NCBI RefSeq assembly: GCF_018614875.1
Contig: NZ_JAGGNW010000011.1
Span: forward strand, 806,001-870,000
DNA from: Variovorax paradoxus
GTDB taxonomy: Bacteria; Pseudomonadota; Gammaproteobacteria; Burkholderiales; Burkholderiaceae_C
Length of the DNA stretch: 64,000 nucleotides
Reading direction: 5' to 3'
The translations under genes were made by a program, and so were the position numbers. Below the pieces are notes generated by a model. The model had not been told where the DNA came from and searched no databases. It saw only the letters and a program-made list of their open reading frames with translations. Shown here one piece after another: positions 1-64,000 of this stretch; position 1 is the first letter of the stretch, and every line of letters begins with the position of its first letter.

Positions 1-513
1 GCTCGCGTGGGGCGCCTCTACCGCTATGGCAAGGGCGACGACAGCGCCGCCCTGCGCCTGGACGACTTCATCGTGCCCAACGGCCTCGCCTTCAGCCCCG
101 ACGGCCGCACCATGTACCTCTCGGACTCGCACCCGCAGGTGCAGGCGGTCTGGGCCTTCGATTACGACACCAACACCGGCACGCCGAGCAACCGGCGCCT
201 GTTCGTCGACATGAAGCCCCTGCCCGGCCGCCCCGACGGCGCCGCCATGGACGTCGACGGCTGCTACTGGATCTGCGGCAACGACGCCGGCCAGGTGCAC
301 CGCTTCACGCCAGACGGCCGGCTCGACCGCTCGCTCGAAGTGCCGGTGAAGAAGCCCGCGATGTGCGCCTTCGGCGGCCCGGCGCTCGACACGCTTTTCG
401 TCACCTCGATCCGCCCCGGCGGCACCGACCTGTCGGACCAGCCGCTGGCCGGCGGCGTGTTCGCGCTGCGGCCCGGCGTTGCGGGCGTTCCGGAGTCCGC
501 GTTCGGCGGCTGA
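1..513 (+). CDS. SMP-30/gluconolactonase family protein, C-terminal part
   Basis: The first 170 codons visible are the C-terminal part of a gene that begins before the window. The protein has beta-propeller blades typical of SMP-30/gluconolactonase/LRE enzymes: VPNGLAFSPDGRTMYLSDS near residues 24-42 carries the conserved Asn and Asp that bind the divalent metal, and PDGAAMDVDGCYW follows one blade later. Members hydrolyse aldonolactones to sugar acids. The TRAP transporter and galactarate dehydratase that follow fit a lactone/sugar-acid catabolic operon. The exact substrate is inferred, and the N-terminus is not visible. Confidence 0.85.
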   Translation, partial: ARVGRLYRYGKGDDSAALRLDDFIVPNGLAFSPDGRTMYLSDSHPQVQAVWAFDYDTNTGTPSNRRLFVDMKPLPGRPDGAAMDVDGCYWICGNDAGQVHRFTPDGRLDRSLEVPVKKPAMCAFGGPALDTLFVTSIRPGGTDLSDQPLAGGVFALRPGVAGVPESAFGG

Positions 514-567
514 TTTTTTTCTTTCTTTTTTCTTTTCGACAACCACCCGCCACAGAGGACGAGACAA

Positions 568-1545
568 ATGAAATTCCACAAGACCCTGATCGCACTTGCC
601 GTGGGCGCCGCTGCCGCGCTCACCACCCTGGCCGCCGGTGCCACCGAGTTCCGCTCCGCGGACATCCATCCCGACGACTACCCGACCGTGACCGCCGTCA
701 AGTTCATGGGCGAGCGCCTCAAGGCGCTGTCCGGCGGCAAGCACAGCATCAAGGTGTTCAACAACAGCTCGCTCGGCAGCGAGAAGGACACCATCGAGCA
801 GACCAAGATCGGCGCGCTGCAGATGGTGCGCGTGAACATCGCCCCCATGAACAACATCTGCGCCGAGACGCAGGTGCCGACCATGCCCTTCCTGTTCCGC
901 TCGGTCGACCACCTGCACAAGGTGCTGGATGGCCCGATCGGCGAAGAGATCCTGAAGTCGTGCGAGAAGCAGGGCTTCATCGGCCTCGCCTACTACGACA
1001 GCGGCGCGCGCTCGATGTTCACGGCCAAGAAGCCGGTGCGCACGTTCGCCGACATGAAGGGCCTGAAGGTGCGGGTGCAGCAGTCCGACCTGTGGGTGTC
1101 GATGCTCGAAGCCATGGGCGCCAACGCCACGCCGATGCCCATGGGCGAGGTCTATACCGGCCTGAAGACCGGCCTGATCGACGCCGCCGAGAACAACTAC
1201 CCCACCTATGAGAGCGCCCGCGCCTTCGAAGTGGCCAAGTACTACAGCAAGACCGAGCACTCGATGGCGCCCGAGATGCTGCTGTTCTCCAAGCGTGCGT
1301 GGGACAAGCTTTCCACGGAAGAGCAAGGCTGGCTGCGCCAGGCCGCCAAGGAATCGGTGCCCTACATGCGCAAGCAGTGGGAAGAGCGCGAGATCAAGTC
1401 GCTCGCCACGGTGAAGGCCGGCGGCGCCGAGATCATCGACGTCGACAAGACCCAGTTCCAGGCCGCGATGAAGCCGGTGTACGACAAGTTCATCACGGAC
1501 GCGAAGCTCAAGGATCTGGTGAAGCGCGTGCAGGACACGAAATAG
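568..1545 (+). CDS. TRAP transporter substrate-binding protein, DctP family
   Basis: This 325-residue periplasmic solute-binding protein belongs to a tripartite ATP-independent transporter. A basic N-terminus and hydrophobic stretch ending near ALTTLAAGA form a Sec signal peptide. The mature protein keeps DctP-family segments such as [32 protein letters not shown] and [10 protein letters not shown]. It is followed by the small and large TRAP permeases, so it should deliver an organic acid to them. The neighbouring galactarate dehydratase suggests a hexarate or uronate ligand, which is inference. A dispersed repeat copy separates it from dctQ. Confidence 0.92.
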
Positions 1546-1550
1546 GGCTC

Positions 1551-1644
1551 GCCCCCAAGTCTTCGCGCACTTCGCGTCGCTTCGCCAACCCCCTACCCGG
1601 GGGCAACACCTGAGGCCCGGCAAAGCCGGTTCCTCGGTGTTTCA
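1551..1644 (+). repeat. Dispersed intergenic repeat, copy 1
   Basis: This roughly 94-bp copy lies inside the TRAP operon, between dctP and dctQ. It contains a C-rich/G-rich inverted repeat (CCCCCTACCCGGGGG) and the block GGCCCGGCAAAGCCGGTTCC, ending in GGTGTTTCA. Related copies occur at 22277-22368, 44195-44288 (opposite strand) and 53372-53418 (internally deleted). Confidence 0.85.
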
Positions 1645-1680
1645 CGAAGGGCAGCCTCCTCCTTTTTCGCGCTGAAAAAT

Positions 1681-2169
1681 ATGTACACCAAACTTTGCCG
1701 CACCCTCGCCCGTGCCTGCATGTGGTTGGGCATCCTCGGGCTCGTCGCGGTGATCTGCGCCGTGAGCTGGCAGGTGTTCGGCCGCTACGTGCTCAACAAC
1801 ACCCCCACCTGGGCCGAGAGCCTTGCGCTGCTGCTGGTGATCTACGTCACCATGTTCGGCGTGGCGGTGGGCGTGCGCGATGCGGGCCACATCGGCCTCG
1901 AATCGTTCCTCGTGCTCGCGCCCGACTGGCTGCGCCTGAAGATGGAATACCTGATCCACGCGCTGATCCTGCTGTTCGGCCTGGCCATGGCCTGGAACTG
2001 CGCCTCGCTCGCCCAATCGGTGTGGGATTACAGATTGCCCACGCTCTGGATCTCCGAGGGCTGGAAATACGTGCCCGCCTCCGTGGCCGGCGTCCTCATC
2101 GTGATGTTCTCCATCGAACACATCATCGCCTTGGCCCAGGGCCGCGAAGTCGAACCCGCCTGGGCTTGA
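1681..2169 (+). CDS. TRAP transporter small permease, DctQ family
   Basis: A 162-residue membrane protein with four hydrophobic segments, the size and layout of the DctQ small permease. The segment NNTPTWAESLALLLVIYVTMFG, here split by its helix boundary around residues 40-60, is the family hallmark with the conserved Trp-Ala-Glu. It pairs with the large permease seven bases downstream. No good ribosome-binding site is visible before the ATG; the upstream repeat copy occupies that interval. Confidence 0.9.
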   Translation: MYTKLCRTLARACMWLGILGLVAVICAVSWQVFGRYVLNNTPTWAESLALLLVIYVTMFGVAVGVRDAGHIGLESFLVLAPDWLRLKMEYLIHALILLFGLAMAWNCASLAQSVWDYRLPTLWISEGWKYVPASVAGVLIVMFSIEHIIALAQGREVEPAWA

Positions 2170-2175
2170 GCCACC

Positions 2176-3471
2176 ATGACCATTCCTCTCCTGATTCTTT
2201 GTCTTTCGTTCACGCTCTTCCTGCTGCTGGGCGTGCCGGTCGCTTTTTCGATCGGCCTCTCGGCCCTGTCCACGCTGCTGTATGAAGGCCTGCCGCTCGA
2301 GGTCGGCTTCCAGCAGATGACCTCGGGCATGGGCATCTTCTCGTTCCTCGCGATTCCGTTCTTCATCTTTGCCGGCGAACTGATGCTCTACGGCGGCATC
2401 GCGGACCGCATCGTCAACTTCGCGCGCAACGTCGTCGGCCACGTGCGCGGCGGCCTCGGCATGTCGAACGTGGTGGCCTGCACGCTGTTCGGCGGCGTCT
2501 CGGGCTCGCCCGTGGCAGACGTCTCGGCCATGGGCGCCGTGATGATCCCGATGATGAAGAAAGAGGGCTACCACGCGGACTACGCCGTCAACGTGACGAC
2601 CCATGCGGCACTGGTGGGCGCGCTGATGCCGACCAGCCACAACCTGATCATCTATTCGCTCGCAGCGGGCGGCAAGGTGTCGATCGCGGCGCTGATCCTG
2701 GCGGCGCTGCTGCCGGCGGCGGTGCTCACGCTCAGCAATCTCGCGGCCGCCTACCTGGTGGCGGTGAAGCGCGGCTATCCGGCCGGCAGCTTCCCGGGCT
2801 GGGCCATCGTGGCGCGTTCGTTCGCGGCGGCGCTGCCCGGCCTGTTCATCGTGGTGCTGATCCTCGGCGGCATCCTGTCGGGCGTCTTCACCGCGACCGA
2901 ATCGGCGGCCGTGGCGGTGCTCTATGCGCTGGCGCTCACCATCTTCGTCTACCGCACGCTGAAGTGGGAGCACTTCGTCAAGGCGGCATCGAAGGCGGTG
3001 CGCACCACCGGCGTGATCCTGCTCTTGATCGGCATCTCGAGCACCTTCGGCTACCTGATCAGCCTGTATGGCGTGGCCGAGCTCACGGGCCAGATGCTGT
3101 CGCAGATCACGAGCACGCCGTGGGTGATTTTTCTGCTCATCAACATCATCCTGTTCGTTCTGGGCACATTCCTCGACATGGCCGCGACGATCCTGCTGTG
3201 CACGCCCATTTTCCTGCCGATTGCGCAGCACTACGGCATGAGCTCGGTGCAGTTCGGCATCGTGATGCTGATCAACTGCGCGCTCGGCCTGAACACGCCG
3301 CCGGTGGGCACCACGCAGTTCGTGGGCTGTGCAATTGGCGGTGTGTCGGTGGGCACGGTGATGAAGACCATCTGGCCGTTCTACGGGGCATTGATCTTCG
3401 CGCTCGGCGTGGTCACTTTCGTACCCGCCTTCTCGACCTGGCTGCCCAGCATGTTCATGGTAGTGAAGTAA
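2176..3471 (+). CDS. TRAP transporter large permease, DctM family
   Basis: This 431-residue polytopic protein is the Na+-coupled translocation subunit of the TRAP system. It has about twelve hydrophobic segments and family motifs FLAIPFFIFAGELM, GGVSGSPVADVSAMGAVMIP and ALGLNTPPVGTTQF. It starts seven bases after dctQ and is followed at 3505 by garD, so transporter and enzyme are probably cotranscribed. The ligand is inferred to be a sugar acid from that context. Confidence 0.95.
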   Translation: MTIPLLILCLSFTLFLLLGVPVAFSIGLSALSTLLYEGLPLEVGFQQMTSGMGIFSFLAIPFFIFAGELMLYGGIADRIVNFARNVVGHVRGGLGMSNVVACTLFGGVSGSPVADVSAMGAVMIPMMKKEGYHADYAVNVTTHAALVGALMPTSHNLIIYSLAAGGKVSIAALILAALLPAAVLTLSNLAAAYLVAVKRGYPAGSFPGWAIVARSFAAALPGLFIVVLILGGILSGVFTATESAAVAVLYALALTIFVYRTLKWEHFVKAASKAVRTTGVILLLIGISSTFGYLISLYGVAELTGQMLSQITSTPWVIFLLINIILFVLGTFLDMAATILLCTPIFLPIAQHYGMSSVQFGIVMLINCALGLNTPPVGTTQFVGCAIGGVSVGTVMKTIWPFYGALIFALGVVTFVPAFSTWLPSMFMVVK

Positions 3472-3504
3472 CAGCAGGCACAGCAGCAAGACAGAGGTTC
3501 CGCG

Positions 3505-5094
3505 ATGACCGACCCGAACACCCGAGCCCCCCTTTTCATCCGCATGCATGCGGCGGACAACGTCGCCATCGTGGCCAACGATGGCGGACTGCCCGCCGGC
3601 ACCGTGCTCGCATCCGGCCTGACGCTGGTCGACAAGGTGCCCCAGGCGCACAAGGTCGCGCTGGAAGACATTCCCGAAGGCGGCGTGGTGCGGCGCTACA
3701 ACGTGCCGATCGGCTATGCCTTGAAGCCGATCCCGGCCGGCAGCTGGGTGCACGAGCGCCTGCTGCAGATGCCCGCGGCACGCGCGCTCGACGGGCTGCC
3801 CATCGCCACCGTGAAGCCGCCCGCGCAGCCACCGCTGGAGGGCTACACCTTCGAGGGCTATCGCAACCTCGACGGATCGGTAGGCACGCGCAACATCCTC
3901 GCGATCACGCAGACCGTGCAGTGCGTGGCGGGCGTGGTCGACTTCGCGGTGCAGCGCATCAAGGCCGAACTGCTGCCGAAGTACCCCAACGTCGACGACG
4001 TGGTGGGCCTCGCGCACAGCTACGGCTGCGGCGTGGCGATCGACGCGCCCGATGCGGTGATCCCGATCCGCACGCTGCGCAACATCAGCCTCAACCCGAA
4101 CTTCGGCGGCGAGGTGATGGTCATCAGCCTGGGCTGCGAGAAGCTGCAGCCCGAACGACTGCTGCCACCGGGCAGCATCCCGCTGGTGGACGAGCGCAAT
4201 GTGGCCGACGTCGGCACCAGCGCCGACGAGAAGCTCGACGTGGTGTGCCTGCAGGACGACGCGCACGTCGGCTTCATGTCGATGATCGATTCGATCATGC
4301 GGCAGGCCGAGGAGCATCTGGAGCGGCTGAACGCCCGCAGGCGCGAGACCGTGCCGGCCAGCGAGCTGGTGGTGGGCGTGCAGTGCGGCGGCAGCGATGC
4401 GTTCTCCGGCGTCACGGCCAACCCCGCCGTGGGCTTCTGCACCGACCTGCTGGTGCGCGCCGGCGCCACCGTGATGTTTTCTGAAGTGACCGAGGTGCGC
4501 GACGGCATCGACCAGCTCACCTCGCGCGCCACCACGCCCGCTGTGGCCGAGGCCATGATCCGCGAGATGGCCTGGTACGACGCCTACCTGGAGCGCGGCC
4601 GCGTCGACCGCAGCGCCAACACCACGCCGGGCAACAAGAAGGGCGGGCTGTCGAACATCGTCGAGAAGGCCATGGGCTCGATCGTGAAGAGCGGCAGCGC
4701 GCCGATCTCGGGCGTGGTCGCGCCGGGCGAAAAGGCCAGGCAGAAGGGCCTGCTCTATGCGGCCACGCCGGCCAGCGACTTCATCTGCGGCACGCTGCAG
4801 CTGGCCGCCGGCATGAACCTGCACGTGTTCACCACCGGCCGCGGCACGCCCTACGGCCTGGCCGAGGTGCCGGTGATCAAGGTGGCCACGCGCAGCGATC
4901 TCGCGCGCCGCTGGCACGACCTGATGGACGTGAACGCGGGCCGCATCGCCGACGGCGAGGCCAGCATCGAGGACATCGGCTGGGAGCTGTTCCGCCTGAT
5001 GCTCGACGTGGCCAGCGGCAGGAAGAAGACCTGGGCCGAACAGTGGAAGCTGCACAACGCGCTGGTGCTGTTCAACCCCGCACCCGTGACCTGA
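3505..5094 (+). CDS. garD: Galactarate dehydratase
   Basis: This 529-residue protein aligns along its length with what I know of E. coli GarD (about 523 residues). Shared segments include [60 protein letters not shown] and [10 protein letters not shown]. An N-terminal SAF-like domain (about 1-105) precedes the UxaA-type catalytic region. The enzyme dehydrates galactarate to 5-keto-4-deoxy-D-glucarate in the cytosol. The closely related altronate dehydratase is less likely because the GarD-specific segments are so well kept. It lies downstream of the TRAP genes, which probably import its substrate. Confidence 0.92.
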
Positions 5095-5116
5095 CCTCAC
5101 CTCGAAAGGAACATCC

Positions 5117-5878
5117 ATGGAAGACCTCAAGGGCAAGACTGCGCTCGTCACCGGCGCCAGCACCGGCATCGGTGCCGCCGTGGCCATTGCGTTCGCTGCG
5201 CGCGGCATGCGCGTGGCGGTGCACTACAACAGCTCGGCAGATGCCGCGAACCAGGTGGCCGAAGCCATCCGCAAGGCCGGCGGCGACGCCTTCACGCTGC
5301 AGGCCGACGTGCGCGACACGGCTGCGATCCGCGAATGCGTCAAGCAGACGGCATCGCGGTTCGGCCGCATCGACGTGCTGGTGAACAACGCCGGCAGCCT
5401 GGTCAAGCGCGTGCCCATCGCCGAGTTCGACGATGCGCTGTTCGACGAAGTGATGCACATCAACGCACGCTCCGTGCTCGCGTTCTCGCGCGAGGTGGTG
5501 CCGCTGATGCGCAGCCACGGCGGCGGCAACATCATCAACGTGACCTCGGTCGCGGCACGCACCGGCGGCGGGCCCGGCGCCTACCTGTATGCGGGTTCCA
5601 AGGGTTTCGTGAGCACGGCCACGCACGGGCTCGCGAGGGAACTCGTCGGCGACAACATCCGCGTCAACGCGGTGGCGCCCGGCGTGATCCAGACACCGTT
5701 CCAGGACCGCTTCTCGACGCCCGCGATGCTCGAATCGTTCCGCGCCGCCATCCCGATGGGCCGCATCGGTACGCCCGACGAATGCGTGGGCGCTTTTCTT
5801 TACCTGGCTTCGGAGCAGCTCTCGGGCTACGTGACGGGGCAGGTGATCGAGGTGAACGGCGGGCAGTACATGCCCTGA
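5117..5878 (+). CDS. SDR family NAD(P)-dependent oxidoreductase
   Basis: A classical short-chain dehydrogenase of 253 residues. The cofactor motif TGASTGIG is at residues 12-19, NNAG near residue 90, and the catalytic pair is Tyr158 and Lys162 in YAGSK. The end ASEQLSGYVTGQVIEVNGG is typical of FabG/glucose-dehydrogenase-like members. It is not the uronate dehydrogenase (Udh) type. Its position after garD suggests oxidation or reduction of a sugar or keto acid, but the substrate cannot be read from sequence. A ribosome-binding site (AAAGGA) lies just ahead of the ATG. Confidence 0.88.
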   Translation: MEDLKGKTALVTGASTGIGAAVAIAFAARGMRVAVHYNSSADAANQVAEAIRKAGGDAFTLQADVRDTAAIRECVKQTASRFGRIDVLVNNAGSLVKRVPIAEFDDALFDEVMHINARSVLAFSREVVPLMRSHGGGNIINVTSVAARTGGGPGAYLYAGSKGFVSTATHGLARELVGDNIRVNAVAPGVIQTPFQDRFSTPAMLESFRAAIPMGRIGTPDECVGAFLYLASEQLSGYVTGQVIEVNGGQYMP

Positions 5879-5936
5879 CGCGGGAATGCCTCTTTCGAGG
5901 CTTCGAGACCAGATCAACAACGGAGACGACAACCTG

Positions 5937-6917
5937 ATGAAGAGAAGCAGATTCCTGGGCGGCCTTGCCGCCCTTTCGGCCACGGCAGCCCTTTCGCTCG
6001 GATTCGCCGCGACCGCCTCGGCGCAGGCCAACGACTTTCCGAGCCGCACGATCGAGCTGCTGGTGCCCTACCAGCCAGGCGGCGGCACCGACGGCCTGGC
6101 ACGCGCCTTCGCCGAAGCCAGCCGCAAGCACATCTCGCAGAGCATCGTGATCGTCAACCGCCCCGGCGCGGGCGGCGCCATCGGCTGGACCGAGGTGATC
6201 AACGCCAAGCCCGACGGCTACAAGCTCGCGGTGCTCACGGTCGAACTGCTGACGCTGCCGCACCTGGGCCTGGCCAAGTTCAACTACGACGACTTCCAGC
6301 CCATCGCGCAGCTCAACGCCGACCCGGCCGCGATCACCGTCAAGGCCGATGCGCCGTGGAACACGATCGAGGAATTCCTCGCTGCGGCAAGGAAGTCGCC
6401 CGAAAGCGTGCGCGTCGGCAATTCGGGCAACGGCTCGATCTGGCACCTTGCCGCCGCGGCGCTGGAAGACAAGACCGGCACCCGGTTCGGCCACATTCCG
6501 TTCCAGGGCGCGGCGCCCGCGGTGCTGGCGCTGCTGGGCGGCCACATCGAGGCCGTGGCGGTGAGCCCGGCCGAAGTCACGACGCATGTCCAGTCCGGCA
6601 AGCTCAAGGTGCTGATGGTCATGGCCGACAAGCGCGTGAAGGGCTTCGAGAAAGTGCCCACCGCCAAGGAGCGCGGCATCGACCTGTCGATCGGCACGTG
6701 GCGGGGCCTCGGCGCGCCGAAGAACACGCCGCCCGAGGTGATGGCCAAACTGCGCGAGATCACGGCCAAGACCGCGGCCGAACCGCTCATGCACGAGGTG
6801 ATGGACCGGCAGAACCTCGGCTACGTCTATACCGACGGCGCCGTGTTCAAGGAAACGCTGGCCAAGGACAACGCGTACTTCAAGGCGCTGATCGCCAAGC
6901 TCAACATCAAGCCATGA
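5937..6917 (+). CDS. Bug family (TctC-like) solute-binding protein
   Basis: A 326-residue periplasmic binding protein of the tripartite tricarboxylate transporter/Bug family. The signal peptide ends near residue 27 (AATASA). Family features are VPYQPGGGTDGLARAFAE, NRPGAGGAIGWTEV and HIPFQGAAPAVLALLGGHIEAV. I chose the ATG at 5937 because it begins the signal peptide; the open frame upstream has no export signal. No TctA or TctB membrane partners are in the window, so it is an orphan binding protein. Its stop codon overlaps the next start (ATGA). Confidence 0.92.
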   Translation: MKRSRFLGGLAALSATAALSLGFAATASAQANDFPSRTIELLVPYQPGGGTDGLARAFAEASRKHISQSIVIVNRPGAGGAIGWTEVINAKPDGYKLAVLTVELLTLPHLGLAKFNYDDFQPIAQLNADPAAITVKADAPWNTIEEFLAAARKSPESVRVGNSGNGSIWHLAAAALEDKTGTRFGHIPFQGAAPAVLALLGGHIEAVAVSPAEVTTHVQSGKLKVLMVMADKRVKGFEKVPTAKERGIDLSIGTWRGLGAPKNTPPEVMAKLREITAKTAAEPLMHEVMDRQNLGYVYTDGAVFKETLAKDNAYFKALIAKLNIKP

Positions 6918-7993
6918 ACCCCACGACCATGAAAACCACCATCGCATCGCTGCTCTGGCTTGCCGCCGCCACGCCGGCCTCGGCGGCCACCTGGGTCTAC
7001 GTGTCCAACGCCGACAGCCAGGAGATCGCGGTGCTCGAGCTGGACCGTGGCCAGGGCGTGCTCAAGCCGGTGCAGACGCTCAATGTCGGCGGGACGGTCA
7101 TGCCGATGGCCGTGAGCCACGACAAGCGCATGCTCTACGCCGCGCTGCGCTCGCAGCCGTTCCGCGTGGTCTCGCTGTCGATCGACGCGGCCACCGGCAA
7201 GTTGCAGAAGCTCGGCGAAGCGCCGCTGGCCGACAGCATGGCCAACATCGACCTCGACGCGAGCGGCAAGTGGCTCTTCGCGGCCTCCTACCAGGGCGGC
7301 AAGATCTCGGTCAACGCCATCGGCAAGGACGGTGCGGTGGGCCCGATCCAGCAGCTGGTGCAGACCGCGCCGAATGCGCATGCGGTCCACGCGGATGCCG
7401 GCAACCGCTTCGTGCTCGCAACCAGCCTGGGCGGCGACAACGTGTCGAGCTGGCGCTTCGACGCGGAGAAGGGACTGCTGTCGGCCAACGATCCGCCGCT
7501 GACCATGGGCACAGCCAAATCGGGGCCGCGCCACTTCGTCTGGGACAAGGCGCAGCGCCACGTCTACCTGCTGAACGAGCTCGACGCCGCCTTGCAGGTG
7601 TACGCCTGGGACGCCGCGCGCGGCACGCTCAAGCTGGAACAAAGCACCACCACGCTGCCGCCGGGATTCACGGGCAAGCCCTGGGCGGCCGACCTGCACC
7701 TGACGCCGGACGGGCGCTTCCTGTATGCCTCGGAGCGCACCTCGAGCACGCTCTCGGCGTTCAAGGTGGACGCGGCGAGCGGCCAGCTGCAGCCGCTGGG
7801 CCAGACGCCGACCGAGAAAACGCCGCGCGGCTTCGCGATCGATCCGAGCGGCCGCTACCTGCTTGCCGCCGGGCAGGAATCGCACGGCATTTCGCTGTAT
7901 GCCATCGATTCCACCACCGGCGCGCTGGGCAAGCCTTCGCGCACGGAAGTGGGCAAGAACCCGAACTGGATCGAGATCGTCGACACACCGTGA
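6914..7993 (+). CDS. Secreted beta-propeller lactonase, YbhE/Pgl-like
   Basis: A 359-residue seven-bladed propeller of the lactonase (YbhE/6-phosphogluconolactonase-like) family, with repeated blades such as YVSNADSQEIAVLELD, HVYLLNELDAALQVYAWD and GRFLYASERTSSTLSAFKV. Unlike cytosolic Pgl, it carries a clear signal peptide (residues 6-25, ending TPASAA), so it probably opens sugar lactones in the periplasm. The ATG at 6914 overlaps the previous TGA; a second ATG at 6929 would give an equally good signal peptide. It is embedded in the sugar-acid locus. Confidence 0.85.
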   Translation: MNPTTMKTTIASLLWLAAATPASAATWVYVSNADSQEIAVLELDRGQGVLKPVQTLNVGGTVMPMAVSHDKRMLYAALRSQPFRVVSLSIDAATGKLQKLGEAPLADSMANIDLDASGKWLFAASYQGGKISVNAIGKDGAVGPIQQLVQTAPNAHAVHADAGNRFVLATSLGGDNVSSWRFDAEKGLLSANDPPLTMGTAKSGPRHFVWDKAQRHVYLLNELDAALQVYAWDAARGTLKLEQSTTTLPPGFTGKPWAADLHLTPDGRFLYASERTSSTLSAFKVDAASGQLQPLGQTPTEKTPRGFAIDPSGRYLLAAGQESHGISLYAIDSTTGALGKPSRTEVGKNPNWIEIVDTP

Positions 7994-8028
7994 CGACGGC
8001 CGCCAACATCATCAAAGGAGATTTCGCA

Positions 8029-9021
8029 ATGCAACGCCGCACACTGATTCGCACCGCCCTCGCCTCTTCGCTCGCCGTGGGCCTGCCCGCGTTCGCGCAG
8101 GGTCCCAACAACTGGCCCACGGGCAAGGCCGTCACCTACCTGGTGCCCTTTCCCGCGGGCGGCACGACCGACGTGCTGGCCCGCCTGATCGGCCAGAAGC
8201 TCGGTCCGGTGCTGGGCACGAGCGTGATCATCGACAACAAGGGCGGCGCCGGCGGCAGCGTGGGCTCGGAGATCGGCGCGCGCGCCGCGCCCGACGGCTT
8301 CATGATGGTGGGCGGCACGATCAGCTCGCACGCGATCAACGTGAGCCTGTACCCGAAGCTCGGCTACGACCCGCAGAAGTCGTTCGCGCCGGTGACGCTG
8401 ATCGGCACCAATCCGCTGGTGCTGGTGGTGAACCAGGCCAGCCCCTACAAGACGCTGAAGGACGTGCTGGAAGCCAGCAAGACCAAGTCGGGCGGCCTCT
8501 CGTCGGCATCGGCCGGCACGGGCACCTCGCAGCATCTGTCGCTGGAACTGCTGGCCTTCAAGTCGGGCGTGAAGTTCACGCACATTCCGTACAAGGGCAG
8601 CGGCCCGGCGATCCAGGACGTGATCGGCGGCCAGGTCGACATGATGTTCGACACCACCGTGGTGGCCGGCCCGCACGTCCAGAGCGGCAAGCTGCGCGCC
8701 ATTGCGGTGACCTCGGCCAAGCGCCTGGCCTCGATGCCCGATGTGCCGACGGTGGCGGAGTCGGGCGTGCCCGGACTGCAGGACTTCGAGGTGCTGTCGT
8801 GGCAGGCGATCTTCGTGCCCGCGGGCACGCCGGCACCCATCGTCGACCGGCTGCACACCGAAATCCGCAAGATCCTGGCAACGCCCGAGATGCAGGACAA
8901 GCTCAAGGGCTTCGGCATGGAACCCGCCGACCTGACGACGGCAAAGATCGCGGCCTTCCAGAAGGCCGAGGTCGAGAAGTGGGCGCAGGTGATCAAGGCG
9001 GCAGGCATCAAGGCGGACTGA
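8029..9021 (+). CDS. Bug family (TctC-like) solute-binding protein
   Basis: A second Bug-type periplasmic binding protein in the sugar-acid locus, 330 residues long. The signal peptide is MQRRTLIRTALASSLAVGLP and ends at AFAQ. Conserved segments are LVPFPAGGTTDVLARLIGQ, DNKGGAGGSVGSEIGARAAP and HIPYKGSGPAIQDVIGGQVD. An AAAGGAG ribosome-binding site sits eight bases before the ATG. It is not closely similar to the neighbouring copy at 5937, so it may bind a different carboxylate. No membrane partners are nearby. Confidence 0.93.
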   Translation: MQRRTLIRTALASSLAVGLPAFAQGPNNWPTGKAVTYLVPFPAGGTTDVLARLIGQKLGPVLGTSVIIDNKGGAGGSVGSEIGARAAPDGFMMVGGTISSHAINVSLYPKLGYDPQKSFAPVTLIGTNPLVLVVNQASPYKTLKDVLEASKTKSGGLSSASAGTGTSQHLSLELLAFKSGVKFTHIPYKGSGPAIQDVIGGQVDMMFDTTVVAGPHVQSGKLRAIAVTSAKRLASMPDVPTVAESGVPGLQDFEVLSWQAIFVPAGTPAPIVDRLHTEIRKILATPEMQDKLKGFGMEPADLTTAKIAAFQKAEVEKWAQVIKAAGIKAD

Positions 9022-9166
9022 CTTCGACCGGCATGCCCGCCCGCAAAGGGGCGCCGGGTACGAACGAGGAGCTCCCATACAAGGGAAGCTTCCTACGTCC
9101 GGGCCCCGGAGCCCTTTATAGAATGCCCCTCCGATTCGCATTCCAGGCATTCCAGGCCTCCCCCAC

Positions 9167-10018
9167 GTGTCCGACCGCTCTGCCGTACTGCCCCAATACC
9201 TGTTTCCCAAGCAGGCCCTGACGAACTTCGCCGGCTGGGTCGCGGGCAAGGAACGCGGCGCCGTCACGACATGGATCATCCGGCGCTTCGTTGCCAAGTA
9301 CGGCGTCGACATGGGCGAAGCGCTCGAATCCGACATCAATTACTACAAGAGCTTCAACCAGTTCTTCACGCGCGCGCTCAAGCCCGGCGTGCGGCCGCTC
9401 GCGCAGGCCGATCTGGTGTGCCCGGTCGACGGCGCGATCAGCCAGTTCGGCGCCATCGAGGGCGACCAGATCTTCCAGGCCAAGGGCCACAACTACACCA
9501 CCACCGCCTTGGTCGGCGGCGACGCGGTGCTCGCGGCGCGCTTTGCGCACGGCAGCTTCGCAACGCTGTACCTGAGCCCGAAGGACTACCACCGCATCCA
9601 CATGCCCTGCGACGGGCGCCTTCTGCGCATGATCCATGTGCCCGGCGAACTGTTCTCGGTCAATCCGGTCACGGCGCGCGGCGTGCCCGGCCTGTTCGCG
9701 CGCAACGAGCGCGTGGTGTGCGTCTTCGAATCGGCGCATGGGCCCTTCGCGCTGGTGCTGGTCGGGGCCACCATCGTCGGCAGCATGGCCACCGTGTGGC
9801 ACGGCGTGGTCAATCCGCCGCGCGGCGGCGAGCTGCGCGAATGGCATTACGCCGATCAGCAGATCGTGCTCCGGCAAGGCGAGGAGATGGGCCGTTTCTT
9901 GCTCGGCTCCACGGTCGTCATGCTGTTCCCGGCGCCCGCGCTGGCCTTCAACCCCGACTGGTCACCCACGCGTGCGGTCCGGTTGGGCGAAGCCATGGCA
10001 AGTTTCGTTAATTTGTGA
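9167..10018 (+). CDS. psd: Phosphatidylserine decarboxylase proenzyme
   Basis: This 283-residue protein makes phosphatidylethanolamine from phosphatidylserine at the inner membrane. It has the family segments SFNQFFTRALKPGVRP, CPVDGAISQFG and SPKDYHRIHMPCDG. The self-processing site LGST is at residues 246-249, with Ser248 becoming the pyruvoyl group that marks the new alpha chain. Translation starts at a GTG at 9167; no earlier in-frame start gives a conserved N-terminus. A short GCTA/TAGC inverted repeat lies just downstream. Confidence 0.95.
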   Translation: MSDRSAVLPQYLFPKQALTNFAGWVAGKERGAVTTWIIRRFVAKYGVDMGEALESDINYYKSFNQFFTRALKPGVRPLAQADLVCPVDGAISQFGAIEGDQIFQAKGHNYTTTALVGGDAVLAARFAHGSFATLYLSPKDYHRIHMPCDGRLLRMIHVPGELFSVNPVTARGVPGLFARNERVVCVFESAHGPFALVLVGATIVGSMATVWHGVVNPPRGGELREWHYADQQIVLRQGEEMGRFLLGSTVVMLFPAPALAFNPDWSPTRAVRLGEAMASFVNL

Positions 10019-10056
10019 GGCTTTGTCTCACGGCCCGCATGCAGCATGCACTCGTA

Positions 10057-10073
10057 GCTATAAAACTAGTAGC
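10057..10073. repeat. Short GCTACTA/ATAGC inverted repeat
   Basis: A 17-bp AT-rich element with GCTA and TAGC arms follows psd. On the minus strand it reads GCTACTA-N5-ATAGC, the same pattern as a second copy at 52141-52157. Such elements are common at gene ends in Comamonadaceae as far as I recall, and may act as weak terminators or RNA-end structures. Confidence 0.5.
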
Positions 10074-10130
10074 ATCGTGATCCTTGCGCTATAGTCGCCG
10101 GCCACGCCCAGCCCCGAGGAGATGATGTCG

Positions 10131-10547
10131 ATGAGTACCAAGGAAAACGCAGCCGTCAGCCAGCTGCTTGCACTTCTCGAGGCCCGCTACGCACTTCGTG
10201 TGCTCTGGGCGCTGCGCGACGGCCATGCCCAGACATTCCGGCTGCTGCAGGACAGCGTCGGCAGCATCACTCCCAACACGCTCAATACCCGCATCAAGGA
10301 GTTGCGCGAAGCCGGCCTCGTCAGCCATGGCGGCGATGGCTACAGCCTCACGGTGAGCGGGCAAGACCTTCTCAAGCGGCTTTCCGATCTGCAGGCCTTC
10401 GCGGGCAAATGGCAGCTGGGCCAGGTCAAGAAGGCCGCGGCACCCGCAGCGCCCACGCCTTCTTCCGCGGCCGCACCGCCCTCGCCCTCTCCTCCGGCTC
10501 CGCCCTCGCCGTCCTCCTCTGTCCCACCTGTTGACACCGGCAATTGA
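10131..10547 (+). CDS. Small winged-helix regulator, HxlR/PadR-like
   Basis: A 138-residue protein. Residues about 10-85 form a winged helix resembling HxlR regulators: LEARYALRVLWALRDG, ITPNTLNTRIKELREAGLVS and YSLTVSGQDLLKRL. The last 45 residues are almost entirely Ala, Pro and Ser, an unstructured tail. Three in-frame ATGs (10122, 10125, 10131) compete; GAGGAG at 10116-10121 fits the third best, with a nine-base spacer. The target is unknown. The Cys expected near the start of many redox-sensing HxlR proteins is absent. Confidence 0.8.
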   Translation: MSTKENAAVSQLLALLEARYALRVLWALRDGHAQTFRLLQDSVGSITPNTLNTRIKELREAGLVSHGGDGYSLTVSGQDLLKRLSDLQAFAGKWQLGQVKKAAAPAAPTPSSAAAPPSPSPPAPPSPSSSVPPVDTGN

Positions 10548-10651
10548 GCAGGTCGGCCAGCCGGTCCCGAGCGGTCGGTAAACTCCGCGCCTTCGGTCTG
10601 CTTATCCATTCACCCTCCATCCCATCCCATTTGACGCAAGGAGCGTTCAAC

Positions 10652-11002
10652 ATGCCTACCACTCCCTCCGGCCTGCAATACGAAGACACCACCGTGGGCG
10701 ACGGCGCAGAAGCCAAGGCCGGCCAGCACGTGCACGTGCACTACACCGGCTGGCTCTACAACGACGGCGTGCAAGGCGCCAAGTTCGACTCGAGCCGCGA
10801 CCGCAACGACCCGTTCGCGTTCTCGCTGGGCGCTGGCCAGGTCATCAAGGGCTGGGACGAAGGCGTTGCCGGCATGAAGATCGGCGGCAAGCGCACGCTG
10901 ATCATTCCCGCTTCGCTGGGCTACGGCGCACGCGGCGCAGGCGGCGTGATTCCCCCGAACGCCACCCTCAAGTTCGACGTCGAGCTGCTCGACGCGCACT
11001 GA
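10652..11002 (+). CDS. FKBP-type peptidyl-prolyl cis-trans isomerase
   Basis: A single-domain FKBP of 116 residues without a signal peptide, so cytosolic. The hallmark segments are HVHYTGWLYNDG, KFDSSRDRNDPFAFSLGAG, VIKGWDEGVAGMKIGGKR and IPASLGYGARGAGGVIPPNA. It catalyses prolyl isomerisation in folding proteins. AAGGAG lies eight bases before the ATG. It is followed by a strong terminator and then the heat-shock cluster, a setting that fits a folding helper though it is a separate transcription unit. Confidence 0.95.
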   Translation: MPTTPSGLQYEDTTVGDGAEAKAGQHVHVHYTGWLYNDGVQGAKFDSSRDRNDPFAFSLGAGQVIKGWDEGVAGMKIGGKRTLIIPASLGYGARGAGGVIPPNATLKFDVELLDAH

Positions 11003-11028
11003 TCGCGCCCAAGCCAGGACTTGGCGCG

Positions 11029-11052
11029 GAGGCCCGATTGCGGGCCTTTTTC
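11029..11052 (+). terminator. Rho-independent terminator after the FKBP gene
   Basis: GGCCCG-ATTG-CGGGCC (11031-11046) makes a six-base-pair GC stem with a four-base loop and is followed directly by five T residues. It closes the FKBP transcript ahead of the grpE promoter. Confidence 0.85.
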
Positions 11053-11086
11053 ATGCTCTCGCGGCCCCTTTTGCCGCATTTTTTCG

Positions 11087-11114
11087 CTTGAAATGCTTCG
11101 AGCCAACCCCAAGT
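11087..11114 (+). promoter_or_regulatory. Sigma-32 (RpoH) promoter for grpE
   Basis: CTTGAAA at 11087-11093 matches the heat-shock -35 box exactly. CCCCAAGT at 11107-11114 matches the -10 consensus CCCCATNT except at one position. The spacer is 13 bases. It lies about 45 bases upstream of grpE. Confidence 0.8.
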
Positions 11115-11160
11115 GGCTGGCTATCGTTTGTTTTCCGGCCTCGTGCCGGTTCTTTGAAAA

Positions 11161-11736
11161 ATGTCTGACCCGCAACAATCCGCACAGAATTCGCAAATGC
11201 TGCAAGGCGAGCCCAGCCCCGAAGAACTGGAAGCCGCACAGGCTGCCAACGAAGCCGAGGCGCAAGATGCGCTGGCCGCGGCTCAGGGCGAACTCGCTGC
11301 CCTGCAGGCCAAGAACGCCGAGCTGGCCGACCAGTACCTGCGCGCCCAGGCCGACGTCCAGAACGCACGCCGCCGCGCCGACGATGAAATCACCAAGGCG
11401 CGCAAGTTCGCGGTCGAGGCCTTTGCCGAAAGCCTGCTTCCGGTGACCGACAGCCTCGAAGCCGGCCTGGCCATCACGGATGCCACGCCGGAACAGATCC
11501 GCGAAGGCGCCGAAGCCACGCTGCGCCAGCTCAGGAGCGCGCTCGAACGCAACAAGGTGATCGAGGTGGCCCCCGCGCCCGGTGCCAAGTTCGATCCGCA
11601 CCAGCACCAGGCCATCTCGGTGGTGCCCGCTCCCGACCAGGAACCCAACACCGTGGTGAGCGTGCTCCAGAAGGGCTACACCATCAACGAGCGCGTGCTG
11701 CGCCCGGCGCTGGTCACGGTCAGCGCGCCGAAGTGA
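11161..11736 (+). CDS. grpE: Nucleotide exchange factor GrpE
   Basis: A 191-residue DnaK co-chaperone that releases ADP from DnaK. The N-terminal third is a long acidic, Ala/Glu-rich coiled coil. The family signature follows: [38 protein letters not shown], and the beta-domain segment [12 protein letters not shown] with [23 protein letters not shown]. The ATG has no strong ribosome-binding site. It leads the cluster grpE-dnaK-dnaJ and has a heat-shock promoter in front. Confidence 0.97.
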
Positions 11737-11781
11737 TCGGCGCGATCCACACGATTCCCACAGGAAATCCCCGCTTCATAC

Positions 11782-11809
11782 CTTGAATCGCGCCGGGTTA
11801 TCCACAAGT
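11782..11809 (+). promoter_or_regulatory. Probable second sigma-32 promoter, for dnaK
   Basis: CTTGAAT at 11782-11788 and CCACAAGT at 11802-11809 are separated by 13 bases, the same spacing as the grpE promoter, and the -10 shares the CAAGT ending. It is a weaker match to consensus and lies 40 bases before dnaK. Confidence 0.55.
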
Positions 11810-11848
11810 TCATAACAACATATTTTTCAGGCTTTCAGGAGTAAGAAC

Positions 11849-13786
<1,938 letters not shown>

Positions 13787-13805
13787 TCCTCAGTCCCTCG
13801 AACAA

Positions 13806-13840
13806 GGCTGGATCACCTGAGCGGGTGGTCCAGCCTTTCT
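13806..13840 (+). terminator. Strong terminator between dnaK and dnaJ
   Basis: GGCTGGATCACC (13806-13817) pairs with GGTGGTCCAGCC (13824-13835), a 12-bp stem with one G-U pair and a six-base loop, followed by TTTCT. It should reduce read-through from dnaK into dnaJ. Confidence 0.85.
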
Positions 13841-13883
13841 CGCTTCAAGTTACGGCTTCCCGCCTGCCCCGACCGAACCAGCC

Positions 13884-15020
13884 ATGGCCACAAAACGCGA
13901 CTATTACGAAACCCTCGGCGTTCCCAAGAACGCGAGCGAGGAGGAAATCAAGAAGGCTTATCGCAAGCTTGCGATGAAGCACCACCCGGACCGCAACCAC
14001 GGCGACACCAGCAAGGACGCCGAGAGCAAGTTCAAGGAGGTCAAGGAAGCCTACGAAATGCTGTCCGACGGCCAGAAGCGCGCGGCCTACGACCAGTACG
14101 GCCACGCCGGCGTCGACCCCAACATGCGCGGCGGCCCCGGTGCCGAGGGCTTCGGCGGCTTTGCGGAGGCCTTCGGCGACATCTTCGGCGACGTGTTCGG
14201 CGGCGCGCGCGGGCGCACCAGCGGCGGACGCCAGGTGTTCCGCGGCAGCGACCTGAGCTATGCGATGGAAGTCACGCTGGAAGAAGCGGCCGAAGGCAAG
14301 GAAGCGCAGATCCGCATCCCGAGCTGGGACGACTGCGGCACCTGCAAGGGCACCGGCGCCAAGCCCGGCACCAAGCCCATCACCTGCACCACCTGCCACG
14401 GCGCCGGGGCCGTGCAGATGCGCCAGGGCTTCTTCAGCGTGCAGCAGACCTGCCCCACCTGCCACGGCAGCGGCAAGATCATTCCCGAGCCCTGCACCGT
14501 GTGCCATGGCCAGGGCAGGATCAAGAACAACAAGACGCTCGAGGTCAAGATCCCGGCCGGCATCGACGACGGCATGCGCATCCGCAGCACCGGCAACGGC
14601 GAACCGGGCACCAATGGCGGGCCGCCTGGTGACCTCTACATCGAGATCCGCCTCAAGAAGCACGAGCTGTTCGAACGCGACGGCGACGACCTGCATTGCG
14701 TGGTGCCCGTCAGCATGACCACCGCGGCGCTGGGTGGCGAGATCAGCGTGCCCACGCTCAAGGGCGCCGCGGCCATCGACATTCCCGACGGCACGCAAAG
14801 CGGCAAGCAGTTCCGCCTGCGCGGCAAGGGCATTAAGGGCGTGCGCTCGAGCTATCCGGGCGATCTGTACTGCCACGTGCGCGTCGAAACCCCGGTCAAG
14901 CTCACCGAGCACCAGCGCAAGCTGCTGAAGGATCTCGACGAATCGCTCAAGAAGGGCGGCGACAAGCACAGCCCGACCGACAAGGGCTGGCTCGACAAGG
15001 CCAAGGAATTCTTCAGCTGA
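13884..15020 (+). CDS. dnaJ: Molecular chaperone DnaJ (Hsp40)
   Basis: A type I Hsp40 of 378 residues. The J domain (1-70) has the HPD triad in KHHPDRN and stimulates DnaK ATPase. A Gly/Phe-rich region follows. The zinc domain has four CxxCxGxG repeats ([32 protein letters not shown]). The C-terminal peptide-binding domains include [20 protein letters not shown]. It is separated from dnaK by a terminator; I saw no convincing own promoter in the 97-base gap, so expression may come from partial read-through. Confidence 0.99.
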
Positions 15021-15547
15021 AGAAGAAGACCTGCATGAAGCTCGGTGCACTTCGCGGCGCCTTGCTTCGCTCCTCGCCCGGAGCCATCCACAGGCCCGGC
15101 GCTGACGATTTCCCTGTCTTTTCAAGCAGTTAGAGGCTCGGCACGACCTCGCTTCGACGCTGCCGTGCGCCACGCACGCGAACGGTGCCTGCCGACCTCG
15201 TTCGGTGCCGCGCACCATGACGGCCCCCTCCTCGGAACCGCGCCGACCGAACTCTGGCGCGCTTTCCCACGCCCATATGCGCGACACGCTCATCAAAAGA
15301 TGGCGCGCAGATTGCTTTTATATATTTTTCGACTGAGCAATAAACCTAAACACGACCCGGCGCGTTATTGTGATGTAACCGCTTTGAGCCGCCGGGGGCT
15401 CATTAGGAGGTGCTGTCGCCGGAAAGATGCAATGACTGCATAGGCCGATCGCCATAGGTATTTTCACTGGGCGGAAGGGTGGCGCTGAGTTCGATTGCCG
15501 AACCCTGAAATTTAGCTGGAATTGCCAAATGGTGCGGGTTTTTCTCA
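15021..15547. other. Non-coding interval after dnaJ, upstream part
   Basis: About 530 bases without a convincing gene. The part from about 15290 is visibly richer in A and T than the neighbouring genes. Reading frames that are open here have no ribosome-binding site or family resemblance. I found no clear terminator for dnaJ, tRNA or known RNA motif. The remainder of the gap, to 15744, holds the sigma-E-like promoter and leader described separately. Confidence 0.5.
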
Positions 15548-15576
15548 GGAACTTTACTCGGCAACGTGGTTCTGAT
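15548..15576 (+). promoter_or_regulatory. Sigma-E (RpoE)-like promoter upstream of prkA
   Basis: GGAACTT at 15548-15554, a 16-base spacer, then TCTGAT at 15571-15576. This matches the extracytoplasmic-stress sigma-E consensus (GGAACTT, 16-17 bases, TCTGA) and would start transcription about 160 bases before prkA. It is a pattern match only. Confidence 0.5.
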
Positions 15577-15647
15577 TTAACAAAGAATTTTTCGGGTGCA
15601 CTCTTTGCTTTATGCTGGTTGTGCAGACGGAGATTAAGGGAGTTTCG

Positions 15648-15731
15648 ATGGCTTGCAGCATGGGCGGCACACCTTTAAAAAAGTTGCGACGCATTGCTGC
15701 AGGCTCCGGGTCAATAAACCCGCAGACCTGA
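15648..15731 (+). CDS. Possible 27-residue leader peptide ahead of prkA
   Basis: A short reading frame, MACSMGGTPLKK and onward to INPQT, has a very good ribosome-binding site (AAGGGAG at 15636-15642, five-base spacer). Its TGA (15729-15731) lies immediately before the prkA ribosome-binding site GGAGG (15733-15737), which would couple its translation to prkA. A small hairpin (CGGGT with ACCCG) falls near its end. It is basic and matches nothing I know; it may be a fortuitous frame. Confidence 0.3.
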   Translation: MACSMGGTPLKKLRRIAAGSGSINPQT

Positions 15732-15744
15732 TGGAGGCGTGACC

Positions 15745-17667
15745 ATGGATGTGATCAGCAACTTTGCCGCCCGCTACGAGCGCACCCGCGAGGAGGTCCT
15801 GTCGCTGCAGGACTTCCTGGATATCTGCAAGCGCGATCCCACAGCGTATGCGACCGCGTCCGAGCGGATGCTCAAGGCCATCGGCGAACCCGAGCTGGTC
15901 GACACACGCAACGATTCCCGCCTGTCGCGGATCTTCGCCAACAAGGTGATCAAGATCTACCCGGCGTTCAAGGAGTTCTACGGCATGGAGGACGCCATCG
16001 AGCAGGTGGTGTCGTACTTCCGGCATGCCGCGCAGGGCCTCGAGGAAAGGAAGCAGATCCTCTATCTGCTCGGGCCCGTCGGCGGTGGCAAGAGTTCGAT
16101 CGCCGAGCGCCTGAAGCAGCTCATGGAGCACGTGCCCTTCTATGCCATCCAGGGTTCGCCCGTCAACGAGACGCCGCTGGGCCTCTTCGATGCCGCCGAG
16201 GACGGCGAAATCCTCGAAAGGGAATACGGCATCCCGCGGCGCTACCTGAACCGCATCCTCTCGCCCTGGGCCGTCAAGCGGCTCGAAGAGTACGGCGGCG
16301 ACATCCGCCAGTTCAAGGTGGTGAAGCGCTACCCCTCGGTGCTGCGGCAGATCGCCGTGGCCAAGACCGAGCCGGGCGACGAGAACAACCAGGACATTTC
16401 CTCGCTGGTCGGCAAGATCGACATCCGCAAGCTCGAGACCTACGCCCAGGACGACCCCGACGCCTACGCATATTCGGGTGGCCTCTGCCTGGCCAACCAG
16501 GGCCTGCTGGAGTTCGTGGAAATGTTCAAGGCACCCATCAAGGTGCTGCATCCGCTGCTCACGGCCACGCAGGAAAGCAACTTCAAGGGTACCGAGGGCT
16601 TCGGCGCCATTCCGTTCGACGGCATCGTGCTGGCGCACAGCAACGAGAGCGAATGGAAGGCCTTCCGCAACAACAAGAACAACGAGGCTTTCCTCGACCG
16701 GATCTACATCGTCAAGGTGCCCTACTGCCTGCGCGCCTCGGAAGAAATCAAGATCTACGAGAAGCTGGTGCGCAACTCGTCGCTCGCCAAGGCGCCCTGC
16801 GCCCCGGGAACGCTGCGCATGATGGCTCAGCTCTCGGTGCTCACGCGCCTGAAGGAACCCGAGAACTCCAGCATCTACAGCAAGATGCAGGTCTACGACG
16901 GCGAGAACCTCAAGGACACCGACCCCAAGGCCAAGTCGATCCAGGAATACCGCGACTACGCCGGTGTCGACGAAGGCATGAGCGGCGTCTCGACCCGCTT
17001 CGCCTTCAAGATCATCTCGAAGGTGTTCAACTTCGACAGCTCGGAGGTGGCGGCCAACCCCGTGCACCTGATGTATGTGCTCGAGCAGCAGATCGAGCGC
17101 GAGCAGTTTCCGGCGGAAACCGAGCAGAAGTACATCAGCTACATCAAGGAGCTGCTGGCACCGCGCTATGCCGAGTTCATCGGCAAGGAAATCCAGACCG
17201 CCTACCTCGAGAGCTACAGCGAGTACGGCCAGAACATCTTCGATCGCTACGTCACCTACGCCGACTACTGGATCCAGGACCAGGAGTTCCGCGACGTGGA
17301 CACCGGCGAGGTGTTCGACCGCGCATCGCTCAATGCCGAACTCGAGAAGATCGAGCGGCCCGCGGGAATCGGCAATCCGAAGGACTTCCGCAACGAGATC
17401 GTCAACTTCGTGCTGCGCGCGCGTGCCGGCAATGCCGGGCGAAACCCCGCCTGGACGAGCTACGAAAAACTGCGCGCCGTCATCGAGAAGAAGATGTTCT
17501 CCAACACCGAGGAACTCCTGCCGGTGATCAGCTTCAACACCAAGAGCAGCGCCGACGAGCAGAAGAAGCACGAAGACTTCGTGACCCGCATGGTCGAGAA
17601 AGGCTATACGGCCAAGCAGGTTCGCCTGCTCTGCGAGTGGTACCTGCGGGTACGCAAGAGTTCATAG
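15745..17667 (+). CDS. prkA: PrkA family serine protein kinase
   Basis: A 640-residue protein of the PrkA/YeaG family: an AAA+-like N-terminal domain with Walker A GPVGGGKSS near residues 110-118, then the C-terminal PrkA domain. Other conserved segments are FYAIQGSPVNETPLGLF, EDGEILEREYGIPRRYL and SNESEWKAFRNNKNNEAFLD. The ATG at 15745 has GGAGG seven bases upstream; the GTG at 15739 is too close. Homologues act in nitrogen-starvation and stationary-phase stress responses together with YeaH and SpoVR, which follow here. Confidence 0.95.
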   Translation: MDVISNFAARYERTREEVLSLQDFLDICKRDPTAYATASERMLKAIGEPELVDTRNDSRLSRIFANKVIKIYPAFKEFYGMEDAIEQVVSYFRHAAQGLEERKQILYLLGPVGGGKSSIAERLKQLMEHVPFYAIQGSPVNETPLGLFDAAEDGEILEREYGIPRRYLNRILSPWAVKRLEEYGGDIRQFKVVKRYPSVLRQIAVAKTEPGDENNQDISSLVGKIDIRKLETYAQDDPDAYAYSGGLCLANQGLLEFVEMFKAPIKVLHPLLTATQESNFKGTEGFGAIPFDGIVLAHSNESEWKAFRNNKNNEAFLDRIYIVKVPYCLRASEEIKIYEKLVRNSSLAKAPCAPGTLRMMAQLSVLTRLKEPENSSIYSKMQVYDGENLKDTDPKAKSIQEYRDYAGVDEGMSGVSTRFAFKIISKVFNFDSSEVAANPVHLMYVLEQQIEREQFPAETEQKYISYIKELLAPRYAEFIGKEIQTAYLESYSEYGQNIFDRYVTYADYWIQDQEFRDVDTGEVFDRASLNAELEKIERPAGIGNPKDFRNEIVNFVLRARAGNAGRNPAWTSYEKLRAVIEKKMFSNTEELLPVISFNTKSSADEQKKHEDFVTRMVEKGYTAKQVRLLCEWYLRVRKSS

Positions 17668-17687
17668 CGACAGTTCACAGCGGCGAG

Positions 17688-17714
17688 GCAAAAAAGGCTT
17701 CGCCCCCTTTTTGC
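17688..17714 (+). promoter_or_regulatory. Hairpin between prkA and yeaH
   Basis: GCAAAAAAGG (17688-17697) can pair with CCCTTTTTGC (17705-17714) across a seven-base loop, with one mismatch. It sits directly before the yeaH ribosome-binding site AAGGAG (17715-17720). It could be a partial terminator, a processing site or a translation control element setting the prkA:yeaH ratio. Confidence 0.5.
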
Positions 17715-17733
17715 AAGGAGCTTTGACACCATC

Positions 17734-19026
17734 GTGGCCATCCTGCAGCAGATCATCGACCGCCGGCTCTCGGGCAAGAACAAGTCCATTGGCAATCGGG
17801 AACGCTTCCTCAGGCGATACCGCGGACAGATCCAGGAGGCCGTGCGGCGCGCGGTCAGCGGGCGCAACATCCGCGAGCTGGAGCAAGGCGAAGATGTCAC
17901 CCTGCCGCGCCACGACGTGTCCGAGCCCGTCTTCGGCCATGCGCGCGGCGGCGACCGCGAGTACGTGCACCCGGGCAACCAGGAATACCTGAAGGGCGAC
18001 CGCATCGCGCGTCCGGAGGGACAGGCCGGCCGCGGTTCGGGAAGCGGCGAGGCCGGAGACAGTGGTGAAGGCGAGGACGACTTCGTGTTCCGCCTCACGC
18101 GCGACGAGTTCATGCGCGTGTTCTTCGACGACCTGGCGCTGCCGCACCTCATCCGCACCCAGATCGCCGAAGTGCCCGAGTGGAAGACCCACCGCGCCGG
18201 CTTCACCAGCGACGGCTCGCCCAACAACCTGCATGTGGTGCGCTCGATGCGCGGCGCCCTCGCCCGCCGCATCGCGCTGGGCGGTGAACCGCGCAAGGAA
18301 CTGAAACGCCTCGAAGCGCACCTGCTGCGCCTGAAGGCGCATCCACAGGCGACTCAGACCCTGATCAAGAACGAGATCCGCGAGACCGAAGAGCGGATCG
18401 CCGAGATGCGCCGCACCATGCGGCATGTGCCCTACATCGACCCCATCGACCTGCGCTACCGCAACCGTGTCAAAACCCCGGTGCCCAGCGCCAAGGCCGT
18501 GATGTTCTGCCTCATGGACGTGTCGGGATCGATGGACGAAGCGCGCAAGGACATGGCCAAGCGCTTCTTCATGCTGCTCTACATGTTCCTCACGCGCCAC
18601 TACGAAACCATCGACCTGGTTTTCCTGCGCCATCACACGCAGGCGCAGGAAGTCACCGAGGAAGAGTTCTTCCATGCCACCGAAACGGGCGGCACCGTGG
18701 TTTCGAGCGCATTGGTGCTGATGGATGAAATCATCAAGGCGCGCTACCCGAGCGGCGAATGGAACGTCTACGGCGCGCAGGCGAGCGACGGCGACAACTG
18801 GCACCAGGACAGCGGACGCTGCCGCGAGCTGCTGGTCGATCACATCCTTCCGGTGGTGCGCTACTACGCCTATGTGCAGGTGGCGGAAACCGAGCAGAAC
18901 CTGTGGCAGGAATACGCGCAGCTCGAAGGCATGGAGCCCAACTTCGCGATGCGCAAGGTGTCGGACGCACGGGACATCTATCCCGTCTTCCGCGACCTCT
19001 TCAAGAAGGAGGGAGTGCCCGCATGA
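17734..19026 (+). CDS. yeaH: YeaH/YhbH family protein (DUF444)
   Basis: A 430-residue DUF444 protein. The N-terminal signature DRRLSGKNKSIGNRERFLRR is followed by a charged, low-complexity linker. A von Willebrand A-like domain carries the MIDAS motif DVSGS in CLMDVSGSMDEARKDMAKR. Its function is unknown, but it is nearly always next to prkA and spoVR. It starts at GTG 17734; the spacer from AAGGAG is rather long (13 bases). Its stop overlaps the next start by four bases. Confidence 0.93.
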   Translation: MAILQQIIDRRLSGKNKSIGNRERFLRRYRGQIQEAVRRAVSGRNIRELEQGEDVTLPRHDVSEPVFGHARGGDREYVHPGNQEYLKGDRIARPEGQAGRGSGSGEAGDSGEGEDDFVFRLTRDEFMRVFFDDLALPHLIRTQIAEVPEWKTHRAGFTSDGSPNNLHVVRSMRGALARRIALGGEPRKELKRLEAHLLRLKAHPQATQTLIKNEIRETEERIAEMRRTMRHVPYIDPIDLRYRNRVKTPVPSAKAVMFCLMDVSGSMDEARKDMAKRFFMLLYMFLTRHYETIDLVFLRHHTQAQEVTEEEFFHATETGGTVVSSALVLMDEIIKARYPSGEWNVYGAQASDGDNWHQDSGRCRELLVDHILPVVRYYAYVQVAETEQNLWQEYAQLEGMEPNFAMRKVSDARDIYPVFRDLFKKEGVPA

Positions 19027-20558
19027 CCTCCGACCACCCTCCCCTCGAACGCCTGGAGCGCCTGCCCAGCCCTTCGGACTGGACCTTCGAACTCATCGAG
19101 ACCTATCACACCGAGATTGCGAAAACGGCCAGGGGCTTCGGCCTGGACGTGTATCCCAACCAGCTCGAGGTGATCACCGCCGAGCAGATGATGGATGCCT
19201 ATGCCAGCGTCGGCATGCCCATGATCTACCGCCACTGGTCGTACGGCAAGCAGTTCATTGCCACGGAGAAGAACTACCGCCGCGGCCACATGGGGCTGGC
19301 CTACGAGATCGTCATCAACTCCGACCCCTGCATTGCCTACCTGATGGAAGAAAACACCATGGCCATGCAGGCCCTGGTGATCGCCCATGCCGCTTACGGC
19401 CACAACAGCTTCTTCAAGGGCAACTACCTGTTCCGGATGTGGACCGACGCGTCCTCGATCATCGACTACCTCGTGTACGCGCGGCACTACATCGCCGAAT
19501 GCGAGGATCGCCACGGGCTCGACGCGGTGGAAGAGCTGCTCGACTCCTGCCACGCGCTGATGAACTACGGCGTCGACCGCTATCGCCGTCCGCAGAGGCG
19601 ATCGCTGGCGCAGGAAGGCACACAGCGCGTCGAGCGCGAGCGCTATATGCAGCAGCAGGTCAACGACCTCTGGCGCACCCTGCCCCGCAAGACCGAACAG
19701 GCGACGGAATCCGACGCCTCGCGCCGCTTTCCTTCGGAACCGCAGGAGAACCTGCTCTACTTCTTCGAGAAGAACGCCCCGCTGCTCGAGCCCTGGCAGC
19801 GCGAGGTGGTGCGCATCGTGCGCAAGGTCGCACAGTATTTCTACCCGCAGCGCCAGACCCAGGTCATGAACGAAGGCTGGGCCACGTTCTGGCACTACAC
19901 CCTGCTGAACACCATGTACGACCGCGGCCAGCTCGCCGACGGCTTCATGATGGAATGGCTCAGTTCGCACACCGGCGTGATCTTCCAGCCGCCCGTTGGG
20001 CATCGCGCCTACAGCGGCGTCAACCCCTACGCGCTGGGCTTCTCGATGTTCACCGAGCTGCGGCGCATCTGCCAAAACCCGACCGAGGAAGACCGCCGCT
20101 GGTTCCCCGACTTCGCGGGCACCGACTGGGTCAAGACGCTCGACTATGCAATGCGCAACTTCAAGGACGAGAGTTTTGTCGGCCAGTTCCTGAGCCCGAA
20201 GACCATGCGCGATTTCAGGTTCTTCGCAATCCGCGACTACCAGAGCGAAACCGAGCTCGAGGTCTCCGCCATCCACGACGACAGCGGCTATCAATCGCTG
20301 CGCGAATCGCTGTCACGCCAGTACGACATCAGCAGCCGGGAGCCCGACATCCAGGTGTGGAACGTCAACATGCGCGGCGACCGCGCCCTGACGCTGCGCC
20401 ACACGCAGCGCAACAACCTGCCGCTGCACGACGATGCCGAAGAGGTTTTGAAGCACGTCGCGCGGCTGTGGGGATTCGACGTGCATCTGGAGAGCGTCGA
20501 CGCCCAGGGACATATCAGCCGCAGCTGGAAAGCCGCGGCTCCCAAGCAGACTGACTGA
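19023..20558 (+). CDS. SpoVR family protein
   Basis: A 511-residue SpoVR/YcgB-family protein, named after a Bacillus sporulation gene but widespread in non-sporulating bacteria. Typical segments are YPNQLEVITAEQMMDAYA, GMPMIYRHWSYGKQF, MNEGWATFWHYTL and NPYALGFSMF. The HYT and HR residues in these blocks are invariant in the family. The ATG overlaps the yeaH TGA (ATGA), so it is translationally coupled. It completes the prkA-yeaH-spoVR module; biochemical function is unknown. Confidence 0.95.
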   Translation: MTSDHPPLERLERLPSPSDWTFELIETYHTEIAKTARGFGLDVYPNQLEVITAEQMMDAYASVGMPMIYRHWSYGKQFIATEKNYRRGHMGLAYEIVINSDPCIAYLMEENTMAMQALVIAHAAYGHNSFFKGNYLFRMWTDASSIIDYLVYARHYIAECEDRHGLDAVEELLDSCHALMNYGVDRYRRPQRRSLAQEGTQRVERERYMQQQVNDLWRTLPRKTEQATESDASRRFPSEPQENLLYFFEKNAPLLEPWQREVVRIVRKVAQYFYPQRQTQVMNEGWATFWHYTLLNTMYDRGQLADGFMMEWLSSHTGVIFQPPVGHRAYSGVNPYALGFSMFTELRRICQNPTEEDRRWFPDFAGTDWVKTLDYAMRNFKDESFVGQFLSPKTMRDFRFFAIRDYQSETELEVSAIHDDSGYQSLRESLSRQYDISSREPDIQVWNVNMRGDRALTLRHTQRNNLPLHDDAEEVLKHVARLWGFDVHLESVDAQGHISRSWKAAAPKQTD

Positions 20559-20570
20559 TGAGCCCCGCGC

Positions 20571-21011
20571 TCAGGGCACCAGGGCCGCGATGGCCAATGC
20601 GTAGCCTTTCACGCCCAGGCCCACGATGATGCCGCGCGCCGCCGGCGAAATGTACGAGTGGTGGCGAAACTCCTCGCGCGCGTGCACGTTCGAGATGTGC
20701 AGTTCGATCAGCGGCACGCTCGCGCCCTTGATGGCGTCGTGCAGCGCGATCGAGGTGTGGGTGTAGGCGCCCGGATTCATCACCACGCCGAGCATGGTGC
20801 CGGCGGCAACCTCGCGGCCGGCTTCGTGGATCCAATCGATCAGCACGCCCTCGTGGTTCGACTGGCGGCACTCGATCTCCACGCCGTGCGTGGCGCCGGC
20901 CTCCTTGCACAGGCGCTCGACATCGGCCAGCGTGTCGCGTCCGTATTGCTCTGGCTCGCGCGTGCCGAGCAGGTTGAGATTGGGGCCGTTGAGGACGAGT
21001 ATTTTCTTCAT
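20571..21011 (-). CDS. aroQ: Type II 3-dehydroquinate dehydratase
   Basis: A 146-residue type II enzyme of the shikimate pathway, converting 3-dehydroquinate to 3-dehydroshikimate. The start [20 protein letters not shown], with the lid Arg and the catalytic Tyr in EQYG, and later segments NPGAYTHTS and [10 protein letters not shown] are all present. The open frame extends upstream without conservation, so the ATG at 21011 is chosen. It is transcribed toward spoVR and is divergent from frmA. Confidence 0.96.
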
Positions 21012-21169
21012 GATGGATGGCGTCGGACGAGCCGCCATTATGGGCGAGTGCCTCCGCGAGGACTTGCGACAAGGTAACGCGCACCGTGAGTGCAGATGTC
21101 GGGTATCTTTCCTGCCGGGCCGGCCCGAGAGCCGGGCTCGGTATCCTTCTCCCTTTGCCCTGAAACGCC

Positions 21170-22276
<1,107 letters not shown>

Positions 22277-22368
22277 CCCCCAGTCTGCGCGCACCTCGTG
22301 TCGCTTCGCCCACCCCCTTCCAGGGGGCAACACCAGCGGCCCGGCAAAGCCGGTTCCGCGGTGTTTCT
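22277..22368 (+). repeat. Dispersed intergenic repeat, copy 2
   Basis: A roughly 92-bp copy between frmA and the alpha/beta hydrolase, same orientation as copy 1. It holds CCCCTTCCAGGGGG and GGCCCGGCAAAGCCGGTTCC, then GCGGTGTTTCT. Confidence 0.85.
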
Positions 22369-22403
22369 GGAACAACTCTCACGTGCTCTGCGGAGGTGAG
22401 TCG

Positions 22404-23330
22404 ATGATGGAAAAAATGCAGCCCTTGCGCAAGATCGAAGCGGGCGTCCTCGATGTCGCCTATCACGAAGCCGGTCCGGCCGATGGCCCGCCCGTGCTGC
22501 TGATGCACGGCTTTCCGTACGACATCCACACCTACGCGGAAGTCGCGCCGATGCTTGCCGAGCGGGGTTGCCGCGTGATCGTTCCGTACATGCGCGGCTA
22601 CGGCGCCACCCGCTTCCTGAGCGCTGCCACGCCGCGCTCGGGCGAGCAGGCGGCGTTCGGCGCCGACCTGCTTGCGCTGCTCGATGCGCTGAAGATCGAA
22701 CGCGCGGTGCTCGCCGGCTACGACTGGGGCGGCCGCGCCGCCTGCGTGGTCGCGGCCCTCTGGCCCGAGCGCTGCGCGGGCCTGGTCTCGCTCAACAGCT
22801 ACAACATCCAGAACATCGCCAAGGCGATGGAGCCCGACACGCCCGAAAACGAGCACAGCCTCTGGTACCAGTACTACTTCCACAGCGAGCGCGGCCGCGC
22901 CGGCCTCGAGAAAGACCGCAAGGCCCTCACAAAGCTGCTCTGGCGGCTCTGGTCGCCCACCTGGAAGTTCGACGACGCCACTTTCGAGCGCAGCGCCGCC
23001 GCCTTCGACCATCCCGATTTCGTCGAGGTGGTGATCCACTCGTACCGGCATCGCTTCGGCCTCGTTCCGGGCGATCCGGCGTACGCGGGCATCGAACGCC
23101 GCCTGGCCGCGCAGCCCGTGATCTCCGTGCCCGCCATCACCTTCGACGGCGTCGACGACGGGGTGCGCCCGCCCGCCGACGCCTCGGCCCATGCGCACCG
23201 CTTCAGCGGGCCGCGTTCGCACCGCGTGGTGCCCGGCGCCGGCCACAACATGCCGCAGGAGGCGCCCCGCATCTTTGCCGACGCCGTGCTCGAACTCGTG
23301 CCCGCACTGCACAACAACACCTCCCGATGA
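22404..23330 (+). CDS. Alpha/beta hydrolase, epoxide hydrolase/dehalogenase-like
   Basis: A 308-residue alpha/beta hydrolase. The nucleophile elbow is GYDWGG with Asp107, the arrangement of epoxide hydrolases and haloalkane dehalogenases rather than Ser esterases. The oxyanion HGFP motif is in LLMHGFPYDIHTYAE. The late acid is in FDGVDDGV and the catalytic His in GAGHNMPQEAP. GGAGG lies seven bases before the ATG at 22404. It sits between the two formaldehyde-detoxification genes and overlaps fghA by four bases, suggesting cotranscription. The substrate is unknown. Confidence 0.88.
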   Translation: MMEKMQPLRKIEAGVLDVAYHEAGPADGPPVLLMHGFPYDIHTYAEVAPMLAERGCRVIVPYMRGYGATRFLSAATPRSGEQAAFGADLLALLDALKIERAVLAGYDWGGRAACVVAALWPERCAGLVSLNSYNIQNIAKAMEPDTPENEHSLWYQYYFHSERGRAGLEKDRKALTKLLWRLWSPTWKFDDATFERSAAAFDHPDFVEVVIHSYRHRFGLVPGDPAYAGIERRLAAQPVISVPAITFDGVDDGVRPPADASAHAHRFSGPRSHRVVPGAGHNMPQEAPRIFADAVLELVPALHNNTSR

Positions 23331-24202
23331 CCGACATCCTCAAGACCCTTTCCGAGCACCATGCCTTCGGCGGCGTGCAAAGCTTTCACGAGCACGCCTC
23401 GCACGAAATCGGCCTGCCGATGCGCTTCTCGGTCTACCTGCCGCCGCAGGCCGCGCACGAGCGCGTGCCGGCCCTGCTCTACCTCGCGGGGCTGACCTGC
23501 AACGAAGAGACCTTCGCGGTGAAGGCCGGCGCGCAACGCATGGCTGCCAGCCTGGGCCTGGCGCTGATCGCGCCCGACACCAGTCCGCGCGGGAGCGCTG
23601 CCGAAGGCCTGCCCGGTGCCACCGCGAACTGGGACTTCGGAATCGGCGCGGGCTTCTACCTCGACGCCACCGAAGCCCCCTGGTCCGCCCACTGGCGCAT
23701 GGAAAGCTGGATCGTGCACGAGCTGCTGCCCTTCGTGGCGAGGCACTTCGCCATCGACGACCAGCGCCTGGGCATCTTCGGCCATTCGATGGGCGGCCAC
23801 GGCGCGCTCACGCTCGCGATGCGCCACCCCGGGCGCTTCAAGTCACTGTCGGCATTCGCGCCCATCTGCGCGCCCACGCAATGCCCGTGGGGCGAAAAGG
23901 CATTCAGCGGCTATCTGGGCCAGCCGGGCGGCGACCGCGCGCAATGGCTTGCGCACGACGCCAGTGCGCTCATGAAATCGCAGATCGCCGCGCCCTACCC
24001 CCAGGGCATATTGATCGACCAGGGGCTGTCCGACAAATTCCTTGCCGAGCAGCTGTACCCGGAAGCCTTCGAGGCCGCCTGCTTTGCCGCCGGCCAGCCG
24101 CTCACGCTGCGCCGGCACGCGGGCTACGACCACGGCTACTACTTCATCCAGACCTTCATGGCGGACCACATCGCCCACCACGCACAAACGCTGCACGGCT
24201 GA
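23327..24202 (+). CDS. fghA: S-formylglutathione hydrolase
   Basis: A 291-residue esterase-D family enzyme that hydrolyses S-formylglutathione to formate and glutathione, the second step after FrmA. It has LLYLAGLTCNEETFAVKAG, APDTSPRG, the nucleophile elbow GHSMGGHGAL with the catalytic Ser, and the C-terminal His in GYDHGYYFI. The ATG overlaps the preceding TGA. Length and motifs fit the family fully. Confidence 0.95.
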   Translation: MTDILKTLSEHHAFGGVQSFHEHASHEIGLPMRFSVYLPPQAAHERVPALLYLAGLTCNEETFAVKAGAQRMAASLGLALIAPDTSPRGSAAEGLPGATANWDFGIGAGFYLDATEAPWSAHWRMESWIVHELLPFVARHFAIDDQRLGIFGHSMGGHGALTLAMRHPGRFKSLSAFAPICAPTQCPWGEKAFSGYLGQPGGDRAQWLAHDASALMKSQIAAPYPQGILIDQGLSDKFLAEQLYPEAFEAACFAAGQPLTLRRHAGYDHGYYFIQTFMADHIAHHAQTLHG

Positions 24203-24238
24203 TCCACCGTGGCGGGGCGGGCGCCGTATCATGGAGCA

Positions 24239-24733
24239 ATGTCCGCAGCACAGATTCCTGCCTTCCATTTGCGGTCCCGCGACGGTGCCGCCGAAGAGAA
24301 CCTGGTGCTCGCCGGCATCTGGCGCCGGGCCTGGATGGCGGCCAACCGCAGAGCCACCGTCATCGAGCCGATCACGCATTGGCTGCGGCGCGTGCAAACC
24401 GAATTCGTGCCGCCGGCCGATGTGGTGCTGGCCGAACGCGATGGCCAGGTGCTCGCTTTCATGGTGCTGCTGGCGCGGCGCGAATACGTGGCGCAGCTGT
24501 TCGTCGAACCCCATCTGCGCAACCAGGGCCTCGGGCAGGCGCTGCTCGACGAAGCCAGCGTGCGCATGCCGCTCGGCTGGAAACTCCACGTGGCCACCAG
24601 CAACACCGCGGCGCAACGCTTCTACGAGCGCTACGGCCTCGTGCGCGGCGCGGTCGACCGGCACCCGGCCAGCGGACGCGAACGGGTGGCCTACCATTGG
24701 TATCCCCGCAGCCCGCCACGACGTACGGGCTGA
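24239..24733 (+). CDS. GNAT family N-acetyltransferase
   Basis: A 164-residue acetyltransferase. The acetyl-CoA binding core is VAQLFVEPHLRNQGLGQALL (motif A with RNQGLG), followed by LHVATSNTAAQRFYERYGL (motif B). The acceptor is unknown. The ATG at 24239 has a weak GGAG nearby; a GTG at 24209 in the same frame lacks any ribosome-binding site. It is close behind fghA but is probably unrelated in function. Confidence 0.85.
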   Translation: MSAAQIPAFHLRSRDGAAEENLVLAGIWRRAWMAANRRATVIEPITHWLRRVQTEFVPPADVVLAERDGQVLAFMVLLARREYVAQLFVEPHLRNQGLGQALLDEASVRMPLGWKLHVATSNTAAQRFYERYGLVRGAVDRHPASGRERVAYHWYPRSPPRRTG

Positions 24734-24756
24734 GCGCTCTTCCCCCTCGTTTTCTC

Positions 24757-25146
24757 ATGCGCATCGATCACATCGCCCTCTGGACCACCGACCTCGAACG
24801 CTGCAAGCGCTTCTACATCGACTACTTCGGCGCCACGGCCGGCGCGGGCTATGTCAATCCAGCGAAGGGATTCGCCTCCTGCTTCCTGAGCCTGGGTGAC
24901 GGCGCCCGCATCGAGGCCATGACCACCCGCACGCTCTCGCCGGTACCCTCCGAGCCCGGCGCCCAGCGCATGGGATGGACGCACCTCGCCATCAGCGTGG
25001 GCTCCGAGGCAGCGGTCGACGCCCTCACTCAGCGCCTGAAGGCCGACGGCTATCCGCTGCTCGACGGGCCGCGCCGCACGGGTGACGGCTATTACGAGAG
25101 CGTGGTGCTCGACCCGGACGGCAATCGCATCGAGATCACGGCATGA
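24757..25146 (+). CDS. VOC family (glyoxalase-like) protein
   Basis: A 129-residue single-chain glyoxalase/bleomycin-resistance fold protein. It starts with the metal-ligand segment MRIDHIALWTTDLERCKRFY and ends with the second-half signature YYESVVLDPDGNRIEIT, with His and Glu ligands in the usual places (WTHLAIS, NRIEI). Such proteins are metal-dependent lyases, isomerases or dioxygenases, or drug-binding proteins; the substrate is not evident. Confidence 0.85.
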   Translation: MRIDHIALWTTDLERCKRFYIDYFGATAGAGYVNPAKGFASCFLSLGDGARIEAMTTRTLSPVPSEPGAQRMGWTHLAISVGSEAAVDALTQRLKADGYPLLDGPRRTGDGYYESVVLDPDGNRIEITA

Positions 25147-25174
25147 AGGCGGCGCCTCGCGCGAAGGGTGTTTC

Positions 25175-25558
25175 ATGAGCGCATTCGTACAAAGCCTGCA
25201 CGAAATCTTCGAGCGCCTCGGCCGCATCGAAACGCGCCGCATGTTCGGCGGCCACGGCGTGTGGCACGAGGGCCGCATGATCGCGCTCGTTGCCAAGGAC
25301 ACGCTCTACCTCAAAGCCGACGCCGGCAGCGCCGAGCATTTCGACAGGCAGAACCTGCCGCCCTTCACCTATGTGCGCGAAGGCAAGGCGATGCCGATGT
25401 CGTACCGGCTGGCCCCGGCCGATCTTTTCGAAGACCGCGAGGAAGCCGCGCTCTGGGGCCGCCGCGCCTACGAAGCGGCCTTGCGCTCGGGCCAGCCGCC
25501 GAAGAAGAAAACCGCCAAGAAAGCCCCAGTGAAGAAAAAGAAAGAAGCCACCCCTTGA
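25175..25558 (+). CDS. TfoX/Sxy N-terminal domain protein with Lys-rich tail
   Basis: A 127-residue protein. Residues 1-105 form a TfoX-N domain (RRMFGGHGVWHEGRMIALVA, LYLKAD, PMSYRLAP). The last 20 residues are mostly Lys, Ala and Pro (KKKTAKKAPVKKKK), like bacterial histone H1-like tails. The domain occurs in competence regulators, but stand-alone versions are mostly uncharacterised. The tail suggests nucleic-acid contact, which is inference. Its stop overlaps the proposed TTG start of the next gene. Confidence 0.82.
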   Translation: MSAFVQSLHEIFERLGRIETRRMFGGHGVWHEGRMIALVAKDTLYLKADAGSAEHFDRQNLPPFTYVREGKAMPMSYRLAPADLFEDREEAALWGRRAYEAALRSGQPPKKKTAKKAPVKKKKEATP

Positions 25559-26163
25559 GCGACAACACACTCGCGCTGCCGCCCCTTCCCGAGCGCGCGC
25601 AGATCGCGCTGCTCGAACCGTTCGAGGGCCTTGGCCTGAAAGATATCGTGGTCGTTTCCACGTTGCCCGAGGCCGAACGCGCCGCAGCCGCGCTGCTGGC
25701 CGCCGGCGTGGCCGGCTTCGACACCGAATCCAAGCCCACCTTCGCAAAGAACGAGGTCTCGGGTGGCCCGCACGTGGTGCAGTTCGCAACGCGCGAAACG
25801 GCCTGGCTGTTTCAGCTGCATCGCACCGAATGCAATCCGGTGGCCGCAGCGCTGATCGCCTCGACCGAGCTCAGGAAGGTCGGCTTCGGCCTTTCGACCG
25901 ACCTCACGCTGATACGCAACCGCCTCAACATCGAGCCGAAGGCGGTGTTCGACATCGACAGCGAGTTCCGCCGCCGCGGCTACCGCAAATCGGTGGGCGT
26001 GAAGGCGGCCGTGGCGCTGGTGTTCAACCGGCGCTTCGTGAAGTCGCGCAAGGCGACCACCTCGAACTGGGCCAACCGGCAGCTGACCGAAGCGCAGATC
26101 CGCTATGCGGCCAACGACGCCTATGCGTCCATCCGCGTGTTCGACGCGCTCTTCGGCGGCTGA
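25555..26163 (+). CDS. RNase D-like 3'-5' exonuclease domain protein
   Basis: About 202 residues forming one DEDD-type exonuclease domain. Exo I is GFDTESKP with the catalytic Asp and Glu; Exo II is VGFGLSTDLTLI; Exo III is YAANDAYASIRVFDAL with the conserved Tyr and Asp. The C-terminal HRDC domains of true RNase D are missing, so this is a short WRN-exonuclease-like member. No in-frame ATG exists near the domain start. A TTG at 25555 overlapping the preceding TGA is the most plausible start. Confidence 0.8.
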   Translation: MSDNTLALPPLPERAQIALLEPFEGLGLKDIVVVSTLPEAERAAAALLAAGVAGFDTESKPTFAKNEVSGGPHVVQFATRETAWLFQLHRTECNPVAAALIASTELRKVGFGLSTDLTLIRNRLNIEPKAVFDIDSEFRRRGYRKSVGVKAAVALVFNRRFVKSRKATTSNWANRQLTEAQIRYAANDAYASIRVFDALFGG

Positions 26164-26267
26164 ACCGCCGCCCCTCCATCCCGCCCGGCCATGGCCGTCT
26201 CCGATGGCAGGCCCGCGGCACCCCCGGCACAATGCCTCTCACATTTGCCGCACACGAAAGAAGGGCC

Positions 26268-27692
26268 ATGAGCAACAACAAAAGCGATTTCGGATTGATC
26301 GGCCTGGCCGTGATGGGTCAGAACCTGGTGCTGAACGTGGAGAGCCGCGGCTTCCAGGTCAGCGTGTACAACCGCACCGAGGCCACCACCGAGGCCTTCG
26401 TGGCCGCCAACCCCGGCAAGCAGCTGGTCGGCGCGAAGACGCTCGAGGAGTTCGTGCAGAGCCTCGCCAGGCCGCGCAAGATCCAGATCATGGTGAAGGC
26501 CGGCGCACCGGTCGACCAGGTGATCGAACAGCTCATTCCGCTGCTCGACAAGGACGACATCGTCATCGACGGCGGCAACAGCCTCTACACCGACACCGAG
26601 CGCCGCGACGCCTACCTCCAGGCCAAGGGCCTGCGCTTCATCGGCGCGGGCGTGTCGGGCGGCGAGGAAGGCGCGCGCAAGGGTCCGTCGATCATGCCGG
26701 GCGGACCGCTTTCCACCTGGGAGGTGATGAAGCCGATCTTCGAGAGCATCGCGGCCAAGGTGGACGGCGAGCCCTGCGTCATTCACATCGGCCCCGGCGG
26801 CGCCGGCCACTACGTGAAGATGGTGCACAACGGCATCGAGTACGGCGACATGCAGCTGATCTGCGAGGCCTACAGCCTGTTCAAGGCCGCCGGCTTCAGC
26901 ACCGACGAGATGGCCGCGGTGTTCAACGAATGGAACGAAGGCGAGCTGCAGAGCTACCTGATCCAGATCACCGCCAAGGCGCTCGAGCAGAAGGACCCGG
27001 AGACGGGCCAGCCGATCGTCGACCTCATTCTCGACAAGGCCGGCCAGAAGGGCACGGGCCAGTGGACACTCGTCAACGCGGCCGAGAACGCGGTGGTCAT
27101 CAGCACCATCAACGCCGCGGTCGAGGCGCGCGTGCTGTCGTCGCAGAAGAAAGCGCGCGTGGCGGCCAGCAAGGTGCTGCAGGGGCCGAAGATCGAACTG
27201 TCGCTCGACAGGAAGGCACTGGTGGCCAAGGTGCACGACGCACTCTATGCGTCGAAGGTCATCAGCTACACGCAGGGCTTCGACCTCGTGCAGACCATGG
27301 GCGAGAAGAAGGAATGGAAGCTCGACCTCGGCCGCATCGCGGCCATCTGGCGCGGCGGCTGCATCATCCGCGCGCGCTTCCTGAACCGCATCACCGACGC
27401 CTACCGCACCGACCCGGCGCTCGGCAACCTGATGCTCGATCCCTTCTTCAAGGACCTGCTCAACCGCACGCAGCAGAACTGGCGCGAAGTGGTGGCGCTG
27501 GCGGTGAGCAACGGCATTCCGGTACCGGCATTCAGCGCGTCGCTGGCCTACTACGACAGCTACCGCACCGAGCGGCTGCCGGCGAACCTGCTGCAGGCGC
27601 AGCGCGACTTCTTCGGAGCCCACACCTACGAGCGCGTGGACAAGCCCGCCGGCGAGTTCTTCCACACCAACTGGCCGGAGGTCATCGGCTAA
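26268..27692 (+). CDS. gnd: 6-phosphogluconate dehydrogenase, decarboxylating
   Basis: A 474-residue pentose-phosphate enzyme that oxidises and decarboxylates 6-phosphogluconate to ribulose 5-phosphate. The N-terminal Rossmann fold is FGLIGLAVMGQNLVLNVE with the NADP-preferring NRT further on. Next is the family signature IGAGVSGGEEGARKGPSIMP, and the catalytic Lys is in GHYVKMVHNGIEYGDMQ. The long, dimeric form is indicated by the length. The convergent gluconokinase makes its substrate. Confidence 0.96.
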   Translation: MSNNKSDFGLIGLAVMGQNLVLNVESRGFQVSVYNRTEATTEAFVAANPGKQLVGAKTLEEFVQSLARPRKIQIMVKAGAPVDQVIEQLIPLLDKDDIVIDGGNSLYTDTERRDAYLQAKGLRFIGAGVSGGEEGARKGPSIMPGGPLSTWEVMKPIFESIAAKVDGEPCVIHIGPGGAGHYVKMVHNGIEYGDMQLICEAYSLFKAAGFSTDEMAAVFNEWNEGELQSYLIQITAKALEQKDPETGQPIVDLILDKAGQKGTGQWTLVNAAENAVVISTINAAVEARVLSSQKKARVAASKVLQGPKIELSLDRKALVAKVHDALYASKVISYTQGFDLVQTMGEKKEWKLDLGRIAAIWRGGCIIRARFLNRITDAYRTDPALGNLMLDPFFKDLLNRTQQNWREVVALAVSNGIPVPAFSASLAYYDSYRTERLPANLLQAQRDFFGAHTYERVDKPAGEFFHTNWPEVIG

Positions 27693-27704
27693 GCCCGAAA
27701 CAAA

Positions 27705-28211
27705 TCAGGCAGCTGGCAACCAGGCTTTCACCTGGCCGACCAGCACCCCCAGCGGCTCGGTCGCATCGACTGCCAGCACCCCCGCCTCCCCGACCGGCGA
27801 CTCGAGCGTTGCGAACTGGTTGGCGACCAGGCTCGCCGGAAACATGTGCTCGCCCGCACCGGCCCGCGCAGCCACGCGGCGTTCGGCCTCGGCGCGCTCG
27901 ATCTCCATGAACACGAAGCGCAGTCCGGGCACGGCCGCGCGCAACTGGTCCCGGTAGCTACGCTTGAGCGCCGAGCAGGTCAGCACCGCCCCCTGCGGGG
28001 CATCGGCCAGCGTGCGCCCGAGCGTCGCGAGCCAGCCGGCGCGGTCCGCATCGGTCAGCGCGATGCCCCGGCTCATCTTCTCGACATTGGCAGGCGGGTG
28101 GTAGTCGTCGCCCTCGATCAGCGGCAGCCCGAAACCGACCGCCAGCGCGGCTCCGACACTCGATTTGCCGCAGCCCGAAACACCCATCACGACCAGCCAT
28201 ACCCCGTTCAT
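27705..28211 (-). CDS. gntK: Gluconokinase
   Basis: A 168-residue gluconokinase of the GntK/shikimate-kinase fold, phosphorylating gluconate to 6-phosphogluconate. The P-loop GVSGCGKS spans residues 10-17. The substrate region is EGDDYHPPANVEKMS, and CSALKRSYRDQLR and FPASLVANQFATLE are diagnostic of the family. It converges with gnd, whose product uses the phosphogluconate made here. Confidence 0.95.
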   Translation of the reverse strand: MNGVWLVVMGVSGCGKSSVGAALAVGFGLPLIEGDDYHPPANVEKMSRGIALTDADRAGWLATLGRTLADAPQGAVLTCSALKRSYRDQLRAAVPGLRFVFMEIERAEAERRVAARAGAGEHMFPASLVANQFATLESPVGEAGVLAVDATEPLGVLVGQVKAWLPAA

Positions 28212-28233
28212 AAATCCCCCTTCTTGGTGCAGC

Positions 28234-28251
28234 CACGGGGCATTCCCCGTG
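28234..28251. promoter_or_regulatory. Perfect inverted repeat between gntK and the efflux operon
   Basis: CACGGGG-CATT-CCCCGTG is a perfect seven-base-pair inverted repeat in the divergent gap, 23 bases upstream of the gntK start. It may be an operator or an RNA hairpin in the gntK leader. Confidence 0.4.
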
Positions 28252-28325
28252 CATCAGCCGAACTTAAATCTACTTCCTTATGATGCGAAACCTTTTTTAC
28301 CCGCCGGAAGCAGAGAGTCCCGCCC

Positions 28326-31300
28326 ATGGTTCAGCTCGCATTGCGCCGCCCCTACACCTTCATCGTCATGGCGATGCTGATCGTACTGGCTACGCCTTTC
28401 GTGCTGGCGCGCATGGCGACCGACATCTTCCCGGAAATCAACATCCCGGTGGTCAGCGTCATCTGGAACTACACCGGCCTGCCGGCACAGGAGATGGGCC
28501 AGCGCATCTCGGGCCAGGTGGAGCGCGGACTGACCACCACGGTGAGCGACATCGAGCATATCGAGTCGCAGTCGCTCGCGGGCGTGTCGATCATCAAGGT
28601 GTTCTTCCAGCCCACCGCCAACATCGAGATGGCGATCTCGCAGGTGGTGGCCTCCATGCAGGCGCAGGTGCGGCAGTTGCCGCCGGGCATCACGCCGCCG
28701 CTGGTCATCAAGTATTCGGCCTCCAGCGTGCCGGTGGTCCAGCTCGCGCTGTCGAGCCCTACGCGCTCTGAAAACTCCCTCTTCGACGCCACCGTCAACC
28801 AGCTGCGCCCGCAGCTCATCACCGTGCCGGGCGCGGCCATTCCGTTTCCGTACGGCGGCAAGAACCGGCTGATCTCGGTCGACCTCGACACCCAGGCGCT
28901 GCAGGCGCGCGGCCTCACGCCGGCCGACGTGGTGAACGCGGTCAACACGCAGAACCTGATCCTGCCTTCGGGCACCGCCAAGTTCGGCGCCACCGAATAC
29001 AGCGTGCGCATGAACGGCTCGCCCGACGCCATTGCGGGCCTGAACGACCTGCCGGTGCGCACGGTGAACGGCGCCACCACCTACCTGCGTGACGTGGCCT
29101 ATGTGCGCGACGGCTTCTCGCCGCAGACCAACATCGTGCGCCAGGACGGCGTGCGCGGCGTGCTGCTGTCGGTGCTGAAGAACGGCGGCGCCTCCACGCT
29201 GGACATCGTCGCGAACATCCGTGCGATGCTGCCCGTTGCGGCGCAGACCATGCCGCAGGACATCAAGATCACGCCGCTGTTCGACCAGTCGGTGTTCGTG
29301 AAGGCGGCCGTCAAGGGCGTGGTGTTCGAAGCCATCCTGGCAGCCGCGCTCACGGCCGCGATGGTGCTGCTCTTCCTCGGCAACTGGCGCAGCACGCTGA
29401 TCATCGGGCTCACGATTCCGCTGTCGATCCTGGCCTCGATCCTGGTGCTGTATTCGCTCGGCGAAACGCTCAACCTCATGACGCTGGGCGGGCTCGCGCT
29501 ATCGGTGGGCATCCTGGTGGACCAGGCGATCGTGACCATCGAGAACATCGAGCGCCACCTGCACATGGGCACGCCGCTGAAGGAAGCCATCGAGGTCGGC
29601 GCGGGCGAGATCGGCAATGCGGCTTTCGTTTCCACGCTGTGCATCTGCATCGTGTTCGTGCCGATGTTCTTTCTCTCGGGCGTGGCGCGCTTCCTGTTCG
29701 TGCCGCTGGCCGAGGCGGTGGTGTTCGCCATGCTGGCCTCCTATCTGCTCTCGCGCACGCTGGTGCCCACGCTGGTGATGCTGCTGATGGGCGGCGCGCA
29801 TGCGCAGCCCGCCGCCAATGCCGCGCCCCGGAAGCCCAGCGCGCTGCAGCGCGTCTACCAGAGCTTCGACCGCCGCTTCGAGCGCGTGCGCCGGGCCTAC
29901 ACGCTGCTGCTGTCGGCCGTGCTGTCGAAGCGCGGCGGCTTCATCGGCCTGTTCCTGGGCTTCTGCCTGCTGTCCTGCCTGCTGTATCCGGCGCTCGGCC
30001 GCGACTTCTTCCCGACCGTGGACGCGGGCCAGATCCGCCTGCACGTGCGCGCGCCCACCGGCACCCGCATCGAGGAAACAGCGCGCCTGACCGACCGCGT
30101 CGAGGTCGCGATCCGCGAGCTGGTGCCGGCGGACCAGCTCGAGACCATCCTCGACAACCTCGGCATCCCCAACAGCGGCATCAACCTCTCGTACAGCAAC
30201 GCTGGCACCATCGGCACCTTCGATGCGGAACTGCTGCTGTCGCTGAAAGACGGCCACCGGCCCACCGAGGAATTCGTCTCGCTGCTGCGCGCCGAACTGC
30301 CCAGGCGATTTCCGGGCGTCGAGTTCTTCTTCCAGCCCGCGGACATCGTCACGCAGATCCTGAACTTCGGCCTGCCCGCGGCCATCGACGTGCAGTTCAG
30401 CGGCGCCGACATGGCCGGCAACGCGGCCCGCGCAGCCGAACTCACCAAGGCGATCAAGCAGATTCCCGGCGCGGTCGACGCGCACGTGCACCAGCGGCTC
30501 GACGGCCCCAGCCTCAACCTGCAGATGGACCGCACGCGGCTGCAGCAGTACGGCCTCACCGCGGCCAACGTGGGGCAGAACGTGCTCATTGCGCTCTCGG
30601 GCAGCTCACAGACGGCGCCGGCCTTCTGGCTCAATCCGCAGAACGGCGTGGTCTACAGCATCGCGGTGCAAACGCCGCAGTACAACGTCGACTCGCTCGA
30701 CGCGCTGCTCAATATTCCGGTCGGCACGGGCGGCACGGCCGCGGCCAGCGGCGTCTCGCAGCAGCTGCTGGGCAACCTGGTCGATGCGCAGGCGGCGCGC
30801 CAGCCGGCCGTGATGTCGCGCTACAACATCGCGCCGGTGATCGACGTCTACGTGAGCGTGCAGGGCACCGACCTCGCGAGCGTGGCGTCGAAGGTGCAGG
30901 TGCTGGTCGACGACATGCGCCCCAAGCTCTCGCGCGGCAGCCAGGTCACCATCCGCGGGCAGGTGCAGACGATGCAGTCGTCGTTCATCGGCCTGGGCGT
31001 GGGGCTGGCGATGGCCATCGTGCTGGTGTACCTGCTGATCGTGGTCACCTTCCAATCGTGGCTCGACGCGGCCATCATCATCACCGCCCTGCCCGCCGCG
31101 CTGGCCGGCATTGCGTGGATGCTGTTCATTACCGGCACCACGCTGAGCGTGCCCGCGCTCACGGGCGCGATCATGACCATGGGCGTGGCGACCGCCAATT
31201 CCATCCTGCTGGTGTCGTTCGCGCGCGAGCGGCTGCAGGCCGGCATCCCGCCGCTTTCGGCTGCGCTCGAAGGCGGCGCCACGCGCATCCGGCCGGTGCT

Positions 31301-31541
31301 GATGACGGCGCTGGCGATGATCATCGGCATGATCCCGATGGCGCTGGGCATCGGCGAAGGCGCCGAGCAGAACGCGCCGCTGGGCCGCGCGGTGATCGGT
31401 GGCCTGATCTTTGCCACGGTGTCGACATTGTTTTTCGTGCCCGCCGTGTTCGCGGGGGTGCACAGTCGGCTTGCGCACCGCAAGGCGGCACGCGAGGAAG
31501 CCGCCCACGGCCGCAGCGCCCCAGGAGAACTGATTCCATGA
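28326..31541 (+). CDS. RND efflux transporter permease (AcrB-like)
   Basis: A 1071-residue inner-membrane RND pump with twelve expected membrane helices and two large periplasmic loops. N-terminal TM1 is followed by DIFPEINIPVVSVIWNYTG, and TM4 contains GILVDQAIVTIENIERH. In AcrB the equivalent position has two Asp residues; here it is Asp399-Gln400. The AcrB TM10 Lys position reads GVATANSILLVSFARERL, with no Lys. The substrate is unknown. It leads an operon with an adaptor (four-base overlap) and an outer-membrane factor, an order with the pump first. Confidence 0.94.
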   Translation: MVQLALRRPYTFIVMAMLIVLATPFVLARMATDIFPEINIPVVSVIWNYTGLPAQEMGQRISGQVERGLTTTVSDIEHIESQSLAGVSIIKVFFQPTANIEMAISQVVASMQAQVRQLPPGITPPLVIKYSASSVPVVQLALSSPTRSENSLFDATVNQLRPQLITVPGAAIPFPYGGKNRLISVDLDTQALQARGLTPADVVNAVNTQNLILPSGTAKFGATEYSVRMNGSPDAIAGLNDLPVRTVNGATTYLRDVAYVRDGFSPQTNIVRQDGVRGVLLSVLKNGGASTLDIVANIRAMLPVAAQTMPQDIKITPLFDQSVFVKAAVKGVVFEAILAAALTAAMVLLFLGNWRSTLIIGLTIPLSILASILVLYSLGETLNLMTLGGLALSVGILVDQAIVTIENIERHLHMGTPLKEAIEVGAGEIGNAAFVSTLCICIVFVPMFFLSGVARFLFVPLAEAVVFAMLASYLLSRTLVPTLVMLLMGGAHAQPAANAAPRKPSALQRVYQSFDRRFERVRRAYTLLLSAVLSKRGGFIGLFLGFCLLSCLLYPALGRDFFPTVDAGQIRLHVRAPTGTRIEETARLTDRVEVAIRELVPADQLETILDNLGIPNSGINLSYSNAGTIGTFDAELLLSLKDGHRPTEEFVSLLRAELPRRFPGVEFFFQPADIVTQILNFGLPAAIDVQFSGADMAGNAARAAELTKAIKQIPGAVDAHVHQRLDGPSLNLQMDRTRLQQYGLTAANVGQNVLIALSGSSQTAPAFWLNPQNGVVYSIAVQTPQYNVDSLDALLNIPVGTGGTAAASGVSQQLLGNLVDAQAARQPAVMSRYNIAPVIDVYVSVQGTDLASVASKVQVLVDDMRPKLSRGSQVTIRGQVQTMQSSFIGLGVGLAMAIVLVYLLIVVTFQSWLDAAIIITALPAALAGIAWMLFITGTTLSVPALTGAIMTMGVATANSILLVSFARERLQAGIPPLSAALEGGATRIRPVLMTALAMIIGMIPMALGIGEGAEQNAPLGRAVIGGLIFATVSTLFFVPAVFAGVHSRLAHRKAAREEAAHGRSAPGELIP

Positions 31542-32791
31542 CGGAACAACGCCACTCGGCCTTGGCCATCCATCCCATCGCCGCGGAAGACGGCGAAGGC
31601 GAACTGCTGCGCCGCCGGCAGATCGTGAAGCGCACGCGCTGGCTCGTGCTGATCGTGCTCCTGCTGCTGGCGCTGGGGGCGGCGCGCACGGTGTTCGTGC
31701 GCATCGCCAATGCACGCGCGCTCGAAGCCGGCACCGCGGAGCGCGCGAAGCTGCATGTGCAGACGGCCCTGCCCCGCGCGCCCACCGCCGGCCAGACGCT
31801 GGCGCTGCCCGGCACGCTGCAGGGCTTCGTTCAGTCGCCGATCTCGGCACGGGCCAGTGGCTACCTCAAGCGCTGGACAAAGGACATCGGCAGCCGCGTC
31901 GAAAAGGGCGAGCTGCTGGCGGAGATCGAAACGCCCGAAATCGATCAGCAGCTGTCGCAGGCCATGGCCGCGCGCGCGCAGGCGGCATCGGGCCTGGAGC
32001 TGGCGAAGAGCACGGCCGAGCGCTGGGAAAACCTGCGCAAGAAGGACGTGGTTTCGCAACAGGATCTCGACGAGCGCCGCAGCGCGGTCGCGCAGGCCAC
32101 GTCGAATGTGGCGGCGGCCGATGCCAACGTGCAGCGGCTCAGGCAGACCGAAGGCTTCAAGCGCGTCGTCGCGCCGTTCGCGGGCGTGATCACGCGCCGC
32201 AACGTCGACGTGGGCGACCTGATCGACGCGGGCGCGGGCGGCGGCGCCGGACGCGCGCTCTTCATGCTGGCGCAGACCGATCCGCTGCGCGTGTACATCA
32301 ACGTGCCGCAGGCGTACGCGCAGCTCGTCAAGGCGGGCCAGCCGGTGCTGGTGACGCAGGCGGAACTGCGCGGCCAGCGCTTCACGGGCGAGGTGGCGCG
32401 CACCTCGGGCTCGATCGACGCCACCACGCGGATGATGCAGGTCGAGGTGTCGCTGCCCAACAAGGACGGCGCGCTGCTGCCGGGCGCCTACGTGCAGGTG
32501 TCGCTGCCGCTGGCCGCGAGCCAGACGCTCACGGTGCCGGCCAATGCGCTGCTGTTCCGCGCCGAAGGCACGCGCATCGCGGTGGTCGATGCACAGGGCC
32601 GCATCGGTCTGCGCGCGGTCACGCTGGGCCGCAACTACGGCGAAAGCGTCGAGGTGATCGATGGCATCGGCGGCAACGACCGCATGGTGCTCAATCCTTC
32701 CGATTCGCTGGCCGAGGGCGACGTGGTGACGGTGGCGCCCGATGCCCCAACACCGGCCGCGAAGGCCCCGGCTCGCAAGGAGCCGGCGTGA
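31538..32791 (+). CDS. RND efflux periplasmic adaptor (membrane fusion protein)
   Basis: A 417-residue HlyD/AcrA-type adaptor. A single membrane anchor lies near residues 35-52 (WLVLIVLLLLALGAA). It has a lipoyl half-motif ARASGYLKRWTKDIGSRVEKG, an alpha-helical hairpin around LELAKSTAERWENLRKKDVV, the barrel segment APFAGVITRRNVDVGDLI, and the membrane-proximal LLPGAYVQVSLPL. It bridges the pump and the outer-membrane factor. Its start overlaps the pump stop, and its stop overlaps the next start. Confidence 0.94.
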   Translation: MTEQRHSALAIHPIAAEDGEGELLRRRQIVKRTRWLVLIVLLLLALGAARTVFVRIANARALEAGTAERAKLHVQTALPRAPTAGQTLALPGTLQGFVQSPISARASGYLKRWTKDIGSRVEKGELLAEIETPEIDQQLSQAMAARAQAASGLELAKSTAERWENLRKKDVVSQQDLDERRSAVAQATSNVAAADANVQRLRQTEGFKRVVAPFAGVITRRNVDVGDLIDAGAGGGAGRALFMLAQTDPLRVYINVPQAYAQLVKAGQPVLVTQAELRGQRFTGEVARTSGSIDATTRMMQVEVSLPNKDGALLPGAYVQVSLPLAASQTLTVPANALLFRAEGTRIAVVDAQGRIGLRAVTLGRNYGESVEVIDGIGGNDRMVLNPSDSLAEGDVVTVAPDAPTPAAKAPARKEPA

Positions 32792-34272
32792 GACTGCGCC
32801 TGCTGGCCACTGCCGCCGCCGCTCTGCTGCTGGCAGGCTGCGCGGCCGGCCCCGACAACAAGACGCCCGAGACGCCGCTGCCCGTGAGTTGGAAGCTCGA
32901 GGAACCCTGGCGCCAGGGCGCACCGAACGACAGCGCCGACAAGGGCCCGTGGTGGAAGCGCTTCAACGACGCACAGCTCGACGCGCTGCAGGACAAGGCA
33001 CTGGCCGGCAGCCCGACATTGGTCGTCGCCAACGCGCGGCTGGCCCAGGCGCGCGCCACGCTCGCGGCCAACTCGGCCAGCCAGTTTCCGCAGCTCGGGC
33101 TCGGCACCCGCGCCTCGCGCCTGAAGATTTCCGCCAACCGGCCGCTCACCAACTATGCGACCGCCAATTCATCGACGGTGCAGAACGACTTCATGCTGTC
33201 GCTCAACGCCAGCTACGAGCTCGACCTGGCGGGCCGCGTGCAGCGCACGGTCGAAGGCGCCGCGGCCTCCGCCGAGCAGTCGGCCGCCGACCTGGCGAAC
33301 ACGCGGCTGGTGCTCGCCGCCGACGTGGCGAACAACTACTTCAACCTGCGCTCGACCGACATCGAGCTCGACGTGCTCTCGCGCTCCATCGCCCTGCAGC
33401 GGCGCGCGCTCGAGCTGGTCACTGCGCGCCACGACCTGGGCGCCGTGTCGGGCCTCGACGTGGCGCAGCAGCAGGCGCTGCTCGACACCACGCTGACGCA
33501 GGTCGACGTGCTGAAGAAGCAGCGCGCGCAGTACGAGCATGCGCTGGCCACACTCACGGGCACGCCGGCGCCGAGCTTCGAGCTGCCGGCGGACCTGCGC
33601 GAGATCCGGCCACCCGCGGTGCCGCTGGGCGTGCCTTCGGAAATGCTTCAGCGACGGCCCGACGTCGCCTCGGCCGAGCGCGCAATGGCCGCGGCCAATG
33701 CGCAGATCGGCGTGGCTACCGCGGCCTTCTACCCCAGCTTCATCATCTCGCCGACCGTGGGCGTGGACAGCCGCATGATCGAGACGCTGTTCAATGGCCC
33801 GAGCCTGTTGTGGTCGGTGGGCGTGTCGGCCACGCAGGTGCTGTTCGACGGCGGCCGCGTGCGCGCGAACGTCGATTTTGCCAAGGCCGGCTACGACGCC
33901 ACGGTGGGCAACTACCGCCGCACGGTGCTGACCGCGATGCAGGAAGTGGAAGACGGCATCACCGGCCTCGCCGCGCTCGACCGCGCCACCACGCAGGCAC
34001 AGGCCGCCGTCGCGGCCGCGCGCCGCGTGCTCGACATGGCCACCAGCCGCTACGAAGGCGGCGCCTCGACCTACCTCGACGTGATCACCGCGCAGCAGTC
34101 GCTGCTCACGGTGGAGCGCCAGGCCGCGCAATTGCAGGGGCAGCGCCTGCTGACCTCGGTGTTCCTGGTGAAGGCGCTCGGCGGCGACTGGTGCGGAGCG
34201 GACACTTCCGGCGCGGCCGGCCCTAGAACAGGCTGCCCTGCCCCGCTGCGCCAGGTGGCCGGAACGCGCTGA
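32788..34272 (+). CDS. Outer-membrane efflux lipoprotein, NodT family
   Basis: A 494-residue TolC-like outer-membrane factor. The signal peptide ends in the lipobox LLAGC with lipidated Cys18. Typical segments are WWKRFNDAQLDALQDKAL, SYELDLAGRVQRTVEGA, LRSTDIELDVLSRSIALQRR and RPDVASAERAMAAANAQIGVA. It begins at a GTG overlapping the adaptor stop. The family usually ends near KALGGDW; here a 26-residue tail (CGADTSGAAGPRTGC onward) continues into the antisense end of the neighbouring radical SAM gene. Confidence 0.93.
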   Translation: MRLRLLATAAAALLLAGCAAGPDNKTPETPLPVSWKLEEPWRQGAPNDSADKGPWWKRFNDAQLDALQDKALAGSPTLVVANARLAQARATLAANSASQFPQLGLGTRASRLKISANRPLTNYATANSSTVQNDFMLSLNASYELDLAGRVQRTVEGAAASAEQSAADLANTRLVLAADVANNYFNLRSTDIELDVLSRSIALQRRALELVTARHDLGAVSGLDVAQQQALLDTTLTQVDVLKKQRAQYEHALATLTGTPAPSFELPADLREIRPPAVPLGVPSEMLQRRPDVASAERAMAAANAQIGVATAAFYPSFIISPTVGVDSRMIETLFNGPSLLWSVGVSATQVLFDGGRVRANVDFAKAGYDATVGNYRRTVLTAMQEVEDGITGLAALDRATTQAQAAVAAARRVLDMATSRYEGGASTYLDVITAQQSLLTVERQAAQLQGQRLLTSVFLVKALGGDWCGADTSGAAGPRTGCPAPLRQVAGTR

Positions 34273-35317
34273 GGTCCAGCGCAATGCGCTCGCGGTTGAA
34301 GCCGATGCGGTTCGCCGCCTTCTCGAAGCGCTGGCGGATCAGGTCGGCCCAGAGGCCGCTGCCCTTCATGCGCGTGGCGAAGTCGGCGTCGTAATCCTTG
34401 CCGCCGCGCATCTCGTGGATGCGCGCCATGATGCGGTCGGCGCGCTGCGGGTAGTGCAGCTCGAGCCACTCCTTGAAGAGCGGCGCCACCTCCCACGGCA
34501 GCCGGATCACCGTGTAGAAGGCGCTGCGCGCACCGGCATCCCAGGCGGCTTCGAGCACCTGCTCCATGTCTTCGTTGACGAAAGGAATCTGCGGCGCCAC
34601 GCTCACGCCCACCGGCACGCCCGCCTCGGCCAGCGTGCGGATGGTGCGCAGGCGCCGATGCGGCGCGGCGGCGCGCGGCTCGAGCTTGCGGGCCAGTTCG
34701 CCGTCGAGCGTGGTCACGGTGATGTACACCGCCGCCAGGTGCTCGGCAGCCATGGGCGCGATGAGGTCGAGGTCGCGCTCCACCGCGCTCGATTTGGTGA
34801 CCAGTGCAAACGGATGCCGCGTTTCCTTCAGCAGCTCGATCACCGACCGGGTGAGCCGCAGTTCGCGTTCGATGGGCTGGTAGCAGTCGGTGGCGGTGCC
34901 GATGGCGACGTGGCTGGGCCGGTAGCCCTTGCGGCCGAGTTCGGCGCGCAGCACCTCGACGATGTTGCGCTTGGCGATGAGCTTGGTTTCGAAGTCGAGC
35001 CCCGGCGAGAGATTGAGGTAGCTGTGCGTGGGCCGGGCAAAGCAGTAGATGCAGCCATGCTCGCAGCCGCGGTAGGGATTGAGCGAACGGTCGAACGAAA
35101 CATCGGGCGAGTCGTTTTCGTTGAGCACCGACTTCACGTCCTCGAAACGCACCTCGGTAGCGAGCGGCATCAGCTCTTCGGCCTCGGCCGCGCCTTCTTC
35201 CAGCGTGCCCCAGCCATCGTCGAAGGCATTGCGCTCGTCACGCGAAAAGCGGTGCGCCAGGCGCGTGGCCGCGCCGCGTCCCTTGATGGCGTGGATGGGA
35301 ATGTGAGCAGTCGGCAT
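34223..35317 (-). CDS. PA0069-type radical SAM protein (spore photoproduct lyase-like)
   Basis: A 364-residue radical SAM protein. The iron-sulfur motif is CEHGCIYC (CX3CX2C) in NPYRGCEHGCIYCFARPTH. Next are GTATDCYQPIERELRLTRSV and VTVTTLDGELARKLEPRA-like segments of the COG1533 (SplB-related) group. It probably uses SAM radical chemistry on nucleic acid, but no reaction is established. AAAGGA precedes the ATG, and a LexA box lies 21 bases upstream, indicating SOS control. The 3' end overlaps the efflux gene by 50 bases. Confidence 0.88.
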   Translation of the reverse strand: MPTAHIPIHAIKGRGAATRLAHRFSRDERNAFDDGWGTLEEGAAEAEELMPLATEVRFEDVKSVLNENDSPDVSFDRSLNPYRGCEHGCIYCFARPTHSYLNLSPGLDFETKLIAKRNIVEVLRAELGRKGYRPSHVAIGTATDCYQPIERELRLTRSVIELLKETRHPFALVTKSSAVERDLDLIAPMAAEHLAAVYITVTTLDGELARKLEPRAAAPHRRLRTIRTLAEAGVPVGVSVAPQIPFVNEDMEQVLEAAWDAGARSAFYTVIRLPWEVAPLFKEWLELHYPQRADRIMARIHEMRGGKDYDADFATRMKGSGLWADLIRQRFEKAANRIGFNRERIALDLSAFRPPGAAGQGSLF

Positions 35318-35337
35318 GGCAAATCCTTTCGCTGAAA

Positions 35338-35357
35338 TACTGGTTATTCATACAGTA
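35338..35357. promoter_or_regulatory. LexA (SOS) box
   Basis: TACTGGTTATTCATACAGTA fits the LexA consensus CTG-N10-CAG, with symmetric flanks (AATACTG and CAGTATT, seven-base arms, 35336-35359). It lies 21 bases upstream of the radical SAM start and 77 bases from the divergent GbsR-type gene. Confidence 0.85.
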
Positions 35358-35391
35358 TTCCAATCGCATCCATCCGGCAAACGATTTTTAA

Positions 35392-35414
35392 TTTCTCTCT
35401 TGACAGAAATTTCT
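35392..35414. promoter_or_regulatory. Operator 1, upstream of the GbsR-type gene
   Basis: TTTCTCT-CTTG-ACAGAAA (35392-35409) is followed by a third half-site, TTTCT, which creates AGAAATTTCT (35405-35414). It differs from the 18-bp site at 36064-36081 at two bases only. It covers the -35 box TTGACA of the gene's own promoter, as expected for autorepression. Confidence 0.6.
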
Positions 35415-35427
35415 AAAATCCTAGACT
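35400..35427 (+). promoter_or_regulatory. Promoter of the GbsR-type gene
   Basis: TTGACA (35400-35405), 16 bases, TAGACT (35422-35427). Transcription would start about 35433-35435, at or next to the ATG (35435), implying a leaderless message. No Shine-Dalgarno sequence precedes the ATG. Confidence 0.5.
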
Positions 35428-35434
35428 TCAAGCC

Positions 35435-36040
35435 ATGGAACTCACCGATATCCAACGCAAGTTCGTTCTCCATTGGGGTGAAATGGGCTCCATGTGGGGC
35501 GTCAACCGCACGGTCTCGCAGATCCACGCGCTGCTGTTCGCGCACGGCAAGCCCATGCATGCGGAAGAGCTCTCCGAGACGCTGGGCGTGGCCCGCTCCA
35601 ACGTGAGCAACAGCCTGAAGGAACTGCAGGCGTGGAACCTGGTGCGCGTCACGCACATCCTGGGCGACCGGCGCGACTATTTCGAAACCAGTGTCGACGT
35701 CTGGGAACTGTTCCGCACCGTGGTGCGCGAGCGCAAGGAGCGCGAGTTCGACCCCACCATCCGCGTGCTGCGCGAGATCGTCTCCAGCCCCGACTTCCAG
35801 AAGGAGCCCGCCGATGCGCAAGACCGCATCCGCTCCACCATGGACCTGATGAGCAAACTCGCCACCTGGGCCGACGAGATGCTGCGGCTCTCGCCCGGCA
35901 CGCTCGACAAGGTGCTGACGCTCGGCGCCAGCGTGCAGAAGTTCGTTCGCGGGGATGCGGCGCAGGCGGCAACTCCTGCTGCGGCCCCGAAGAAGGACGA
36001 CGACCCCGACGCCCACCATGCCAGCCTGCCGATGATCTGA
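35435..36040 (+). CDS. GbsR/MarR family transcriptional regulator
   Basis: A 201-residue winged-helix protein of the GbsR type. The DNA-binding region is WGVNRTVSQIHALLFAHGKP, then LSETLGVARSNVSNSLKELQ as recognition helix, and wing VTHILGDRRDYFETS. The C-terminal half is helical and dimerising. In other bacteria GbsR proteins control choline/glycine-betaine genes, but no such genes are here, so the effector is unknown. Near-identical palindromes before this gene and before the next one suggest it controls itself and the 36098-38615 genes. Confidence 0.9.
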   Translation: MELTDIQRKFVLHWGEMGSMWGVNRTVSQIHALLFAHGKPMHAEELSETLGVARSNVSNSLKELQAWNLVRVTHILGDRRDYFETSVDVWELFRTVVRERKEREFDPTIRVLREIVSSPDFQKEPADAQDRIRSTMDLMSKLATWADEMLRLSPGTLDKVLTLGASVQKFVRGDAAQAATPAAAPKKDDDPDAHHASLPMI

Positions 36041-36063
36041 GCTTTCATTTTTTTGCCTCACGA

Positions 36064-36081
36064 TTTCTGTTTTGACAGAAA
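36064..36081. promoter_or_regulatory. Operator 2, upstream of the DCC protein gene
   Basis: TTTCTGT-TTTG-ACAGAAA is a perfect seven-base inverted repeat and the second copy of the site found before the regulator gene. It lies in the 57-base gap between the two genes. Confidence 0.6.
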
Positions 36082-36097
36082 CAACAAAAACGAACCG

Positions 36098-36523
36098 ATG
36101 CCCTTCGTCGCCACCTACCCCTTGACCGTCTACTTCGATGCCACCTGCATCCTCTGCTCAGCGGAAATGAACGCGATGAAGGCACGCGATGCCGCAGCCC
36201 GCCTGAACCTTGTCGACTGCTCGCCCGCCGGGTTCGATGCTGGCCCGGCTCCGCGCGAGGCGCTGATGACGTCCATCCACGCCGTCGACGCAGCGGGGCA
36301 AGTGTTCGTCGGCGTTCCCGCCATCCGGGCCTGCCGCGACGCCGTCGGGCTGCCGACCGGCAGCTTCCTGCTCGACCTGCCGCTGGTCGCGCCGCTGGCC
36401 GACCGCGCCTATGCAGTGCTTGCGCGCAACCGCTACCGGCTGCCGCGCTGGCTGGTGGCCCTGCTTGCCGGAAAGGCGGCGCGGTCGTCCCGCACCTGCG
36501 CCGGCGGCAATTGTCGGATCTGA
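36098..36523 (+). CDS. DCC family thiol-disulfide oxidoreductase-like protein (DUF393)
   Basis: A 141-residue DUF393 protein. It opens with the family's D-x-x-C-x-x-C motif (VYFDATCILCSAEM, residues 10-23), a thioredoxin-like active site. A second feature is the Cys-containing end RTCAGGNCRI. Redox activity is predicted from the motif only. It stands after the GbsR-type regulator and operator 2, and 15 bases ahead of the methyltransferase start region, suggesting one operon. No clear ribosome-binding site is seen. Confidence 0.8.
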   Translation: MPFVATYPLTVYFDATCILCSAEMNAMKARDAAARLNLVDCSPAGFDAGPAPREALMTSIHAVDAAGQVFVGVPAIRACRDAVGLPTGSFLLDLPLVAPLADRAYAVLARNRYRLPRWLVALLAGKAARSSRTCAGGNCRI

Positions 36524-36566
36524 AAAAAGGAAACTCTCATGCCCAGCGTCTTCCAGCCCGATTTCC

Positions 36567-37523
36567 GTGCCTCGCGCCGCCGGCGCGCCCCAAATACCCG
36601 TGGCGCCCGAGGCCGCGCTGCCTGCCGCCGGCATCGCCACCATCACCAAGGCCGACACCCAGGACTACTTCACCGAGGTGGCCGACGACTACCGCGCATG
36701 GAGCCCGAGCTACAACATGCACTTCGGCTTCTGGCGTCTCGGGCTGAACCCGCTGCGGCGCGAAGGCATGCTGGTGGAAATGAACCGCGCGGTCGGCCGT
36801 GCGCTGAGGCTCGAAGAACCCCGGCCGACGCAGGAAAACGCGCAGCGCCGCTGCGTGATCGATCTCGGCTGCGGCGCCGGCGCCACCGCGCGCACGCTGG
36901 TGGGCGACGATCCGTCGCTGTATGCCGTCACGGTCACCAACGTGGCCGTGCAGAACAGCATCGCCGCGCGGCTCGACGCGGGTGCCGGCGTGGCCGACCG
37001 CATGGCGCATGTCGAAGCCGACTACACGCGCACCGGCCTGCCCACCGCACAGGCCGACGGCGCCTGGGCCGTGGAAAGCGCCTGCTATGCGAGCGGCACA
37101 GCCAAGGCCGATTTCGTGCGCGAGGCGGCCCGCCTGCTGAAGCCCGGCGCACGGCTCGCGGTGGTCGACGGCTTCCTGCTGCGGCGCGAACCGGGCCGCG
37201 CCGCCGGCTGGCTGCACCGCCTGTGGGCCGACAGCTGGGCCGTGCCCACGCTGGCGGTGCAGGGCGATTTCGTTGCCGCGCTGCGCGACAACGGATTCGA
37301 CGAGATCGAGGTGCAATCGCTGCGCTGGCGCGTGGCACCCAGTGCGCTGCACATTCCGATGCTTGCCACGCGCTTCGCGCTGGCCGAACTCTGGAAGGCG
37401 CGCGGCAGGCTCAGCCCCTGGCGCCGCAAGCACATCGTGGCCAGCTACTGCGCGCTGGTGCTGGGCCTTTTCTGGCGCGACTTCGACTACTGCATGGTGA
37501 CGGCAAGACGCCGCGCCGCCTGA
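36567..37523 (+). CDS. Class I SAM-dependent methyltransferase, apparent frameshift at the 5' end
   Basis: A class I methyltransferase of about 320 residues. It has SAM motif I in VIDLGCGAGATARTL, a front segment DYRAWSPSYNMHFGFWRLG and the acidic motif WAVESACYASGTA, resembling sterol/tocopherol-type small-molecule methyltransferases. The best start, ATG 36539 with AGGAAA, is one base out of frame with the body. The coding frame itself offers only GTG 36567 or 36600 without ribosome-binding sites. Either one extra base is present near 36540-36555 or initiation is unusual. The substrate is unknown. Confidence 0.72.
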   Translation: MPRAAGAPQIPVAPEAALPAAGIATITKADTQDYFTEVADDYRAWSPSYNMHFGFWRLGLNPLRREGMLVEMNRAVGRALRLEEPRPTQENAQRRCVIDLGCGAGATARTLVGDDPSLYAVTVTNVAVQNSIAARLDAGAGVADRMAHVEADYTRTGLPTAQADGAWAVESACYASGTAKADFVREAARLLKPGARLAVVDGFLLRREPGRAAGWLHRLWADSWAVPTLAVQGDFVAALRDNGFDEIEVQSLRWRVAPSALHIPMLATRFALAELWKARGRLSPWRRKHIVASYCALVLGLFWRDFDYCMVTARRRAA

Positions 37524-37556
37524 AGAAACACCACACGCCCAGGAGGAGAGGTTTCC

Positions 37557-38615
37557 ATGCGCACCGATTCCGAAGAAAGCAGGCTCGCCGACCTGGCGCC
37601 CATCGGGCAGACCGCAAACGACGAGGTGCAGGCCAAGCCCGTGCGCGGCATGCCCTTCGGCTGGTTCTGGCCGATGGCGGCCGGCGCGGCGATCGCGCTC
37701 GTGCTGCGCATCGTCTTCAGCAGCGGCCCGGGCGAGCCCTTTTCGGCGATGCTGGGTTCGTTCGTCTATCTCGCGCCCGCGGTGTGCGGCGCGGTCACGG
37801 TGTACCTGGCCGAGCGCATCGAGCGGCGCAGCTGGGGCTACTACATCTGGGCGCCGTGGGTTGCCACCTTGCTGTTCGTCGGCGGCACGCTGCTGGTGTT
37901 CATCGAGGGCCTGATCTGCGCCGCCGTCATCGCGCCGCTGTTCGCGGTCCTGGGCAGTCTCGGCGGCCTCGCGATGGGCATCGTGTGCCGCATCACCAAC
38001 TGGCCGAAGCCCGCGCTCTACAGCTTTGCGGTGCTGCCGCTCGTGCTCGGCGCCATCGAGCCGCAGATGCCGAACCCGGACCAGTTCTCGAACACTTCGC
38101 GCACGCTCTTCATCGCCGCGCCGGCCGTGCGCGTGTGGCAAGAACTCAACGATGCGCGCGACATCCGCCCCGGCGAAGTCGGCGATGCCTGGGCCTACCG
38201 CATCGGCGTGCCGATGCCGGTGGCGGGCGTGACCGAAGACACCCCCGAAGGCCGCGTGCGCAAGGTGCAATGGCAGAAGGACGTGCACTTCGACGAAATC
38301 ATCACAGAGTGGCAGCCGCTGCAGCGCGTGAAGTGGCGCTACCGCTTCTCGCCCGACTCCTTTCCCGCTGGCGCGCTGGACGACCACGTGGTCATCGGCG
38401 GCCACTATTTCGACCTGCGCGACTCGGCTTACACGCTCACGCCGCGCGAAGGCGGCACGGAGCTTCGCATCGACGTTTCCTGGCGCGTGAGCACGCGCTT
38501 CAACTGGTATGCCGACCGCGTGGCGCAGCTTCTGCTGGGCGACTTCTCCGAACACATCCTGCGCTTCTACAAGGCACGCAGCGAGACCGCCGCGGCGGCC
38601 GCGTCACGAAGCTGA
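37557..38615 (+). CDS. Membrane-anchored SRPBCC domain protein
   Basis: A 352-residue protein. After a polar N-terminus, residues about 38-180 contain four or five hydrophobic helices (GWFWPMAAGAAIALVLRIV, MLGSFVYLAPAVCGAVTVYL, WVATLLFVGGTLLVFIEGL and others). Residues 185-340 form a START/Bet v1-like SRPBCC fold (RTLFIAAPAVRVWQELNDA, FDEIITEWQPLQRVKWRY, GGTELRIDVSWRVSTRFNWY). Such folds bind hydrophobic ligands. An AGGAGGAG ribosome-binding site precedes the ATG. It is last in the GbsR-linked gene set, so it may bind or transport the methylated product; this is inference. Confidence 0.75.
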   Translation: MRTDSEESRLADLAPIGQTANDEVQAKPVRGMPFGWFWPMAAGAAIALVLRIVFSSGPGEPFSAMLGSFVYLAPAVCGAVTVYLAERIERRSWGYYIWAPWVATLLFVGGTLLVFIEGLICAAVIAPLFAVLGSLGGLAMGIVCRITNWPKPALYSFAVLPLVLGAIEPQMPNPDQFSNTSRTLFIAAPAVRVWQELNDARDIRPGEVGDAWAYRIGVPMPVAGVTEDTPEGRVRKVQWQKDVHFDEIITEWQPLQRVKWRYRFSPDSFPAGALDDHVVIGGHYFDLRDSAYTLTPREGGTELRIDVSWRVSTRFNWYADRVAQLLLGDFSEHILRFYKARSETAAAAASRS

Positions 38616-38669
38616 AGATTCGGTCCCGCTACAGCGGGCGTTCATGGTTCGGTCCACAATGACCGGACC

Positions 38670-39017
38670 ATGCCGCGCCGCCCCGAGAACCTCTACTCGC
38701 AATACCACGCCCACGTCTACTTCGACCCCGCCACGGTAGCGCAGGCAAGGCAGCTGTGTGAGCAGGCGGGCCGCGAACTGATGGTGGTGGTCGGCCGGGT
38801 GCATGAACGGCTGGTGGGGCCCCATCCGCACTGGAGCTGCCAGCTGGCGTTCGACGCGGCCGAGTTCGACCAGGTGATCGAATGGCTCGAGGCCCATCGC
38901 AACGGCCTCGACATCTTCGTGCATGGCGTCACGGGCGACGACTTTGCCGACCACACGGCGCATGCCATGTGGCTCGGCGAGGAAAGCGCGCTCGACCTGC
39001 GGATGTTCCGGCACTAG
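38670..39017 (+). CDS. DOPA 4,5-dioxygenase family protein
   Basis: A 115-residue protein of the DOPA 4,5-dioxygenase-like family (COG3805). Conserved His-containing segments are YHAHVYFD, GPHPHWSCQ and VHGVTGDDFADHTAHAMWLG. Fungal and plant-related members cleave the DOPA ring, but bacterial members are largely untested. No strong ribosome-binding site is visible. It is convergent with the GST gene, nine bases away. Confidence 0.85.
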   Translation: MPRRPENLYSQYHAHVYFDPATVAQARQLCEQAGRELMVVVGRVHERLVGPHPHWSCQLAFDAAEFDQVIEWLEAHRNGLDIFVHGVTGDDFADHTAHAMWLGEESALDLRMFRH

Positions 39018-39026
39018 CCGGCACGC

Positions 39027-39683
39027 CTAGAACTCGGCGTCGAGCTCGTCGATTTCCTCGGGCTCTTCCTTCGCGGCGGCCACCCACTCCTGCATGGCGG
39101 GCAGGTCCATCACGCGCTTGCAGTACGCGGCGCAGACGCTGTCGAGCGGCACGTCGTAGCTCAGGAAGCGCGTGACCACCGGCGCGTACATCGCGTCGGC
39201 CATGCCCGGCTGCTTGCCGAACAGGAACGGGCCTCCGTAGGTCTTCAGGCATTCGTGCCAGATGGCGACGATGCGGTCGATGTCGGCCTGCGCGCGCGAC
39301 CAGATCTTGAAGCCGCGAAAGCGGGCCTTGATGTTCATCGGCAATGCGCCGCGCATGGAGGCGAAGCCTGAATGCATCTCGCCGCAGACGGCGCGGCAAT
39401 GCGCGCGGCCCTGGATGTCGGCCGGCAGCAGTCCGCCCTTGGGCTTGATCTCGTTCAGGTATTCGCCGATGGCCAGCGTGTCCCACACCTTGACGCCGCC
39501 GTGCTGCAGCGAGGGCACCAGCATCGACGACGAGAGCAGCAACATCTCGGCCTTCATGGCCGGGTCGTCGGGCGGAATGATCTTCTCGCTGAAGTCGAGC
39601 CCGGCCAGCCTGCACATCAGCCAGCCCCGCAACGCCCATGCGCCATAGTTCTTGCTGCTGATCGTGAGAACGGGTTTGGCCAT
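39027..39683 (-). CDS. Glutathione S-transferase family protein
   Basis: A 218-residue GST. The thioredoxin-like N-terminal domain (SKNYGAWALRGWLMCRLAGL, MLVPSLQHGGVKVWDTLAI with the cis-Pro of VPSL) precedes an all-helical C-terminal domain (FLFGKQPGMADAMYAPVVTR). The start at 39683 (MAKPVLTISS) is chosen because the frame upstream is not conserved. The substrate is unknown; it resembles bacterial GSTs of detoxification type. Confidence 0.88.
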   Translation of the reverse strand: MAKPVLTISSKNYGAWALRGWLMCRLAGLDFSEKIIPPDDPAMKAEMLLLSSSMLVPSLQHGGVKVWDTLAIGEYLNEIKPKGGLLPADIQGRAHCRAVCGEMHSGFASMRGALPMNIKARFRGFKIWSRAQADIDRIVAIWHECLKTYGGPFLFGKQPGMADAMYAPVVTRFLSYDVPLDSVCAAYCKRVMDLPAMQEWVAAAKEEPEEIDELDAEF

Positions 39684-39781
39684 CGTGGATCTCCTTGACG
39701 GGCTGCCTGCTGCCGGTTGGCTCCCACGGGCGTGCAAGGCCTGTGCCACCGCTTGGCCCGCAACTTGCCTGTACTACTTTC

Positions 39782-40999
39782 ATGTTGTACCGGGCCTACC
39801 AGAACCAAGCCGACCTGCTCTCGCCCTCCCGGCTCGCAGCCCAGTATCTCGGCCGGGCCTTCTGGAAGGACGGCACCGACCGCACCATGCTGCGGCGCAT
39901 GGCGGCGCAGTTCGAAGTGTTTTCGCGCATGCGGCTGACCCATTCGCGCCCCGACTACGGCATTGCCAGCGTGCCGGTCGATGGCGTGGAAACCGCGGTG
40001 CATGAAGAGACAGCGCTGGTCTCGCCCTTCGGCACCCTGCTGCACTTCCGCAAGCACACGCAGGCGGTGCACCCGCCCGTGCTGCTGGTCGCACCACTGT
40101 CGGGCCATTTCGCGACGCTGCTGCGCGAAACTGTGCGCACCCTGCTGCGCGACCACGATGTGTACCTGACCGACTGGCACAACGCGCGCGACGTGCCGCT
40201 GTGGCAGGGCCGATTCGGCCTCGACGACTACACGCTGCAGCTCATGCGCTTCCTGGAAGCCGTGGGCCCGGGCGTGCACATGGTCGCGGTCTGCCAGCCC
40301 TGTGTGGCCGCGCTGGCCGCCACGGCGCTGATGGCCGAGGACGACAACCCGGCCACGCCGCGCAGCCTCACGCTGATGGCCGGCCCGGTCGATTGCCGCA
40401 TCAACCCGACCGGCGTGAATGCGCTCGCGACCAGCAAGCCGATCGAATGGTTTCGCCGCAACCTCATCAGCCACGTGCCCTGGCCGCATGCCGGCATGAT
40501 GCGGCGCGTGTACCCCGGCTTCCTGCAGCTCTCGGCCTTCATGAGCATGAACCCCGAGCGCCACAAGAAGCAGTTCCAGGACATGGTCCACCATCTGGTC
40601 GAGGGCGACATCGAGAAGGCCCGCACCATCGGCAGCTTCTACGATGAATACCTGGCGGTGAACGACCTGCCGGCCGAGTTCTACCTGGAAACCGTGGAGC
40701 GCGTGTTCCAGACCTACGACCTGCCGCGCGGCGTGCTCACGGTGGGCGACCGCACGGTGAACCCGGCCGCCATCCGCCGCACCGCGCTGCTCACGGTGGA
40801 AGGCGAGCGCGACGACATCTGCTCGGTCGGCCAGACGGTGGCGGCGCAAGACCTCTGCACCGGCATCCGGCCCTACCTCAAGGCCCATCACCTGCAGGCC
40901 GGCGTGGGCCACTATGGCGTTTTCAGCGGCAGCAAGTGGAACGCGCAGATCTACCCGCGCGTGCGCGAAACCATCCACGCCGCGGCCGAGCTGCACTGA
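39782..40999 (+). CDS. phaZ: Intracellular polyhydroxyalkanoate depolymerase
   Basis: A 405-residue PhaZ-type depolymerase that mobilises stored poly-3-hydroxybutyrate. It begins MLYRAYQNQADLLSPSRLAA, typical of the family. The nucleophile region is VAVCQPCVAA; Cys171 in this elbow replaces the Ser of lipases, as in the Cupriavidus enzymes. LYLTDWHNARDVPL-like and AGVGHYGVFSGSKW segments provide the rest of the catalytic set. There is no signal peptide, consistent with a cytosolic granule enzyme. Confidence 0.93.
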   Translation: MLYRAYQNQADLLSPSRLAAQYLGRAFWKDGTDRTMLRRMAAQFEVFSRMRLTHSRPDYGIASVPVDGVETAVHEETALVSPFGTLLHFRKHTQAVHPPVLLVAPLSGHFATLLRETVRTLLRDHDVYLTDWHNARDVPLWQGRFGLDDYTLQLMRFLEAVGPGVHMVAVCQPCVAALAATALMAEDDNPATPRSLTLMAGPVDCRINPTGVNALATSKPIEWFRRNLISHVPWPHAGMMRRVYPGFLQLSAFMSMNPERHKKQFQDMVHHLVEGDIEKARTIGSFYDEYLAVNDLPAEFYLETVERVFQTYDLPRGVLTVGDRTVNPAAIRRTALLTVEGERDDICSVGQTVAAQDLCTGIRPYLKAHHLQAGVGHYGVFSGSKWNAQIYPRVRETIHAAAELH

Positions 41000-41021
41000 G
41001 CATGCGATCGAATGCCCGGCT

Positions 41022-41978
41022 TCAGCGCCGGCTGCGCTTTCCCTTCGCCGCCACGCGCCGCACCGCGGCCTCGCCGGCCTGCGGAAGCCGCTCTCGAAGG
41101 AACGCAATCAGCTCCTGCGCCGCCACGTTGCGCATCGGCCCCGGCAGGTAGGCCAGCACCACGCGGCGCTCGACGCGCGGCTTCAGCAACGGCAGCACCA
41201 CCAGTTCGGGGTCGCGCAACAGCGAGGTGTAGAGCTGGGGCATCAATCCCAGCGCCTGGCCGCTGCGCACCAGCGCATAGAGCGTTTCGGAATAGCTCAC
41301 GCGCAAGGGCTCGGGCCCCTGCTCGAATTGCGCGCGTGCCGGGTTGCCGAGTGCCGGCATGCTGCCGCTCTCGAACAGCACCAGCCGCTCCTTGCCGATG
41401 GCCTCCCAGCTCGCATCCGCGGTCGCAGCCAGCGCATGGCCGCGGCGCACCACCAGCACCAGCGGATCACGGAACAGGTCGACGCAGGCCAGCCCGCCCG
41501 GCGGCTCGGTGATGGCGGCCACCGCCATGTCGAGCCGGCCGCTGCGCAGCTCGGCCAGCAGGTCGGTCGAGGGCGCATCGCGCCAGGCGATCTCGACCTC
41601 CCGCTGCCCGCTTTGGAGAAACTCGCTGGCCGCGGCCGTCACGCGCGCGCTGGCCGACGGGATCACGCCCACGCGCACGAAGGCCCGCCCGCGCTGCACG
41701 GTGCTTTCGATGTCGCGCAGCGCCACCTCGAAGGTGTTGACCAGGAAATCGGTGCGCGCCAGCACCTCGGCGCCCACCGGCGTGAGTTCGAGGCGATGGG
41801 TGGAACGGGTCAGCAGTTCGGCGCCGAGCAGCTTCTCCATCTGCTTGATGGCGTTGCTCAGCGCCGGCTGGGTAATGGCCAGCCGGCGCGCCGCGCGGCC
41901 GAACTGCCCTTCTTTCACCAGCACCGAGAAGAACTGAAGCTGGCGCAGGGTGAGCGCCCGAAGCGGCAGGGAGGCCAT
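41022..41978 (-). CDS. LysR family transcriptional regulator
   Basis: A 318-residue LysR protein. The N-terminal helix-turn-helix is QLQFFSVLVKEGQFGRAARR followed by LAITQPALSNAIKQMEKLLG. The C-terminal effector domain includes FVRVGVIPSASARV and the usual periplasmic-binding-like fold. It is divergent from the adenosine deaminase gene across 84 bases that contain a perfect palindrome, so it probably regulates the deaminase and its downstream Bug protein. The inducer is unknown. Confidence 0.93.
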   Translation of the reverse strand: MASLPLRALTLRQLQFFSVLVKEGQFGRAARRLAITQPALSNAIKQMEKLLGAELLTRSTHRLELTPVGAEVLARTDFLVNTFEVALRDIESTVQRGRAFVRVGVIPSASARVTAAASEFLQSGQREVEIAWRDAPSTDLLAELRSGRLDMAVAAITEPPGGLACVDLFRDPLVLVVRRGHALAATADASWEAIGKERLVLFESGSMPALGNPARAQFEQGPEPLRVSYSETLYALVRSGQALGLMPQLYTSLLRDPELVVLPLLKPRVERRVVLAYLPGPMRNVAAQELIAFLRERLPQAGEAAVRRVAAKGKRSRR

Positions 41979-41993
41979 GGCGGTCCGGTTATC

Positions 41994-42006
41994 GATTCAA
42001 TGAATC
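41994..42006. promoter_or_regulatory. Candidate LysR operator
   Basis: GATTCA-A-TGAATC is a perfect 13-base palindrome in the AT-rich gap between the divergent LysR and adenosine deaminase genes, 16 bases upstream of the LysR start and 57 bases from the deaminase start. Confidence 0.55.
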
Positions 42007-42062
42007 AAATTATAGAAATTCAAAATTTTGTTTATGGGGCAGCCCTCCCTAGACTGGCCGGC

Positions 42063-43154
42063 ATGACCAGCCCCGCCTCGCCGTCCTTCACGCTGGAATC
42101 CATGCTGCATGCGATTCCCAAGGTGGAGCTGCACTGCCACCTGTTCGGCACGGTGCGCCACGAAACTTTCAAGCAACTCAACCATCGCGCCGGCTCGCCG
42201 CTCGCGGCCGAGGAGATCGAAGGCTTCTATACGCGCGGAGAAAAACCGGTCGGCGTGCTGCGCGTGCTGCGCGCGCTCGACGCGCAGCTGGTGCGCAGCC
42301 CCGGCGATCTCTATCAGCTGACACGCGAATACCTCGAGGACGCGGCGGCCCACAACGTGCGCTACGCCGAGTTCTTCTGGAACCCGACCGGCACGGTGCA
42401 CGGTTCCGGCATTGCCTACCCGATGGCGCAGGGTGCAATCGTCCGCGCGATCCAGGACGCGCAGCAGGAGTTCGGTATCACAGGCCGGCTCATCGCCGCC
42501 ATCGACCGCGAGGCGAGCCCCGAGGCCGCAGTTGAGATGGTGGAGTGGGTCAAGGCCCACCGCTGCGACGAGGTGATCGGCATCGGCATCGACTACCGCG
42601 AGGTCGACCGGCCGCCCGAACTCTTCGCGCAGGCCTATGCCGAGGCGCGGCGCGCGGGGCTCAAGGCCACGGCGCACGCGGGCGAGTTCGGCATGCCGTG
42701 GACAAATGTGCGCACCGCGCTCGATGTGCTGCAGGTGGACCGCATCGACCACGGCTACACGGTGGTCGACCAGCCCGACTTCGCGCGCCAGTGCGCCGAA
42801 CGCGGCGTGATCTTCACCGTGGTGCCAACCAACTCCTACTACCTGCGCACGCTGCCTCCGGAGCGCTGGGCGCTCGACCATCCCATTCGCCGCATGCCCG
42901 CCCTGGGCCTGCGCATCCATCCCAATACCGACGACCCGACGCTGCACAAGGTCACGCCCACGCAGGCCTGGCTGATGATGGCGCGCGACTTCGGATTCGG
43001 GTTGGACGAGCTGCGCGGCTTCATGCACAACGGACTCGACGGCGCATGGATCGACGATACGCAGCGCCGCGCGTGGCGCACGCAATGGAGCCGCGAGTTC
43101 GACACGCTGCGCGCCCGCCTGGCACAAGAGCCGCATTCCGCCCACCCGCAATGA
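42063..43154 (+). CDS. Adenosine deaminase family protein
   Basis: A 363-residue metal-dependent deaminase. Zinc ligands are the HCH of KVELHCHLFGT, the His of ATAHAGEFG, the DHG of VDRIDHGYTVVD and the Asp pair in HPNTDDPTLHKV. These are the adenosine/adenine deaminase hallmarks, hydrolysing adenosine to inosine or adenine to hypoxanthine. Whether the nucleoside or the base is used is not certain. It is followed by a Bug binding protein with ATGA overlap and is divergent from a LysR gene, suggesting uptake-linked purine use. Confidence 0.88.
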   Translation: MTSPASPSFTLESMLHAIPKVELHCHLFGTVRHETFKQLNHRAGSPLAAEEIEGFYTRGEKPVGVLRVLRALDAQLVRSPGDLYQLTREYLEDAAAHNVRYAEFFWNPTGTVHGSGIAYPMAQGAIVRAIQDAQQEFGITGRLIAAIDREASPEAAVEMVEWVKAHRCDEVIGIGIDYREVDRPPELFAQAYAEARRAGLKATAHAGEFGMPWTNVRTALDVLQVDRIDHGYTVVDQPDFARQCAERGVIFTVVPTNSYYLRTLPPERWALDHPIRRMPALGLRIHPNTDDPTLHKVTPTQAWLMMARDFGFGLDELRGFMHNGLDGAWIDDTQRRAWRTQWSREFDTLRARLAQEPHSAHPQ

Positions 43155-44155
43155 ACCACGCCATGAACACATCCCACCGCCTGTCCCGCCGCATTCTTCT
43201 TGCCGCCACCCTCTGCTCGGCATTGCCGATTGCGGCAGTCGCGCAGGGCGCATGGCCCGCCACCAAGCCGATCACGCTGATCGTTCCCTACACCGCGGGC
43301 GGCAGCGTGGACGTCAACGCCCGCCTCGTCGCCACGCGGCTGGGCGAACGGCTGAAACAGTCGGTGGTGATCGAGAACGTGAGCGGCGCGGGTGGCGCCA
43401 TCGGCGTGGCCAAGGCCGTCAACGCGGCGCCCGACGGCTACACGCTGGTGGTCGGGCCCGACAGCGCCATCGCCATCGGGCGGCTGGTCAACCCCTCGGC
43501 CTTCAAGTTCGATCCGCTCAAGGACCTGGTGCCGGTCGGCATGCTCAACACCGCGCCGATGGTGCTGGTTGCACGGCCCGGGCTCGAGGCGCAGACCTAT
43601 GCCGACTTCGTGAAACTCGCCAAGGCCAAGCCCGGCGCCTACAACTATGCCACCTCGGGCGTGGGCACGGTGCTGCAGCTGGCCATGGAGCTTCTGAAGC
43701 AGCGCAGCGGCATCTTCGTGACCCATGTGCCCTACCGCGGCGGCGCGCAGATTGCCACCGACGTGATCGGCAACCAGGTCGACCTGGCCATGCTGGTCAG
43801 CACCAGCGCCATTCCGCACGTGAACGGCAACCGCCTGAAGGCGCTGGGCATCACCGGCAGCCAGCGCCTCGCCGCGCTGCCCAACGTGCCCACCTTCAAC
43901 GAGATGCCCGGCCTCAAGGGCTACGACATGGTGAGCTGGACCGGCATCTTCGCCCCCGCCAGGACCCCGCCCGCCATCGTGGCCCGCCTCAACCAGGAAC
44001 TCAACGCCGTGCTCGCCGAAGAACAGGTGCGCAGCAAGCTCAACGAGCAAGGCGCCCTGCCCGGCAGCGGCACGCCCGAGCAGTTCGGCCAGTTCGTCCA
44101 GGCCGAATACGCCCGCAATCAAAAGATCGTGCAGTCGGCCAACATCAAGGAATAA
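43151..44155 (+). CDS. Bug family (TctC-like) solute-binding protein
   Basis: A 334-residue periplasmic binding protein with signal peptide ending near AAVAQG. Family segments are IVPYTAGGSVDVNARLVATR, ENVSGAGGAIGVAKAVNAAP and HVPYRGGAQIATDVIGNQVD. The ATG overlaps the deaminase TGA, so the two are cotranscribed. No membrane transporter subunits are present; Bug proteins without partners are common in betaproteobacteria and may share a permease or act in sensing. A ligand related to purine degradation is inference. Confidence 0.92.
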   Translation: MNHAMNTSHRLSRRILLAATLCSALPIAAVAQGAWPATKPITLIVPYTAGGSVDVNARLVATRLGERLKQSVVIENVSGAGGAIGVAKAVNAAPDGYTLVVGPDSAIAIGRLVNPSAFKFDPLKDLVPVGMLNTAPMVLVARPGLEAQTYADFVKLAKAKPGAYNYATSGVGTVLQLAMELLKQRSGIFVTHVPYRGGAQIATDVIGNQVDLAMLVSTSAIPHVNGNRLKALGITGSQRLAALPNVPTFNEMPGLKGYDMVSWTGIFAPARTPPAIVARLNQELNAVLAEEQVRSKLNEQGALPGSGTPEQFGQFVQAEYARNQKIVQSANIKE

Positions 44156-44194
44156 GCCGACGTATCGAGCGGCCGGCGCAGCCAGGCCCGTTGG

Positions 44195-44288
44195 TGAAAC
44201 ACCGCAGAACCGGCTTTGCCGGGCTGCTGGTGTTGCCCCCGGCGAGGGGGTGGGAGAAGCGACACGAAGTGCGCGAAGCCTGGGGGAG
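44195..44288 (-). repeat. Dispersed intergenic repeat, copy 3 (inverted)
   Basis: A roughly 94-bp copy on the opposite strand, between the Bug gene and the convergent CBS gene. In its own orientation it reads CAACACCAGCAGCCCGGC, then AAAGCCGGTTCTGCGG and TGTTTCA, nearly the same as copies 1 and 2. Confidence 0.85.
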
Positions 44289-44291
44289 TAC

Positions 44292-44732
44292 CTATTGCTC
44301 TTCGGGCCAGTCGCGAATGTAAGCCTTGAGCATCTTGTTCTCGAAGTTCTGGCTGTCCACCACCGCCTTGGCGACGTCGTAGAAGCTGATCACGCCCATC
44401 AGCATGCGCTTGTCCATCACGGGCATGTAGCGCGCGTGGCGCTCCAGCATGATGCGGCGGATTTCGTCGAGGTCGGTTTCGAGCGTGCAGGTCACGGGCG
44501 CGTCGTCCATGGCCTTGCGCACCAGCGTGCCGCCCACCTGGCCGCCGTTGTCGACAATGGCCAGGATCACTTCCCTGAAGGTGAGCATCCCGACCAGATC
44601 GCCGTGTTCCATGACCACCAGGGAGCCGATGTCCTTTTCCGCCATGGTGTTGACGGCTTCGGCCAGCAGGTCGTCAGGCGTGATGGTGAAGAGCGTGTTG
44701 CCCTTGACGCGAAGGATGTCGCTGACTTTCAT
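44292..44732 (-). CDS. CBS domain pair protein
   Basis: A 146-residue protein made almost entirely of two CBS repeats: residues 1-65 (LFTITPDDLLAEAVNTMAEK, IGSLVVMEHGDLVGMLTFRE) and 72-135 (VTCTLETDLDEIRRIMLERH, RYMPVMDKRMLMGVISFYDV). Such stand-alone pairs bind adenine nucleotides and regulate partner proteins. The partner is not evident here. GAGGAG sits ahead of the ATG at 44732. Confidence 0.92.
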   Translation of the reverse strand: MKVSDILRVKGNTLFTITPDDLLAEAVNTMAEKDIGSLVVMEHGDLVGMLTFREVILAIVDNGGQVGGTLVRKAMDDAPVTCTLETDLDEIRRIMLERHARYMPVMDKRMLMGVISFYDVAKAVVDSQNFENKMLKAYIRDWPEEQ

Positions 44733-44873
44733 CGTGTGCTCCTCTCGGGAATCGTTCTCGGCGGCTGCCGAATTGAATATAGCCCACAATCGGCGCCGAC
44801 TCCCACGCCCATGACACGCTCGCATGATTAGCAGACGTAACGGGGCATTGCGAACGAACCCAGAAAGGCCCCC

Positions 44874-46184
44874 ATGCCCGGCTATTCCGACCCCGGCTTC
44901 GACACCCTGGCTCTGCATGCAGGCGCCGCGCCCGACCCCGCCACCGGTGCGCGGGCGGTGCCGATCCACCTCACCACCTCTTTTGTCTTCGAGTCGAGCG
45001 ACCATGCGGCGGCGCTCTTCAATCTCGAGCGAGCGGGCCACGTCTACTCGCGCATCAGCAATCCGACCAACGCGGTGCTCGAGCAGCGCGTATCGGCATT
45101 GGAAGGCGGCATCGGCGCCATTGCCACCGCCAGCGGCCAGGCCGCGCTGCACCTGTCGGTGGCCACGCTCATGGGCGCCGGCTCCCACATCGTGGCCAGC
45201 ACCGCGCTCTACGGCGGCTCGCAGAACCTGCTGCACTACACGATGCGGCGCTTCGGCATCGAAACCACGTTCGTGAAGCCCGGCGACCTGGACGGCTGGC
45301 GCGCCGCGATCCGGCCCGAAACCAAGCTGCTGTTCGGTGAAACGGTGGGCAACCCCGGCCTCGACGTGCTCGACATTCCGGCGGTGAGCGACATTGCCCA
45401 TGAAGCCGGCGTGCCGCTGCTGGTCGACTCCACGCTCACCTCGCCCTATCTGATCAAGCCTTTCGACTGGGGCGCCGACCTGGTCTACCACTCGGCCACC
45501 AAGTTCCTCTCGGGCCATGGCACCGTGATTGGCGGCGTGGTGGTGGACGGCGGCAGCTTCGACTGGGAAAAGTCGGGCAAATTCCCCGAACTCACGCAGG
45601 CCTATGACGGCTTTCACAACATGGTCTTCAGCGAGGAAAGCACGGTGGGCGCCTTCCTGCTGCGCGCCCGGCGCGAGGGGCTGCGCGACTTCGGCGCCTC
45701 GATGAGCCCGCACACGGCGTGGCTGATATTGCAGGGCATCGAGACGCTGCCGCTGCGCATGGAACGCCACATCGACAACACGCAGAAGGTGGTCGAGTTC
45801 CTTGTCGCGCATCCCTTCGTGTCGCGCGTGGGGCATCCGCTGATCGAATCGCATCCGAGCCACGCGTTGGCGCAGAAGCTGTTGCGCCACGGCGCGCGCG
45901 GCGCGGGCGCGGTGTTCAGCTTCGACATCAAGGGCAGCCGCGCGCAGGGCAAGGCCTTCATCGAGGCGCTCAAGCTCTTCAGCCACCTGGCCAATGTGGG
46001 CGACTGCCGCAGCCTGGTGATCCACCCGGCCAGCACCACGCATTTCCGCATGACCGACGAGGCGCTGGCGGGTGCGGGCATTTCGCAGGGGACGATCCGG
46101 CTTTCAATCGGGCTCGAAGATCCGGCGGACCTGATCGACGACTTGAAACGTGCCCTCAAGGCTGCGGAAAAAGCGGGGGCCTAG
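44874..46184 (+). CDS. metY: O-acetylhomoserine/O-succinylhomoserine sulfhydrylase
   Basis: A 436-residue Cys/Met-metabolism PLP enzyme. It begins FDTLALHAGAAPDPATGARA and has RISNPTNAVLEQRVSALEGG, the Tyr of TALYGGSQNLLHY, and the PLP Lys in YHSATKFLSGHGT. The long form (over 420 residues) and GGSQNLL favour O-acetylhomoserine sulfhydrylase, which makes homocysteine directly from sulfide. Substrate choice between acetyl and succinyl esters is not proven by sequence. I found no recognisable SAM riboswitch upstream. Confidence 0.9.
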   Translation: MPGYSDPGFDTLALHAGAAPDPATGARAVPIHLTTSFVFESSDHAAALFNLERAGHVYSRISNPTNAVLEQRVSALEGGIGAIATASGQAALHLSVATLMGAGSHIVASTALYGGSQNLLHYTMRRFGIETTFVKPGDLDGWRAAIRPETKLLFGETVGNPGLDVLDIPAVSDIAHEAGVPLLVDSTLTSPYLIKPFDWGADLVYHSATKFLSGHGTVIGGVVVDGGSFDWEKSGKFPELTQAYDGFHNMVFSEESTVGAFLLRARREGLRDFGASMSPHTAWLILQGIETLPLRMERHIDNTQKVVEFLVAHPFVSRVGHPLIESHPSHALAQKLLRHGARGAGAVFSFDIKGSRAQGKAFIEALKLFSHLANVGDCRSLVIHPASTTHFRMTDEALAGAGISQGTIRLSIGLEDPADLIDDLKRALKAAEKAGA

Positions 46185-46232
46185 GATGAGAAATGGCTTT
46201 TATTTGCGCCGCGTTGTTGGCCATTCGGGGCG

Positions 46233-46328
46233 CGATCGCGCCGACGGGGTACCTTGCTCCGCGAATGTCCCCCGGCCTGCGGCCTCCTCCTTAATTTCGC
46301 TGCGCAAGGCACCCCATCGACGCGATCG
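46233..46328. repeat. 96-bp terminal-inverted-repeat element A
   Basis: The 25-base ends (46233-46257 and 46304-46328) are inverted copies with 22 matches; the left begins CGATCGCG and the right ends CGCGATCG. The core (GAATGTCCCCCGGCC, then CCTCCTCCTTAATTTCGC) matches the core of element B in the reverse orientation. It has no coding potential. Confidence 0.8.
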
Positions 46329-46374
46329 TAGGTCAGAGCGGTCGTTGATCGGCCAACACCACGGCTGCGCCCAT

Positions 46375-46470
46375 CGTGCACAGGGCATCGGGTGCTCCCC
46401 GCAGCGAAATCAAGGAGGAGCCGAAGGCGGGGGACATTCGCGGAGGGGAGTACCCGGTGGCCTGTGCACG
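46375..46470. repeat. 96-bp terminal-inverted-repeat element B, inverted to A
   Basis: The 26-base ends (46375-46400 and 46445-46470) are inverted copies with 23 matches, beginning CGTGCACAGG and ending CCTGTGCACG. The core (GCGAAATCAAGGAGGAG, GGGGGACATTCGCGGAG) is the reverse complement of the element A core. A and B are the same length and 46 bases apart, so the pair could fold into a large hairpin. The remaining bases of the metY-hydrolase gap hold nothing else I recognise. Confidence 0.8.
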
Positions 46471-46565
46471 CGCCCTGAACAGGAGCGCCTCGAACAACAG
46501 CGCCAAGACCAAAAGCACCCCAAACGCAAACACTCCGCAACACAACGCATGGCGGAGCAATTGAC

Positions 46566-47372
46566 ATGAACTACACCGTCAACAGCCACGCCACCTACTG
46601 CTACACCGGCGGCAAGGCTTTCGATGCAAACAAGCCGACCATGGTCTTCATCCACGGCGTGCTCAACGACCACAGCGTGTGGATTTTGCAGAGCCGCTGG
46701 TTCGCCAACCACGGCTGGAACGTGCTGGCGCTCGATCTGCCGGGCCACTGCAGGAGCGAGGGCCCGCCGCCCGCCAGCGTGGAAGACGCGGCGCAGTTCG
46801 TGCTCGCGCTGCTCGACGCGGCCGGCGTGCAGAAGGCCGCGCTCGTGGGCCACAGCTTCGGTTCGCTGATTGCGCTCGAAGCCGCTTCGCGCGCGCCCGA
46901 ACGGGTCACCCATCTTGCACTGGTGGGTACGGCTTATCCGATGACCGTGTCGCCCGCGCTGCTCGACGGCGCGCTCAACGACCCGCAGCGCGCCATCGCG
47001 ATGGTCAACACCTTCTCCCATTCGCTGCTCGCGCCGCCGCCCTCCTCGCTCGGCCCAGGCACCTGGCTCTACGGCAGCTCGCGCGCGCTGATGCGGCGCG
47101 TGCTCGCGAGCAACCGCGACGCCAACGTGTTCCACATCGGCTTCAAGGCCTGCAACGACTACGCGAACGGCGAGAAGGCGATCGACGCCGTGCAGTGCCC
47201 CGTGCTGTTCCTGCTCGGCGATGCCGACCAGATGACGCCGCCGCGCGCGACCAGGGCGCTGGTGGGCAAGGCCCGCAACGCCAAGGTGGTGACAGTGCAC
47301 GCCGGCCACGCACTGATGAGCGAGGCACCCGACGCAGTACTGTTCGCGCTGCGCGACTTCGTGACGGCCTGA
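46566..47372 (+). CDS. Alpha/beta hydrolase
   Basis: A 268-residue serine alpha/beta hydrolase. The oxyanion motif is FIHGVLND, the nucleophile elbow GHSFGS (ALVGHSFGSLIALEAASR), the acid in LLGDADQMTPP and the His in HAGHALMSEAP. There is no signal peptide. GGAG is eight bases before the ATG. The substrate is unknown; it stands alone behind the repeat pair. Confidence 0.88.
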   Translation: MNYTVNSHATYCYTGGKAFDANKPTMVFIHGVLNDHSVWILQSRWFANHGWNVLALDLPGHCRSEGPPPASVEDAAQFVLALLDAAGVQKAALVGHSFGSLIALEAASRAPERVTHLALVGTAYPMTVSPALLDGALNDPQRAIAMVNTFSHSLLAPPPSSLGPGTWLYGSSRALMRRVLASNRDANVFHIGFKACNDYANGEKAIDAVQCPVLFLLGDADQMTPPRATRALVGKARNAKVVTVHAGHALMSEAPDAVLFALRDFVTA

Positions 47373-47373
47373 G

Positions 47374-48363
47374 CTACTCCGCCACGATTCCCGCGCGGTG
47401 CGCGAGCGCACGGTAACGCGAGATCTCGCCCTCCATCTGCGTGCGGAATGCCGCCGCGCCGATAGCCACCGGCTCCATGCCCTGGGCGCGCAGTTGCGCC
47501 TGCAGCGCCGGGTTGCCCATGGCCGCGACGACCGCGCGGGCGAGCTTGTCGATCACCGGCGCCGGTGTGCGGGCCGGCGCGGCAAAGCCGTACCACCCGT
47601 CGAAGGTGGCATCGGGCAACCCCTGCTCGGCCAGCGTGCGCACCTCGGGCAGCATGCCGGAGCGCGTCACGCCCACGATGCCGAGCGCGCGCAGCTTGCC
47701 CGAGCGCACGTGCGGCGCCACGGAAGCCACGGTGTCGATGCCGACCTCGATCTCGCCGCCGATCACCGCCATCGAACTCTGGCTGCTGCCCTTGTAGGGG
47801 ACGTCCTGGAGCTGGACGCCCGCGGCCAGCGCGAACAATTCGCCGGCCAGGTGAGGGGCCGAGCCCGAGCCGAAGGTGGCGTAGCGGATGCTCTTCGGCC
47901 TGGCCTTGGCCGCCGCGACGAGCTCCGGCACCGAGTGCCACGGCGTGCCCTTGCCCACCACCAGCACCAGCGGCGTGCGCGCCACGATGGCGATGGGCGC
48001 GAGGTCGCGCAGCATGTCGTACGGCAGCTTCGCGCGCAGGGCCGGGTTCACGCTGAAGCTCGTCGAGCCCGACAGCAGCAGCGTGTAGCCGTCCGGCGCA
48101 GCCTTGGCGACAGCGTCGGTGCCGATGATGGTGGAGGCGCCGGGCTTGTTGTCGATCACGATCGGCTGGCCCAGGTGCTCGGACAGCGTCTGCCCCATGG
48201 CCCGTGCCACGAGATCGGTGCCGCCGCCCGGCGGAAAGGGCACGACCAGCCTGATGGGGCGATCGGGCCAGGCACCTTGGGCAAACACGGGCGCCCGCGC
48301 AGCCAGGGCAGCGGAAGCGGAAAGCAGCAGGCCGAAGCGGCGACGGGAAATGGCGAGGTTCAT
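47374..48363 (-). CDS. Bug family (TctC-like) solute-binding protein
   Basis: A 329-residue binding protein. The N-terminus MNLAISRRRFGLLLSASAAL carries a twin-arginine-like RRRFG motif before its hydrophobic stretch and ends near PVFAQG, so export by Tat rather than Sec is possible. Family segments are VVPFPPGGGTDLVARAMGQ, DNKPGASTIIGTDAVAKAAP and DVPYKGSSQSSMAVIGGEI. It lies eight bases downstream of the M20 peptidase gene on the same strand, so both are probably in one operon. Confidence 0.92.
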   Translation of the reverse strand: MNLAISRRRFGLLLSASAALAARAPVFAQGAWPDRPIRLVVPFPPGGGTDLVARAMGQTLSEHLGQPIVIDNKPGASTIIGTDAVAKAAPDGYTLLLSGSTSFSVNPALRAKLPYDMLRDLAPIAIVARTPLVLVVGKGTPWHSVPELVAAAKARPKSIRYATFGSGSAPHLAGELFALAAGVQLQDVPYKGSSQSSMAVIGGEIEVGIDTVASVAPHVRSGKLRALGIVGVTRSGMLPEVRTLAEQGLPDATFDGWYGFAAPARTPAPVIDKLARAVVAAMGNPALQAQLRAQGMEPVAIGAAAFRTQMEGEISRYRALAHRAGIVAE

Positions 48364-48371
48364 GGTGCGAG

Positions 48372-49802
48372 TCAGGTGAAAGAAGATGAAACAGACGCCG
48401 GAAGCCGCCCGGCCGCCCACGGCGCGAGGCCGGGCTCGCCCAGGTCCCAGTAGAGGCCGGCCATGATCTGCAGGCCTTCGCGCGCCAGCGGCGCGAGCAG
48501 ATGCTCGTTGGGCGCGTGCTGCGCGCAGGCTGGGTACGAATGAGGCACCCACAGCGTGGGCAGGCCCAGCAGGTCGGCAAAGACGTCGTTGGGCAGCGAG
48601 CCCGCGAGGTTGGGAAGCAGGTCGACACGCTGGCCGCTGCTCTCTTCGATGGAGCGCCGGGCCCACTCGACCCACGGGTTCTCCACGTCGAGCCGCGTCG
48701 CCGCGCCTTCCAGCGTGACCTGCACTTCGACGTGGCCGAAGCCATGCGCATCGAGGTGGGCGCGCACGATATCCGCCAGTTCGCGCCACGGTGTTCCGAC
48801 CACGAAGCGGAGCTGGCAATGCGCCACTGCCTCGGACGGAATCGCATTGACGGGCCGCTGCGGCGAGCCGGCGCCAAGTGCTAGCACCTCGATGGTGTTC
48901 CACGCCACCAGCCGCTCGGCCGGGCTCAGGCCGGGCTCGCCCCAGCCTTCGTCGAGCGCGGGATCGTCGGCGCCGCCGCCAATGGCGATGCCGGCCAGCG
49001 CCTCGCGCACGCCCTGCGGAATTTCAGGCGGGCGCAATGCTTCGACCAGGATGCGCCCGCGCGCGTCCACCAGCGTCGCCACGGCATGGCTCAGCACGGT
49101 GGCCGGATTGGCGAGCACGCCGCCCCAGTTGCCCGAGTGGTAGCCCCGCGCCCGGGCGCGCAGCCGCAGGCTGAAGTTGACCGCGCCGCGCGATCCGAGG
49201 AACAGCGTGGGCCGCTCGGCGCTCACGCGCGGTCCGTCGCTGGCGATGAACAGGTCGGCGCGCAGCCGATCGCGCTGCTGCTCGCACACCGCGTGCAGGC
49301 CCGGCGATGCGGCCTCTTCGCCGGTCTCGATGAGCCAGGTGATGTTGTAGCCAAGGCGCCCGCCCCGCGCGTGCAGCGTGGCCGCCAGCCCGCCGAGCGC
49401 GATGGTGTGCTGGCCCTTGTTGTCGGCCGTGCCGCGCCCGTACCAGCGGTCGCCGCGCACGGTGAGCGCCCAAGGTCCGAGACCTTCATCCCAATGCGCG
49501 TCCTGCCCGCTCACCACATCGCCGTGGCCGTAGCTCAGCACGGTGGGCAGCGCAGGGTCTTCGATGCGGCGCGCAATCAGGAAGGGCCCCCCGCCGGCCA
49601 CGGGGTTCTCGACGATCTCGCACGCGAACCCCAGTGCGGCCAGCGGCGGCATCAGTTCGTCGCGCAGGTAGGCGCCGAGTGCGGGCGTGGCGGCGCCGGT
49701 GTCGCTCTCGGTGCGAAAGGCGACGCGCCGCTGCAGATCGGCGAAGAAGCTGCCGTCGTCGAAGTAGGCGGCTGCGGCGGCAAGGCTTTGGGTACGTGGC
49801 AT
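48372..49802 (-). CDS. M20 family metallopeptidase
   Basis: A 476-residue M20 (ArgE/DapE/carboxypeptidase G2-like) hydrolase. The first metal/catalytic site is LSYGHGDVVSG, the second YGRGTADNKGQHTIAL, and the general base ETGEEAASPGL. The dimerisation domain follows. Such enzymes cleave dipeptides, N-acyl or N-carbamoyl amino acids. The start at 49802 (MPRTQSLAA) or 49817 (MEIPRMPR) cannot be separated with confidence. It is divergent from the LysR gene and upstream of a Bug protein, so probably hydrolyses an imported amide. Confidence 0.87.
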   Translation of the reverse strand: MPRTQSLAAAAAYFDDGSFFADLQRRVAFRTESDTGAATPALGAYLRDELMPPLAALGFACEIVENPVAGGGPFLIARRIEDPALPTVLSYGHGDVVSGQDAHWDEGLGPWALTVRGDRWYGRGTADNKGQHTIALGGLAATLHARGGRLGYNITWLIETGEEAASPGLHAVCEQQRDRLRADLFIASDGPRVSAERPTLFLGSRGAVNFSLRLRARARGYHSGNWGGVLANPATVLSHAVATLVDARGRILVEALRPPEIPQGVREALAGIAIGGGADDPALDEGWGEPGLSPAERLVAWNTIEVLALGAGSPQRPVNAIPSEAVAHCQLRFVVGTPWRELADIVRAHLDAHGFGHVEVQVTLEGAATRLDVENPWVEWARRSIEESSGQRVDLLPNLAGSLPNDVFADLLGLPTLWVPHSYPACAQHAPNEHLLAPLAREGLQIMAGLYWDLGEPGLAPWAAGRLPASVSSSFT

Positions 49803-49887
49803 GCGAGGAATTTCCATTGACGTGGGGAGTGCAGCAAGTAAAAGGCCTGCGGGGCAATGCTTCCAGCACCGATTTCGCAAGCTACCA

Positions 49888-49902
49888 TTGCCTTCAAGGC
49901 AA
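49888..49902. promoter_or_regulatory. Candidate LysR operator
   Basis: TTGCCTT-C-AAGGCAA is a perfect 15-base palindrome containing the T-N11-A pattern of LysR sites. It lies 13 bases before the LysR ATG, in the 113-base divergent gap to the M20 peptidase gene. Confidence 0.6.
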
Positions 49903-49915
49903 CGCTTCAATCGCC

Positions 49916-50866
49916 ATGACACCACCGCTCCTCAGCATTCCGATGCGCCATTTCCTCGAAGTGGCGCGCAGCGGCTCGGTCAGCCAGGCCGCCGCGCGGC
50001 TTTACGTGGCCTCGTCGGCGGTCAGCCGCCAGATCGCCAAGCTCGAGGACAGCCTGGGCACGCCCCTGTTCGAGCGCCACGCCAGGGGCATGGCGCTCAC
50101 CGCGGCGGGCGAGCGGCTTGCGGCGCACTTGCGCAATGCGCAGCTCGACATCGAGCAGGTCATCGAGCAGGTGCGCGACCTCGGCGGCCGCAGCGCGCAC
50201 CGCATCCGCATGGCATGCACCGAAGGATTTGCCGCGCACTTCATGCCGCAGGCCATGCGCAGCTTCGAGTCGGCCCATCCGGGCACGCAACTCGAACTCC
50301 ACGTGGGCTCGCCCGACGGCGTGAGCGCGCTGCTCGCGCGCGGCGAGGCCGACATCGCACTCAAATACGTCGTGGCGCCGGAGCCCGGCCTGAAGATCGA
50401 GCACTCGGCCAATGCGCCGGTATTTGCCGTGCTGCGCCCCGACCATCCGATGGCGCGCCAGCGCGTGGTGTCGGTGGCGGACGCCGTGCGCTATCCGCTG
50501 GCCGTGGGCGACAAGGGCGTGACCGCGCGGCAGCTGTTCGACCAGGCGTGCAGCCTGCAGGGCCTGCAGTACCGCGCGATCTTCGTCAGCAACTTTTCAT
50601 CCGTGCTGCTGCCGCTCCTGCGCACGCCGGACGTGATGCTGTCGGGACACCTCACGGTCACGCACCTGATCGACGCGGGCACGGTGGTGGCGCGCCCGTT
50701 CGCCGAGGCGCCGCTGCAGCAGCGGCAGTTGCAGGTGCTGGCACTCGAAGGCCGCACGCTCACGCCGCTGGCGCAAGCGTTCGTGCAACACCTGGTGCAT
50801 GCCATTGCCAGCGCCGGGCGGCGCAAGCTGGGCCGCGCGCGTTCCAGCGCGCCCGCGGCGGCCTGA
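49916..50866 (+). CDS. LysR family transcriptional regulator
   Basis: A 316-residue LysR protein. The helix-turn-helix is MRHFLEVARSGSVSQAAARL then VASSAVSRQIAKLEDSLGTP. The effector domain includes IRMACTEGFAAHFMPQAMRS. It is divergent from the peptidase and Bug genes and has a palindrome at its promoter, so it probably controls both directions. The inducer is unknown. Confidence 0.93.
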   Translation: MTPPLLSIPMRHFLEVARSGSVSQAAARLYVASSAVSRQIAKLEDSLGTPLFERHARGMALTAAGERLAAHLRNAQLDIEQVIEQVRDLGGRSAHRIRMACTEGFAAHFMPQAMRSFESAHPGTQLELHVGSPDGVSALLARGEADIALKYVVAPEPGLKIEHSANAPVFAVLRPDHPMARQRVVSVADAVRYPLAVGDKGVTARQLFDQACSLQGLQYRAIFVSNFSSVLLPLLRTPDVMLSGHLTVTHLIDAGTVVARPFAEAPLQQRQLQVLALEGRTLTPLAQAFVQHLVHAIASAGRRKLGRARSSAPAAA

Positions 50867-50869
50867 GCT

Positions 50870-51535
50870 TCAGCGGCCCAGGGCGTTGATGTCGGCCGGG
50901 TCGAGCAGCACCTTCGGCGCGCCGTGCCGCGCCACGGCCAGCATGGCGCGGCCCACCTTCTCGGTGGTCGTCACCCTGTCGGGCCACAGCCGATAGGCCA
51001 GCCCCAGCACGGGCTTGAGCACCATGATCGCGGCCTGGTAGAGCGGCGTCTTCGAACGCACGCCATGCAGCGGCTGGATCATGCCGGGGCGGAACATGTA
51101 GGCGGCCTTGAACGGCAGCCTGAGCAAGGCGTTTTCGGCGGCGCCCTTCACGCGCGCCCACATGCTGGCGCCGCGTTCGCTGCTGTCGGTGCCCGCGCCT
51201 GTCACGTAGGTGAAGGTCATGCCCGGGTTGAGCCGCGCGAGCACCGTGGCCGCGGCCAGCGTGAGGTCGTAGGAGATGCGCCTGTAGTCGGCCTCTTTCA
51301 TGCCGACCGACGACACGCCGAGGCAGAAGAAGCAGGCATCGAAGCCCCGCAATTGCGGCTCGGCGCCGCTGTAGTCGTACATGTCCTCGATCACCACGTC
51401 CTGCAGCTTCGGGTGCTGCTGCCCGGTGGCCCTGCGGCCGACCGCGACCACGCGCGCCACGTCGGGTGCCAGCAGGCATTCGCGCAGCACGCCCTGCCCC
51501 ACCATGCCGGTGGCGCCGAAGATCAGGATGTTCAT
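50870..51535 (-). CDS. NAD(P)-binding Rossmann-fold protein
   Basis: A 221-residue atypical short-chain dehydrogenase-like protein. The cofactor motif is FGATGMVGQG at residues 5-14. DACFFCLGVSSVGMKE and YVTGAGTDSSERG are typical of the NAD(P)H-binding/YwnB-like group, related to oxidoreductase HTATIP2. A catalytic Tyr-x-x-x-Lys is not evident, so it may be a redox sensor or reductase of unknown substrate. It is followed upstream by the thioredoxin-like gene 14 bases away on the same strand. Confidence 0.83.
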   Translation of the reverse strand: MNILIFGATGMVGQGVLRECLLAPDVARVVAVGRRATGQQHPKLQDVVIEDMYDYSGAEPQLRGFDACFFCLGVSSVGMKEADYRRISYDLTLAAATVLARLNPGMTFTYVTGAGTDSSERGASMWARVKGAAENALLRLPFKAAYMFRPGMIQPLHGVRSKTPLYQAAIMVLKPVLGLAYRLWPDRVTTTEKVGRAMLAVARHGAPKVLLDPADINALGR

Positions 51536-51549
51536 CGCACGGACGCGGT

Positions 51550-51996
51550 TCAGACCGCGAATTCGCCGGGACGTTTCTCGAGCACCGCCAGCAGCAGGTC
51601 GACGTCGAGGCTGGAAGGCTGCGGCGCCCGCAGCGCGCCGAGCATGCGCGAAAGCGTCTCGGCGTGCGGCAGCAGCGGGCCGAGAAAGCGGGTGCCGTCG
51701 GCACCCGCAATCAGCAAGGTCGGAAAGGTTTCGACGTCGAAGGCATCGGCAATCTCGGCATGGTCCTCGATGTCGACCCAGGCAAAGCGGAACTGCGGAT
51801 GCGCCCGCGCCACCTGCTCCAGCAGCGGCCGGTACTCGCGGCAGGCACCGCACCATTCGGCGCACAGGCACACGACCCACGGCGCAGCGCTGGCCGGCTC
51901 GGCGGAAACAGGGGCGGCAGGAAGAGCGCTCAAGGCTGATGCGTTTGAAGGTGTGAATACGGAGCCGGGAGGGTGCGGCCGGGAGGTCTTGGCCAT
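51550..51996 (-). CDS. Thioredoxin family protein
   Basis: A 148-residue protein with a thioredoxin fold. The active site is AEWCGACREY (Cys-Gly-Ala-Cys) near residues 46-55, with the cis-Pro in VETFPTLLIAG. About 40 non-conserved residues precede the domain, rich in Ala, Pro and Ser, with no clear signal peptide. The CGAC site differs from the CGPC of canonical thioredoxin. It probably reduces or isomerises cytosolic disulfides; the partner is unknown. Confidence 0.87.
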   Translation of the reverse strand: MAKTSRPHPPGSVFTPSNASALSALPAAPVSAEPASAAPWVVCLCAEWCGACREYRPLLEQVARAHPQFRFAWVDIEDHAEIADAFDVETFPTLLIAGADGTRFLGPLLPHAETLSRMLGALRAPQPSSLDVDLLLAVLEKRPGEFAV

Positions 51997-52140
51997 TATG
52001 AACAATGCGCCTCCGGCGTTCAGGAAACTCGCACGATGAACACCACGGCTGTTCCGGAATCTGCCGTCGATCCGCGCTGTTTCAAGGGCTGCGCGCAGTT
52101 CTGACCGCGACATCCGGTTCGGCAAGGTCAATACCCGACT

Positions 52141-52157
52141 GCTACTAAATCAATAGC
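52141..52157. repeat. Short GCTACTA/ATAGC inverted repeat overlapping a stop codon
   Basis: GCTACTAAATCAATAGC, a second copy of the pattern at 10057-10073. It overlaps the stop codon of the minus-strand YihY-family gene, a position suiting transcript-end formation. Confidence 0.5.
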
Positions 52158-53356
52158 ACGTCACCGAGGCGGAGTGAGTGCAGCGGGCCTTTCTGCCACA
52201 GGTCTTCGAGCGGCTCGGCGCGCGGCATCAGCAGTTCCCGGAGCAACGGCTCGATCGGCGTGGACGGATCGGCCAGCAGCACGTAGCGCGGATCTTCGTC
52301 GGCGGTTTCCTCGGCAATCGGCGCAATCCAGTCCAGCGCCACCAGGGTTTCGAGCACCGGCACCACCTGCAGCGCATCGACCCGCATGCGCGTGACCAGT
52401 TCGACGGCGCCCATGCCCTTGGCCGGCGTGGCACGTGCCCGCGCCAGGTGCTGCAGCACCTCCATGGCCAGTTGCAGCGGCCATCCGGCCCGGCCGCCGC
52501 GGCGCGCAACGCCGGTCAGCAGGCTCGGCAGATAGGCGGCGATGACCGCGCCCAGCAGCACGATCACCCAGGCCACGTAGATCCACACCAGCAGGATCGG
52601 CACCGTCGCGAAGGCGCCGTAGAGCACCGAATAGGTCGGCACCAGGCTCAGGTAGTAGCCCAGCACGCGCTTGGCGATTTCGATGGCGGCCGCCACGAAG
52701 ATGCCGCCGGCCCAGGCATGCGACCAGCGCACGTTGGTGTTCGGCACGTAGTGGTAGAGCGAGGCCATGCCCGCTGCCAGCAGCACGAATTCGAAGGTGT
52801 CGAAGAACAGCTTGAGAATGCTTCCGCCCACCACGTCGCGCGATGCGGCGAACACGTACGAGGTGGTCGAGAGGCTCACCGCCAGGATCAGCGGGCCGAG
52901 CGTGATGGCAGCCCAGTAAATGAGCACGCGCTGCGCGAATGGCCGGGGCGAGCGCACGCGCCAGATGTTGTTGAGCGTCTTGTCGATGGTGAGGATCAGC
53001 GCGATGGCGGTGATCAGCAGCACCACCAGTCCCGCGATGCCCAGGCCGCCGGCTTTGCTCGAGAACTGGTTCAGGTAGCCCAGCACCTGGCGCGCGATGT
53101 TGTCGGGAATCAGGCTCTCGATGAGCCAGCGCTGCAACCGCCCCTGCAGCTTGGCGAACATCGGGAACACGGTGAAGAGCGCCAGCGCCACCGTGAAGAA
53201 CGGCACCATCGCGATGGTGGTGGTGAAGGTGAGGCTGCTGGCCGTGAGGCCGAGCCGGTCTTCGCGGAAACGCTCGCCCAGCACCGCCGCGGTGTTGCCC
53301 CACGGAAAGCGCGAAAGATCCCTCCAGAGCTGCCGACGATTCATGGCCGGTATCAT
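52145..53356 (-). CDS. YihY/UPF0761 family inner-membrane protein
   Basis: A 403-residue polytopic membrane protein of the YihY (formerly misnamed RNase BN) family. It has six main hydrophobic segments, including LTASSLTFTTTIAMVPFFTV, LGIAGLVVLLITAIALILTI and LVWIYVAWVIVLLGAVIAAY, with the family's VPNTNVRW and YGAFATVPI. The C-terminal 120 residues form a soluble winged-helix-like extension. Function is unknown. An ATG at 53344 is an alternative start; neither has a good ribosome-binding site. Confidence 0.9.
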   Translation of the reverse strand: MIPAMNRRQLWRDLSRFPWGNTAAVLGERFREDRLGLTASSLTFTTTIAMVPFFTVALALFTVFPMFAKLQGRLQRWLIESLIPDNIARQVLGYLNQFSSKAGGLGIAGLVVLLITAIALILTIDKTLNNIWRVRSPRPFAQRVLIYWAAITLGPLILAVSLSTTSYVFAASRDVVGGSILKLFFDTFEFVLLAAGMASLYHYVPNTNVRWSHAWAGGIFVAAAIEIAKRVLGYYLSLVPTYSVLYGAFATVPILLVWIYVAWVIVLLGAVIAAYLPSLLTGVARRGGRAGWPLQLAMEVLQHLARARATPAKGMGAVELVTRMRVDALQVVPVLETLVALDWIAPIAEETADEDPRYVLLADPSTPIEPLLRELLMPRAEPLEDLWQKGPLHSLRLGDVLLI

Positions 53357-53371
53357 AAGAACCTGAACCCT

Positions 53372-53418
53372 CCCCCCAGTCTTCGCACACTTCGTGTCGC
53401 CGGTTCCGCGGTGTTCCG
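53372..53418 (+). repeat. Dispersed intergenic repeat, copy 4 (internally deleted)
   Basis: Only the two ends are present: CCCCAGTCTTCGCACACTTC, GTGTCGC joined to CGGTTCCGCGGTGTTCC. The central C-rich/G-rich hairpin and most of the GGCCCGGCAAAGC block are missing compared with copies 1-3. It lies in the divergent gap of YihY and DUF2069 genes. Confidence 0.75.
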
Positions 53419-53421
53419 CCT

Positions 53422-53829
53422 ATGAAAACCATCACACCGCACGCCTCTTCTTCCGTCAGCGCCACCCGATGGCTTGCCGTGGGCAGCCTCGCCGGCCTGA
53501 TCGTGCTGGGCCTGGCCTGGGAGCTGTGGCTCGCGCCGCTGCGGCCGGGCGGCTCGCTGCTGGCGCTCAAGGTGCTGCCGCTGGTCATTCCGCTCGCGGG
53601 GCTCTACAAGAACCGCATGTACACCTACCGCTGGGTCAGCCTGATGATCTGGCTCTATTTCACCGAGGGCGTGGTGCGCGCCTGGAGCGACACCAACGGC
53701 GTGGGGCAAGTGCTCGCGCTCGTCGAGGTGCTGCTGTGCCTCGCGCTCTTCGCGGCCTGCGCATTGCACGTGAGGCTGCGCCTGCGCAACGCCAAGGCGG
53801 CCCGACAACTGGAGGTTTCCACCCCATGA
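53422..53829 (+). CDS. DUF2069 domain-containing membrane protein
   Basis: A 135-residue inner-membrane protein with four hydrophobic segments, near residues 17-35, 45-60, 67-85 and 95-117. The DUF2069 signature PLVIPLAGLYKNRMYTYRW, then LYFTEGVVRAWSD, is clear. Function is unknown. Its stop overlaps the start of the FAD-linked oxidase (ATGA), so the two are cotranslated. Confidence 0.88.
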   Translation: MKTITPHASSSVSATRWLAVGSLAGLIVLGLAWELWLAPLRPGGSLLALKVLPLVIPLAGLYKNRMYTYRWVSLMIWLYFTEGVVRAWSDTNGVGQVLALVEVLLCLALFAACALHVRLRLRNAKAARQLEVSTP

Positions 53830-55259
53830 CGACTTCTTCTTCCGCTCCCCTCGTCGATCGACTGCGCGCCATCGTGGGTGCGCAGCATGTGCTGAACGAA
53901 GGCGATCTCACGGCCTACGAACAGGACTGGCGCAAGCGAGCGCGCGGCAAGTCGCTGGCGGTGGTGCGGCCGGCCAATGCGCAGCAGGTGGCCGACGTGG
54001 TCAAGGCCTGCGCCGCGGCCGGCACGGCCATCGTGCCGCAGGGCGGCAACACCGGCCTGGCCGTCGGTTCCATTCCCGACGACAGCGGTACGCAGGTGGT
54101 GCTGAGCCTGCAGCGGTTGAACGCGATCCGCACCATCGATGCCGCCAACCTCACGATGACCGTGGAGGCCGGCTGCATCCTGCAGACCCTGCAGGAGGCG
54201 GCGGAGAAGCAAGGCTTCCTGTTCCCGCTGAGCCTCGCGGCCGAGGGCAGCTGCACCATCGGCGGCAATCTTGCAACCAACGCCGGCGGCACGCAGGTGG
54301 TTCGCTACGGCAACACGCGCGAGCTGTGCCTGGGACTCGAAGTGGTCACGCCGCAGGGCGAGATCTGGGAGGGCACCAGCGGCCTGCGCAAGGACAACAC
54401 CGGCTACGACCTGCGCGACCTGATGATCGGCAGCGAAGGCACGCTCGGCATCATCACCGCGGCCACCATGAAGCTCTACCCGCTGCCCGCTGCGCAGCTC
54501 ACGGCCTGGGCCGCGGTGCCCTCGCTCGACCATGCGGTGACGCTACTGGGCCTTGCGCACAGGCACCTGGGCTCGGGCCTCACCGGCTTCGAGGTGATGG
54601 GCCGGTTTGCGCTGAGCCTGGTCGACAAGCACATGCCGCAGCTGCGCGTGCCCTTCATCGGCGACGAAGCCGTGCCGTACTGCGTATTGCTGGAGAACTC
54701 CGACAGCGAATCCGAAGACCATGCGCGCGCGCGCTTCGAGGCGCTGCTCGAAACGGCTTTCGAAGACGGCTGCGTGACCGATGCGGTGGTGGCCGAGAAC
54801 CTCGCGCAGGCGCACCAGCTGTGGCACATCCGCGAAAGCATCCCGCTCGCGCAGGCCGAGGAAGGCCTGAACATCAAGCACGACATCTCGATCCCCGTGT
54901 CGCGCATTCCGGCCTTCGTGGCGGAAACCGATGCGCTGCTGGCGCGCGAGATCGCGGGCGTGCGGCTGGTGAACTTCGGCCACCTGGGCGACGGCAACCT
55001 GCACTACAACGTGCAGGCGCCCGAGAACATCGACACCAAGGCCTTTTTGAAGAACGAGGAAGACCGCATCAACACGCTGGTGTACGACGCGGTCGAGAAG
55101 TTCGGCGGCTCGTTCTCGGCCGAGCATGGCGTGGGCTCGCTCAAGGTCGACAAGCTCGAAACGCACAAGTCGCCGGTGGCGCTGGAGATGATGCGCGCGA
55201 TCAAGCGCGGGCTCGATCCGAAGAACATCCTCAACCCGGGCCGCGTGATCCGGGTCTAG
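53826..55259 (+). CDS. FAD-binding 2-hydroxyacid dehydrogenase, GlcD/D-2-hydroxyglutarate dehydrogenase-like
   Basis: A 477-residue flavoprotein of the FAD-linked oxidase (VAO) family. The FAD domain has VVRPANAQQVADVVKACA, IVPQGGNTGLAVGSIPD and GNLATNAGGTQVVRYGNTRE. The C-terminal cap has NFGHLGDGNLHYNVQAP (with the metal-binding His residues) and the end SAEHGVGSLKV, LDPKNILNPGRV. Closest in pattern to D-2-hydroxyglutarate or D-lactate dehydrogenases, feeding electrons to quinone or ETF. The exact substrate is open. Confidence 0.92.
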   Translation: MTTSSSAPLVDRLRAIVGAQHVLNEGDLTAYEQDWRKRARGKSLAVVRPANAQQVADVVKACAAAGTAIVPQGGNTGLAVGSIPDDSGTQVVLSLQRLNAIRTIDAANLTMTVEAGCILQTLQEAAEKQGFLFPLSLAAEGSCTIGGNLATNAGGTQVVRYGNTRELCLGLEVVTPQGEIWEGTSGLRKDNTGYDLRDLMIGSEGTLGIITAATMKLYPLPAAQLTAWAAVPSLDHAVTLLGLAHRHLGSGLTGFEVMGRFALSLVDKHMPQLRVPFIGDEAVPYCVLLENSDSESEDHARARFEALLETAFEDGCVTDAVVAENLAQAHQLWHIRESIPLAQAEEGLNIKHDISIPVSRIPAFVAETDALLAREIAGVRLVNFGHLGDGNLHYNVQAPENIDTKAFLKNEEDRINTLVYDAVEKFGGSFSAEHGVGSLKVDKLETHKSPVALEMMRAIKRGLDPKNILNPGRVIRV

Positions 55260-55627
55260 GAAAAATCCTCGCCGCGCAGCTCGATGGGCTGGCCATGCGG
55301 CGTGCGGTCGGCCGCGTGGTCCCAGGCGTGGCGGTAGTGCGCGAGTTCATCTTCGGAGCTCGCGCCCTTGCGCGCAACCAGGCTTTCGAGCGCGGCGAGC
55401 CAGTGGCGGTAGTAGGTGTCGCCGGCATCGGGGTCGCCCGCGGACTGCGCGGCCGCGATCTGCGCCGCAAGCACTTCGGCCCACTCGCTCCAGCTGAAGA
55501 GGGCGCGCTCGTGCAGCGCCAGCGTCATCGCGAAGGCCTGGGCTTCCCAGGGTGCGTTGAACACCGGCCCGTCGGCATCGCGCGGCATGCCCGGAGCCAG
55601 CGCGAGCGGTGGCATGTCGCTGTTCAT
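55256..55627 (-). CDS. Nitrile hydratase accessory protein
   Basis: A 123-residue small protein homologous to the beta subunit N-terminal half and to cobalt nitrile hydratase activator proteins (P14K type): GPVFNAPWEAQAFAMTLAL, FSWSEWAEVLAAQIA, TYYRHWLAALESLVARKG. It is thought to deliver cobalt and assist Cys oxidation in the alpha subunit. It overlaps the beta-subunit gene by four bases and converges on the oxidase gene. Confidence 0.9.
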   Translation of the reverse strand: MNSDMPPLALAPGMPRDADGPVFNAPWEAQAFAMTLALHERALFSWSEWAEVLAAQIAAAQSAGDPDAGDTYYRHWLAALESLVARKGASSEDELAHYRHAWDHAADRTPHGQPIELRGEDFS

Positions 55628-56289
55628 GCGGCGGGCTCCAGGTAGCTTTCCCAGGCGTCGATCGACACCGCGAGGTTCTGGCGCGGCGCACCTTCGCCCC
55701 AGAGCTCGGCTTCGTCGAAGACCACGGTGTAGAGCCACTGCGGTTGTTCGCCCAGGCCCTGCGCATTCGCATCGGCGAACACATGCGCGCCGTGGACATG
55801 CTCGATCACGCCGCGCTTGCCCTGCACATACGCCGGAAGCCGCGTGTGGTGGTCGATCTTGCCGAGGTGCATGCGCACCGGCTGGCCAACGGCGAAGCGC
55901 GCCGGGCCGGGCTCGGGGCGCTGGGTGGGCGAGCCCTTGGCGAGCGCGGCCGGAACGGTGGCGGCATGCAGCACACGGACGACCGGTGCAGCCGGGTGGC
56001 GCATCTCGCCGGACTCGATCTCGTCCGGAAAAACCTGGGCGCGCTGCAGCATCAGTTGCTCCAGCGCGCCGAGCCAGATCTGGTAGTAGCCCAGGCTGCG
56101 GTAGTCCGGCAAGGTCTCGCGCACGGCGCGGCTCGCATCGATGTTCCAGGAACCGGTCGCGCCCATGGCGAGCGTGAGCGCCAGCGCGCGCGGCTCCCAC
56201 GCGGCATGGAACAGTTCGCCCTCGGGCTCGGGCGTGACCGGGCCGAAACCGGGCTGGCCGCCGAGGTCGGCATGCGTGACATAGCTCAT
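55624..56289 (-). CDS. nthB: Nitrile hydratase subunit beta
   Basis: A 221-residue beta subunit. The N-terminal helical part has [29 protein letters not shown] and [16 protein letters not shown]. The C-terminal SH3-like barrel has [40 protein letters not shown] and [13 protein letters not shown]. It pairs with the alpha subunit to convert nitriles to amides in the cytosol. Its start overlaps the stop of the alpha-subunit gene. Confidence 0.95.
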
Positions 56290-56930
56290 GACGCGCTCCT
56301 TCGGATTGCGGGTGCATCCACGCGCCGCGTGCCGATCATCGAATCGCGCGTGACCAGTGCGGCGAGTTCTTCTTCGCTCATGCCTTCGGTGCCGTCCGGG
56401 CGCTGCGGTATGACGAGGTAGCGCACCTCGGCGGTCGAATCCCAGACGCGGATACGCGTCGATTCAGGCAGCGTCGTGCCGAAATCGGCCAGCACGCCGC
56501 GCGGGTCCTTCACGGCCCGCGAGCGGTACGGCGCGCTCTTGTACCAGGTAGGCGGCAGGCCGAGCACCGGCCAAGGGTAGCAGCTGCACAGGGTGCAGAC
56601 GACCATGTGGTGCTGCTCGGCCGTGTTCTCCACCGCCACCATGTGTTCGCCCTGCCGGCCGGTGTAGCCCAGCGAGGCGATGGCCGCCGTGGCATCCTTC
56701 AGCAGCCAGTCGCGGAACGCCTGATCGACCCAGGCCCTGGCCACCACGCGCGCGCCGTTGCGCGGGCCGATGCGGGTCTGGTAGGTGTCGATCAGCACGT
56801 CGAGCGCGGCCGGATCGATGTAGCCCTTCCGGGTGAGCACACTTTCGAGCGCACGAACCCGCAGGTCCATCTCGCCGAGTTCGCTGTGTTCGTGGCCGTC
56901 ATGTCCATGGTCGGGGTGTTGTTCGCTCAT
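56286..56930 (-). CDS. nthA: Nitrile hydratase subunit alpha, cobalt type
   Basis: A 214-residue catalytic subunit. The metal claw [11 protein letters not shown] has Cys112, Cys115, Ser116 and Cys117. Thr113 in CTLCSC marks the non-corrin cobalt form (iron enzymes have Ser there). The first 20 residues are rich in His, Asp and Glu ([13 protein letters not shown]), which could help metal capture. It heads the order alpha-beta-accessory and is divergent from thyA across 60 bases. Confidence 0.96.
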
Positions 56931-56990
56931 GCCTGCGATGCTACGCGCTGGCACTTAAAATTCGAACACCCGCCCTGCCAGCTCCTCTCC

Positions 56991-57836
56991 ATGACCTCCA
57001 CCCCCACCCGCCGCCCCGTCCGCTCCCAATACGAAGATTTCATGCGCCACGTCGACACCCACGGCGTCCACAAGAGCGACCGCACCGGCACGGGCACCAA
57101 GAGCGTGTTCGGCCACCAGATGCGCTTCGACCTGAATGAAGGCTTTCCGCTCGTGACCACGAAGAAGGTGCACCTGAGGTCCATCATCCAGGAACTGCTG
57201 TGGTTCCTGACCGGCTCCAGCAACAACAACTGGCTCAAGGAGCGCGGCGTCACCATCTGGGACGAATGGGCGCGCGACGACGGCGACCTGGGCCCGGTGT
57301 ACGGGGTGCAATGGCGCAGCTGGCCCACGCCGGACGGCGGGCACATCGACCAGATCTCCGAAGTCATCCAGACGCTGAAGACCAATCCCGATTCGCGCCG
57401 CATCATCGTGAGCGCATGGAACGTGGCCGAACTCTCGAAGATGGCGCTCATGCCCTGCCACGCCTTCTTCCAGTTCTACGTGGCGCCGCCGCAAGCGCCG
57501 GGCGAGCGCGGCAAGCTGAGCTGCCAGCTCTACCAGCGCAGCGCCGACATCTTCCTTGGCGTGCCGTTCAACATCGCAAGCTACGCGCTGCTCACGCACA
57601 TGGTGGCGCAGCAGTGCGAGCTCGACGTGGGTGACTTCATCTGGACCGGCGGCGACTGCCACATCTACAGCAACCACGCCGAGCAGGTGGCGCTGCAGCT
57701 GAGCCGCACGCCCTACGCGTATCCCACGCTCCACATCAAGCGCAAGCCGGCGTCGATCTTCGACTACCAGTACGAAGACTTCGAGGTGCTCGACTACAAG
57801 CACCACGAGGCCATCAAGGCGCCCGTCGCGGTGTGA
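56991..57836 (+). CDS. thyA: Thymidylate synthase
   Basis: A 281-residue ThyA, methylating dUMP to dTMP with methylenetetrahydrofolate. Diagnostic segments are [19 protein letters not shown], the catalytic Cys in [11 protein letters not shown], the [18 protein letters not shown] block and [11 protein letters not shown]. The ATG at 56991 matches the family start. folA, which regenerates its cofactor, follows four bases after the stop. Confidence 0.98.
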
Positions 57837-57840
57837 GCCC

Positions 57841-58374
57841 ATGTCCGGCCTCATGACGACACCGCGCATCCACCTCATCTTCGCCCGCGCCGCCAACGGC
57901 GTGATCGGTGTCAATGGCATCATGCCCTGGCATCTGCCTGAAGACCTGGCGCACTTCAAGCACCAGACCGGAGGCGCGCCGGTCGTCATGGGCCGCAAGA
58001 CCTGGGACTCGCTTCCGCCGCGTTTCCGTCCGCTGCCCGGCCGGTGGAACATCGTCGTGACGCGGCAGGACGATTGGAAGGCCGAAGGCGCGCAGCGCGC
58101 GGGCAGCCTGCAGGAGGCGCTCTCGCTGTGCGAAGAAACGCAGGTGCCCGATGTCTGGATCATCGGCGGCGCGCAGATCTATGCCGAAGCGGAGCCGCTG
58201 GCACAGGAGGCAGTTGTCACGGAGATCGCGCACGACTACGACGGCGATGCGCATGCGCCGGAACTCGCTCCTTCCGCCTGGCGCGAAACGAAGCGCGAAT
58301 CGCACGTCTCGGCAAAGGACGGCCTGCATTACAGCTTCGTGACCTACGAACGCATCGGTCCGTCGAAGGCATGA
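57841..58374 (+). CDS. folA: Dihydrofolate reductase
   Basis: A 177-residue DHFR that reduces dihydrofolate to tetrahydrofolate with NADPH. It has FARAANGVIGVNGIMPWHLP with the active-site Trp, the acidic residue in PEDLAHFK, VVMGRKTWDSLP and VWIIGGAQIYAEA. An alternative ATG lies five codons in (57853). It forms a two-gene operon with thyA. Confidence 0.97.
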   Translation: MSGLMTTPRIHLIFARAANGVIGVNGIMPWHLPEDLAHFKHQTGGAPVVMGRKTWDSLPPRFRPLPGRWNIVVTRQDDWKAEGAQRAGSLQEALSLCEETQVPDVWIIGGAQIYAEAEPLAQEAVVTEIAHDYDGDAHAPELAPSAWRETKRESHVSAKDGLHYSFVTYERIGPSKA

Positions 58375-58553
58375 ACGAGCGGCGCGCCATCGACTGAAAC
58401 CGCCGAAACAAAATCGGCACCTTCGTTTCCGGCATTGACGGCAAAAGAGCACTTTGGTACACACGACAAAGTCATGTGCATCACATGGTTTACGCAGAGC
58501 CGTGATTTTTTCCGCAGAATGTCGCTCCACCATCCCAGACAAGGAGACAGCCC

Positions 58554-58793
58554 ATGTCCATGGAGTTTCTTCGAGTCATCGCCGAACAGAAGTTGCCATA
58601 CGTCCTCCACACGCCGGCGGACATCGACAGGCTGCGCGTGCTGCGCGCGGCCGAACTGGTGACTGCGTTCATTCCGCCGTCCAGCCATGCGCCGGACGAC
58701 CGGGCGATACGACACCTCGCCCAGGTGGAATCGATCACCGCCAAAGGCAAGCTGGCGCTGAACAAGGCCACCTCGGCCTTCATCGAACTCTGA
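58554..58793 (+). CDS. Small conserved-looking hypothetical protein
   Basis: A 79-residue protein I do not recognise. AAGGAG lies eight bases before the ATG. The middle (LRAAELVTAFIPPSSHA) and the end (VESITAKGKLALNKATSAF) suggest two short helical parts. It is soluble and has no Cys. An AT-richer stretch with possible promoter sequence lies upstream (58380-58540). Codon use looks like that of its neighbours, so I think it is real. Confidence 0.6.
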   Translation: MSMEFLRVIAEQKLPYVLHTPADIDRLRVLRAAELVTAFIPPSSHAPDDRAIRHLAQVESITAKGKLALNKATSAFIEL

Positions 58794-58839
58794 CCGTCGC
58801 AGCGCAGCCGACGAGCCCTGCGATTCGCGGGCGCCGCAG

Positions 58840-61377
58840 CTAGCGTCTGCGCGTGCGCGCATCGGCTTCGAACCCCAGCAGCTTCATTGCGGCGCCCGGA
58901 CTTTTCGCGGCCTTCGCATAGCCGGCCCACGGATCGTTGCCGCGGTCGAGCCGGGCATGGATGTTCCTCAGGTTCCACTGCGCACCGCTCGTGAGCGTGG
59001 GAACCTCCTGCCATTCCACCGGCACCGACACCCCCATCCCGGGACGAGCCCGCACCGACCAGGCGCAGATAGTGGTCGCGCCGAAACCATTGCGCAGGTA
59101 GTCGATGAAGATGCGGCCGACGCGGTTGCCTGGCCCGCTCTTGGCAACGAACATCTGCGGCAAGGTGCGCGCCATGTGCCGCACGATGGCCTGCGAGAAA
59201 TCCTTGACGGTGTCCCAGTCGTACTGCCGCTTGAGCGGCACCACCACGTGCAGTCCCTTGCCGCCGCTGGTCTTGCAGAACGGCGGCAAGCCCAGCTCGT
59301 CGAGCACCACGCGCATCAGCTCCGCCGCCTGCAGCATCATGGGCCAGCCGACACCTTCTCCGGGATCGAGGTCGAAGGCCATGCGGTCGGGCTTGCCGAT
59401 GAGCGTCTTCACGCCGTTCCAGGTATGGAACTCGACGACGTTCATTTGCGCAGCACTCAGGAGCCCGAGCGGGCCTGCCACCTCGATCAGCTCGGGATGG
59501 TCCGGCCACAGTGCCGCATCGAGCTGCCGCACGCCGGCCATCTGCCCCAGCTCGAGATGCTTCTGGAAGAAGAGCTGCCCGTCGATGCCTTGCGGCGCGC
59601 GCACGAACGACACAGGCCGGCCTTTCAGGTGCGCCATCATCAGCGGAGCGACCAGCCCGTAGAAGCGCACCACCTCCACCTTGGTGATGCCCGTCGATGG
59701 ATCGACCACGCGGTCGGCATGCGAGACCTTGAAGTTGGCAGGCATGGTGGCGGAGGGCGCGGGTTCGGACGCGCGGTGGGCGCCCGTCTGGTGCACCGGC
59801 TTCTCGCGAACGATGGCCTTGGCGGGCTTGTCCGAGCGCACGCTGTGAAACACCGGATGCCGCACATGGCCGTCCTTCGTCCAGTCGGAAAAAGTGACTT
59901 CGGCCAGCAGCACCGGCTTGACCCAGTGCGCGCGGCGGTCGTTCTCGGTCGGATTCTTGAACGGCCGCTTGTCGACGCCGAGGGGCTTCAGCCTTTCGAG
60001 CATGTCGGCGAGCGTTCGGCCGTTGAAGCCCGTGCCCACCGCACCGGCGTAGACGAGATCGCCCGTGTCGTCATGCACGCCGATCAGCAGCGCCCCGATT
60101 CCCACCCGCGAGCCCTTGGGATCGGTATAGCCGCCGATGACGAACTCCTGCCGCTGCGAACACTTGAGCTTGATCCAGTCGGGCGAGCGCCGCGACACAT
60201 AGCTGCTGCTCTTTCGCTTTCCGATCACGCCTTCGAGCCCGATCTTGCAGGCCGACGCGATGATGTCCTCTGGCGGCGCATCGAAGATTTCGCTGAAGCG
60301 GATTTCGGGCGGTGCCTTGGCGAGCAGCGTTTGCAGCAGGCCGCGGCGTTCGACCAGCGGCACACCGGTGAGATCGAAGCCGCCGTAGTGCGGCAGGTCG
60401 AACAGGAAGTAGATGATGTTGCGCGTCTTCTCGCTGTCGAAGGCGTTCTGCAAAGCCTGGAAGTCCGTCCCGCCGGATTCGTTGAGCACGACGATCTCGC
60501 CATCGAGCCAGCCCGGCTTGAGCTTCATGCCCTCGATCGCGCGCACCAGGTGCGGCATGCGGCCGCTCCAGTCATGGCCGTTGCGTGTGAGGAGCTGCAC
60601 GCCGCCTTTCGCATCGACGCGGGCGAGCAGGCGGTAGCCATCGAACTTGATCTCGAAGAACCAGTTCTCGGGGTCGGGCGGCGGGCCATCGACCAGCGTG
60701 GCGAGCAGTGGCGAGAGCTTGGCGGGCATGGCGGCCTTCACCGCGTTGGCGGGCATGCCGCCGGCGGGCGGCTTGCCGCGTTTTCCTGCCGGCGCGGGCG
60801 CCGTGGCAGCGAACGTGGGCATCGGCATCTCCGCCACGCTGTCCGGAAACTGGTCGACCACGCTGAACTCGGTGGCCGGACGGGCGTACGCGTCGTGCTC
60901 CTTGATCAGCAGCCACGCGTCCTGCTTGTCATTGCTGTTGCCATGCATGCGCACCAGGGCCCACTTGCCGCGCAGCTTGTAGCCGTGCAGCTCGAACTTC
61001 AGATGCCCCGCCTTGTAGCCCTTGCGCGCATCGCCGATGGGCGTCCAGGTGCCCTTGTCCCAGATGATCACCTTGCCCGCGCCATATTGCTTGGGCGGTA
61101 TCACGCCCTCGAACCGGTTGTAGGAGATCGGGTGGTCCTCCACATGCATGGCCATGCGCTTGTCGTGCGTGTCGTAGCTCGGGCCCTTGGGCACCGCCCA
61201 GCTCTTCATGGCGCCGTCGAGTTCGATGCGGAAGTCGTAGTGCAGCCGGGTCGCCCAGTGCTTCTGCACCACGAACTGCAGCACGCCGGCCGCCGATGCG
61301 CCGCCCTCCTCCGGTTCGGGCGTGATGCCGAAGTTGCGCTTTTCCTTGTAGCGTTTCAGCGGGTTGGCGCGCGCCAT
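58840..61377 (-). CDS. ligD: ATP-dependent DNA ligase LigD
   Basis: An 845-residue multidomain end-joining ligase. Order: 3'-phosphoesterase (about 1-165, FVVQKHWATRLHYDFRIELD), a linker, the ATP-dependent ligase (about 215-520, adenylated Lys244 in EIKFDGYR) and a C-terminal primase-like polymerase (about 550-840, metal Asp669 and Asp671 in FDLDPGEG). It repairs double-strand breaks with Ku. No ku gene is in the window. It overlaps the upstream membrane-protein gene by 22 bases. Confidence 0.95.
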   Translation of the reverse strand: MARANPLKRYKEKRNFGITPEPEEGGASAAGVLQFVVQKHWATRLHYDFRIELDGAMKSWAVPKGPSYDTHDKRMAMHVEDHPISYNRFEGVIPPKQYGAGKVIIWDKGTWTPIGDARKGYKAGHLKFELHGYKLRGKWALVRMHGNSNDKQDAWLLIKEHDAYARPATEFSVVDQFPDSVAEMPMPTFAATAPAPAGKRGKPPAGGMPANAVKAAMPAKLSPLLATLVDGPPPDPENWFFEIKFDGYRLLARVDAKGGVQLLTRNGHDWSGRMPHLVRAIEGMKLKPGWLDGEIVVLNESGGTDFQALQNAFDSEKTRNIIYFLFDLPHYGGFDLTGVPLVERRGLLQTLLAKAPPEIRFSEIFDAPPEDIIASACKIGLEGVIGKRKSSSYVSRRSPDWIKLKCSQRQEFVIGGYTDPKGSRVGIGALLIGVHDDTGDLVYAGAVGTGFNGRTLADMLERLKPLGVDKRPFKNPTENDRRAHWVKPVLLAEVTFSDWTKDGHVRHPVFHSVRSDKPAKAIVREKPVHQTGAHRASEPAPSATMPANFKVSHADRVVDPSTGITKVEVVRFYGLVAPLMMAHLKGRPVSFVRAPQGIDGQLFFQKHLELGQMAGVRQLDAALWPDHPELIEVAGPLGLLSAAQMNVVEFHTWNGVKTLIGKPDRMAFDLDPGEGVGWPMMLQAAELMRVVLDELGLPPFCKTSGGKGLHVVVPLKRQYDWDTVKDFSQAIVRHMARTLPQMFVAKSGPGNRVGRIFIDYLRNGFGATTICAWSVRARPGMGVSVPVEWQEVPTLTSGAQWNLRNIHARLDRGNDPWAGYAKAAKSPGAAMKLLGFEADARTRRR

Positions 61378-62369
61378 GGTGGGTCGGCCTCCATGTTCTG
61401 CGGATGGCTTGCCGCGTAGCGTTCGAGCAGCAGGTACAGCATGACGCCACCGCCCAGCGGCAGCAGGTAGTAGAGCGCGCGGTACGCCAGCACGGCACCC
61501 ATCAGCACCCCCTGGCGCAGGGTGCCAGAGAGCAGCGCCAGGAAGACGGCCTCCAGGACGCCGAGCCCGGCCGGAATCGGCGTGATCACGCCGACGATGG
61601 ACGCAGCCAGCAGAACGCTCAGCGTGGTTGCATACGGCACCTGCCGGCCCAGCAACAGGTACATGGCGCAGCCCATCAACGCCCAGTTGGCGGTGGAGAG
61701 CGTGAGCTGGACCAGCGCGAGCTGCGCGGAGGGAAGCCTCAGCCGCCGCCCTCTCAGCTGCCATTGCCGCCCGCGCGACAAAGCGCAGGCCACCACATAG
61801 GCTGCCGCGAGAAGAATCATCAGCACGCCCAGAGCGCGAAATGCGTCCACCCCGATGTTCGCCTGGCGCGGCGGCGTGATGATGCCGGCCGCGAACAGGC
61901 CGCCGGCCAGCAGACCATAGCCGAGCCAGTTGGTGGCCAGGCTGACCCCGACGATCTGGGCCACCACGGCTTCATCGAGGCCGGCGCGCGCATAGAGCCG
62001 GGCGCGCAGCGCAATGCCGCCGACCAGCGAACCCAGATTGAGATTGAAGGCATAGCTCGTCACGGCAATGGCCCAGCTGCGCCAGCGGGGCACCCGATGC
62101 CGCGTATGCCGCCTGCCGATCAGGTCGTAGCAGCCATAGAGCGCATGGCTCGCGGTTGCGACTCCCCATACCCCCAGAAGCAACATCGCCGGATAGCGCC
62201 GGAGTGCTTCCCATGCGCCCGCCCAGTCGACCTTGTGCGCATGCGACAGCAGCAGGCCCAGCACCGCGAGTCCCAGCAGCGGCAGCAGCCATCGGCGGCA
62301 GCGGCGCCAGAGCGACGGTCTGCCGGCCAGCTGGCCCGCCGCCGGAAGCGTGGTCGCATCCTGGTTCAT
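61356..62369 (-). CDS. Flippase-like/lysylphosphatidylglycerol synthase membrane domain protein
   Basis: A 337-residue integral membrane protein with eight or nine hydrophobic segments. It resembles the membrane domain of lysylphosphatidylglycerol synthases (UPF0104): SYAFNLNLGSLVGGIALRAR, IVGVITPIPAGLGVLEAVFL and LAYRALYYLLPLGGGVMLYL. The aminoacyl-transfer domain is absent, so a lipid-flipping role is possible but unproven. Start and stop overlap those of both neighbours, so it is part of one operon with the kinase and ligD. Confidence 0.85.
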   Translation of the reverse strand: MNQDATTLPAAGQLAGRPSLWRRCRRWLLPLLGLAVLGLLLSHAHKVDWAGAWEALRRYPAMLLLGVWGVATASHALYGCYDLIGRRHTRHRVPRWRSWAIAVTSYAFNLNLGSLVGGIALRARLYARAGLDEAVVAQIVGVSLATNWLGYGLLAGGLFAAGIITPPRQANIGVDAFRALGVLMILLAAAYVVACALSRGRQWQLRGRRLRLPSAQLALVQLTLSTANWALMGCAMYLLLGRQVPYATTLSVLLAASIVGVITPIPAGLGVLEAVFLALLSGTLRQGVLMGAVLAYRALYYLLPLGGGVMLYLLLERYAASHPQNMEADPPWRAPTR

Positions 62370-63913
62370 GAAGACCCCAGGATCGAGATCAGCGCCGCCA
62401 GGTCGAGCGGCTTGAGCAGGTGGTGGTCGAACCCCGCCCTCGCAATGCGCTCCTTGTCGCCGCGCTGCCCCCAGCCGGTCAGTGCGACGAGGATCAATCC
62501 GGCAAGAGCCGGGTTGGCGCGCAGCCTGAGCGCCAGCTCGCAGCCGTCCATGCCCGGCATGCCGATGTCGAGGATCGCAAGCCCGGGCAGCGGGCCGTCG
62601 GCCACCAAGCGCAGCGCGGCATCTCCGCTGTAGGCCACGCGCGTCGATGCACCCATCGATCGCAGCAGGTCGCCCAGGGCATCGGCCGCGTCCCTGTTGT
62701 CGTCGACGATCAGCACCGTGCCCGGCCAGGACGCCGGCCAGCCGCGAACGGCCGGCACTGCCGACCGCGGCCTGCCGGTTTCGACGCGGGCGAGCGGCAG
62801 GCGCACGCGGAACATCGCGCCCTGGCCGAGGCCCGCGCTCGCCGCCTCGACGCTGCCGCCATGGAGTTCGACCAGGCTCTTCACCAGTGTCAGCCCGATG
62901 CCCAGCCCTCCCTGTGCCGCCTTGGAAGTGCCGCTCACCTGCACGAACATCTCGAAGATCGACTTCAGCATGTCCGGCGCAATGCCGGTGCCGTTGTCCC
63001 AGACCTCGACCACGGCGTCACCGCCTTCTTCGCGCAGGACGATCCGGAGCTTTCCGCCGGGAGCGGTGTACTTCGCGGCGTTGTTGAGCAGGTTGGAAAA
63101 CACCTGGGTCAGGCGAACGCCGTCGCCTCGCACGGCAAGCGGCCCGCCGCACAGTTCCGTGCTGAGCGCATGCCTCGCGCCTTCGATCAGTGGCCGGCTC
63201 AGTTCGATGGCATCCTCGATCACCGAGTCGAGCGCGACCGCTTCCATGCGCAGTTCGATCTTGCCGCGCGTGATGCGCGAGACCTCCATCAGGTCGTTCA
63301 CGAGCCGCACCATGTGATCGATCTGCCGGCCCATGAGCTCGTAGTAGCGCCGGGCTTCCGCGGCCTCGTACGGCTTTCGCATCAGCAGCGTCAGCGCGGT
63401 GCTCATCGGGGCGAGCGGGTTGCGCAGCTCGTGCGCCAGCGTTGCAAGGAACTCCGTCTTGCGCTGATCGGACTCGCGCAGGCCGTCGAGCAGGCCGCGC
63501 AGCTGGTACTGCCGGTTGCGCGCCCGCAGCGCCGTGCGAACCGTGCTGATCAGCGAAGCCACCCGCATCGGCCGCTCGATCACCGTGACGTTCGCGAGCC
63601 GGTCCATGGCTTTGACGATGACGGGCGAGTCCGCGCCCTGGCGGGCAAGAACGAGTACCGGCAGATCGGACCACGGAGGCTGCGAGCCCAGCGCTTCGGT
63701 CAGCGCGGCCGCGGCCGGATCGGCCAGCACTTCTTCCGCCAGCATGATCGCGCCAGCGCCTTCCTGAAGCCCCCGCACAAGCTCGCACAGGCTTTCGCAG
63801 GTATGCGCCATGATTTCCGCCCGCGCCAGTACGGCGTTCGCCATGAAGGCATCCCTGGAGGTCGCGGTCCGCAACAGGATGCGCTGCTCGACGGATGCGG
63901 TTGGCGGGATCAC
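62366..63913 (-). CDS. Hybrid histidine kinase with receiver domain
   Basis: A 515-residue soluble sensor kinase. Residues 1-135 look like a degenerate receiver, without a clear phospho-accepting Asp. HisKA follows, with His161 in LAHELRNPLAP. The ATP domain has NLLNNAAKYT, VWDNGTGIAP and GGLGIGLTLVKS. A C-terminal receiver (about 400-515) has VLIVDDNRDAAD, phospho-acceptor Asp449 in LDIGMPGMDG and Lys in LKPLD. It starts at a GTG overlapping the upstream stop. No output regulator is visible. Confidence 0.92.
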   Translation of the reverse strand: MIPPTASVEQRILLRTATSRDAFMANAVLARAEIMAHTCESLCELVRGLQEGAGAIMLAEEVLADPAAAALTEALGSQPPWSDLPVLVLARQGADSPVIVKAMDRLANVTVIERPMRVASLISTVRTALRARNRQYQLRGLLDGLRESDQRKTEFLATLAHELRNPLAPMSTALTLLMRKPYEAAEARRYYELMGRQIDHMVRLVNDLMEVSRITRGKIELRMEAVALDSVIEDAIELSRPLIEGARHALSTELCGGPLAVRGDGVRLTQVFSNLLNNAAKYTAPGGKLRIVLREEGGDAVVEVWDNGTGIAPDMLKSIFEMFVQVSGTSKAAQGGLGIGLTLVKSLVELHGGSVEAASAGLGQGAMFRVRLPLARVETGRPRSAVPAVRGWPASWPGTVLIVDDNRDAADALGDLLRSMGASTRVAYSGDAALRLVADGPLPGLAILDIGMPGMDGCELALRLRANPALAGLILVALTGWGQRGDKERIARAGFDHHLLKPLDLAALISILGSS

Positions 63914-64000
63914 GATGCGGGCTGCACGTCGTCGAAGGGAACGGGAATGGGAATGGGGATGCCCGTCAGGATGCCTCTGAAATGGCGCAGCGGCTCGCCG
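63910..64000 (-). CDS. C-terminal end of a possible KaiC-like ATPase
   Basis: The last 29 codons of a minus-strand gene that continues beyond the window. They read GEPLRHFRGILTGIPIP and then IPVPFDDVQPAS. The phrase resembling EFRGVLTGVP is, to my knowledge, typical of the end of KaiC-family ATPases, which in proteobacteria are often followed by a hybrid histidine kinase, as here. This is a tentative call on a very short piece. Its TGA overlaps the kinase GTG start. Confidence 0.35.
   Translation of the reverse strand, partial: GEPLRHFRGILTGIPIPIPVPFDDVQPAS

Follow-up and report, generated by a model that had tools for sequence, protein, structure and literature searches.

A LexA box before a PA0069-family radical SAM gene of Variovorax paradoxus, and the relation of its product to spore photoproduct lyase

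The radical SAM gene and its upstream region

The window, by which we mean the whole stretch of 64,000 nucleotides from Variovorax paradoxus that was analysed, contains a radical SAM gene on the minus strand, a regulator gene that diverges from it and, in the intergenic region, a predicted LexA box. The features concerned are the following:

34223–35317, minus strand: PA0069-family radical SAM protein of 364 amino acids (NF033668, 463.6 bits; PF04055)
35324–35329, minus strand: candidate ribosome-binding site AAAGGA before the ATG at 35317, assigned by eye
35338–35357, no strand assigned: LexA (SOS) box TACTGGTTATTCATACAGTA, predicted from the motif match and its conservation
35352–35380, minus strand: candidate promoter of the radical SAM gene, TTGCCG (35380–35375) and TACTGT (35357–35352) with a 17-base spacer, assigned by eye
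35392–35409 and 36064–36081: two copies of the palindrome TTTCTGT-N4-ACAGAAA, with 1 and 0 mismatches, respectively
35435–36040, plus strand: MarR/GbsR-type regulator gene, divergent from the radical SAM gene

The score of the protein against NF033668 exceeds the curated cut-off of 360 with the full profile covered, which result places it in the PA0069 family; the model itself is of the type 'hypoth_equivalog' and states no function. The next best NCBIfam model, that of the Rv2578c family (NF038135), scored 213.6 bits, below its cut-off of 430. In Pfam, Radical_SAM was the sole row at E up to 0.001, and none of the four rows obtained at E up to 1 was PF00875 (DNA_photolyase), so that a light-driven DNA photolyase was rejected. 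The cluster cysteines are C85, C89 and C92 (CEHGCIYC), and the nearest named relative, from Variovorax beijingensis, is 96% identical. An AlphaFold (AF2) model (m1e85b8f833a1), built from a 45-sequence alignment, had a mean pLDDT of 78.8, with values under 50 at residues 1–51, 70–72 and 96–100, the last of these near the cluster loop. Distant relatives were also seen in 10 phage or archaeal virus records (KX607102, NC_007409, PP511521 and others), with 26–38% identity over about half the length and none covering 80% of the query, and matches occurred in 78 plasmid records, 27 of which covered at least 80% of it.

Read on the minus strand, the box is TACTGTATGAATAACCAGTA, which departs from the beta/gamma LexA consensus TACTGTATNNATATACAGTA at 2 of the 18 specified bases; not one of 100 shuffles of the window matched that consensus as well. 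The site is thus a TACTGTATATATATACAGTA-like palindrome with a CTG-N10-CAG core, which form we take to be the consensus of the beta- and gammaproteobacterial LexA box, and the letters bear out the near-perfect LexA site described in the initial annotation, although the gap to the ATG at 35317, given there as 21 bases, is 20 by our count. Since the bare core, with 17 occurrences in the window against 26.7 expected by chance, is not significant on its own, it is the flanks, the place and the conservation that make the case for the box. The candidate promoter matches its consensus at 8 of 12 positions and falls under the threshold of the promoter scan, which for this region listed the divergent, regulator-side promoter only; if it is correctly placed, its −10-like hexamer TACTGT would sit within the LexA box, the usual layout for LexA-repressed genes. 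In an alignment of the upstream regions the box was conserved in six Variovorax-type rows, the adjoining bases varied, and the regulator-side palindrome formed a second conserved island. That palindrome, for which 0.02 occurrences would be expected at up to 2 mismatches, overlies with its first copy the −35 element of the MarR/GbsR-type gene and with its second precedes a DCC1-like gene ending at 36523, and is probably the operator of the MarR/GbsR-type regulator.

We scanned the genome (5,589,483 bases, i.e. 5.59 Mb, in 36 contigs, 89.6% complete) for places within 3 mismatches of the LexA consensus and found three: the box at 35338–35357, a site 12 bases before the open reading frame of ImuA (NF033429, 211.4 bits), and a site among small open reading frames (L003; G000:C3:297515–297534), whose surroundings are mobile or phage-like in appearance. 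One lexA gene scored over the cut-off; its start carries two sites of the same kind as the box, CACTGGCTGAATATCCAGTA and ACCTGTATTTTTAACCAGTT, and recA has the site TACTGTTTAAGCATCCAGCC about 100 bases upstream, so that the CTGG...CCAG form of the window's box occurs in the genome's own SOS genes.

LexA motifs and neighbours of the orthologues

Among 398 Pseudomonadota genomes surveyed, 171 carried the PA0069 family over the cut-off. We assembled 189 orthologue loci, comprising 80 named loci, 30 best-scoring ones and, from among the places listed, 79 others at about one per genus; the sampling was not random, and kinship between the loci enters the counts. The core CTG-N10-CAG was found between −200 and +30 in 59 of the 80 named loci, while the other spacings from 6 to 15 gave between 1 and 12 of the 80; and when at most 4 mismatches were allowed in addition to the core, 56 sites lay in the 24.0 kb before the gene versus a single one in the remaining 446.6 kb of those loci.

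At all 189 loci we then looked for motifs in the 300 bases that precede the conserved KGRG codon. Outside the Lysobacterales and the alphaproteobacteria, 60 of 70 named loci (five of them titled just Proteobacteria, Pseudomonadota or Myxococcales) had the CTG-N10-CAG core, against a mean of 7.7 for other spacings, 5 within the gene and 6.2 in shuffled sequences; the core was likewise present in 7 of 9 further same-order loci, one of which comes from the genus itself, and in 17 of 24 same-class loci. GTTC-N7-GTTC preceded the gene in 4/4 named alphaproteobacterial loci, 30/30 best-scoring loci and 38/46 further loci of other classes, where other spacings gave means of 0.0, 0.2 and 0.8, respectively, and shuffled upstream sequences 0.6 of the 30 and 0.3 of the 46. 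Two further patterns were rare: TTAG-N6-TACTA in 2 of the 24 same-class loci and GAAC-N4-GTTC in 2 of the 70 named loci. In reading these counts we assume that CTG-N10-CAG belongs to the LexA of beta- and gammaproteobacteria and GTTC-N7-GTTC to that of alphaproteobacteria, the loci of other classes being, as it appears, mostly alphaproteobacterial. The named alphaproteobacterial group consists of three loci chosen by name or taxonomy (L075, L078, L080) and of L074, which was added after its motif had been seen. The last comes from a record titled Mycobacterium sp. KBS0706, in which the orthologue belongs to the proteobacterial family, is preceded by GTTC-N7-GTTC and is followed by rnhB; the assembly is possibly mislabelled or mixed.

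Because some of the cores are there by chance, we also applied a stricter definition of a box-like site, namely the core with at most 6 mismatches in 18 positions, which retained 59/80 named, 7/9 same-order and 15/24 same-class loci and 0/30 and 0/46 of those from other classes. With box-like sites and the other three motifs taken together, 157 of the 189 orthologues have a motif that fits their own group; any of the four patterns is present in 161 and none in 28, four more loci having a core that does not resemble the box. The scan of orthologue promoters that had been proposed with the initial annotation therefore came out in its favour, and the predicted SOS (LexA) control of the radical SAM gene is strongly supported both by these promoters and by the sites at the genome's own lexA, recA and imuA.

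The Lysobacterales are the exception, since 0/6 of their named loci had a box-like LexA site. At Lysobacterales-like orthologues we noted instead the following element:

44–95 bases before the KGRG codon in L047, L052, L063, L066, L073, L128, L138, L139 and L143: CTGAGAC element

The pattern CTGAGAC-N8-11-YA..YT was present in 9 of 13 Lysobacterales-like loci versus 0 of the 176 others, and in shuffled sequences at a rate of 0.001 per locus; it had been derived after the fact from eight of these loci, seven of which fit, and the two that fit from outside the pattern building, L128 and L139, had counted as carriers of the N10 core, which core in their case is not box-like. The element may belong to a regulator or to a promoter, and a different regulator may act there in place of LexA. 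Before the orthologues of two metagenome-assembled genomes, of the Gallionellaceae (L058) and the Nitrosomonadales (L067), stands GAAC-N4-GTTC, the LexA motif type of Gram-positive bacteria; according to its title, one paper deals with a noncanonical betaproteobacterial LexA motif.

Clustering of the neighbours at 110 loci (L004–L113) yielded no conserved operon partner that would point to DNA, the 14 largest clusters shown representing lineage-specific gene orders. Of the 30 loci inspected for it (L074 and L084–L112), 28 have rnhB, the gene for RNase HII, after the radical SAM gene and in the same orientation, at about 180 to 1,400 bases from the stop codon to the RNase HII motif, gaps too variable for us to claim an operon. 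For co-occurrence we scored presence over curated cut-offs in 185 genomes of the class: imuA was found in 32 of 60 carriers of the PA0069 family versus 28 of 125 non-carriers, and photolyase in 38 of 60 versus 54 of 125, which leaves 28 carriers lacking imuA and 22 lacking photolyase. Upon stratification for genome size the odds ratios went from 4.0 to 2.4 for imuA and from 2.3 to 2.2 for photolyase, modest associations whose permutation p values of 0.012 and 0.018, respectively, ignore kinship.

Comparison with spore photoproduct lyase

When the predicted model was compared with PDB chains, six rows of spore photoproduct lyase (SPL) came first (4FHC, 4FHE–4FHG, 4K9R and 4RH0; Z 19.1–19.7 over 259–267 residues, rmsd 3.1–3.7), followed by SuiB at Z 15.0 and then by PFL activase, lipoyl synthase, NifB and viperin-like enzymes; since the SPL rows lead the Z list, SPL would, on this model, be the closest known fold. 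The profiles gave a different picture, the protein scoring 15.2 bits with TIGR04070 (SPL) against a cut-off of 400 and 12.1 with PF20903 against 27. At E up to 1, PF20903 matched 34 of 77 members of the PA0069 family, with a best value of 6e-5, and a profile comparison with three SPL-like proteins aligned, at a probability of 77.7, a stretch of 97 columns located in the barrel's C-terminal half. Run against the PDB sequences up to an E of 10, the family profile picked out nine, the best being SkfB and NifB and none of them SPL, which absence we did not use as proof because the fold comparison ranks SPL first.

Catalysis by SPL involves a residue that could be followed through the family. In an alignment of an SPL-like protein with 4FHC, the entries C140A and C140S mark Cys140, which we take to be the catalytic hydrogen-donor cysteine, as the cysteine of EAACTSD; matching by hand T-D with S-D or T-D, we mapped its place to the second residue of the family motif G-x-x-T-D. 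Of the 189 sequences, 183 could be read at this place (6 were not read), and all of these have T, V, S, I, A, G or M there and none has Cys. Apart from the hand alignment, the family has no conserved fourth cysteine, since the only invariant ones are the three cluster ligands, in 77/77 members, and the next best column has Cys in 24/77. The protein does have one further cysteine off the Cys140-aligned place, C145 (TDCYQP), which we considered as a displaced hydrogen donor and rejected, since Cys occupies that position in 22 of 180 sequences read, as against 96 with Pro and 56 with Ala (9 of the 189 were not read). In the column of Tyr98, which comes after the third cluster cysteine, 130 of the 189 sequences have Phe and 59 have Tyr, the protein of the window having Phe93; the CxxxCxxC motif with a Tyr before the third Cys is kept in 77/77.

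The protein thus resembles SPL, as the initial annotation had it, in its predicted fold, its CxxxCxxC cluster and a stretch of 97 columns, and differs from it in lying far under both profile cut-offs, in having no Cys at the place of Cys140 and in having Phe for Tyr98; the resemblance holds for the fold and fails for the profiles and the catalytic cysteine. In the 398 Pseudomonadota genomes no protein exceeded the TIGR04070 cut-off, and three SPL-like proteins of 254–282 bits were found, all in one genus.

Published SOS control and the possible function

SOS control of genes of this kind has already been published, and the locus at 35338–35357 is one more case. The excerpted text of Sanchez-Alberola 2012 (PMC3323433) predicts that alpha- and betaproteobacteria have splB under LexA, names V. 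paradoxus in the species set of its Figure 5 (the species being named, which does not imply a mark for splB), and takes the presence of two divergent LexA motifs as evidence of genuine control; the argument from SOS control conserved across classes was therefore published in 2012. There, splB is presented as the first case of a photoreactivation enzyme belonging to the SOS response, with the statement that 'photoreactivation is under SOS regulation', and its LexA control is described as not observed in gammaproteobacteria, contrary to which the Pseudomonas loci of the present survey do carry the box. The kind of gene, the betaproteobacterial LexA motif and the two-motif argument are the same as here. 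With no SPL at the level of TIGR04070 in the 398 Pseudomonadota genomes, that betaproteobacterial splB is most likely the PA0069 family. What differs is that the gene was taken there for a photolyase, a reading to which our residue tests lend no support; with the profiles far under their cut-offs, no fourth conserved cysteine and mostly Phe for Tyr98, the published label is doubtful, and for the betaproteobacterial splB it would have the fold as its only basis.

Other reports concern radical SAM proteins that may belong to the PA0069 family or to sister families. According to the excerpts, SplB-like radical SAM proteins are placed in operons with SOS-linked domains (PMC3765255); SplB of COG1533 is called SOS-regulated in several species, with the P. 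aeruginosa SOS paper of Cirz 2006 among the sources cited and with Bacteroidetes added (PMC8565304); a radical SAM protein belongs to the Gram-positive core SOS regulon and another is found in Balneolaeota (PMC7739468); and the Streptomyces venezuelae radical SAM gene vnz_31145 is listed among the LexA targets from ChIP-seq and from RNA-seq with mitomycin, with values of 19.97 and 1.31 in the table of those experiments (PMC9380542). The radical SAM match in PMC5554334 is NirJ and was set aside as not being a PA0069-family gene, and PMC3388012 holds nothing on a radical SAM gene of this family. The excerpts of the SOS literature cited here yielded no biochemical or deletion test of an SOS radical SAM protein, and our literature search, which covered few subscription journals, found no paper treating PA0069 together with LexA and no radical SAM fitness data with cisplatin and DNA repair. 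PA0069 itself had been named in the initial annotation as a member of the Pseudomonas LexA regulon, which claim is favoured indirectly by the box in 5/5 named Pseudomonas/Stutzerimonas loci and by the citation of Cirz 2006 in PMC8565304, whereas in the literature, as far as excerpted, we did not find PA0069 named as a LexA target.

From these data we infer the following sequence of events. A LexA dimer would bind at 35338–35357 over the likely −10 element and hold the expression of the gene low; upon DNA damage, RecA filaments would promote the self-cleavage of LexA, the site would be vacated, and the radical SAM protein would be made together with the products of imuA, recA and lexA. Its [4Fe-4S] cluster, bound by C85, C89 and C92, would cleave S-adenosylmethionine to give a 5'-deoxyadenosyl radical, which might attack a damaged or crosslinked nucleotide by abstracting a hydrogen. 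Where SPL returns the hydrogen through a conserved cysteine, this enzyme would not, so that the lesion and the chemistry should differ from the reversal of the thymine dimer known as the spore photoproduct. An SOS-induced radical enzyme whose substrate is damaged nucleic acid and whose chemistry differs from that of SPL is the reading that we prefer, with a probability of roughly 0.6; the low confidence of the model at residues 1–51 and 96–100, on which model the fold match rests, we count against it. A repair role is plausible from the sequence data, and the fuller proposal, that the PA0069 family is a radical-based DNA repair enzyme with a chemistry unlike that of SPL, wide conservation, an SOS control kept over at least three different LexA motifs and a borrowed name, we advance tentatively, at somewhat below an even chance.

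The main rival is an SOS-induced radical SAM enzyme with no part in DNA repair, which would modify a tRNA, an rRNA, a protein or a nucleotide in the damage response. SOS regulons include non-repair genes too, such as those of cell division inhibitors, so that regulation alone does not show repair, and the target of the radical may be a tRNA, a protein or a small molecule. The best PDB sequence matches, SkfB and NifB, and the neighbours that follow SPL in the fold comparison would suit such an enzyme; SPL nevertheless stands about 4 Z units above those neighbours, and the recurrence of radical SAM genes among the SOS genes of several phyla whose LexA motifs differ, as far as the excerpted reports go, suggests a function near DNA damage, so that we judge a non-repair enzyme unlikely, if well worth keeping in mind.

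A working photoproduct lyase, induced by the SOS response to reverse UV thymine dimers as in spores, is the reading of PMC3323433 and could appeal to that published naming as splB, to the six best fold matches, to the cluster motif with its Tyr in 77/77 members and to the PF20903 matches in 34 of the 77. The scores of 15.2 bits against 400 and 12.1 against 27, the invariable absence of Cys from the Cys140-aligned place in the 183 sequences read, and the Phe in the Tyr98 column (130/189, and in the protein itself) all speak against that enzyme and render it improbable. The spore photoproduct, moreover, arises in dehydrated, SASP-bound DNA, a form of DNA that the bacteria concerned are not known to have.

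It is very improbable that the box serves the divergent MarR/GbsR-type regulator rather than the radical SAM gene: it does lie in the shared intergenic region, 77 bases before the regulator's ATG, but of the 189 loci, 79 of which span just about 0.8 kb upstream, 7 have a relative of the regulator gene next to the orthologue, the box stays with the radical SAM gene across loci, and the −35 of the regulator gene is covered by a palindrome of its own. A chance resemblance with no LexA binding, such as a core so common in the window and the two mismatches from the consensus might suggest, is scarcely credible in view of the shuffles, the concentration of sites before the gene and the preference for the N10 spacing.

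The preferred reading of an SOS-induced radical enzyme concerns a recurrent member of the textbook SOS response that for years has borne another enzyme's name without, as it seems, sharing that enzyme's key residue. If this protein does repair DNA by another radical reaction, a new repair chemistry would be present in many environmental bacteria; if it does not, the photolyase label in several SOS papers would need correction.
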